Below the pieces are notes generated by a model, which made no database searches, had not been told where the DNA came from, and saw only the letters and a list, made by a program, of their open reading frames with translations. Shown here piece after piece: positions 1 through 28,051 of a DNA stretch of 28,051 nt (positions within the stretch are counted from its first letter, which is position 1; every line of letters begins with the position of its first letter). Source of the DNA: a virus; IMG/VR virus record IMGVR_UViG_3300023174_000530, positions 1 through 28,051 of that record; one strand, written 5' to 3'. Both the position numbers and the translations under genes were made by a program.

Positions 1-2
1 AC

Positions 3-1289
3 AGCGCAGAAGCTTTTGAGAAGGCTTTGAGAGCTAAGACAGGAACCAGAACCAAGACCGAGAAAGCTTTGCTTCCAGTTACCGCTCTTTGGGACATGCT
101 TGAGCAAGGCTCTAACGCTTCTGATTTAGCAACCCGCGCAGAGATCTATAAGCGCACATTGGCTGAAACCGGCAACGAAGCAGAGGCACTGTTCCAAGCA
201 TCGGAGGTGATGAACTTCTCCCGCCGTGGGAGCTTCCAAGTAATGCAGATCCTTACCGCTGTCGTTCCATTTATGAACGCCCGCATCCAAGGCTTGGATG
301 TTCTCTATCGTTCTGGGTTTGGTCAGGCAGCTAATGCCAACAAAGAGCGGATGCAGAAGGCTTTCATTGTTCGTTCGCTATCCATCCTTGTGTTGTCAGG
401 ATTGTATTGGTGGATGGTCCATGACGATGATGAGTACAAGAAGCTTACAAAGGAAGAGCGTGATGGGTACTGGATTGTTCCGGGGCTGACATTTAATGGA
501 AAGCCTTTCCGGTTCCCGATCCCGTTTGAGATTGGCGTCCTGTTTAAAGTGTTCCCTGAGCGTATCCTAGAATACACAATGGGTCAGGACACCGAGAAGG
601 ACTTCAGGGAATCAATCACCCGCAACATTGTAGATACGCTAAAGTTCAACCCAATCCCTCAGGCGTTCATTCCGTTTGCCGAGAACATCACCAATCATTC
701 CTTCTTTACAGGGGAAAAGATTGTTGGTCGCGGTCTTGAAGATGTAGCTAAACCTCTTCAGTACACCGCATCCACCTCACTTGGTGCGCGGTGGCTGGGC
801 GAGCAAACCGGCATGTCTCCAATACAGATAGACAACGTTATCCGGGGCTACACGGGCACGATGGGCATGTATGCGGTCAACATGCTGGACTCGGTCTTTT
901 CGAGCCAAGGAGACCCAGTTAAAGCCACTACAAGGGCAGAGCAGTTGCCTGTTATTAAGAGGTTCTTTGCCTCTGATTCTGGTACGGTCGCTCAGTACTA
1001 CGATCTGAAAGACGAGGTCGATGAGGTTGTACGTACAGTTAACTTCTTGGAAAGAAACGATCCCGATAAGCTAGAGGAATATCTTAAAAAGAATGAGAAC
1101 ACTTACATGTTGAAAGACTTTGTAAGGTCTATTGATAAAGATATGAAGCAGATTAGAGAATATCGCGGCGCGGTTAACGCAGACAAAGATATGAGTGGCG
1201 ATGAAAAGCGCGTAATCCTAGATGAGCTTCATCAATACGAAATTGCTTTAACCGCTGATATCAAGGCAATCAGAAAAGAGTTCCATTGA
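3..1289 (+). CDS. Large virion protein, C-terminal part (LPD38-like), truncated at left edge
   Basis: The frame is open from the window edge to TGA at 1287-1289, so only about 428 C-terminal residues are present. I see a stretch reading MNFSRRGSFQVMQ, then a hydrophobic segment ending PFMNARIQG, a second hydrophobic stretch (SLSILVLSGLYWWMV) and charged helices to the end. From family knowledge, the NFSRRG...PFMNARIQG pattern resembles the large-polyvalent-protein-associated domain LPD38, found at the C-terminus of very large phage proteins thought to be packaged in the virion and ejected with DNA. Its position fits the end of the late operon if the genome is circularly permuted, since late genes also run off the right edge. 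It overlaps the convergent gene at 1270-1560 by 20 bases with no terminator between them. A TTG at 27 is not a credible start because the frame continues upstream. The domain assignment is moderate. Confidence 0.65.
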   Translation, partial: SAEAFEKALRAKTGTRTKTEKALLPVTALWDMLEQGSNASDLATRAEIYKRTLAETGNEAEALFQASEVMNFSRRGSFQVMQILTAVVPFMNARIQGLDVLYRSGFGQAANANKERMQKAFIVRSLSILVLSGLYWWMVHDDDEYKKLTKEERDGYWIVPGLTFNGKPFRFPIPFEIGVLFKVFPERILEYTMGQDTEKDFRESITRNIVDTLKFNPIPQAFIPFAENITNHSFFTGEKIVGRGLEDVAKPLQYTASTSLGARWLGEQTGMSPIQIDNVIRGYTGTMGMYAVNMLDSVFSSQGDPVKATTRAEQLPVIKRFFASDSGTVAQYYDLKDEVDEVVRTVNFLERNDPDKLEEYLKKNENTYMLKDFVRSIDKDMKQIREYRGAVNADKDMSGDEKRVILDELHQYEIALTADIKAIRKEFH

Positions 1290-1560
1290 GGGCAAGCTGA
1301 ACATCCTTTAATAGATCTTGTTCATCAAAACCCCAATGCTTAGGGAATCCTTTGGTTCCTAGTCCGTGAATACCTGTGTTGCCTCTATGGTGTTCAGGAC
1401 ATAAAGGTATTACATCCCAGTTGCTGGCGCGGCGACCACCACCCGTTCCTGCTCTGGGATGATGTAACTCCGCAGGGGTTCCTGAATAACCCATCCTTTT
1501 ACAGACAAGGCACCCAAGCTCCGCTACAGAGTTCATGTATTTCTTTTCAGCTTTGGTCAA
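1270..1560 (-). CDS. Ref-like HNH nuclease (RecA-dependent nuclease family)
   Basis: 96 residues. Visible motifs are C17-x2-C20, the H33-H34-P-R pair, a GTGGGRR segment at 39-44, WDVIPLCPEHHR with C54 and H57-H58, and H65 in GIHGLG. This arrangement matches the phage Ref family (recombination enhancement function, P1 Ref type), whose members cut DNA at RecA-formed D-loops using an HNH fold and structural zinc. It is the last gene of the leftward early operon and overlaps its upstream neighbour by 14 bases. A role in recombination or replication restart fits the ERF, SSB-like and RusA-like genes in the same region. The length is typical of the small phage members that lack the long P1 N-terminal extension. 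RecA dependence here is assumed from the family. Confidence 0.85.
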   Translation of the reverse strand: MTKAEKKYMNSVAELGCLVCKRMGYSGTPAELHHPRAGTGGGRRASNWDVIPLCPEHHRGNTGIHGLGTKGFPKHWGFDEQDLLKDVQLALNGTLF

Positions 1561-2029
1561 TGCTGTATGTCTTCGCGGTTTTCATGTTTATGAAAGCGTT
1601 GGTCCTGTTTGCGGAGCCACCATTGATAGTTGCTTGAGTGACAGTTGTTTCTAATCTAAGCGGGGCAACAACATTCCCCAAACTGTCAGACACCACTACT
1701 GTCATAACGATACCAGACTCAACCAAGTAAAGAATTCCATAAAACGGAACGGCAAGATCCTTTGAGATCCTTATGCCTGAGTTTAACTTCTCCCAAGTAA
1801 CCAGCCACTCATTGCTGAACTTTGTCTTGAAGTCATCTAAGGATGTGTTGTAGCGGCACTTGGTTTCAACTACCGCTACAACCTCGTCTTTGATGATGAC
1901 CGCGTCAACAAAGGCGGCTCGATGTTTCGGGGTTTCAACGTACTTTAAACTGAACGTTGACTCAAACCATCTCTTAACATCCCTCTCGTCACTCAGGGAC
2001 TTCTGTCCCTTGGGCGTCAGTATGTCCAA
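1547..2029 (-). CDS. Hypothetical protein, possible PD-(D/E)XK nuclease fold
   Basis: 160 residues. The start is a TTG at 2029, placed immediately after the TAG stop of the upstream gene (2030-2032) and preceded by GGTGAG, so translation is probably coupled. The middle reads AAFVDAVIIKDEVVAVVETKCRYN: an Asp on one strand followed by E-x-K on the next, the layout of the PD-(D/E)XK nuclease core. A following W-x3-W pair and a hydrophobic beta-rich C-terminal half are visible. Many restriction-like and Holliday-junction nucleases share this pattern, but it is short and can arise by chance. I do not recognise the family. Its location next to a Ref-like nuclease supports a DNA-processing role only by context. 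Confidence 0.6.
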   Translation of the reverse strand: MDILTPKGQKSLSDERDVKRWFESTFSLKYVETPKHRAAFVDAVIIKDEVVAVVETKCRYNTSLDDFKTKFSNEWLVTWEKLNSGIRISKDLAVPFYGILYLVESGIVMTVVVSDSLGNVVAPLRLETTVTQATINGGSANRTNAFINMKTAKTYSIDQS

Positions 2030-2392
2030 CTACTCACCAATCTTTGAATCAATGTAGTCGTCCAGTTCCTGCTCGTTGTTTAAACCCTCTGCAATGTCTC
2101 GTTCTCGTCCCGCCAAGAACTCTCGGCGCAACCATTTATAACGAAGCGAGTTTAAGGCTTCTTTGTAACGAACTGATTTTAAGTTGGTTTCCTCTTTTAT
2201 ATTGTTTGATTTGTTTAAACTTTGAATCCATTTTTCAACGTCTTCAGCTCTCCATGCAACTGAACGAATTCCAGTTTTAACCGGAGCAGGAAATAAATTT
2301 AACTTTACATGTGTAAAGATTGTTAAACGTTTTTTTCTGGTTAACTGCATAACTTCTTCAATATTAAGAAGCTGTTTTTTTTCATTGTCCAT
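2030..2392 (-). CDS. AlpA-like DNA-binding protein with helical C-terminal extension
   Basis: 120 residues. Residues about 8-60 read LLNIEEVMQLTRKKRLTIF, then FPAPVKTG and WRAEDVEKWIQS. This is the classic AlpA/excisionase-type winged helix of the MerR superfamily: a helix-turn-helix, a wing with F-P-x-P, then W-x3-D/E-V-x-x-W. Such phage proteins act as small transcription regulators or excisionases. The last 60 residues form a charged helical tail not usual for AlpA, which may be an oligomerisation or partner surface. Two GTTTAAAC sites fall in this gene (2078 and 2213), both read as Leu-Asn. It overlaps the upstream gene by 11 bases. Confidence 0.75.
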   Translation of the reverse strand: MDNEKKQLLNIEEVMQLTRKKRLTIFTHVKLNLFPAPVKTGIRSVAWRAEDVEKWIQSLNKSNNIKEETNLKSVRYKEALNSLRYKWLRREFLAGRERDIAEGLNNEQELDDYIDSKIGE

Positions 2393-2579
2393 GATATGGA
2401 AACACCATTGATTTGATTTTATCGAATACGGACGGGAGTAAAGGATTGCCGCATACTAGATGCTCCTGCAATCTGTGCATGTCATAGCACATAGCCGCGT
2501 GGCGATACCACACAGGGTGATAGCTGATCCCAATTCGGGACTTGTCCCAGTCCTTTACGAACTCACCGTTTACTAACAT
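2382..2579 (-). CDS. Hypothetical protein, 65 residues
   Basis: I place the start at ATG 2579 because the minus strand carries ACTGGAG six bases upstream, the same extended ribosome-binding sequence seen at several other genes here. A longer reading from 2627 would overlap the upstream gene by 65 bases and lacks a better site. The protein begins MLVNGEFVKDWDKS and contains YHPVWYRHAAMCYDMHRLQEHL, rich in His, Tyr and Met. No family is recognised. Overlaps of 17 bases upstream and 11 downstream place it inside the coupled early operon. Confidence 0.6.
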   Translation of the reverse strand: MLVNGEFVKDWDKSRIGISYHPVWYRHAAMCYDMHRLQEHLVCGNPLLPSVFDKIKSMVFPYHGQ

Positions 2580-2745
2580 ATGCGCTCCAGTAGGCTCCGT
2601 TTTTTGCAAGCTTTGAAATTTTCTCAAAGGTGCTTATAAGATCTTCGGAACTAGTGTCATCGGATGCGTTTAGCTCTTGGAGTTTTGTCGTTAGTTGCTT
2701 TAAAAGCACTACAGCCTCAGCCATAAAAATCTTTTTATCCTCCAT
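2563..2745 (-). CDS. Hypothetical small helical protein
   Basis: 60 residues with an ATG at 2745 preceded by GAGGTGA four bases upstream. The start lies inside the end of the DUF3310 gene, so the ATGGAGGATAA sequence serves as both its start and the upstream stop. The protein is largely helical with leucine and lysine spacing (LLKQLTTKLQELNAS, then LISTFEKISKLAKNG). No motif or family is recognised. It is likely a real gene because of the tight spacing and good ribosome-binding site. Confidence 0.6.
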   Translation of the reverse strand: MEDKKIFMAEAVVLLKQLTTKLQELNASDDTSSEDLISTFEKISKLAKNGAYWSAYVSKR

Positions 2746-2953
2746 CGCTCACCTCGATAAGTTTGTTTAAATACCACGCAGCTTTCTTCAAGTCTTCAAC
2801 CGGGTCACCTTTGTGACCAACCCGGCTTAGATACTTCATGCAGTTTAAACGTAGATACCCGGCAAATTCTGCCGGTGTGCTCTTTGCTTCTAGGTAGTCG
2901 ATTGTTTCGATACCACCTTTCAAATAATGCTCAGGATGATTCACCATATCCAT
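2735..2953 (-). CDS. DUF3310 protein (SaV-like, phage nucleotide-metabolism associated)
   Basis: 72 residues from ATG 2953. The protein reads VNHPEHYLKGGIETIDYLEAK, then FAGYLRLNCMKYLSRVGHKGD and DLKKAAWYLNKLIE. This is the diagnostic pattern of DUF3310: N-H-P-x-H-Y near the start, I-E-T-I-D-Y, and KYLSR-x-GHKG-x3-DLKKAxWYL. The family is abundant in phages and sometimes labelled nucleotide kinase-like, but its function is not established. An upstream TTG at 3004 would add residues outside the family. The internal Leu-Asn of LRLN is encoded by a GTTTAAAC site at 2843. It overlaps the upstream winged-helix gene by 23 bases. Confidence 0.85.
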   Translation of the reverse strand: MDMVNHPEHYLKGGIETIDYLEAKSTPAEFAGYLRLNCMKYLSRVGHKGDPVEDLKKAAWYLNKLIEVSDGG

Positions 2954-3203
2954 AGTCAATGTGCCTTGGTAAGTTTCTAAGAATGTAAGAATAGTCAGGT
3001 TCAACCGATTCCGGCCCTGCGCTATATAGCAAATACTTTCTGTTCTGTTCTCTAACCTCTTTCTTTACTATCAAACCCGCGTCATACAATCGTTTGAGTA
3101 TTCCCGACAATGCTTTCCTGTTCACCCCTTCTACGTCAATGTCTTTGTAGATAACCTCTCCTTTCTCTTTTAAATACTCAAGAACTTTTTGTTGACTCGT
3201 CAT
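2931..3203 (-). CDS. Winged-helix DNA-binding protein
   Basis: 90 residues. The N-terminal part reads VLEYLKEKGEVIYKDI, then VNRKALSGILKRLYDAGLI and VKKEVREQNRKYLLYS: helix, turn-recognition helix and a beta wing, as in small MarR/replication-terminator-type regulators. The tail (PDYSYILRNLPRHIDYGYGESS) is aromatic and unassigned. It probably regulates phage transcription, but its target cannot be read from the sequence. It overlaps the upstream gene by 26 bases and the DUF3310 gene by 23. Confidence 0.65.
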   Translation of the reverse strand: MTSQQKVLEYLKEKGEVIYKDIDVEGVNRKALSGILKRLYDAGLIVKKEVREQNRKYLLYSAGPESVEPDYSYILRNLPRHIDYGYGESS

Positions 3204-3456
3204 ATTCTTTCAGTTGTTGATTAAGACGTTTGTGGAATGTTGACTCGCTGTCATCAGCAGAAACCAACCAGTCAATCCTTTGTACATAGATGTATGCCTT
3301 TCTTAACATCTCTACTGCGCGTTTAAATTCAGCAATAGTTTCGTCTTTGTATTTGTAATCCCAGCCAACATCTTCGTTATCAACAATGTGTTGCTCGATG
3401 TCATCGGCAATCTGTTGAAGTTTGTATTGCTCGTAATTAAATAGACCTCCGCTCAT
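3178..3456 (-). CDS. Hypothetical helical protein
   Basis: 92 residues from ATG 3456. I prefer this start over a TTG at 3462 because GAGGA lies seven bases upstream of the ATG but runs straight into the TTG. The start shares ATGA with the stop of the small gene upstream (3453-3593). The sequence is acidic and helical (YEQYKLQQIADDIEQHIVDNEDVGWDY..., later AVEMLRKAYIYVQRIDWL). No family is recognised. A GTTTAAAT near-site lies at 3321-3328. Confidence 0.65.
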   Translation of the reverse strand: MSGGLFNYEQYKLQQIADDIEQHIVDNEDVGWDYKYKDETIAEFKRAVEMLRKAYIYVQRIDWLVSADDSESTFHKRLNQQLKEYDESTKSS

Positions 3457-3593
3457 GACCAATCCTCATAAAATTTTACAATTGGAATAACAACGCCGCA
3501 TCGCTCGCATCTGTCGTGCGTGTGCCGGTAATGGGCGTCAACGCAACTGATGGTGTTCTTGTGGCCGAATAACCAGCACAGAATCTTAGCCAC
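3453..3593 (-). CDS. DUF1660-like small Cys protein, 46 residues
   Basis: This short gene begins with GTG 3593 and ends with TGA sharing ATGA with the next gene. The protein starts MAKILCWLFGHKNTISC and continues HDRCERCGVVIPIVKFYEDWS. An N-terminal C-W-L-F-G-H-K and a later C-x2-C are the hallmarks of the small phage/prophage family DUF1660, which probably binds one metal through C6, H11, C29 and C32. The start is embedded in the end of the preceding gene, where GGGAG and the GTG form part of its EKNGG codons. Function of the family is unknown. Confidence 0.75.
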   Translation of the reverse strand: MAKILCWLFGHKNTISCVDAHYRHTHDRCERCGVVIPIVKFYEDWS

Positions 3594-3837
3594 CGTTCTT
3601 CTCCCGCAGTTTGGTTTCAATCTGGTCAAACAGTTTGCGGGTGTAGCCTTTGATTGGCGTATCCCCCCACGGTCCTATAATTTCTTTGATTTCCTCATCC
3701 GTCAGCCCGACCCATTCGCGGGCTTTTAGTTGTTCGTTTTCTGAGTGAAGACGGCGAAGTTCTTTTGCGATTTCAATTCGTGGCGCGTATTCCTTTGCCA
3801 AAACTTCATCAGCTAATTTCAAAGCCTTTTCACCCAC
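3586..3837 (-). CDS. Hypothetical protein with WVGLTDEEI motif
   Basis: 83 residues starting with GTG 3837, with GGAG seven bases upstream. The N-terminal half is helical (ALKLADEVLAKEYAPRIEIAKELRRLHSENEQLKA). A REWVGLTDEEIKEI motif follows at about 40-53, and the protein ends LREKNGG. The next gene upstream has the same WVGLT-x-EE module and the same EKNGG end, so the pair looks related by duplication or shared modular ends. The WVGLTDEEI motif is common in small phage proteins but I know no function. The last codons also carry the ribosome-binding site and GTG of the following gene. Confidence 0.65.
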   Translation of the reverse strand: MGEKALKLADEVLAKEYAPRIEIAKELRRLHSENEQLKAREWVGLTDEEIKEIIGPWGDTPIKGYTRKLFDQIETKLREKNGG

Positions 3838-4105
3838 CGTTCTTCTCCTTTAACCTTGCCTCAAGCGCGGCTATCATGTCTATGACATATGGACGATTCG
3901 CCAGCGAAATTTCTTTTGCTTCTTCCTTAGTCAGCCCAACCCACTGTCGCGGGGCTTTGTACAGCGGGATAGAATCATCATCACCTTTGTTTGTTTCAAA
4001 CCAAGCGCGAACTCCAGTGTCATAGCCGAACCATCCCACGGGCTTTTGATTAGGTTGTGGGCAGCAATGACCGCACCGGGGGCAGTCAAACTCATGGTCG
4101 GTCAT
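3830..4105 (-). CDS. Hypothetical protein with Cys-rich N-terminus and WVGLT motif
   Basis: 91 residues. It starts at ATG 4105 with GGAG eight bases upstream. The first 15 residues (MTDHEFDCPRCGHCC) contain C8, C11, C14 and C15 and could bind zinc. The middle has GWFGYDTGVRAWFETN, and the C-terminal part carries QWVGLTKEEAKEI and ends LKEKNGG, matching the neighbour at 3586-3837. It joins the upstream gene through TAATG, sharing one base. No function is recognised. Confidence 0.65.
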   Translation of the reverse strand: MTDHEFDCPRCGHCCPQPNQKPVGWFGYDTGVRAWFETNKGDDDSIPLYKAPRQWVGLTKEEAKEISLANRPYVIDMIAALEARLKEKNGG

Positions 4106-4293
4106 TATTTAACTCCAAAATGTTCAGCAATCTTTTTCATAACATGAACACCAAGCATACCGCTCACTTCTTCGTCAACAACATCCAGACATTCCAACAC
4201 AATCAACTCGGCAAACTTTTCCTGATCGAAATGAAGTCCATCTAATCTTTTATCCCAACATTGTTCAGCAAATTCTTTAATTCGTTCGTTCAT
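4105..4293 (-). CDS. Hypothetical small phage protein (MNERIKEFAEQ family type)
   Basis: 62 residues from ATG 4293 with AGGAG six bases upstream. The sequence MNERIKEFAEQCWDKRLDGLHFDQEKFAELIVLECLDVVDEE resembles a very common group of small phage proteins that start MNERIKELAEQA and contain FDQEKFAELIV-x-EC. Their role is unknown. It is entirely helical and acidic. It is translationally coupled to the next gene by TAATG at 4103-4107. Confidence 0.7.
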   Translation of the reverse strand: MNERIKEFAEQCWDKRLDGLHFDQEKFAELIVLECLDVVDEEVSGMLGVHVMKKIAEHFGVK

Positions 4294-4302
4294 TTATTTC
4301 TC

Positions 4303-4446
4303 CTAAAACAAAGCATCTGGATAACCAGATGGATCAAACTTAGGTTTACGCTGCCGCTTAACTTTGACTACGATGTGCGGGTAGTCAGGCTTTTCCCAGA
4401 CCCACCGCACAACAACTCCTTCGTCGTCAAGGATTCCGTATTTCAT
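4303..4446 (-). CDS. Conserved hypothetical microprotein, 47 residues
   Basis: This short gene runs from ATG 4446 to TAG 4303-4305. The start shares ATGA with the stop of the gene upstream, so it is coupled. The product starts MKYGILDDEGVVVRWVWEKP and ends KVKRQRKPKFDPSGYPDALF: two short beta-strand-like halves joined by a basic patch. I recall the pattern KYGVLDE...VVRWVWEKP...VKVKRQRK as recurrent among phage microproteins, without an assigned function. The stop is followed directly by the AGGAG of the next gene. Confidence 0.7.
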   Translation of the reverse strand: MKYGILDDEGVVVRWVWEKPDYPHIVVKVKRQRKPKFDPSGYPDALF

Positions 4447-4775
4447 TGCGCTCCCCTTGCGCGGATTTGCCGTGCCAATTCATCCGCTGCGTATTCAACG
4501 CTGTCTTCACACACCTTGGCGCACTCCTCTCGCTCCTCTGCAATCGCCATCCTGCGTAACTCAGCACACATCTTGATGAACTCCTTCTCCTCATGCGCGG
4601 CGACAAGGGCGGCAAAGCGTTCAAGAAAATCAGCCATGCCTTCCGCATGGGATTGTGAAATCCCAGCCTCCCGCGCCATGCGGATAATGTCATCGCGTGT
4701 CATGGTTTTCCCGTTCGGTAATTGTGCTTCGCCATTAGTAGGCTTTCCTGCGGATTCTTCCTGTTCGGTAATCAT
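4443..4775 (-). CDS. Conserved hypothetical phage protein (EREECAKVCED motif)
   Basis: 110 residues. The core reads MTRDDIIRMAREAG (from residue 25), LERFAALVAAHEEKEFIKMC, and AIAEEREECAKVCEDSVEYAADELARQIRARG. The last segment is a repeated motif of many proteobacterial phage proteins (ER-x-A/E-C-A-x-V/C-C-E followed by IRARG); function unknown. The start at ATG 4775 shares ATGA with the upstream stop. ATG 4703, preceded by GGGA, is a possible alternative start that would remove a weakly conserved 24-residue leader. It is helical throughout with two close cysteines. Confidence 0.7.
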   Translation of the reverse strand: MITEQEESAGKPTNGEAQLPNGKTMTRDDIIRMAREAGISQSHAEGMADFLERFAALVAAHEEKEFIKMCAELRRMAIAEEREECAKVCEDSVEYAADELARQIRARGAQ

Positions 4776-4912
4776 GCAATTTTGTCCTTAAATCCACTTG
4801 GGTTTAAACGTTTAAAGCAAGCCTCGCACTTCCAACGAAACCCATTGCCCTTTGCTGTTGGCACTTTATGTTTGGCAGGGTTTACCTTGCATGATTGACA
4901 GTTGTGATTCAT
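4772..4912 (-). CDS. Small zinc-ribbon protein, 46 residues
   Basis: This gene runs from ATG 4912 to TGA 4772-4774, with ATGA overlaps at both ends. Residues C5-x2-C8 and C29-x2-C32 form a classic four-cysteine zinc ribbon, with many Lys residues between them. Such miniature ribbons in phages bind nucleic acid or protein partners, but the family is not assigned. The stretch FKRLN (33-37) is encoded by two overlapping copies of the genome-wide palindrome: GTTTAAAC at 4802-4809 and GTTTAAAG at 4810-4817. Both the Phe-Lys and the Leu-Asn readings of the palindrome are therefore adjacent in one protein. Confidence 0.7.
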   Translation of the reverse strand: MNHNCQSCKVNPAKHKVPTAKGNGFRWKCEACFKRLNPSGFKDKIA

Positions 4913-5139
4913 TTTCTAGCCATTTGTCCTGCAAGGAATGCTTCCTTTAAAACCTTCTCTTGATTACCCACACGCAGCAACTGCGCCTTTAAATGGGCAA
5001 TCTCTTTCTCAGAGTTTAAAGCCCCTGCCTGAAACCCAGCAGACCATGCGTCATACATGTAACCTTCTATGGGGTTGTATCCGCCAGCGGTTGCGTTCTT
5101 TCCGTAAGTGCTGGCCCACCATTCCTGCCAAGTATTCAT
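4909..5139 (-). CDS. Hypothetical protein, 76 residues
   Basis: Starts at ATG 5139, overlapping the upstream stop as ATGA. The N-terminal half is aromatic (MNTWQEWWASTYG, then YMYDAWSAGFQAG), followed by a helical segment KEIAHLKAQLLRVGNQEKVLKEAFLAGQ. The W-x-AG-F/W-x-AG pattern recurs in small phage proteins of unknown role. No catalytic motif is visible. Confidence 0.6.
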   Translation of the reverse strand: MNTWQEWWASTYGKNATAGGYNPIEGYMYDAWSAGFQAGALNSEKEIAHLKAQLLRVGNQEKVLKEAFLAGQMARK

Positions 5140-5414
5140 GCTCTTGCCCTTATTAAGACTTCAAGTTCAGCCGTTGTTAAGCTACGGGGTTTGCCCTTAA
5201 ACAGTTCTTTTTCGACCCAAGGGCGCGTCCACATACATCTGAACTCCGGCCTAGCCTTCGACTCCAGCAACTCGCTGGTGGTCCATACATCGCCGCCTAG
5301 ACCTACCCATTCATGAGGGTTGATGTAGTGCGGTACATACAACTGTTCTGTGGTTGGAATCCTAAACACCGGCTCTAACTGATAGTCGGTTTCTCGTTTG
5401 TCTTGAATGTTCAT
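5136..5414 (-). CDS. Hypothetical protein with WVGL motif
   Basis: 92 residues from ATG 5414. A GTG at 5423 is the only longer start and sits inside the AAGGTG ribosome-binding sequence. The protein contains LEPVFRIPTTEQLYVPHYINPHEWVGLGGDVWTTSELL, so the HEWVGL segment is shared with the two WVGLT proteins at 3586-4105. The C-terminal half is basic (TRPWVEKELFKGKPRSLTTAELEVLIRARA). No family is recognised. Confidence 0.6.
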   Translation of the reverse strand: MNIQDKRETDYQLEPVFRIPTTEQLYVPHYINPHEWVGLGGDVWTTSELLESKARPEFRCMWTRPWVEKELFKGKPRSLTTAELEVLIRARA

Positions 5415-5425
5415 GCGTATCACCT

Positions 5426-5635
5426 TTATATTTTCTTTGAATCTATGTCATTGACTTTAGTCATTATCAAACCCTGCAACTTTAGTATTTCAGTTGTTAG
5501 GTTAAAGAATTTTATTTCTTCATCAGATGCAATAGGTAAGCTATCAGAAAGATTATGAACAGTATGTATATCGCTGGAAACAGACTTACCACTTTCTGTG
5601 TCTCCGTCTTCTTTTGATTGCAAGGATTCCTTCAT
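5426..5635 (-). CDS. Hypothetical protein, 69 residues
   Basis: I place the start at ATG 5635 because TTGGAGGAA lies seven bases upstream. The longer reading from 5674 is covered by the upstream gene. The protein starts MKESLQSKEDGDTESGKS, which looks disordered and Ser/Asp-rich, and then forms a helix (DEEIKFFNLTTEILKLQGLIMTKVND). It overlaps the upstream gene by 50 bases in another frame, more than usual here, so confidence is moderate. No function is recognised. Confidence 0.5.
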   Translation of the reverse strand: MKESLQSKEDGDTESGKSVSSDIHTVHNLSDSLPIASDEEIKFFNLTTEILKLQGLIMTKVNDIDSKKI

Positions 5636-5768
5636 CTTTTTCCTCCAACATGTCATCAGCAATTTCAAAGGCAATCTCTACAATTTCAGATGGGTTCAAG
5701 TCAGGCTTTGATTGAACCAATCCGTTCATAGCCAATGCCGCTATAAACAACCTCACATCATTGTCCAT
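5586..5768 (-). CDS. Hypothetical protein, 60 residues, basic C-terminus
   Basis: ATG 5768 overlaps the stop of the ribbon-helix-helix gene by 11 bases. The sequence MDNDVRLFIAALAMNGLVQS resembles in layout the two small proteins at 7649-8016 (a hydrophobic F-x-x-A-x-A-x-N helix near the N-terminus), followed by an acidic helix (EIVEIAFEIADDMLEEKDEG) and a terminal basic patch (KRRRRHRKW). It may belong to the same loose family, but the similarity is weak. Function unknown. Confidence 0.55.
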   Translation of the reverse strand: MDNDVRLFIAALAMNGLVQSKPDLNPSEIVEIAFEIADDMLEEKDEGILAIKRRRRHRKW

Positions 5769-6063
5769 TCCGCAGTGCCGCCTTCAGGTTCTCGCACACC
5801 AAATCGGCAAACGATTTCCCGCTCGGGAACATCATCTTCGCGCCCTCGGTTTCCTTGGCGATCTTTATCGCCTCGTTTAAACCTTGATTGAACCCGGTGT
5901 TGAAGTCGTTCCCTTGTAGTCTCATCCTTAGTCCCTCCCTGATCACTTGGCTTGCAGTCATTTTTGACTGCTGGGCGTACTTAGACAGAGACTCTTTGTC
6001 TTCCGGGGTTATGTAGATCATTACCGGGGTGACGGTCTTAAAACGTGTTTTTGAATTGCTCAT
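5758..6063 (-). CDS. Ribbon-helix-helix (CopG/Arc-type) DNA-binding protein
   Basis: 101 residues. Residues about 12-48 read TPVMIYITPEDKESLSKYAQQSKMTASQVIREGLRMRL: a beta strand, helix A, a turn, and helix B starting T-x-S-x-V-I-R-E-G. This is the ribbon-helix-helix fold used by small dimeric repressors. The rest (DFNTGFNQGLNEAIKIAKETEGAKMM...) is a helical extension. It is a likely early phage repressor; DNA target unknown. The NQGLNEA segment is encoded across the GTTTAAAC site at 5875. It overlaps the upstream gene by 26 bases. Confidence 0.8.
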   Translation of the reverse strand: MSNSKTRFKTVTPVMIYITPEDKESLSKYAQQSKMTASQVIREGLRMRLQGNDFNTGFNQGLNEAIKIAKETEGAKMMFPSGKSFADLVCENLKAALRNGQ

Positions 6064-6442
6064 ATTGTTTAATTAACTCGTCAAAAGTTTTCTGGGCCTC
6101 AACATCGCTATTGAGTTCTGCTCGGGATTCGATTCCGCAGAACATGTAGATAGCATTGATAGCATCCTGTTCTGTCACACCATCAGCGTTGAATTCGTTG
6201 TAAACCCAAAACTGGAAGTCGCGGTCGCGGCATAGAATCCCAGCCTTCTGTACCCTGTCTAAGTAGGTGACAGGCTCTTCGTCATCGCCAACCTTAACCA
6301 GAGCGCATCCGTATCTGGACCCGACAACATCCCTAAACAGTTCGTCAGGGATGTCGTCAGGGTGGATTCGTAGTGTTAGTACGAACCCAGCGGCATCCTG
6401 TTTAAGTGCGATCTTCTGACACTCAAACATCAAGGCATTCAT
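6038..6442 (-). CDS. Conserved hypothetical phage protein
   Basis: 134 residues. The start reads MNALMFECQKIALKQDAAGFVLTLRIHPDDIPDELFRDVVGSRYGCALVKVGDDEEP, a pattern I recall from other proteobacterial phages without assigned function. The first part looks like a beta sandwich that would modify or bind small molecules, but no catalytic motif stands out. The C-terminal half (FNADGVTEQDAINAIYMFCGIESRAELN) is helical. It is coupled to its upstream neighbour by ATGA (6439-6442). Confidence 0.65.
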   Translation of the reverse strand: MNALMFECQKIALKQDAAGFVLTLRIHPDDIPDELFRDVVGSRYGCALVKVGDDEEPVTYLDRVQKAGILCRDRDFQFWVYNEFNADGVTEQDAINAIYMFCGIESRAELNSDVEAQKTFDELIKQYEQFKNTF

Positions 6443-6774
6443 TCGCTAAACACCTTCGCTTCAAGGTAGCCAATCACAATAAGAGCGGCTTTGTGTTTCT
6501 TCTCCGTTGCTTCAATGTGCAACTTCGCACCTTCAAACGCCGACTTCGCAATCCTAAGCTCTTCGTTTAAACGAGCCACTTCAGCAGTCAGCTTTTTGAC
6601 TTCGCTGTTTGCGAGAACCGCTTCCATGTTGATCACAACTCGCGGTTTTTTCTTCCTGCCTTGACCGTTCTTCACGCCGGTAGGGCGACCACGACCGCGC
6701 TTAATTGGCAATACGTTTGGTGCGGCTGGAACGCCAGTAGTGGGCAGGACTTTGTATTCAGAAAGGGATGTCAT
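6439..6774 (-). CDS. Basic protein with AT-hook-like N-terminus and coiled coil
   Basis: 111 residues. After a short leader, residues about 25-46 read KRGRGRPTGVKNGQGRKKKP. The R-G-R-P core with flanking basic residues is the AT-hook signature, which binds the minor groove of AT-rich DNA. A coiled-coil-like segment follows (EVKKLTAEVARLNEELRIAKSAFEGAKLHIEATEKKHKAA). The start, ATG 6774, lies inside the codons for the acidic tail of the SSB-like gene, with GAGGA eight bases upstream. ARLNEE is encoded across a GTTTAAAC site at 6565. A nucleoid- or replication-associated role is plausible but not shown. Confidence 0.6.
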   Translation of the reverse strand: MTSLSEYKVLPTTGVPAAPNVLPIKRGRGRPTGVKNGQGRKKKPRVVINMEAVLANSEVKKLTAEVARLNEELRIAKSAFEGAKLHIEATEKKHKAALIVIGYLEAKVFSE

Positions 6775-7042
6775 CGTCTTGTTCCTCTTGTTTAGGTTGA
6801 ACTCTTGGTACTGCTGGGGGAATCCACTGGTCTACCTTTAATGAAAGATAAGATATCCCAGTGGTTTTCGAGACTGATTTCCAGCCCGAAAGCTTTACAA
6901 CGGCAATCCCATCAGAATCGATAGTCAATGTCTTGGTATCAATTAAAATGTCGCCTTTCATGTCAGGGCTAAACTCGCTAGTCTTGACATTGATTTTAAA
7001 TAACGAGCCTGTATTTGGCCTTGGTACAAACTTTTGTTCCAC
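6758..7042 (-). CDS. Small SSB-like protein with DDDIPF C-terminal tip
   Basis: 94 residues. The body (FVPRPNTGSLFKIN...SPDMKGDILIDTKTL...VVKLSGWKS...GISYLSLKVDQW) is beta-rich and fits a minimal OB-type fold. A Pro/Gln/Glu linker leads to the terminal residues DDDIPF, identical to the tip by which E. coli SSB recruits host replication and repair proteins. By family knowledge this tip is rarely found outside SSBs. It lies directly downstream of an ERF annealing protein with a one-base gap, the usual SSB-plus-annealase pairing in phages. The OB fold is inferred; the tail is seen directly. Confidence 0.75.
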   Translation of the reverse strand: MEQKFVPRPNTGSLFKINVKTSEFSPDMKGDILIDTKTLTIDSDGIAVVKLSGWKSVSKTTGISYLSLKVDQWIPPAVPRVQPKQEEQDDDIPF

Positions 7043-7043
7043 G

Positions 7044-7652
7044 TTAATCCTTTAGATTAGATTTAAGTTCACCAAACCGCGCCTTCAACTTCTCATAAAG
7101 CTCAGGCGATTCTTTCTTCAGGTTGTTGATATCCTCCTGATTCTTTTTCCATATGTCGGCAAGCTCTGCCTTAGTGGTCAATAGGTTTGCCCATTCAATT
7201 GTCTTCTCCACAAAGAGGGCGTGATTGGGGTTCTCCGTTTTCTCTGCCTTACGTTCCGCAGGGGCTGGGGGTTTTTCCGACTGAGGCGAAGCATCGACCG
7301 CATCATGCTCGGTTAGCTCAAGCGCCATCAGCCATAGATACCTGCGAAGGTAGGTATGCGTCGAACCCAAGTCCTGAATCTGTTGCCCTTTAGGATTGTG
7401 TGCAGACACAACCGGACTAACAAAGGCAACCGACCCCGTAGCGTCAGTGTCGTGGATCGTTAGGGTTGCGTTGCTTCCCTCGAAACTAAACACCCCAAGC
7501 AACCCAACATCATTAAAGATGCGGTGGGTATGGGGAAGGAAGTCCCCAAGCTCAAAGTATTCATACCCCGCAAACTTGTTCTTCCCGCTCTTCTTCATAT
7601 CCACGGAAAGAAGCTGAACCCTAGCCTCAGCAAGCTTCTTATAAACGGTCAT
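7044..7652 (-). CDS. erf: ERF-family single-strand annealing recombinase
   Basis: 202 residues. The N-terminal 120 residues carry the ERF pattern: LAEARVQLLSVDMKKSGKNKFAGYEYFELGDFLP, then a beta segment and STHTYLRRYLWLMALELTEHD. K-x-G-x-N-K-x-A-x-Y-x-Y and T-Y-x-RRY are its hallmarks. ERF proteins (P22 Erf type) form rings on single-stranded DNA and anneal complementary strands for recombination and genome circularisation. A Pro/Glu-rich linker at 125-145 joins a charged helical C-terminal domain. The start shares ATGA with the upstream gene. Its neighbours are an SSB-like protein downstream and a PD-(D/E)XK nuclease upstream. Confidence 0.85.
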   Translation of the reverse strand: MTVYKKLAEARVQLLSVDMKKSGKNKFAGYEYFELGDFLPHTHRIFNDVGLLGVFSFEGSNATLTIHDTDATGSVAFVSPVVSAHNPKGQQIQDLGSTHTYLRRYLWLMALELTEHDAVDASPQSEKPPAPAERKAEKTENPNHALFVEKTIEWANLLTTKAELADIWKKNQEDINNLKKESPELYEKLKARFGELKSNLKD

Positions 7653-7819
7653 AGCGACTCCAAGTATTTACGTGTAAGGGCTTGAGCCGTTACCAAAGTA
7701 ATATCAGCAAAAACGTCTGCAACGTCTTCATCGTTTTTAGTAAAATCTAGGTCTTCGACAAATATGTTTGAAGCAATTGCCAACATAAAATCCAACACAA
7801 GTTCATCTCTAGTTTTCAT
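7649..7819 (-). CDS. Hypothetical small protein, paralogue of its neighbour
   Basis: 56 residues from ATG 7819, chosen because GGGAG lies eight bases upstream; a longer start at 7834 lacks this. The protein reads MKTRDELVLDFMLAIASNIFVEDLDF and ends ADITLVTAQALTRKYLESL. The segment FMLAIASNI is shared with FMIAIASNI of the next gene upstream, at the same distance from the start and followed by an acidic stretch, so the two are probable tandem duplicates. Function unknown. Confidence 0.6.
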   Translation of the reverse strand: MKTRDELVLDFMLAIASNIFVEDLDFTKNDEDVADVFADITLVTAQALTRKYLESL

Positions 7820-7824
7820 TGTAT

Positions 7825-8016
7825 TTACTCCCAATGTTTACAATAAACGTCATTAAAAGCTATAGCTAAATCTAATGTTTTGTATGCATATTCTTTATCT
7901 TTTTCTGAATCATCACTAAATGCTTGCTTTGGAATATTAGATGCAATTGCAATCATAAAATTTAAAATTCTTGTTTCCTCAATGTTTTCATCTAGCTTTA
8001 AAGTTTTATAAATCAT
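7825..8016 (-). CDS. Hypothetical small protein, tandem paralogue
   Basis: 63 residues from ATG 8016, with AGGAG seven bases upstream. A longer reading from 8106 would lie inside the nuclease gene. The protein reads MIYKTLKLDENIEETRILNFMIAIASNIPKQAFSDD and ends AYKTLDLAIAFNDVYCKHWE. It shares the FM(L/I)AIASNI helix with the following gene. It overlaps the nuclease stop by 11 bases. It is markedly AT-rich compared with its neighbours. Confidence 0.6.
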   Translation of the reverse strand: MIYKTLKLDENIEETRILNFMIAIASNIPKQAFSDDSEKDKEYAYKTLDLAIAFNDVYCKHWE

Positions 8017-8881
8017 CTTTACTCTCCTGTTTAAACTGCGAACACCACGCGGCAACGCCGCAATAATTTCCGGTACATCGCACCGGCTCACCCTTACGTT
8101 CAACAACGCTGAACTTAGGATCTGTTTCAGCTAAGGCGATTGCCTCTTCGCTATTGTCGTAGACACGAACAGCAGTCTTACGACCTTCTTTCATGACTGC
8201 CCATTTATCTCCGCGAATCCAGCGGTCACTGTCGGTACACAAGGGAAGCTCATCGCCCCAGTCCGCAGAGACTTGTGCCTGACGGTGAGCCTCGATGCGG
8301 TCGCGGATGAACTTCTCGATGACGGAATATTCCCAAATGGGTATATCGACCATCTGGATTGGTGCCTGTGGGTAGTCTGGTTTGATGGCGGCTTCGCGGC
8401 GAGACCAGTCCCTGATCAGGGCGCAAATTTTGATCGACCGCACCTTCTTGCCTTTCACCCTATTAACAAGGTAGGCATAACAGTTCTGCTGTTGGTGCCA
8501 ATCGTCCTTGTCAGCCCTCAGGGACCACGCGGAGGTGAACTTGTAGTCCACGATATCAACCATGTCCCCATCGACGCGCTGGAGGTCAATGGCACCCGAT
8601 AGACGGACCCCGTCAATGTCTAGAAACAGGCGCTCTTCGCTAATGTGACCTTCGACCTGACTACGTTCTGCCACTACGTGGAGAGCAGAACCCATCATTG
8701 ACCACAACATGTCAGAAACGTCTTGTTCTAACGACTCATTGTGTTGTTCGCGCAAACGCTGGATGCGCGGCGGCGATATGATTTCGGTGACCGAATAGGT
8801 TGACTTTCCCTTTGTGTAGTAGTCTCGCGATGCGAGGGCAACCAACGGTTCGGGCGCACCATGCTTGTTTGTTATCTTCAT
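8006..8881 (-). CDS. PD-(D/E)XK superfamily nuclease (Cas4/RecB-like)
   Basis: 291 residues from ATG 8881, which has GGAG six bases upstream; a longer start at 8956 extends into the promoter region. Motifs: GSALH at 64-68, LSGAIDL with D99, and DIVDYKFTSAW with D112 and K114. These make the metal-binding core of RecB/Cas4-type nucleases. The C-terminus has cysteines C269, C274 and C280 (CTGNYCGVAAWC), reminiscent of the iron-sulphur-binding end of Cas4/AddB, but I see no matching N-terminal cysteine, so a cluster is uncertain. As first gene of the leftward operon beside ERF, it probably resects DNA to feed annealing. The last codons overlap the next gene and contain a GTTTAAAC site at 8029. 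Confidence 0.85.
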   Translation of the reverse strand: MKITNKHGAPEPLVALASRDYYTKGKSTYSVTEIISPPRIQRLREQHNESLEQDVSDMLWSMMGSALHVVAERSQVEGHISEERLFLDIDGVRLSGAIDLQRVDGDMVDIVDYKFTSAWSLRADKDDWHQQQNCYAYLVNRVKGKKVRSIKICALIRDWSRREAAIKPDYPQAPIQMVDIPIWEYSVIEKFIRDRIEAHRQAQVSADWGDELPLCTDSDRWIRGDKWAVMKEGRKTAVRVYDNSEEAIALAETDPKFSVVERKGEPVRCTGNYCGVAAWCSQFKQESKDDL

Positions 8882-9068
8882 CGTCTCTCCAAGGTGAGGG
8901 GGGAAAGTAGATTCCGCGCCCCCTCTATTCGCGGCATTGGACAACCTAACCAGCACGTAGCCGGGGGTAAGGTTAGGTTAGACAGGAACCGCTCGCATCT
9001 ACTAGGCTAGGTCGCCCGCCGTCTAGTGTCCCCCCGAGTTCTTCAATAATAGGGTAGTCGGCACGAAC
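8882..9068 (+). promoter_or_regulatory. Divergent control region with inverted repeat
   Basis: Non-coding gap between the leftward nuclease gene and the rightward RusA-like gene. A perfect nine-base inverted repeat, AACCTAACC at 8943-8951 and GGTTAGGTT at 8971-8979, is separated by 19 bases and could be an operator or an RNA hairpin. CTAG appears repeatedly at 9000-9025. An AATAAT at 9045-9050 is a weak candidate -10 for the rightward gene. No TTGACA-like element is evident on either strand, so the promoters may need a phage factor. Confidence 0.45.
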
Positions 9069-9431
9069 ATGCAAGCACTTACAGAAATCTGTTTGGAAAT
9101 TTTTGGCGAGCCAGCATCCAAGGCAAACAGTCGAAGACTTGTTGCGCGAGGGGGCAAGCCGATGTTCATCAAGTCTGAAAAGGCGCTGACCTACGCTGAT
9201 TCGTTTAAACAGCAATGCCCCGACTTCTACCACCCGTTTGAATGTGATGTCTGCGTGGAGATAAAGATCTACTACGCATCCCGTAGGCCCGACCTCGATG
9301 AATCCCTCATCCTCGATCTGCTACAAGGGGTAGCGTATTTAAACGACCGGCAGGTAAAACGTAAGGTCATCGACTGGGGACTCGACAAAGAGAATCCCCG
9401 TTGCATCATCCGGGTTAGTCCTTTACAGTGA
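9069..9431 (+). CDS. RusA-like Holliday junction resolvase
   Basis: 120 residues. The N-terminus has FGEPASKANSRRLVARGGKPMFIKSEKAL, the middle YYASRRPDLDESLILDLLQGVAYLNDRQV, and the end NPRCIIRVSPL. The G-x-P-x-S-K-x-N start, the RRPDLD metal-binding motif and the D-x-LQG-x3-ND element define the RusA family, dimeric enzymes that cut Holliday junctions. It complements the annealase, SSB-like and nuclease genes on the other strand. The ribosome-binding site before ATG 9069 is weak (GGCACGAAC). The SFKQ segment is encoded across GTTTAAAC at 9203. It is followed within 25 bases by a strong hairpin terminator region. Confidence 0.85.
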   Translation: MQALTEICLEIFGEPASKANSRRLVARGGKPMFIKSEKALTYADSFKQQCPDFYHPFECDVCVEIKIYYASRRPDLDESLILDLLQGVAYLNDRQVKRKVIDWGLDKENPRCIIRVSPLQ

Positions 9432-9453
9432 TGCTTGTTCTTGTGTCTCCTCC

Positions 9454-9495
9454 AGTGGTGTGACCACTTTGAAGCCCCTCCGGGGGCTTTTTTTT
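9454..9495 (+). terminator. Rho-independent terminator after the RusA-like gene
   Basis: Two stems in series: AGTGGT/ACCACT at 9454-9468, then AAGCCCC/GGGGCTT at 9472-9489 with a four-base loop, followed by an eight-T run at 9488-9495. This insulates the small-RNA promoter that starts six bases later. Confidence 0.9.
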
Positions 9496-9500
9496 CGCGC

Positions 9501-9530
9501 TTGACAACTGGTTAGCGTTGACGCTAGAGT
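9501..9530 (+). promoter_or_regulatory. Sigma70-type promoter with palindromic operator, for the small RNA
   Basis: Perfect -35 TTGACA at 9501-9506 and -10 TAGAGT at 9525-9530 with an 18-base spacer. The inverted repeat TAGCGT-TG-ACGCTA (9513-9526) fills the spacer and reaches into the -10, the usual place for a repressor site. Predicted transcription start is near 9537. Confidence 0.75.
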
Positions 9531-9536
9531 CAGCTT

Positions 9537-9640
9537 CATTGGGTGTGACAGCTCAGAGAATCGCTAAGTAAGATCCCGCCCCGAAAGGGGAACATCCACA
9601 AGATGTCTGTCACCGGGGTCTTTCTTAGCGGTTTTTTTTT
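9537..9640 (+). ncRNA. Candidate phage small RNA with terminator stem and possible pseudoknot
   Basis: About 100 bases from the predicted start to the T-run at 9632-9640; it has no reading frame. A long stem pairs 9562-9578 with 9614-9630 (CGCTAAG/CTTAGCG, then a T-T mismatch, then AAGATCCCG/CGGGGTCTT including one G-T pair). Inside are two hairpins: CCCC-GAAA-GGGG at 9579-9590, with a GNRA tetraloop, and ACATC/GATGT at 9592-9606 with a five-base loop. CTGTCAC at 9607-9613 can pair with GTGACAG at 9545-9551, crossing the long stem; this would be either a pseudoknot or an alternative fold that competes with the terminator. No known RNA family is recognised. It sits upstream of an HNH gene and the primase-helicase gene, so control of replication is one possibility. 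Confidence 0.7.
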
Positions 9641-9980
9641 GCCTCACTCAGTCGCACTCCTCGCGTTAGCAATGCACCTGCATGGGTGGCTGGGAAGAGA
9701 ACACCGGAACGGGGCAACACCTCCCCTGAGATCCGCGTAGCCTGTCCGCGAGGGACTACAGAAGATACCTAGAACAGGGTGGTAAACGACTAGGTATTCG
9801 ATGAATCGCGGCGTCAAGCGTTCGCTGGGAGAAGCCCCATGAGTGGCCCTCCGGGCGAGTGGTCTACGGACCACCTTGGTAGAGCTATGCCCTTGAAAAG
9901 ACAGGGAATTATAATTGTAAGAATTGTTCTCTTGTCTCGACTCCGGGTGGCAGGTACGATAAGAATCCGATGGAGGAAGC
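9641..9980 (+). other. 340-base non-coding stretch, probably structured RNA or leader
   Basis: No convincing gene in either strand. Several pairings suggest RNA structure: CCTCGCG (9659-9665) with CGCGAGG (9748-9754); GATACCTAG (9764-9772) with CTAGGTATT (9790-9798); GCCC-TCC-GGGC (9846-9856); and GTGGTC-TACG-GACCAC (9859-9874) with a UNCG-type loop. A perfect TATAAT at 9910-9915 lies upstream of the HNH gene but has no good -35 at the right distance. It could be a long 5' leader, a second RNA gene, or a remnant of a mobile intron. I could not match it to tRNA, tmRNA or RNase P. Confidence 0.4.
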
Positions 9981-10220
9981 ATGGCAAAGAAGCTCGAAGA
10001 CCGTAACTGGAAGCATGAATATGAACTCCAAAAGAAAAGAGGGGATACCAAGGGTCAGATTGAGAGACAACGCGCACGCAGGATGTATGACCAACAGGGC
10101 ATAGACCGCGCAGGAAAGAACATCGACCACATCAAACCGTTAGCGAAGGGGGGGAAATCAACCCCCGCCAACTTGCGACTGCGCTCACCTAGCGCCAATA
10201 AAGCAGACAACAAGAAGTAA
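9981..10220 (+). CDS. Small HNH endonuclease
   Basis: 79 residues from ATG 9981 with GGAGGA five bases upstream. The C-terminal half reads IDHIKPLAKGGKSTPANLRLRSPSANKADNKK: D49-H50, P53-L54, G57-G58, N64-L65 and N73, the His-Asn core of HNH nucleases. The N-terminal half is basic and helical (RNWKHEYELQKKRGDTKGQIERQRARRMYD). Similar small HNH proteins act in packaging with the terminase or as homing endonucleases, but this one lies between a structured non-coding region and the primase gene, which leaves its role open. Stop and next start overlap as TAATG at 10218-10222. Confidence 0.8.
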   Translation: MAKKLEDRNWKHEYELQKKRGDTKGQIERQRARRMYDQQGIDRAGKNIDHIKPLAKGGKSTPANLRLRSPSANKADNKK

Positions 10221-11896
10221 TGCAGGTTGAAGCACTTGTTGCGTCACTGCACGTGCATCAACACGCCCGTGTTGTTTGCCCCAACTGCGCTGACGAAAGA
10301 AAGAAAAGGGATAAGGACCTAGTCATCAACCGTAGCGGGGATGTGTGGGTCTTTTTTTGTCACCACTGCAACACCAAGGGCATCGTCCCTGTGTTTAAAC
10401 GAGATAAACCAATGCAGGTTCAATCCATCAACACCAACACATTCGACTTCCTACAGCAGGAGCACTATGACTTTCTATCGACGCGGGGCATCAGCAAGAC
10501 AACGGCAGACGATGCCCAACTGTTTGCCGCTACTAAGTTTTTTCGCAAGCTTGATCGGACCGCGAAAGCAGTAGGTTTCCCCTATTACAAGGGGGGAAAG
10601 ATGGTTGGTACGAAGTACCGATGCATCGAAACGAAAGACTTCACCCAAGACGCTGGTGGAAACAATGAGTTCTATGGGATTGACGATATCAAGGATGGAC
10701 CAATCGTCATCGTTGAGGGTGAGATCGATGCATTGACACTCAGGGAGTGCGGGATCGAGAACGTTCTATCCGTTCCATCCGGTGCCCCGATGAAAGTCAG
10801 CAACGGCAAGGTCGACGCATCCGAAGACAAGAAGTTCGAGTTCGTTTGGAATGCCTTTGAAATCCTGTCTAAAGCGCCCTACGTGACGATTGCGACCGAC
10901 AGTGATACCGCAGGTCAGGCTTGCGCTGAAGAGCTTGCTAGACGCATTGGGAAGGACCGTTGCCGCCTCGCCACGATCCCCGGAAAGGATCTGAATGAGG
11001 TGTTCCTGAAGGACGGTGCGGACGCAGTCAAACATGTCATTGCATCTTCACAACCGTACCCCGTAGCGGGGTTGAGCGAAGCAACCAAGTACGAGGAACG
11101 TTTAAACGATTTATGGGAGAAGGGCAACGGCAAGGGGGAGTCAACCGGCTACTCGAACGTGGACCAGATTTACACCGTGGCCCAAGGTCAGCTAACGGTA
11201 GTCACGGGGTATCCATCATCCGGTAAATCCAACTTCGTTGATCAATTGATGGTCAACCTCGCACGGGCGCATGATTGGAAGTTTGCCGTTTGTAGTTTCG
11301 AGAACGCGCCCGAAATCCATATCTCAAGACTGATGGAGCTTTACTCTCAGAAGAGATTCTTCGAGGGCGCTCACCGGATGAGCCAGCAGGAGAAGGATGA
11401 TGCGTTTAAATGGGTCAAGGACCATTTCCTGTTCCTAGACTCTGAGGGGGCAGAGCCATCGACCATCGACTCGATACTGGAAAGGGCGAGGGTGGCGGTC
11501 GCCCGCATCGGCATTCGGGGGATGGTCATCGACCCCTACAACTACATCGACAACAAGGGTAACCAGCAAGAGACTGAGTTTATATCGGGCATGTTGACAA
11601 GGGTTCAGGCGTTCGCCAAGGCGTTCGGAGTCCACGTATGGTTCGTGGCCCATCCGAGCAAAATAACGCGCTCTGGGATGGATCTACCGCGTCCTGACGG
11701 CATGGCAATCAGCGGTTCTATGGCGTGGTGGGCGAAGGCCGATTGCGGCATCACCGTGCATAGGGCCAAGCCCAATGTCGAGATAGCAGTGTGGAAGTGC
11801 AGGTACAGGTGGATCGGCCAGCAAGGGGAAACAACGCTTGCGTATGACAAGGCCACTGGTAGCTACTTCGAGGACCAGTCAGACGACTTTATTTGA
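10220..11896 (+). CDS. Primase-helicase (T7 gp4/Twinkle type)
   Basis: 558 residues. N-terminal zinc-binding motif: C20-P-N-C23 and C47-H-H-C50. The Toprim primase core has IVIVEGEIDAL with E166 and E168, and ATDSDTAG with D227 and D229. The RecA/DnaB helicase domain has a P-loop GYPSSGKSN (about 330-338), a DPYNYID Walker-B-like element and HPSK/GSMAWWAKAD motifs near the C-terminus. Such enzymes unwind DNA and synthesise primers at the fork. No DNA polymerase lies in this window. It is coupled to the HNH gene by TAATG. GTTTAAAC sites occur at 10393 (Phe-Lys) and 11100 (Leu-Asn). The length is close to T7 gp4. Confidence 0.95.
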   Translation: MQVEALVASLHVHQHARVVCPNCADERKKRDKDLVINRSGDVWVFFCHHCNTKGIVPVFKRDKPMQVQSINTNTFDFLQQEHYDFLSTRGISKTTADDAQLFAATKFFRKLDRTAKAVGFPYYKGGKMVGTKYRCIETKDFTQDAGGNNEFYGIDDIKDGPIVIVEGEIDALTLRECGIENVLSVPSGAPMKVSNGKVDASEDKKFEFVWNAFEILSKAPYVTIATDSDTAGQACAEELARRIGKDRCRLATIPGKDLNEVFLKDGADAVKHVIASSQPYPVAGLSEATKYEERLNDLWEKGNGKGESTGYSNVDQIYTVAQGQLTVVTGYPSSGKSNFVDQLMVNLARAHDWKFAVCSFENAPEIHISRLMELYSQKRFFEGAHRMSQQEKDDAFKWVKDHFLFLDSEGAEPSTIDSILERARVAVARIGIRGMVIDPYNYIDNKGNQQETEFISGMLTRVQAFAKAFGVHVWFVAHPSKITRSGMDLPRPDGMAISGSMAWWAKADCGITVHRAKPNVEIAVWKCRYRWIGQQGETTLAYDKATGSYFEDQSDDFI

Positions 11897-11932
11897 AGGC
11901 GCTCATTGAAGGTGCTCATTGAGCATCTTCGC

Positions 11933-12020
11933 GTTTAAACGATTTATGGGGTTTTTGGGGTGCAAACTCCCGGAGTTTGAAAAGCAAACTCCCGGTGCAA
12001 ACTCCAAGCGTTTAAACGCT
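11933..12020. repeat. Direct and inverted repeats between two GTTTAAAC sites
   Basis: Between convergent genes. GTTTAAAC at 11933 and 12010, the second inside a 14-base perfect palindrome AGCGTTTAAACGCT (12007-12020). Between them GGTGCAAACTCC occurs at 11959-11970 and 11994-12005, and GCAAACTCCCGG at 11962-11973 and 11984-11995; AAACTC-CCG-GAGTTT (11964-11978) is an inverted repeat. Nineteen bases around the first site repeat exactly inside the primase gene (11099-11117 and 11932-11950). Confidence 0.7.
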
Positions 12021-12049
12021 CTTGATACTTATCGCCGCTTTTTTGAGGC

Positions 12050-12084
12050 AAAAAAAAGCCCCCAAGCCGCAAGGCAAGGGGGCT
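12050..12084 (-). terminator. Rho-independent terminator of the leftward AAA+/VWA operon
   Basis: Minus-strand hairpin formed by AGCCCCC (12057-12063) and GGGGGCT (12078-12084), an AA/AA internal loop, then GCC/GGC closed by a four-base loop at 12069-12072. The A-tract at 12050-12057 becomes the U-tract on the minus strand. It follows the last leftward gene within five bases. Confidence 0.85.
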
Positions 12085-12088
12085 AGTG

Positions 12089-12277
12089 TCAATCGTTCTC
12101 AATGCTCCAATTAGTGCGTTCGTAAGTTGGCGGTGGAATAACTTTGTTGAACCCGCTTGACTTCCAACACTTGCTATTTAATTTAACTGTCAATTGTTCT
12201 AGTGTTTCAGCCTCCTCCAATGTTAGGTTTTCCCATAAAATAAGCTTGCCATCTGAGTTAATCCAAAACTCATACAT
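12089..12277 (-). CDS. Hypothetical protein, 62 residues
   Basis: Starts at ATG 12277 with AAGG about seven bases upstream, one base after the stop of the previous gene. The sequence MYEFWINSDGKLILWENLTLEEAETLEQLTVKLNSKCWKSS has a short beta hairpin then a helix; the end is Pro/Thr/Asn-rich. No family is recognised. It is AT-rich, unlike the GC-rich genes upstream in the operon, and ends directly before the operon terminator. Confidence 0.6.
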   Translation of the reverse strand: MYEFWINSDGKLILWENLTLEEAETLEQLTVKLNSKCWKSSGFNKVIPPPTYERTNWSIEND

Positions 12278-12278
12278 G

Positions 12279-12473
12279 TTAGTGCCTTGTTATTAATTCG
12301 CATTTGATGTTTAATACATTGTCAATGAACTTGACAATTCGTTCTTTCGGGATGTTGCCTGTTTGACAAGCATGCGCCAATAACATTCCCAATGCTGGTA
12401 TTACATCGTCCAGTTCATGACCCGAAAGAATGCTTGCAACGCGCTCCGCAAGCTCCATTGGTTTGTCGTTCAT
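12279..12473 (-). CDS. Hypothetical helical protein, 64 residues
   Basis: Start at ATG 12473 with CTGGAGGAT just upstream; a longer start at 12494 would run into the hairpin at 12486-12501. The protein reads MNDKPMELAERVASILSGHELDDVIPALGMLLAHACQTGNIPKERIVKFIDNVL: helical and acidic, of a type seen in many phage small proteins with no assigned function. It lies downstream of the VWA gene, behind a strong hairpin, so its expression may be lower than that of the upstream genes. Confidence 0.6.
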   Translation of the reverse strand: MNDKPMELAERVASILSGHELDDVIPALGMLLAHACQTGNIPKERIVKFIDNVLNIKCELITRH

Positions 12474-12485
12474 ACATCCTCCAGT

Positions 12486-12501
12486 GGGGGGCAAGCCCCC
12501 C
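12486..12501 (-). other. Intercistronic hairpin
   Basis: GGGGGGC at 12486-12492 and GCCCCCC at 12495-12501 with a two-base gap form a very stable stem between the VWA gene and the next small gene. No U-tract follows on the minus strand, so it is more likely an RNA processing or stability element than a full terminator. A similar hairpin sits at 15649-15665. Confidence 0.55.
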
Positions 12502-12505
12502 GGTG

Positions 12506-13273
12506 TTAGGCAATCGCTTTGAGGAGATTGCCGAATGACTTAGTCGCGATATCGCGGACATTCTTTACATTCTCCGCGTTGCGAAAGCACTTGCCTACCT
12601 GCGTGTCGCCAATCCCAATCGCGACAATGTTGATGCCACGCTTGTCGGCGAAGTCCTGCAAGTACTTCATATGGCTGGAGATGTAGCACTCCGCGTCAGT
12701 CAGCAGAAACAGAATCTTGCGAGCCTCAGTGCGTCGCGACAACTCCTCAAGCTTGATATAAATGCTTGAGTAGTCGGGCGTCCCGCTCGATGCCAATTCA
12801 TCCATCATCCCAAGCTTGGCCGCCGCCCGGTGGAGTGGTTCGCCCCATAGTTTAAACGGGATATATTCGACGTTCTCACTGTTCGACCCGCACTCATTGC
12901 CGTATGCACCCCCGTGGAAACCGGTCACCTCGAAAGCCGCATTCGACTTCGAGAGGATGTTGGCAAGCTGAATTGAGATTGCTTGTGCGGTGCGAATCTC
13001 CTCACCGCGCATCGATGCAGAGCAATCGACCAGCACCGACACGGCGGCGGTATCGGCCTCGACCACTTCGCGACGGCTGAAGATATTGGCCTGACCCGTG
13101 GCATACCGAGTGAAGGCGCGGCGATCCAGTCGACCGGACTCCTCATGCGTCGACCAACCGACATAGTCAATCGACCGCAGGACGTTCAACAACTTCGCCC
13201 GTGTAGCGGCGATGCCGTGGATTGGGGTGCGAAGGATGCTCGCGAAGTCTGATTCGTATACGTGCTTGTTCAT
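12506..13273 (-). CDS. VWA-domain protein (CobT C-terminal-like)
   Basis: 255 residues from ATG 13273, with GGAG five bases upstream, one base after the upstream stop. A CobT-type region (SGRLDRRAFTRYATGQANIFSRREV) leads into a von Willebrand A domain with a metal-ion site D83-C-S85-A-S87 (VSVLVDCSASMRGEE) and later ILFLLTDAE and IVAIGIGD. In cobaltochelatase and MoxR systems the VWA subunit works with an AAA+ partner to remodel a target. In ordinary CobT this domain is fused to the linker-bearing part encoded here by the gene just upstream, so this looks like a split CobT. The phage target is unknown. PFKLWG is encoded across GTTTAAAC at 12850. Confidence 0.8.
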   Translation of the reverse strand: MNKHVYESDFASILRTPIHGIAATRAKLLNVLRSIDYVGWSTHEESGRLDRRAFTRYATGQANIFSRREVVEADTAAVSVLVDCSASMRGEEIRTAQAISIQLANILSKSNAAFEVTGFHGGAYGNECGSNSENVEYIPFKLWGEPLHRAAAKLGMMDELASSGTPDYSSIYIKLEELSRRTEARKILFLLTDAECYISSHMKYLQDFADKRGINIVAIGIGDTQVGKCFRNAENVKNVRDIATKSFGNLLKAIA

Positions 13274-13274
13274 A

Positions 13275-14207
13275 TCAACTCCAATCAAATTTATAGGTGG
13301 TGACCTTACGGCACGAGGGCCGGGGCAGGTACTCATCTGCCGCGCATGCATGAGGTCTCAATTCATCCGCGAGGTCAGGTTCGATGGGGCGCTCGTCACC
13401 CTGCTTGCCAACCCCCTTGTTGTTAGCAGGATCGCCCTCAGCAGGGCCGTCAGCGGGTTTATTTCCCTCACCCCCACCCCCTTGCGCGTCTCCGGGGCCG
13501 TCTGAGGGGCTATCACCGGGGGCATCATCGGGGGTGTCATCGGGGGTTGGTTGTTGGGGAGAGGGAGGGGGCTTGAGTTCGTTTAAACGCCGCAACAACT
13601 CCACGGCAATCTTCACTACCTCAATGGTGGACTGCGCCTTATGCGCCTCATCCAGTGCCCACTGAATGGCAACCCGATAGCGCGACTTGGTGTAAACGGG
13701 CGGCACTGCAATCCGATACCCGTTCATGCGTCGACCTTCGACCGCCAACTGAAAGGCGATGTTGCCGAAATCATCCGGCTCGCAGTAGGTGCCCCCCATC
13801 ATCTCGTTGATGAGGTTCTCGAACAATGCGAATGCATTACCTGCGATGCCCGACTCGATAACCTTGCGCTCAATGCGCGGGTCCTCAAGACCGTTGATGA
13901 GGCGGGACAGGGTTGGGTTGTCATTGTGCCTATCCCAAGGCGTGTTGTCGGTGAACCACGCATGCCCAAGCTCATGCAACACCATCCCAACAAACTTAGG
14001 CAATGCCTTAGTGGGCATCACCCCGTTGTCATCCACGTTGGGGAACATAAACATGGCAGACACGTGGTTGTTGCCCAGATCATAAAACCGGACGCTCGCA
14101 CCCTTGCCGCACCACTGAATCTCCAGTGAGCCGAACGTGTATTTCGAGGCGTTGAAGACACGCTCCAACGTAGTCGCGACCCCGCGCTTGAAATCAGAAC
14201 CCAACAT
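13275..14207 (-). CDS. CobT N-terminal-like protein with HELGH zincin motif and acidic linker
   Basis: 310 residues. H78-E79-L80-G81-H82 followed by INGLEDPRIERKV (E108-D109) matches the peptidase-like part of CobT and related VWA proteins. From about residue 205 to 285 a Pro/Asp/Gly-rich low-complexity linker occurs (PPPSPQQPTPDD..., GDAQGGGGEGNK...), as in the middle of CobT. The VWA domain expected next is on a separate gene. GGAGGG precedes ATG 14207. It lies three bases after the AAA+ gene, the typical gene order of CobS-CobT or MoxR-VWA pairs. Whether it cleaves peptides or only binds metal is unknown. A GTTTAAAC site at 13581 encodes RLNE. Confidence 0.75.
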   Translation of the reverse strand: MLGSDFKRGVATTLERVFNASKYTFGSLEIQWCGKGASVRFYDLGNNHVSAMFMFPNVDDNGVMPTKALPKFVGMVLHELGHAWFTDNTPWDRHNDNPTLSRLINGLEDPRIERKVIESGIAGNAFALFENLINEMMGGTYCEPDDFGNIAFQLAVEGRRMNGYRIAVPPVYTKSRYRVAIQWALDEAHKAQSTIEVVKIAVELLRRLNELKPPPSPQQPTPDDTPDDAPGDSPSDGPGDAQGGGGEGNKPADGPAEGDPANNKGVGKQGDERPIEPDLADELRPHACAADEYLPRPSCRKVTTYKFDWS

Positions 14208-14209
14208 GA

Positions 14210-15628
14210 TTAACCCTCCAGTGCTTGTTTAAACGCGGCCTCATTGATGGTCGCGGTGTAGATGCCAAGTAATTCGACTGCCGTCTCGCTAGGAAACTTG
14301 TTGATGACGGCATTACGAAAACCCGTAGCGACCGGCAAACCGGCCTGAGTCGCATCAGCCCATGCGAACAGTTGGCGCAAGCTTGGGGCCTGTACCAGCA
14401 ACCCCATGCGAGCCTTCTCACGCGCCACATTGACCAAGTCAACGAGCATGCGAGCGGCGGTATCGGTCATGCCTGACCGCGAGGCAATCAGCGCGGCCTC
14501 GTCATGCGCTGGCAGGTACTCGAAATTCAACGTGAAGCTGAACCTATCGATGAATGCCGTCGATTGCTGACGCACCCCGGCGAAGTTGCCGTTGTCGCCG
14601 TGGCCGTTACTGTTATCGGCCACAAAAAACGCAACGTGCGGGGCGACCGGGATGCGCTCGCCCGTCTCCGAAATCACAATCGCACGGTCACGGGTACGCT
14701 CGCAAAGAGCATGCAAGGTCGCGATTGACTGCGCCCGTGCAAACCCAATTTCATCGAGCAGGACAATCGCACCGGGGTGCGTGATTGCCTTGACGATTGC
14801 CCCCGGCGTCCACACTACGGTGCCGTTGACAATGGTGTTGCCGCCAATGAACTCGGCGCGCTCGGCGGACTCGTCGAAGTTGATGCGGAACAACTTCCGT
14901 CCCAACCGCGCGGCCAATTGCTTGACGAACTCGGTCTTGCCAGTGCCACGCTCACCGGCCAGCCAGCAATTATGGGGGAGTGGGTTCGACAGTGCGACGA
15001 GAGCCTGATGCAGGTTTTCTGCATCAAAGACATAATCGTCAAGCACCGCCGGGGCATCAGCATCGCCCCAGAACTCGACCGCAAGGTTCGAGAAGTCAAC
15101 GAACCCGCCCAACCCCGCTTGCACTGCGCCGTAGGCGGTGACCGGGAACAGATCCCCGGCAAACTTGACCTGACGTACGGGCAGGATGGAGTCGGCAACC
15201 TTAGTCACCACCGCTGGAGCGGTGACCGATTTAAACGCGGCAAACGCCTCGCTGACGGCGCGGCTAACCTCACCAGCGACCACGCTGGCATCGATCTTGG
15301 GGATGGATGCAAGCGCCGCCGCCTTTGCATCGGCAATCTTACGTTCGACCTCGGCCTCCTGACGGGTCACGGTAGAGGCAAGCGCGGCGGTGGTCGCATG
15401 CAGGTCCTGCACGGTCTTGAGGACCGCGCTAACGTCCACTGAGGGGGCGGCAACCCCGACAACACCGGCCTCGATTGCGGTGAGTGTTATCTGACTGCGC
15501 GCGATGCAATCCACGAGATACTCGATTGCATCTGCCTTGTGGGCAGTTGGTTGACCGCCGCACTGAATGATTGCCGCATTCAGCTTCGACAGTGGGATGC
15601 GCGCGAGGTTCTGTTCGATGGTAAGCAT
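14210..15628 (-). CDS. CobS/MoxR-like AAA+ ATPase
   Basis: 472 residues. The N-terminal third is alanine-rich and helical with a coiled-coil appearance (residues about 70-140). The AAA+ domain has Walker A GERGTGKT (225-232, K231), Walker B AIVLLDEIG (D292, E293), and sensor-like FFVADNSNGHGDN followed by FIDRFSFTLNF. These features match CobS and MoxR-type ATPases, which drive VWA partners. The two genes after it encode the split CobT-like partner, so the three probably form one complex. A related arrangement occurs in other phages under the misleading name cobalamin biosynthesis; no cobalamin genes are present here. ACTGGAG precedes ATG 15628. A GTTTAAAC site lies at 14227 near the stop. 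Confidence 0.85.
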   Translation of the reverse strand: MLTIEQNLARIPLSKLNAAIIQCGGQPTAHKADAIEYLVDCIARSQITLTAIEAGVVGVAAPSVDVSAVLKTVQDLHATTAALASTVTRQEAEVERKIADAKAAALASIPKIDASVVAGEVSRAVSEAFAAFKSVTAPAVVTKVADSILPVRQVKFAGDLFPVTAYGAVQAGLGGFVDFSNLAVEFWGDADAPAVLDDYVFDAENLHQALVALSNPLPHNCWLAGERGTGKTEFVKQLAARLGRKLFRINFDESAERAEFIGGNTIVNGTVVWTPGAIVKAITHPGAIVLLDEIGFARAQSIATLHALCERTRDRAIVISETGERIPVAPHVAFFVADNSNGHGDNGNFAGVRQQSTAFIDRFSFTLNFEYLPAHDEAALIASRSGMTDTAARMLVDLVNVAREKARMGLLVQAPSLRQLFAWADATQAGLPVATGFRNAVINKFPSETAVELLGIYTATINEAAFKQALEG

Positions 15629-15648
15629 GTCATTACTCCAGTAGTAGT

Positions 15649-15665
15649 GCCCCTCAGTGAGGGGC
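15649..15665 (-). other. Intercistronic hairpin followed by repeated CTAGTGTC
   Basis: GCCCCTC-AGT-GAGGGGC is a perfect seven-base stem between the SprT-like and AAA+ genes. The bases GGGGCTAGTGTC (15661-15672) recur at 12079-12090 next to the operon terminator stem. No U-tract follows on the minus strand, so it may tune stability or readthrough. Confidence 0.55.
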
Positions 15666-15673
15666 TAGTGTCT

Positions 15674-16234
15674 TTATCGGGTGAAGGTAGTGCCGTCATT
15701 GGGGCACTCAGGCAATCCGGTCGATGCCCACTTCTCAGTGAGTCGGACCGTGTACCCGCACGAGGGGCACCATGCCTTGATAAGGCGGGTTGACTGCACC
15801 TTGCGGACGCGGCCAACGTTTAGGGTTGCGTGAGGATAGTCGCCGCATCCTTCAATGAGTGCGCCGATGTTGTCGCGGAAGGCCTGACCGGGGACGGTCG
15901 CAGTGGCCTTACCTTCTAGCCACAAGGCGCGAATGGCGCGAACGAAAGCACCCTTGTGTCCTGCCCCCGGCGTGGCGGCATGGCAAAGTTCATGCACCAG
16001 CACCGCCGCGCATTCAACGGGATCGCTAATGACCGGCGAAATCAGAATCTCGTCATGCCCGTCATCAGACGCGGCAGACGACCAGTGCTCGCCAATCGCC
16101 TTGTTCAGCGACCGCGCCTTCGACGACGGGAAGCCGCAGGTGACCCTGATTTTGTCGGGCAAGGGAAAACCAGCCTGAGTGAACAGGGGGCGCAACTCCC
16201 CGGTCAGCGCAACCAACCATTCTTCGCGTGTCAT
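15674..16234 (-). CDS. SprT-like zinc metalloprotease
   Basis: 186 residues from ATG 16234 with GGGGAG seven bases upstream. The active site is H81-E82-L83-C84-H85 with a probable third ligand H93 (LVHELCHAATPGAGHKGAF). The C-terminus has a zinc ribbon with C156-x2-C159 and C177 (WCPSCGYTV..., LPECPNDG). SprT/Spartan proteins cut DNA-bound proteins; phage versions are frequent but untested. It is the second zincin motif in this operon, beside the HELGH protein. Its pairing with the AAA+/VWA genes suggests a protein-remodelling and proteolysis module. GC content is high compared with the early genes. Confidence 0.85.
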   Translation of the reverse strand: MTREEWLVALTGELRPLFTQAGFPLPDKIRVTCGFPSSKARSLNKAIGEHWSSAASDDGHDEILISPVISDPVECAAVLVHELCHAATPGAGHKGAFVRAIRALWLEGKATATVPGQAFRDNIGALIEGCGDYPHATLNVGRVRKVQSTRLIKAWCPSCGYTVRLTEKWASTGLPECPNDGTTFTR

Positions 16235-16236
16235 GT

Positions 16237-16407
16237 TTATCTCCCCGAATAAATTGAAGTGCAACGTTCAACGTGGACAACGCCACGGCTATCGGTCCAG
16301 TGCTCACCGCAACCGGACGCCCATGAAAACAATGCAAGGCCAAACCAAGCGCCAAGCAGAACAACGGTCAGGACGGCGAGCGCCATCCTCAATGCATCTC
16401 TAATCAT
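16237..16407 (-). CDS. Small membrane protein, 56 residues
   Basis: This small gene runs from ATG 16407 (GAGG six to eight bases upstream) to TAA 16237-16239. Residues about 8-30 are a single hydrophobic span (MALAVLTVVLLGAWFGLALF), preceded by Arg residues and followed by a Cys-bearing hydrophilic tail (SGCGEHWTDSRGVVHVERCTS). A type of single-pass membrane protein with C33 and C49 outside or inside is likely. Function unknown; small membrane proteins of phages often act in lysis or superinfection exclusion, but nothing here proves it. Its stop lies within the ribosome-binding region of the SprT-like gene. Confidence 0.65.
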   Translation of the reverse strand: MIRDALRMALAVLTVVLLGAWFGLALFSWASGCGEHWTDSRGVVHVERCTSIYSGR

Positions 16408-16417
16408 CGTCATCCCC

Positions 16418-16753
16418 TCAGTAGTTGTAGCTGGTTGAAATGCTCACCACGTACTCGCGCTTCGACACGCGCTTAGTGGTCGCGTAGGTGCTGGCGCACC
16501 CGCAACAATCCCAATCGTGAGTGCATCCGCTATGCGTGAAGTGGGTGTTGATTGCGCGGGTCAGGTCGCGACCGGCCAGCGGACTTGGCGCGACAACGCG
16601 ATGGGTGCGAACGCCGCCATCATCGAAGTCACGCGGCTCACGGGTAACGCGACCCCCAAGAAGCTTGACTTCGCCTACGTACTCCTCAGAATCGAGGTCA
16701 CGGTAAGCATCGCGATAGTGAAACGAAGTGCGCTCATACAAGTGAATAATCAT
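16418..16753 (-). CDS. Hypothetical Cys-rich protein
   Basis: 111 residues from ATG 16753 with ACTGGAG upstream. A longer start at 16816 is unlikely. The N-terminal part is charged (MIIHLYERTSFHYRDAYRDLDSEEY), the middle carries RVTREPRDFDDGGVRTHRVVAPS, and near the C-terminus C-T-H-D-W-D-C-C-G-C is a likely metal-binding cluster. No family is recognised. It ends four bases before the start context of the small membrane protein. Confidence 0.6.
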   Translation of the reverse strand: MIIHLYERTSFHYRDAYRDLDSEEYVGEVKLLGGRVTREPRDFDDGGVRTHRVVAPSPLAGRDLTRAINTHFTHSGCTHDWDCCGCASTYATTKRVSKREYVVSISTSYNY

Positions 16754-16903
16754 GGTGTTCTCCAGTAGTGAAAGGGGTTGGGGGGAGCAGGGATTGCACT
16801 TCCCGAAACACTCCATGCCGGTGCGCGAGGGTTGTTAGCTCGCGCTCATCCCGGTGCCTATGGCTTTCATGCGAGGGCATTGTTCGCCCCCCCCCGTAAA
16901 CTG

Positions 16904-17122
16904 TCAGAGTGGTCGATCAGTGGTATCGACAAGAACGGCGCTCTCGTCAATCTCGCCCTCGCGCACGGCCAGCCAGAACGCATTGGTTTCGAGTTGCTCG
17001 CAAACCTCTGAAAGCGACAGGCCAATCGCGACGCACTCATCAACGCTTGCGCCGTTGATAGACAGAACCGCGACGCGGCCCTGCTTGTCTTGTACCGTCA
17101 CCGAGTAATCCTTGGTTTCCAC
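16904..17122 (-). CDS. Hypothetical protein, first gene of the leftward operon
   Basis: 72 residues starting with GTG 17122; CGGAG lies seven bases upstream. The sequence METKDYSVTVQDKQGRVAVLSINGASVDECVAIGLSLSEVCEQLETNAF is beta-rich then helical, without a recognised domain. About 150 bases without a gene separate it from the next gene downstream; these contain a nine-C tract near 16886-16894. It is the gene nearest to the divergent control region at 17123-17850. Confidence 0.55.
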   Translation of the reverse strand: METKDYSVTVQDKQGRVAVLSINGASVDECVAIGLSLSEVCEQLETNAFWLAVREGEIDESAVLVDTTDRPL

Positions 17123-17543
17123 GTGATATCTCCGGTTAGTGATTGCATCCTGCCGCTCACTGTCGCCAATGAGCAGTCAGATGAAATCTCTTCTCAGCCG
17201 TTGCAGTTGGTGCCCTTGTGTGTAAGTGGGTCACCTGTCGCATGGGGGTTGATGCCCCGGCTGGCTTGCCCCTCGCGGGGGACTCGGCACTCGCCGCACC
17301 TGTCAACGTGCGGGTCAAAGCGGTCAGGCTGACATCTCGTTCGGTTGCCTTATCCCATCCGGGGGCAGAGCCTACTAACCTTGGCCTGTCTCGGTTATCA
17401 ACAACACAACCGAGAGACTGCATATTAGCACTACTGTTTAAACAAGTGCAAGCACCAGTGATGACAAGTTGTCGCAGGGTGCCTCTCACGTACACGCGCG
17501 CGATATTTCTTTTTTGAGAACCGCGCATCAGGTAGATAGCGAG

Positions 17544-17782
17544 TTATCCACAACTGTATGGATACCCATATGCCCCGAAATCGGGTCTAGAACGGCCTCA
17601 GAGCGATTTAAACGCTAGTGCATATTGATGCATTGGTGCTATCGCGTTCGTCGATTCTGGAGGGTTTCCCAGTAAACATGCGGGTTCCAGAGGGGTTCTA
17701 AACCTGTATATCCGTACAGTGTGGATAAGCTGTGGATAACGTTATTAGAAATTGTCCACAGGCTATTCACAAGTTATCCACA
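17544..17782. other. DnaA-box cluster, candidate replication origin
   Basis: Perfect TTATCCACA boxes at 17544-17552 (+), 17720-17728 (-), 17731-17739 (-) and 17774-17782 (+). One-mismatch boxes are TTGTCCACA at 17752-17760 and TTATCAACA further left at 17395-17403; CTATTCACA at 17763-17771 has two mismatches. Five sites fall within 63 bases. Host DnaA would be expected to bind them. A clear AT-rich unwinding element is not obvious, so a regulatory or titration role remains possible. Confidence 0.7.
17704..17719. promoter_or_regulatory. LexA (SOS)-type box
   Basis: CTGTATATCCGTACAG has the CTGT-N8-ACAG arms of the E. coli-type LexA site and matches 13 of 16 bases of CTGTATATATATACAG. It abuts a DnaA box at 17720-17728 and lies 130 bases before terS. 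Confidence 0.55.
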
Positions 17783-17793
17783 ATCGGTAGAAT
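17766..17793 (+). promoter_or_regulatory. Sigma70-type promoter for the late operon start
   Basis: TTCACA at 17766-17771 and TAGAAT at 17788-17793 with a 16-base spacer. The spacer contains a perfect DnaA box (17774-17782), so DnaA binding would block or modulate transcription of terS. The same spacing and -10 occur at 18729-18756. Confidence 0.5.
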
Positions 17794-17850
17794 GCGAACA
17801 GTGCAGAACACCGCGTGTAAACGCTGAACACAATTGTGAGGGTTGGTCAA

Positions 17851-18474
17851 ATGAGCAGGGACGATTGGGATGGTGATGCTGACGAGGGCGGCCAGAGCGA
17901 TAGCGTGAGTGCGGACCCCGCATCAAGCACGAACGTTGAAGGCCCCGGCATCCGTAGGGAAGTGCTACAGATGATAGAGGGCACCAGAGAGAAGAGAAGA
18001 GTGGATGGAAAGCCAATAGGGGTGAAGGAACCGCCAGAAAGGATTACACCCAAGATGCGTCAGTTTGCGTCCCTTGTTGCTCAGGGTAATTCACCAAGAG
18101 ATGCATATCGAAAAGCATATGCAGTACGCACGGATACGGCGGAGTCGACAGTGATTGCCAGTGCGAACAAGCTGATGAAAGATCGACGCATATCAGGACT
18201 CATGGAACCCATCTGGGAGTCCATAAAACAGAACGTAATTGACGACGCAATCGCCACTCGGCGACACGTTCTAGAACAGCTACATGCCCATGCATCAGAT
18301 ACCAATGTGCGTACTGGTGACCGTTTAAAGGCCCTAGAGCTAATGGGCAAAGCCATCGGTATGTTCGTCGATAAGTCTGAGGCGAAGGTCGAACAGGTAG
18401 ACCCTGAGCAGTTGAAGCGTGAGCTTGACTCTCACCTGAAAGCATTCAAGCTGAAGGCAGTTGGTTCCACGTGA
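17851..18474 (+). CDS. terS: Terminase small subunit
   Basis: 207 residues from ATG 17851; a GTG at 17836 is a weaker alternative. The core ITPKMRQFASLVAQGNSPRDAYRKAYAVR...ANKLMKDRRISGLMEPI is the helix-turn-helix pattern of phage terminase small subunits, which recognise the packaging site and load the large subunit. The N-terminal 40 residues are acidic and disordered. A helical middle (oligomerisation) and a charged C-terminus follow. Unusually, terS and terL are separated by about 570 bases carrying a regulator gene. The stop lies in CACGTGAAAC, which resembles a parS half but is probably chance. A GTTTAAAG near-site is at 18323. Confidence 0.85.
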   Translation: MSRDDWDGDADEGGQSDSVSADPASSTNVEGPGIRREVLQMIEGTREKRRVDGKPIGVKEPPERITPKMRQFASLVAQGNSPRDAYRKAYAVRTDTAESTVIASANKLMKDRRISGLMEPIWESIKQNVIDDAIATRRHVLEQLHAHASDTNVRTGDRLKALELMGKAIGMFVDKSEAKVEQVDPEQLKRELDSHLKAFKLKAVGST

Positions 18475-18728
18475 AACGATAGTCCTAGTCTAGACGATAG
18501 TGCAAGCGCAGAGCATGATGCAAGCGCCGATGATAGTTCTGGTCTGGCGAACGTGATAGCCCCGAGGATGGTTCTGATTGGCGGTACGATACCCCACCCG
18601 TACCCCACCCCCCCGTTAGGCCACCGGGTGCATCGTCACACCCTACACTCGATTCCACACATTCCATCACCACTTCCCCAACTTGTGCTATCACCCAAGC
18701 ACCCCCCCACCCTATTGCAAATTATGGC
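18475..18728. other. Non-coding gap between terS and regulator, C-tract rich
   Basis: I see no convincing gene. TGCAAGCGC repeats at 18501-18509 and 18519-18527, and GATAGT occurs three times nearby. From 18590 the plus strand becomes rich in C tracts (18592-18614, 18693-18712). The placement beside terS makes it a possible packaging site, but no cos-like element can be defined by eye. Confidence 0.4.
18592..18614 (-). other. Potential G-quadruplex on the minus strand
   Basis: TACCCCACCC occurs twice (18590-18599 and 18601-18610), followed by more C. On the minus strand this reads G7-T-G4-TAC-G3-T-G4, four runs of three or more G with loops of one to three bases, the standard quadruplex pattern. 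The plus strand could form an i-motif. Confidence 0.5.
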
Positions 18729-18756
18729 TTGCAATGTTTAAACTTGCATATAGAAT
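18729..18756 (+). promoter_or_regulatory. Promoter of the LexA-DBD gene, with GTTTAAAC in the spacer
   Basis: TTGCAA at 18729-18734 and TAGAAT at 18751-18756, spacer 16 bases. GTTTAAAC (18736-18743) lies inside the spacer. Predicted start near 18763, just before the ACGAACGTTCGT palindrome. Confidence 0.6.
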
Positions 18757-18799
18757 ACCCCCCCATACGAACGTTCGTGTTTCTACCGGGGGGGGGTAT
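18755..18799 (+). promoter_or_regulatory. Operator palindrome within a C7/G9 hairpin over the start codon
   Basis: ATACCCCCCC (18755-18764) can pair with GGGGGGGTAT (18790-18799), whose last two bases are the AT of the start codon at 18798. Between the arms is a perfect 12-base palindrome ACGAACGTTCGT (18767-18778), suited to a dimeric repressor just after the transcription start. The nine-G tract (18788-18796) takes the place of a normal ribosome-binding site and could change length by slippage. Confidence 0.6.
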
Positions 18800-19049
18800 G
18801 TTTCAAAAGCAGGAAGGTCTTACGCCCCGGCAAGAACTGGTATTGGAGTTCGTGCATGCGTATATCAAGTTAAAGGGTTATCCGCCTTCATATAACAACA
18901 TTGCACAAGGCATGAAGTTAAAGAGTCGGTCTAACGTTCATAGGATTGTTCATACATTGAGGCAAAAAGGTTATCTAAGGGTGCAAGCTCACAAGTTTAG
19001 GAGTTTGAAGGTAGCTGACAAAGGCATTAAAAAGATCCTTGCTCTATGA
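18798..19049 (+). CDS. Stand-alone LexA-type winged-helix DNA-binding protein
   Basis: 83 residues from ATG 18798. The sequence LTPRQELVLEFVHAYIKLKGYPPSYNNIAQGMKLKSRSNVHRIVHTLRQKGYLRVQAHKFRSLKV matches the LexA N-terminal DNA-binding domain: L-T-x-R-Q, G-Y-P-P-S, I-A-x-x-x, S-R-S-N-V-H-R, then wing. The C-terminal autocleavage peptidase is absent, so it would not be inactivated by RecA in the normal way. The longer frame from 18729 has no family match and covers the promoter. It probably represses its own promoter and perhaps late genes. Its stop overlaps the terL start as ATGA, coupling regulator and terminase expression. Confidence 0.8.
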   Translation: MFQKQEGLTPRQELVLEFVHAYIKLKGYPPSYNNIAQGMKLKSRSNVHRIVHTLRQKGYLRVQAHKFRSLKVADKGIKKILAL

Positions 19050-20551
19050 GTCTTCTTTCCCGTCAGGAAGTAAAAGACTATCGTAAGCTTCTGGATGCCC
19101 TTCCAGAGGGGCATCCCAACATTGGGAAGATTGCTCAACTTCTAAAAGCAGATAAGGTTGAGCGTTGTAAGGAAAATTTCTTACCCTTTGTAAGAGAGAT
19201 GTGGCCTGTCTTTATATCTGGAAGGCATCATCAAATCATGGCTGAAGCTTTTGAGAGAGTTGCTGCGGGCGATTTGAAGAGGCTTATCATCAACATGCCG
19301 CCGCGTCACACTAAGTCTGAGTTTGCCTCTTTTCTCTTTCCTGCTTGGTTTTTAGGCAAGTTCCCAGAGAAGAAGATTATTCAAACCGCGCATACCGCCG
19401 AGTTAGCAGTTGGATTTGGTAGGAAAGTTCGTAACGCCGTCAACACTCCAGAGTATCAGGCAATTTTCCCTACCAAGTTATCAACGGACTCCAAAGCAGC
19501 AGGTAGATGGAACACTAACAAAGGTGGTGATTACTTCGCTATCGGCGTAGGAGGCGCGGTTACAGGTAAAGGTGCAGATGTTCTGATCATTGATGATCCG
19601 CATTCTGAACAAGAGGCAATGCTTGGAAACCCTGCGGTTTATGACAGGGTGTTTGAATGGTACAACGCAGGTCCTAGACAGCGTCTCCAGCCGGGAGGGG
19701 CTATTGTTGTAGTGATGACCCGATGGTCCAAAAGGGACCTTACGGGGCAGATCATCAACAACGCAATCAAACGGGATGCGGATGAATGGGAAGTTATAGA
19801 GCTTCCCGCGCTGATGCCTTCAGGGAATCCTTTGTGGCCTGAGTTCTGGAGCCAGAAAGAACTAGAGGCAATCAAGAATGAATTGCCGGTAAGCAAGTGG
19901 GAAGCCCAGTATCAGCAGAACCCAACCTCTGAAGAAGGGGCAATCATCAAAAGGGAGATGTGGCAGGTCTGGGAGAAGGAGAACCCTCCTCAGTGTGAGT
20001 ACCTCATTCAGTCTTGGGATACGGCTTTTGAGAAGAGTTCAAGGGCTGACTACTCCGCTTGTACAACATGGGGCGTGTTCTATCATCCCAATGAGAATGG
20101 AGATGAGATAGCCAACATCATCCTATTGGATGCATTCAAAGAAAGAATGGAATTTCCTGCTTTAAAAAAGAAAGCATTAGAGATGTACAAAGAATGGGAG
20201 CCAGATTCATTGATCATTGAAAAGAAAGCAGCAGGTGCCCCTTTAATCTATGAATTGAGGCAACTAGGCATTCCTTTGTCTGAGTACACACCATCAAGGG
20301 GCAATGATAAGATCGCCCGTGTAAACGCAATATCGGATGTATTTGCATCTGGCTTAGTGTGGGCACCAGATACAAGATGGGCAGAGGAATTGGTTGAAGA
20401 GGTCGCGTCTTTTCCAAATGGGGACCACGACGACCTTGTGGATTCTACAAGTCAGGCTCTTCTTAGATTCAGACAAGGCGGTTTCATTAGGTTGGAATCC
20501 GACATGAAAGAAGAAGAGCCAGTGTTTAAACGTAAAGTGGCGTACTACTAA
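19046..20551 (+). CDS. terL: Terminase large subunit
   Basis: 501 residues. ATPase motifs: P-loop variant MPPRHTKSE (84-92) and Walker B VLIIDDP (179-185), with VVMTRW as a motif III/coupling element. The nuclease domain has SWDTA (D325), LIIEKKAAG (E392) and FPNGDHDDLVDS (D460-D463). This is the packaging motor and headful or end-cutting nuclease. Its length and the MPPRHTKSE P-loop fit the large Terminase_6-like group common in podoviruses and siphoviruses. It shares ATGA with the upstream regulator and TAATG with the portal gene, so the three are translated together. GTTTAAAC at 20524 encodes VFKR near the end. Confidence 0.95.
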   Translation: MSLLSRQEVKDYRKLLDALPEGHPNIGKIAQLLKADKVERCKENFLPFVREMWPVFISGRHHQIMAEAFERVAAGDLKRLIINMPPRHTKSEFASFLFPAWFLGKFPEKKIIQTAHTAELAVGFGRKVRNAVNTPEYQAIFPTKLSTDSKAAGRWNTNKGGDYFAIGVGGAVTGKGADVLIIDDPHSEQEAMLGNPAVYDRVFEWYNAGPRQRLQPGGAIVVVMTRWSKRDLTGQIINNAIKRDADEWEVIELPALMPSGNPLWPEFWSQKELEAIKNELPVSKWEAQYQQNPTSEEGAIIKREMWQVWEKENPPQCEYLIQSWDTAFEKSSRADYSACTTWGVFYHPNENGDEIANIILLDAFKERMEFPALKKKALEMYKEWEPDSLIIEKKAAGAPLIYELRQLGIPLSEYTPSRGNDKIARVNAISDVFASGLVWAPDTRWAEELVEEVASFPNGDHDDLVDSTSQALLRFRQGGFIRLESDMKEEEPVFKRKVAYY

Positions 20552-22962
20552 TGTCTATTGAAAAGTCTCTCTACGCGGCACCCGAAGGTCTTGAGTCACT
20601 TGATGACGGCGAAGAACTGTACATCGTGGTTGATGATGAGCTTGGGTCAACTCAAGAACCCCCTGAAGAGCCTATAGGTTTTGATGAAAACCTTGTTGAG
20701 CATCTTGATCCCAGCGTTGTAGAAGAGCTTGTCTCTGACATCATCTCTGACTTTGAAGATGACATTTCTTCTCGTAAAGACTGGATCAAAGCCTATGTAG
20801 ATGGGCTAGAGCTTTTAGGTTTAAAGATTGAAGAGCGCATGGACCCTTGGCCCGGTGCCTGTGGTGTATACCATCCTCTTCTATCTGAATCGGTGGTTAA
20901 GTTTCAAGCTGAAACCATCATGGAGATTTTCCCTGCTTCGGGTCCCGTAAAGACTGAAATCATAGGCAAAGAAACTCCAGAAAAAAAAGAAGCCGCCGCG
21001 AGGGTACAGGCCGATATGAACTATCGGTTGACCGATGAGATGACTGAGTACCGCCCGGAAACCGAAAGGCTTCTGTGGGGTCTAGGCATCGCCGGTAACG
21101 CTTTTCGTAAAGTCTACTTCGATCCAAGTTTAAACAGGCAAACAGCCATCTTTGTGCCAGCAGAAGATGTTGTGGTGCCTTATGGTGCTTCTAACATTGA
21201 GACATCGCCCCGCGTCACCCATGTAATGCGAAAGACAGAGAATGAACTCCGTCGACTGCAAGTCATGGGGTTTTATGCTGATATTGATCTTGGCGAACCC
21301 AACAACACTCTAGATGAGGTTGAAAAGAAGATTGCCGAAAAGATGGGATTTCGGGCCTCATCAGACGATAGATACAAGTTGCTTGAGATTCAGGTAAATC
21401 TTGATATCCCCGGACTAGAACACACGGACGAGGATGGAGAACCCACTGGTTTAGCATTGCCATACCTTGTAACAGTTGAGAAAGGCAGTAACAAATGTCT
21501 TGCCATTCGCAGGAACTGGGAAGAGGGCGATGAAACACACAAGAAGCGCCAACACTTTGTTCATTATGGGTACATTCCCGGTTTTGGATTTTATTGTTTT
21601 GGTCTTATTCATCTTATTGGGGCTTTCGCCAAGTCTGGTACTTCTATCATTCGACAACTGGTTGACGCCGGAACTCTTGCTAATTTGCCCGGAGGCTTTA
21701 AAACAAGAGGAATGCGGGTCAAAGGTGACGATACCCCAATTGCCCCGGCAGAGTTTAGAGACGTAGACGTTCCGTCAGGGGCAATCAAAGACAACTTAAT
21801 GTTGTTGCCCTACAAAGAACCAAGCCAAGTCCTTCTAACGCTCTTAAATCAAATTGTTGATGACGGGCGTAGGTTTGCTAACACCGCAGATCTGCAAGCG
21901 TCTGACATGTCTGCCAACGCCCCTGTAGGGACCACGCTGGCAATCCTAGAGCGCACCTTAAAAGTAATGAGCGCGGTTCAAGCCCGCATCCATTACTCAA
22001 TGAAGCAAGAGCTTCGTCTGCTAAAGAACATTATTGCAGACTATACGTCGGAGACGTATGAGTACGAACCAGAAAACGGCAACAAAAAAGCCAAGAAATC
22101 TGATTACGATATGGTGGATGTTATCCCCGTGTCAGATCCAAACGCGGCAACTCTTTCTCAAAAAGTTGTTCAGTATCAGGCGGTCATGCAGTTGGCCCAG
22201 CAAGCGCCTCAGTTGTATGACCTAGCCTATCTGCACAGGCAAATGCTTGAGGTTCTAAGCATTCCAAATGCTAATAAGTTGGTTGCATTGGAAGAAGACC
22301 AAAAGCCCGTAGACCCAATGTCCGAGAATATCAACGCAATGAAGGGCAAACCCCTAAAGGCGTTTATCTATCAGGACCAAGACGCTCATATTGCGGCGCA
22401 TCAAGCGTTCATGCAGGACCCTGTTGTTATGCAAACAATAGGACAAAACCCGCAAGCGCAAATGATTATGTCTTCTCTACAAGCTCACATTGCAGACCAT
22501 TTAGGGTTTGCTTACAGAGCAAAACTAGAGAAGCAGATGGGCGTTACCATGCCCCCGCCCGACAAAGAACTTCCAAAAGAACTTGAAGTCGAGCTTTCTA
22601 AGCTTATCGCTGTTGCATCGCAACAATTGCTACAGAGTAATAAAGCTCAAGCCGCGCAGCAACAAGCCCAGCAACAAGCTCAAGACCCTCTTATTCAAAT
22701 GCAACAAGCAGAACTTCAGATCAAAGGGCAAGAAGTTCAAAGAAAAGCAGGTAAAGACCAAACGGATGCCCAACTCAAGATGCAGCAGCTTCAGATTGAG
22801 AGGGAAAGAATCCAACAACAGGCACAAACAGACGCAATGCGTATCCAAGCGCAATCTGAACAAGCCCAAGCCCGTAACGTTCATGACCAGAACTTAGAAC
22901 GGACCCGATTAAGTGTTCAAACGGCTATCGAACAAGCCAGATTACAAAAGGGCCAAGAATGA
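20551..22962 (+). CDS. Portal protein (P22-type), long coiled-coil C-terminus
   Basis: 803 residues. The N-terminus is acidic (residues 15-75). The core has MDPWPGACGVYHPLLSESVVKFQAETIMEIFPASGPVKT, WGLGIAGNAFRKVYFDPSLN, and ASDMSANAPVGTTLAILERTLKVMSAVQARIHYSMKQEL. These features match P22-like portal proteins, the 12-fold head vertex ring. From about 660 the protein becomes a Gln-rich helix (KAQAAQQQAQQQAQDP...QQLQIERERIQQQAQ), comparable to the C-terminal barrel of P22 portal. It starts inside the terL stop and ends inside the start of the next gene. A GTTTAAAC site at 21128 encodes SLNR. Confidence 0.9.
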   Translation: MSIEKSLYAAPEGLESLDDGEELYIVVDDELGSTQEPPEEPIGFDENLVEHLDPSVVEELVSDIISDFEDDISSRKDWIKAYVDGLELLGLKIEERMDPWPGACGVYHPLLSESVVKFQAETIMEIFPASGPVKTEIIGKETPEKKEAAARVQADMNYRLTDEMTEYRPETERLLWGLGIAGNAFRKVYFDPSLNRQTAIFVPAEDVVVPYGASNIETSPRVTHVMRKTENELRRLQVMGFYADIDLGEPNNTLDEVEKKIAEKMGFRASSDDRYKLLEIQVNLDIPGLEHTDEDGEPTGLALPYLVTVEKGSNKCLAIRRNWEEGDETHKKRQHFVHYGYIPGFGFYCFGLIHLIGAFAKSGTSIIRQLVDAGTLANLPGGFKTRGMRVKGDDTPIAPAEFRDVDVPSGAIKDNLMLLPYKEPSQVLLTLLNQIVDDGRRFANTADLQASDMSANAPVGTTLAILERTLKVMSAVQARIHYSMKQELRLLKNIIADYTSETYEYEPENGNKKAKKSDYDMVDVIPVSDPNAATLSQKVVQYQAVMQLAQQAPQLYDLAYLHRQMLEVLSIPNANKLVALEEDQKPVDPMSENINAMKGKPLKAFIYQDQDAHIAAHQAFMQDPVVMQTIGQNPQAQMIMSSLQAHIADHLGFAYRAKLEKQMGVTMPPPDKELPKELEVELSKLIAVASQQLLQSNKAQAAQQQAQQQAQDPLIQMQQAELQIKGQEVQRKAGKDQTDAQLKMQQLQIERERIQQQAQTDAMRIQAQSEQAQARNVHDQNLERTRLSVQTAIEQARLQKGQE

Positions 22963-23153
22963 TTGATAAATACATACGTCTTCTTATTGAACAGATAGAC
23001 GACAAAATTGAACATCTGCAAGACGCGCTGGCAAATGGCTCGCCGCGCGACTTTACAGAGTACAAAGAGATGGTCGGTGTGGTTAAAGGTCTACGCATCG
23101 CCCGTTTAAACCTAACAGACCTACGTTCTAAAGTTGAGGAATCCGATGACTAA
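22959..23153 (+). CDS. Small head-operon protein, 64 residues
   Basis: Starts with ATGA shared with the portal stop. The sequence MIDKYIRLLIEQIDDKIEHLQDALANGSPRDFTEYKEMVGVVKGLRIARLNLTDL is a helical hairpin and resembles small proteins often found between portal and scaffold genes, of unknown role. GTTTAAAC at 23104 encodes RLNL. It overlaps the GroES-like gene by eight bases. Confidence 0.65.
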   Translation: MIDKYIRLLIEQIDDKIEHLQDALANGSPRDFTEYKEMVGVVKGLRIARLNLTDLRSKVEESDD

Positions 23154-23538
23154 ACTCGTATTGGCTACAGAAAACGGCGAAGTACCTGAAAACGCCGAAG
23201 ACAAAGCCAAACAACTACCCCGCCCAGCCGGGTATTACGTTCTTTGTGCAGTACCAGAGGTTGAAGAAGAGTTTGAAAACGGACTTATCAAATCTTCAAC
23301 AACGGTTCACTTTGAAGAAATGCTAACCACAGTGCTTTTTGTGGTTGCAATGGGTCCAGATGCATACAAAGACCCCAAGAAGTTCCCTTCTGGCCCTTGG
23401 TGCAAGGTTGGAGACTTCGTTTTAGTACGTCCAAACGCAGGCTCTAGGCTGGTAATCCACGGCAAAGACTTCCGTTTAATCAATGACGACATCATTGAAG
23501 CTGTTGTAGACGACCCACGCGGCATCAAACGTAAATAA
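23146..23538 (+). CDS. GroES-like co-chaperonin
   Basis: 130 residues from ATG 23146, with GAGG six or seven bases upstream; a TTG at 23134 is worse. The domain PAGYYVLCAVPEVEEEFENGLIKSSTTVHFEEMLTTVLFVVAMGPDAY...VGDFVLVRPNAGSRLVIHGKDFRLINDDIIEAVVDDP follows the Cpn10 layout: a strand, a mobile-loop-like stretch, V-x-A-x-GP, V-GD-x-V, and a final D-x-I-x-A-V-V. T4 gp31 shows that phage versions can replace host GroES to fold the major capsid protein, and the position upstream of scaffold and capsid fits. The mobile loop sequence differs from bacterial GroES, so host GroEL binding is not certain. Confidence 0.7.
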   Translation: MTKLVLATENGEVPENAEDKAKQLPRPAGYYVLCAVPEVEEEFENGLIKSSTTVHFEEMLTTVLFVVAMGPDAYKDPKKFPSGPWCKVGDFVLVRPNAGSRLVIHGKDFRLINDDIIEAVVDDPRGIKRK

Positions 23539-23548
23539 GGAGCTAAAA

Positions 23549-24448
23549 ATGGCTGAATTTGAAAAAGAAGAGTTTAAATTCCCCGATGAAATTGAATCTG
23601 AAGCCAAAAACGAGGACGATAACATCGAGGTAGAAATTGAAGATGACACCCCGGAAGCAGACAAAAACCGGGAACCTTTGCCTAAAAAAGTTGCAGAAGA
23701 CCTCTATAACGACGAGTTAGAGGACTATTCCACCAAGGTAAAAGGCAAACTTGTAGCTTTAAAGAGGCTTGCACACGACGAAAGACGCGAAAAAGAGCGT
23801 GTTTTGCGTGAAAATCAAGAGGCAACAGCCCTTGCAAAGCGCCTTTTTGAAGAGAATAAACGCCTTAAATCGTCTTTAAATGAGACCGAAAAGGTCACTC
23901 ATTCAACGGTTTCAAGGGCGATTGAACTTGAGTTGGATGGTGCAAAGCGGGCTTACAAAGAAGCATACGAGTCTGGTGATACAGATAAAATGCTTGAAGC
24001 TCAATTAGAGTTAACGCGAATTGCCAATAGCAATGAACGTGTTAAAAACTATGTACCAACCCCTTTACAAGAAGAAGAGTTTCATGTTCCAATAGAAGAA
24101 CAGAGGCCAAAGGTTGACCCAACCGCAGTTCGCTGGCAAAAGCAAAATGCATGGTTTGGTCAAGATAAGGTGATGACGGGCATGGCTCTGGCCTTGCACG
24201 AAGCACTGAAAGACGAAGGTGTTGTTGTGGCTTCTGACGAATACTACAAACGCATTGATCAAACAATGCGACAGAGGTTCCCTGAGAAGTTTCCCAAGGC
24301 ACCTCCAAAAAGCTCGATTGTTGCGCCCGCAACTCGTAGCACATCATCCAAGCGCATTGTTTTGACGACATCTCAACAAAACATTGCTAAAAAGCTTGGT
24401 TTAAAAAACGAGCAATACGCTCGCGAAGTACTAAAACTGGAGTCATAA
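23549..24448 (+). CDS. Scaffolding protein
   Basis: 299 residues; GGAG precedes ATG 23549. The first 50 residues are strongly acidic, followed by a long coiled coil (VKGKLVALKRLAHDERREKERVLRENQEATALAKRLFEENKRLKS), then a folded-looking part (WQKQNAWFGQDKVMTGMALALHEALKDEGVVV) and a basic C-terminus (SSKRIVLTTSQQNIAKKLGLKNEQYAREVLKLES). Acidic N-terminus, coiled coil, basic capsid-binding end and location before the capsid genes make this a typical scaffold. No protease domain is seen. Confidence 0.8.
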   Translation: MAEFEKEEFKFPDEIESEAKNEDDNIEVEIEDDTPEADKNREPLPKKVAEDLYNDELEDYSTKVKGKLVALKRLAHDERREKERVLRENQEATALAKRLFEENKRLKSSLNETEKVTHSTVSRAIELELDGAKRAYKEAYESGDTDKMLEAQLELTRIANSNERVKNYVPTPLQEEEFHVPIEEQRPKVDPTAVRWQKQNAWFGQDKVMTGMALALHEALKDEGVVVASDEYYKRIDQTMRQRFPEKFPKAPPKSSIVAPATRSTSSKRIVLTTSQQNIAKKLGLKNEQYAREVLKLES

Positions 24449-24449
24449 A

Positions 24450-24896
24450 ATGGCTGACCGTACACCCCGCAATCTCGAAACCCGTGATGTTGAAGCCCGT
24501 CCTTCGTTTTGGCGTCCGCCAGAACTTTTGCCGGAGCCTGACAAACAAGCTGGTTACGCTTATCGTTGGATTAGGGTTTCTCTGAATAGTGCCGCTGATC
24601 CCCGCAACGTTTCTGCAAAACTGCGGGAAGGGTGGGAACCAGTAAAACTAGAAGAGCAGCCACAGTTTCAAATGCTCATTGACCCCAACAGTCGATTTAA
24701 AGACAACGTTGAGGTTGGCGGGCTGTTGTTGTGCAAGATCCCTGAAGAGTTTATGAAACAACGTGCGGCATACTTTGACGACATGTCTCGTAAACAGACG
24801 GAATCAGTAGACAACAATCTGATGCGCCAGAGTGACCCACGGATGCCTATCTTCAATGAAAGGCGCTCCACGGTTAGTTTTGGTAAAGGTACTTAA
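24450..24896 (+). CDS. Conserved hypothetical head protein
   Basis: 148 residues. Reads MADRTPRNLETRDVEARPSFWRPPELLPEPDKQAGYAYRWIRVSLNSAADPRNVSAKLREGWEPVKLEEQP, later LLCKIPEEFMKQRAAYFDDMSRKQTESVDNNLMRQSDPRMPIFNERRSTVSFG. I recall this type between scaffold and capsid genes in environmental phages, but no function is known. It follows the scaffold with a one-base gap. The Leu-Asn in VSLNSA is encoded without the GTTTAAAC palindrome, in line with its absence from 23105-26720. Confidence 0.65.
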   Translation: MADRTPRNLETRDVEARPSFWRPPELLPEPDKQAGYAYRWIRVSLNSAADPRNVSAKLREGWEPVKLEEQPQFQMLIDPNSRFKDNVEVGGLLLCKIPEEFMKQRAAYFDDMSRKQTESVDNNLMRQSDPRMPIFNERRSTVSFGKGT

Positions 24897-24913
24897 TTTT
24901 TTTGGAGCTATAA

Positions 24914-25738
24914 ATGGCTTATCCAGTTGTTGACGGCCCTTACGGGCTAAAACCAATCAATTTGATTGGTGGGCAGGTATTTGCGGGGTCTACCCGTGAG
25001 TACCCAATTACTAATGGTTACAGCACGGCAATTTTTTACGGTGATTATGTAGGGTTGTCCCGTGGTGAAATCGTTCGCTTGTCTGTGTCTACTGGCACGG
25101 CAGGTAACCAAACTGGCATCTTTTTGGGATGCTCGTTTACCAACCCCGTCACAAAACAAAAGCAATTTCAGCAATACTGGCCCGCATCAACTGCGGCTGG
25201 TGATGCAGTAGCTATTGTTGCTGACGACCCTGACCAAGTGTTTAAAGCTGTGGTTTGTTCTGCTACTACCGTTGTTGCTTCTGGCGCTCGCGCCATGATT
25301 GGTCAAAATTTGGCTATGATTAACAACACGGGTAGTACTGCAACAGGCAACTCCAAGAACGCTGTCTTGGCTCCTAGTGACACTCCCGCTACCACTTCAT
25401 CTTTGCCCGTTCGCGTGCTTGGTTTGGTGCCTGATACGGCTGTTTCTCTTGGGACTGCAACCTATAGCAGCATTTCTACCGCTACTGTGACTTGTTCGGC
25501 CTTGCCGTTCGCGCTGCCGGTTGGTACTGATGTTGGTTCGCTGGACTCAAACGGAAACTACGTTTCTGCGGGTTCTTTTGTTGACACCGCTGCTTCTGCC
25601 GGTGCTACCTCGTTTATTTTGAATCAAGCTCCTGTGGCTACTTTGAACTCAACTATTGTGTTCATGCAGTACCCAGAAATTTTGGTCAAGATTAACTTTG
25701 GTCAGCATCAGTATTATGCTGGCACAAGCATCGCTTAA
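24914..25738 (+). CDS. Head decoration-type structural protein
   Basis: 274 residues; GGAG precedes ATG 24914. The start MAYPVVDGPYGLKPINLIGGQVFAGSTREYPITNGYSTAIFYGD is followed by long beta-rich, Ser/Thr/Ala-rich segments (TTVVASGARAMIG, TATYSSISTATVTCSAL). This recurrent opening, immediately before the capsid gene, is seen in head-associated or stabilising proteins of other phages. A GTTTAAAG near-site lies at 25240. Assignment to capsid decoration is by position and composition only. Confidence 0.6.
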   Translation: MAYPVVDGPYGLKPINLIGGQVFAGSTREYPITNGYSTAIFYGDYVGLSRGEIVRLSVSTGTAGNQTGIFLGCSFTNPVTKQKQFQQYWPASTAAGDAVAIVADDPDQVFKAVVCSATTVVASGARAMIGQNLAMINNTGSTATGNSKNAVLAPSDTPATTSSLPVRVLGLVPDTAVSLGTATYSSISTATVTCSALPFALPVGTDVGSLDSNGNYVSAGSFVDTAASAGATSFILNQAPVATLNSTIVFMQYPEILVKINFGQHQYYAGTSIA

Positions 25739-25751
25739 GGGGTAATTTAAA

Positions 25752-26663
25752 ATGGCAATTTCACGCGCCCAACTACTTAAAGAACTCCTGCCGGGGCTTA
25801 ATGCTCTGTTTGGTCTTGAGTATGCTCGCTATGGCGAGGAACACAAAGAGATCTACGAAACGGAGACCTCTGAGCGTTCTTTTGAAGAAGAAACCAAACT
25901 GTCTGGTTTCTCTGCTGCACCAGTCAAAAACGAAGGCTCTGCCATCGCTTATGACAACGCACAGGAAGCATGGACTGCTCGTTACAACCATGAAACCATT
26001 GCTCTTGGCTTTAGCCTGACCGAAGAAGCAATCGAAGATAACCTCTACGATTCTTTGTCGGCTCGCTATACCAAAGGTTTGGCTCGCGCAATGGCTTACA
26101 CCAAACAGGTGAAAGCTGCTGCTGTTCTAAACAATGGCTTTAGCTCCGCTTACAGAGGCGGTGATGGAGTTGCATTGTTTAGCGCCGCGCATCCATTGGT
26201 TTCTGGTGGCACCAACAGCAACACGCCTTCGACTCAAGTTGACCTAAATGAAACTTCGTTGGAAAACGCAGTCATTCAGATCGCAGCTTGGACCGATGAA
26301 CGTGGTCTGTTGATTGCAGCCAAACCCCGTAAGTTGATTGTTCCTCCCGCACTCCAGTTCGTTGCAACCCGTTTGCTTGAAACTGAACTGCGTGTTGGCA
26401 CGACCGACAATGATGTGAACGCCCTGAAGAACAATGGCTCTATCCCTGAAGGGTATACCATTAACCACTTCTTGACGGACACAAACGCTTGGTTCCTTAC
26501 CACTGACGTTCCTAACGGTATGAAGCACTTTGTGCGTACTCCGTTGCAGAACTCAATGGACGGTGATTTCGACACGGGCAACGTCCGTTACAAGTCCCGC
26601 GAGCGTTACAGCTTCGGCTGGTCTGATCCGCTCGGTATGTACGGCTCGTCAGGTTCGACCTGA
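25752..26663 (+). CDS. Major capsid protein (Mu gpT-like)
   Basis: 303 residues. The pattern LLPGLNALFGLEYARYGEEHKEIYETETSERSFEEETKLSGFSAAPVKNEG, then AIAYDNAQEAWTARYNHETIALGFSLTEEAIEDNLYDSLSARYTKGLARAMAYTKQVKAAAVLNNGF, ALFSAAHPLVSGGT, and a C-terminus with LYGSSGST-like Gly/Ser (LGMYGSSGST) fits the Mu gpT-type HK97-fold family. The hallmarks are the ALFSxxHP motif and the long E-loop-like N-terminal third. It lies after scaffold and decoration-type genes and before a strong terminator, as expected of the most abundant virion protein. Confidence 0.85.
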   Translation: MAISRAQLLKELLPGLNALFGLEYARYGEEHKEIYETETSERSFEEETKLSGFSAAPVKNEGSAIAYDNAQEAWTARYNHETIALGFSLTEEAIEDNLYDSLSARYTKGLARAMAYTKQVKAAAVLNNGFSSAYRGGDGVALFSAAHPLVSGGTNSNTPSTQVDLNETSLENAVIQIAAWTDERGLLIAAKPRKLIVPPALQFVATRLLETELRVGTTDNDVNALKNNGSIPEGYTINHFLTDTNAWFLTTDVPNGMKHFVRTPLQNSMDGDFDTGNVRYKSRERYSFGWSDPLGMYGSSGST

Positions 26664-26670
26664 TAGCAAG

Positions 26671-26697
26671 AAAGGGGGGCCAAAAGCCCCCTTTTCT
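26671..26697 (+). terminator. Rho-independent terminator after the capsid gene
   Basis: AAAGGGGGGC pairs with GCCCCCTTTT across a short loop (26671-26697), followed by more T. It separates the capsid transcript from the next promoter. Confidence 0.85.
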
Positions 26698-26711
26698 TTT
26701 ATATATCTTTA

Positions 26712-26728
26712 TGGTATAAAGTTTAAAC
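26712..26728 (+). promoter_or_regulatory. Extended -10 promoter next to a GTTTAAAC site
   Basis: TGG-TATAAA at 26712-26720 fits an extended -10 element; no strong -35 is visible. GTTTAAAC (26721-26728) follows directly, near the expected transcription start. Confidence 0.5.
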
Positions 26729-26740
26729 CTAGATACCCGA

Positions 26741-26795
26741 CTTGCTGACTGACTAGGCAGACTTCCCTCAAGAGACAGCAAGTTTTGATTTGAGG
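26741..26795 (+). other. Structured 5' leader with alternative stems
   Basis: CTTGCTG (26741-26747) can pair with CAGCAAG (26776-26782), while CCTCAA (26767-26772) can pair with TTGAGG (26790-26795). The two stems overlap in order and would exclude each other. The leader lies 9-60 bases before ATG 26804. Confidence 0.4.
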
Positions 26796-26803
26796 ACTTT
26801 ATT

Positions 26804-27328
26804 ATGGGTTTCGCTACACATCTCGGCCCTTGGTTGCTTGGCACTGTCCGCAACACAACCGGCACAACTGTTGGTTCTATTGAAAACTGCGGTGCAACCG
26901 TTGTCTCGCAGACATTCAAAAAGGACTATACGGGTCAAGCAGCTTCAGCTACTACTGACACCATCTGCGTTCTACCTGCTGGCGCTCAGATTCAATTCAT
27001 CCACATTGATACGCTGGTTGCCTTCACGGGTTCTACCGCTGCTAACGTCACGATTGGCGACGGCACGACGGCTGCTCTGTATTGGGCTTCAACGGACGTT
27101 ACATCTCAGGGCCGCGCTGCTGTCAGCAACGCTGCTGCCAAACTTGCTGCATGGTCTGGTGTTGCTTCGACCGCATCACCTAGCGGGATTGGTATTGGCC
27201 CAACGGATGTTAAGGTTATTGCCACAATGACCCCGACTGTAGCTGCTGTAACTGCCGGTACTGTTCAGTATACGATTATCTACACTGTAGCTAATTCAAA
27301 CGGCAATCAGTTCCCCGCGTCTGCCTAA
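26804..27328 (+). CDS. Beta-rich structural protein
   Basis: 174 residues. Reads MGFATHLGPWLLGTVRNTTGTTVGSIENCGATVVSQTFKKDYTGQA, then DTICVLPAGAQIQFIHIDTLVAFTGSTAANVTIGDGTTAALYWAS and VKVIATMTPTVAAVTAGTVQYTIIYTV. The Ala/Thr/Val-rich alternation suggests a beta sandwich, as in head fibre or decoration proteins. It is transcribed from its own promoter after the capsid terminator. No family is recognised. Confidence 0.65.
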   Translation: MGFATHLGPWLLGTVRNTTGTTVGSIENCGATVVSQTFKKDYTGQAASATTDTICVLPAGAQIQFIHIDTLVAFTGSTAANVTIGDGTTAALYWASTDVTSQGRAAVSNAAAKLAAWSGVASTASPSGIGIGPTDVKVIATMTPTVAAVTAGTVQYTIIYTVANSNGNQFPASA

Positions 27329-27342
27329 ACTAAGGGGCTGAC

Positions 27343-27693
27343 ATGCGCCCAGTTGTTTACACGATTACCGGCGGTGCCGGTACTCAAATTGTTTCACGGG
27401 TGTGCCCGATTGACTACTACATTTCTCCGGCAAATATTGCCTTGAACGTAGTGGTCACGGGTTCTATTACCTATACTGTTCAATACACGTTTGATGATGT
27501 GTTTGCTGCTGGGTACGACCCCGCTAACGGCAATTGGACTAATCATCCTACGTTGGTAACAAAGACGGTGACGGCGGACTCAAATATTTCGTATCCGGTT
27601 CGCGGGATTCGTGTTATTTCTCCAGCTTCGCCATCGTCTTCTGGTACTGCTACTTTGACCATCATTCAAGGTGGTGGAGGCGGATTAGCATGA
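27343..27693 (+). CDS. Beta-rich structural protein, 116 residues
   Basis: Reads MRPVVYTITGGAGTQIVSRVCPIDYYISPANIALNVVVTGSITYTVQYTFDDVFAAGYDP...VRGIRVISPASPSSSGTATLTIIQGGGGGLA. Alternating hydrophobic residues and the GGGGG end suggest a small jelly-roll-type virion protein, similar in flavour to the gene before it. AAGGGG lies upstream of ATG 27343. It overlaps the next gene as ATGA at 27690-27693. Confidence 0.6.
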   Translation: MRPVVYTITGGAGTQIVSRVCPIDYYISPANIALNVVVTGSITYTVQYTFDDVFAAGYDPANGNWTNHPTLVTKTVTADSNISYPVRGIRVISPASPSSSGTATLTIIQGGGGGLA

Positions 27694-28051
27694 TTGCTAA
27701 TAGCATTGATGGTTCTAACGCTACTTTTGAGTTGCTATCAACGCTGCTTGCCGATCCAGCAGCTTATGCGGACAAACTTAAAGCACTGACCGACGCTACT
27801 GCTGAAAACAAAAAGTATGTAGAGTTGGTCGGTCCTGTTTCTGAGATTGTGGCTATCCGAGCGCAAGCTGATGCAGACCGCGCAGCAGCAGCAAAATCTG
27901 TAGCAGATGCAAAAGTAGAAGCCGACAGTATTATTGGTGATGCTCATGCAGATGCTGCGGGCATTCTTGCAGATGCACAGGGTCAAGCCGATACGCTAAT
28001 TGCACAAGCTAAAGCTCAGAAAAACCAATCTGATGCTGTGTTGTCGCAAGC
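27690..28051 (+). CDS. Alanine-rich coiled-coil virion protein, truncated at right edge
   Basis: Starts at ATG 27690, sharing ATGA with the upstream stop, and stays open to the window end (120 full codons). The protein begins MIANSIDGSNATFELLSTLLADPAAYADKL and becomes a helical heptad-like stretch rich in Ala, Asp and Gln (AIRAQADADRAAAAKSVADAKVEADSIIGDAHADAAGILADAQ...). Such segments occur in tail fibre, tape-like or internal virion proteins. The function cannot be fixed without the missing part. Confidence 0.65.
   Translation, partial: MIANSIDGSNATFELLSTLLADPAAYADKLKALTDATAENKKYVELVGPVSEIVAIRAQADADRAAAAKSVADAKVEADSIIGDAHADAAGILADAQGQADTLIAQAKAQKNQSDAVLSQ

Follow-up and report, generated by a model that had tools for sequence, protein, structure and literature searches.

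A new RNA family with a covariation-supported pseudoknot in uncultivated environmental phages, and the conserved element that follows it

Analysis of a 28,051-nucleotide stretch of viral DNA (the window, by which we mean the whole stretch) revealed a structured RNA of about 104 nt, named here RNA-A, which is a real new RNA family in uncultivated environmental phages. RNA-A adds to the known repertoire a family that is missing from Rfam, and its pseudoknot is, at the level of sequence, strongly supported by covariation. A second conserved element, RNA-B, follows it within tens of bases nearly always. We infer a function from this arrangement and give it an even chance: within a noncoding cassette of two RNAs, RNA-A would be the terminator module nearest the promoter, from which a stable RNA of ~104 nt is released and by which read-through into RNA-B is limited.

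Layout and fold of RNA-A in the window

The initial annotation of this DNA had named a series of sequence elements between positions 9501 and 9640, and every one of them is present in the sequence. The features described here between 9471 and 9900 all lie on the plus strand. Upstream, a RusA-like ORF (9069-9431) is followed by an intrinsic terminator with an 8-pair stem and a T run (9471-9490), which lies outside RNA-A. Next comes a sigma70-type promoter, TTGACA-18-TAGAGT (9501-9530), with the -35 at 9501-9506, the -10 at 9525-9530 and a spacer of 18 bp, from which transcription is expected to start near 9537-9538. RNA-A itself spans 9538-9640, an assignment that rests on a covariance model, R1, and on folding. 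R1, built from 26 rows with the window itself among them, matched positions 9535-9638 with 72.8 bits (E 1.8e-19), and the predicted folding energy of the region was -45 kcal/mol, compared with -28.3±3.5 for shuffled sequences (z -4.8).

RNA-A begins with a hairpin, P0 (9539-9556; arms 9539-9543 and 9552-9556), whose loop is formed by the 5' strand of the pseudoknot helix (S1a, GUGACAG, 9545-9551). The initial annotation had not recognised P0 as a hairpin in its own right, with GTGACAG for its loop. The 5' arm of the terminator stem (S2a, 9562-9578) leads into a GAAA-capped hairpin, CCCC-GAAA-GGGG (9579-9590), and into a second inner hairpin, ACAUC/GAUGU (9592-9606), taken from the predicted fold. 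The 3' strand of the pseudoknot helix (S1b, CUGUCAC, 9607-9613) is followed without a gap by the 3' arm of the terminator stem (S2b, 9614-9630), which completes 17 bp and leads into a U tract of nine T (9632-9640). In the minimum-energy fold the P0 loop and CTGTCAC are both essentially unpaired, CUGUCAC being single-stranded just 5' of the terminator 3' arm, so the crossing helix could be added without breaking the fold. Because S1b and the terminator arm are adjacent and share no bases, S1 and S2 need not exclude each other.

The promoter is a feature of the family. At the equivalent place, 62 of the 82 distinct loci carry a promoter scoring at least 9/12, as against 1 of 92 windows taken ~400 nt upstream; the spacer is mostly 18, and in most loci 12-17 nt separate the end of the -10 from S1a. 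The promoter had also been described as operator-controlled, on account of the palindrome TAGCGT-TG-ACGCTA (9513-9526), and this part of the description did not hold. The palindrome is perfect in the window only, degraded in the sister phages L003 and L006 and absent from most relatives, and the promoter spacers were no more palindromic than their shuffles (mean score 2.92 vs 2.80), which reveals no conserved dyad and rules out the operator palindrome, a lineage-specific sequence, as a feature of the family. Unrelated dyads of their own occur in the promoter spacers of L331, L361, L372 and L382 (for example TGGGACATGTCCCA in L331), and since some phages have such dyads, lineage-specific operators are possible in some of them.

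Conservation of the crossing helix and distribution of RNA-A

Using the nearby primase (10220-11896) as bait, we collected 120 distinct viral loci, 38 of which matched a descriptor of the stem plus the crossing helix, compared with 2 reverse complements and 1 shuffle; one of the 38, L063, appears to be false. The descriptor demands the crossing helix, and the scan was repeated demanding the long terminator only. Among the 44 distinct long terminators obtained in this way, 31 had their own S1 paired at 6 bp or more, against 12.5% when S1b was taken from other loci. A pattern for the 3' end only, run on all IMG/VR contigs, returned 84 stretches, of which 57 were distinct and complete. A perfect 7/7 S1 partner was present in 53 of the 57 and a 6/7 partner in two, in a setting where three of the seven bases of S1b are dictated by the pattern itself and mismatched pairs also often reach 6/7; for the remaining stretches, L344 and L349, the script chose a wrong register, and inspection reveals the partner in L344.

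Covariation pointed in the same direction. In an alignment of 26 sequences, two-sided changes were found in 21 of 29 pairs (shuffled, 11.2±2.1), including five of the seven S1 pairs, and covariation was 0.347, compared with 0.08-0.18 for slid controls; the alignment was made by sequence, and misregistered rows depress its covariation figures. The S1 sequence varies freely across phages while its pairing is kept. Judged from these comparisons, the crossing helix of RNA-A is real. The initial annotation had read the GTGACAG/CTGTCAC pairing as a pseudoknot or a terminator/antiterminator choice and had set, as one of its checks, that aligned relatives should show compensatory changes in the stems; this check was run, the changes were found, and the pseudoknot, borne out by the pairing of each locus with its own strand and by the two-sided changes, survived the attempt at refutation.

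Other parts of the fold are conserved to differing degrees. Across the family P0 usually has 5-6 bp with S1a as its loop, and good pairing with its own 3' arm is seen in 64% of loci, against 23% when the arm comes from another locus, so that P0 is supported by the sequences, less strongly than S1. No gap separates S1b from the S2 arm in 24 of 37 cases, and S2 encloses one or two inner hairpins whose sizes differ among members. The combined length of P0, S1 and the linker gave no clear fit to that of S2 (rho 0.26, p 0.14). An RNA-A variant in L280 (~2270-2510) has a longer candidate crossing helix, CATC-AT-GGGAAAG / CTTTCCCCGATG, set away from the terminator arm.

RNA-A was found in about 80 distinct phage contigs representing several unrelated gene neighbourhoods, and in 14 of the 20 viral records that were searched whole, with one site per record. 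Its neighbours in the window are RusA-like genes on one side and HNH/primase genes on the other; elsewhere it accompanies a ParB-like / DEAD helicase / primase-like operon, or a terminase and a phosphoesterase gene. Finding RNA-A beside unrelated genes indicates that it does not serve as leader to any single gene. We discarded the hypothesis of a primase leader, since RNA-A also occurs elsewhere, and the initial annotation's suggestion of particular targets in the leaders of primase or HNH is likewise unsupported. Further along the window (12506-15628, minus strand), genes match CobT-like and porphyrin-biosynthesis (AAA ATPase) PHROGs.

One member belongs to a named environmental phage genome, MW202545.1 (Siphoviridae sp. 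ctpbd312, Manatee Spring; L411), which was reached through DNA similarity to L245 and in which six tRNA genes are followed by RNA-A (100.7 bits) and then by RF02932, a family discussed below. These six phage tRNA genes (L411 2405-2980) are directly upstream of RNA-A, and tRNA genes are also found just upstream of it in L245 and L333. RNA-A is essentially absent from bacterial genomes. Among 369 genomes of the same class as the sole match, the model matched only that one, a metagenome-assembled genome, in which the matches fall on short contigs, the best of them also encoding a phage primase; a primase scan of genome contigs returned one phage-like contig and one distant homolog. A weak model match, L413, was rejected because it looks like chance and lies inside an apparent bacterial coding sequence.

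The assertion that no known RNA family matches RNA-A was upheld. Rfam 15 had no match in the window at the gathering threshold and none for RNA-A even at E<=5; the best weak match within 8900-10300 was to the upstream terminator, with 22.4 bits against 50. DNA similarity searches among annotated phages found no relative of the RNA-A of the window, only short T-run matches, and a literature search with preprints and subscription journals largely outside its reach returned no published description.

The partner element RNA-B

RNA-B occupies 9654-9900 of the window (the end is approximate), where it belongs to a class common to L003, L004, L006 and L009, and between sister phages this stretch is more conserved than RNA-A. 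The association also holds in the opposite direction: when loci were picked by an RNA-B pattern alone, RNA-A lay directly upstream in 18 of 20 distinct loci. The 18 include L302, for which the script took the wrong register; its contig is the one that holds L010, and RNA-A can be seen there. RNA-B without RNA-A is seen in L312 and L314. A promoter of its own for RNA-B was found in none of 24 relatives. The initial description of an isolated phage RNA unit was thus correct in that RNA-A is discrete, with its own promoter and terminator, but not in its isolation, as RNA-B nearly always follows. The steady pairing of RNA-A and RNA-B across phages of differing gene content suggests a shared, RNA-borne infection function.

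Several sequence classes of RNA-B exist, and one of them is Rfam RF02932 (Betaproteobacteria-1). Its gathering score of 49.4 bits was reached in L005, L081, L387, L411 and L415, and the RNA-B of the window scored below it. Viral contigs or a phage genome account for four of these five sites, and the fifth comes from a metagenome-assembled genome, where it lies in a short contig. RNA-A lies directly before RF02932 in four of the five (L081, L387, L411 and L415), and L005 has only a plain terminator in front. RF02932 was present in one of 274 genomes scanned, the same metagenome-assembled genome that contains the RNA-A match. RF02932 thereby gains a context, with mostly viral sites and RNA-A directly upstream in most of them.

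DNA similarity among annotated phages gave no relative of the RNA-B of the window. The consensus fold of RNA-B has only 14 pairs and no convincing structure, a weakness that we attribute to the mixing of several classes. RNA-B is nevertheless probably structured, in view of the RF02932 class and of sequence conservation in a noncoding stretch. Large conserved RNA-B blocks, mostly absent from Rfam, are seen at 9654-9900 of the window, at 959-1215 of L245 and from ~5530 of L327 (plus strand). Insertions of ~200 nt inside an apparent single hairpin occur in RNA-B of L249 (from 2492) and, downstream of RNA-A, in L334 and L336.

Among the relatives selected by RNA-B that carry RNA-A, a U tract follows S2 in all except one lineage, L301/L308. 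In L244/L247, which are on the same contigs as L308/L301, S1 and an extended S2 are kept and the U tract is missing, suggesting that termination is not needed everywhere.

Proposed role, alternatives and related systems

We favoured the two-RNA cassette because RNA-A and RNA-B go together and no promoter was found for RNA-B itself. The promoter, P0, the covarying S1 and S2, the U tract and the placement before a promoterless RNA-B are conserved, and the layout is that of an attenuator: a promoter, a structured leader, an intrinsic terminator and then RNA-B. In the proposed mechanism, a strong sigma70-type promoter would start transcription at the foot of P0, which would fold first and whose 7-nt loop would then capture the emerging S1b; the long S2 stem, with one or two inner hairpins inside it, would close immediately ahead of the U tract. 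Termination at this point would be the fate of most transcripts, giving a compact RNA of ~104 nt with its 5' end in P0 and its 3' end in the terminator stem, and polymerases passing the terminator would make RNA-B, a larger structured RNA. RNA-A would have a dual role, as a stable small RNA that is released and as a limit on the amount of RNA-B. We infer that transcripts exist and that termination is partial or regulated, with a possible effect of S1 on it. Searches for an antiterminator gave no such pairing: the S1 and S2 strands showed no clearly greater complementarity to their own downstream region than to those of other loci, nor was there a clear excess of antisense pairing between RNA-A and its own downstream region. 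A more ambitious version, which we put forward tentatively and hold to be doubtful, is that a pseudoknotted small RNA gates a large partner RNA of interchangeable classes by conditional termination, and that in infected cells the two RNAs work in trans as a pair without depending on a particular phage gene.

The main rival to the cassette treats RNA-A as a small RNA acting in trans on its own account, perhaps as a decoy or scaffold for a protein, and RNA-B as nothing more than its neighbour in a cluster of noncoding genes. We consider this a real, if minority, possibility. RNA-A has its own promoter and terminator, a compact fold with both ends protected and a single site per phage in several neighbourhoods; the freedom of the S1 sequence under constant pairing suggests that shape matters more than sequence; and phage tRNA genes lie near RNA-A in L411, L245 and L333. 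That RNA-A so often lies ahead of an RNA-B without a promoter argues instead for coupling, and we know of no conserved protein or RNA target on which RNA-A might act in trans. It is improbable that RNA-A is merely an unusually long intrinsic terminator with a functionless pseudoknot: S2 and the U tract do form a textbook strong terminator, but a plain terminator requires neither P0 nor S1, compensatory changes maintain the crossing helix across many phages, and the S1/S2 structure persists in the lineage without a U tract.

Equally hard to sustain is a ligand-sensing riboswitch, in the form of a terminator-embedded aptamer controlling replication genes, even though a pseudoknot beside a terminator is the arrangement seen in fluoride and preQ1 riboswitches and has a likeness to the HMP-PP class, whose aptamer is terminator-embedded (PMC11077080, PMC11625349, PMC6478431). 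No strongly conserved pocket is seen: the S1 and S2 sequences vary, the number of hairpins changes, and the few invariant columns among 26 divergent members lie mostly in helices and the U tract, the absence of invariant unpaired bases weakening the case. The neighbouring genes have unrelated functions with no constant metabolic gene downstream, and no Rfam riboswitch matched. Least probable of all is that the conserved block acts as DNA, as a replication origin or packaging signal, with its RNA structure incidental. Its position in the window, between recombination and primase genes, would suit such an element; in other phages, however, it lies by terminase or by ParB-like/helicase operons, and the promoter, the U tract and changes that tolerate G-U pairs point to RNA.

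Turning to known systems, RF02932 (Betaproteobacteria-1) corresponds to one RNA-B class, found directly after RNA-A, but it covers 120 nt of the partner only, and RNA-A matches no Rfam 15 model, RF02932 included. ToxI is a tandem repeat with an adjoining toxin gene, whereas RNA-A is a single unit per record and no recurrent toxin-like neighbour was seen. The likeness is that the type III toxin-antitoxin RNAs (ToxI) and their phage mimics are, as RNA-A is, small pseudoknotted RNAs of relevance to phages (PMC3475682). The fluoride (crcB) and preQ1 transcriptional riboswitches place a pseudoknot beside an intrinsic terminator (PMC11077080, PMC11625349), and RNA-A does likewise; RNA-A differs in that its pseudoknot strand is inside the terminator loop, abutting the 3' arm, and neither a conserved pocket nor a matching gene context is evident. 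The HMP-PP (thiS) riboswitch, a terminator-embedded aptamer (PMC6478431), shares with RNA-A a structure carried inside the terminator hairpin; in RNA-A, by contrast, a distinct 5' hairpin extends into the terminator loop, and no thiamin gene was seen nearby. Finally, GOLLD and ROOL are ornate large noncoding RNAs reported in phages (PMC12286853). No Rfam match to either was present in any locus scanned, and RNA-A, at ~104 nt, differs from them; it is RNA-B that is like GOLLD and ROOL in its apparent complexity.
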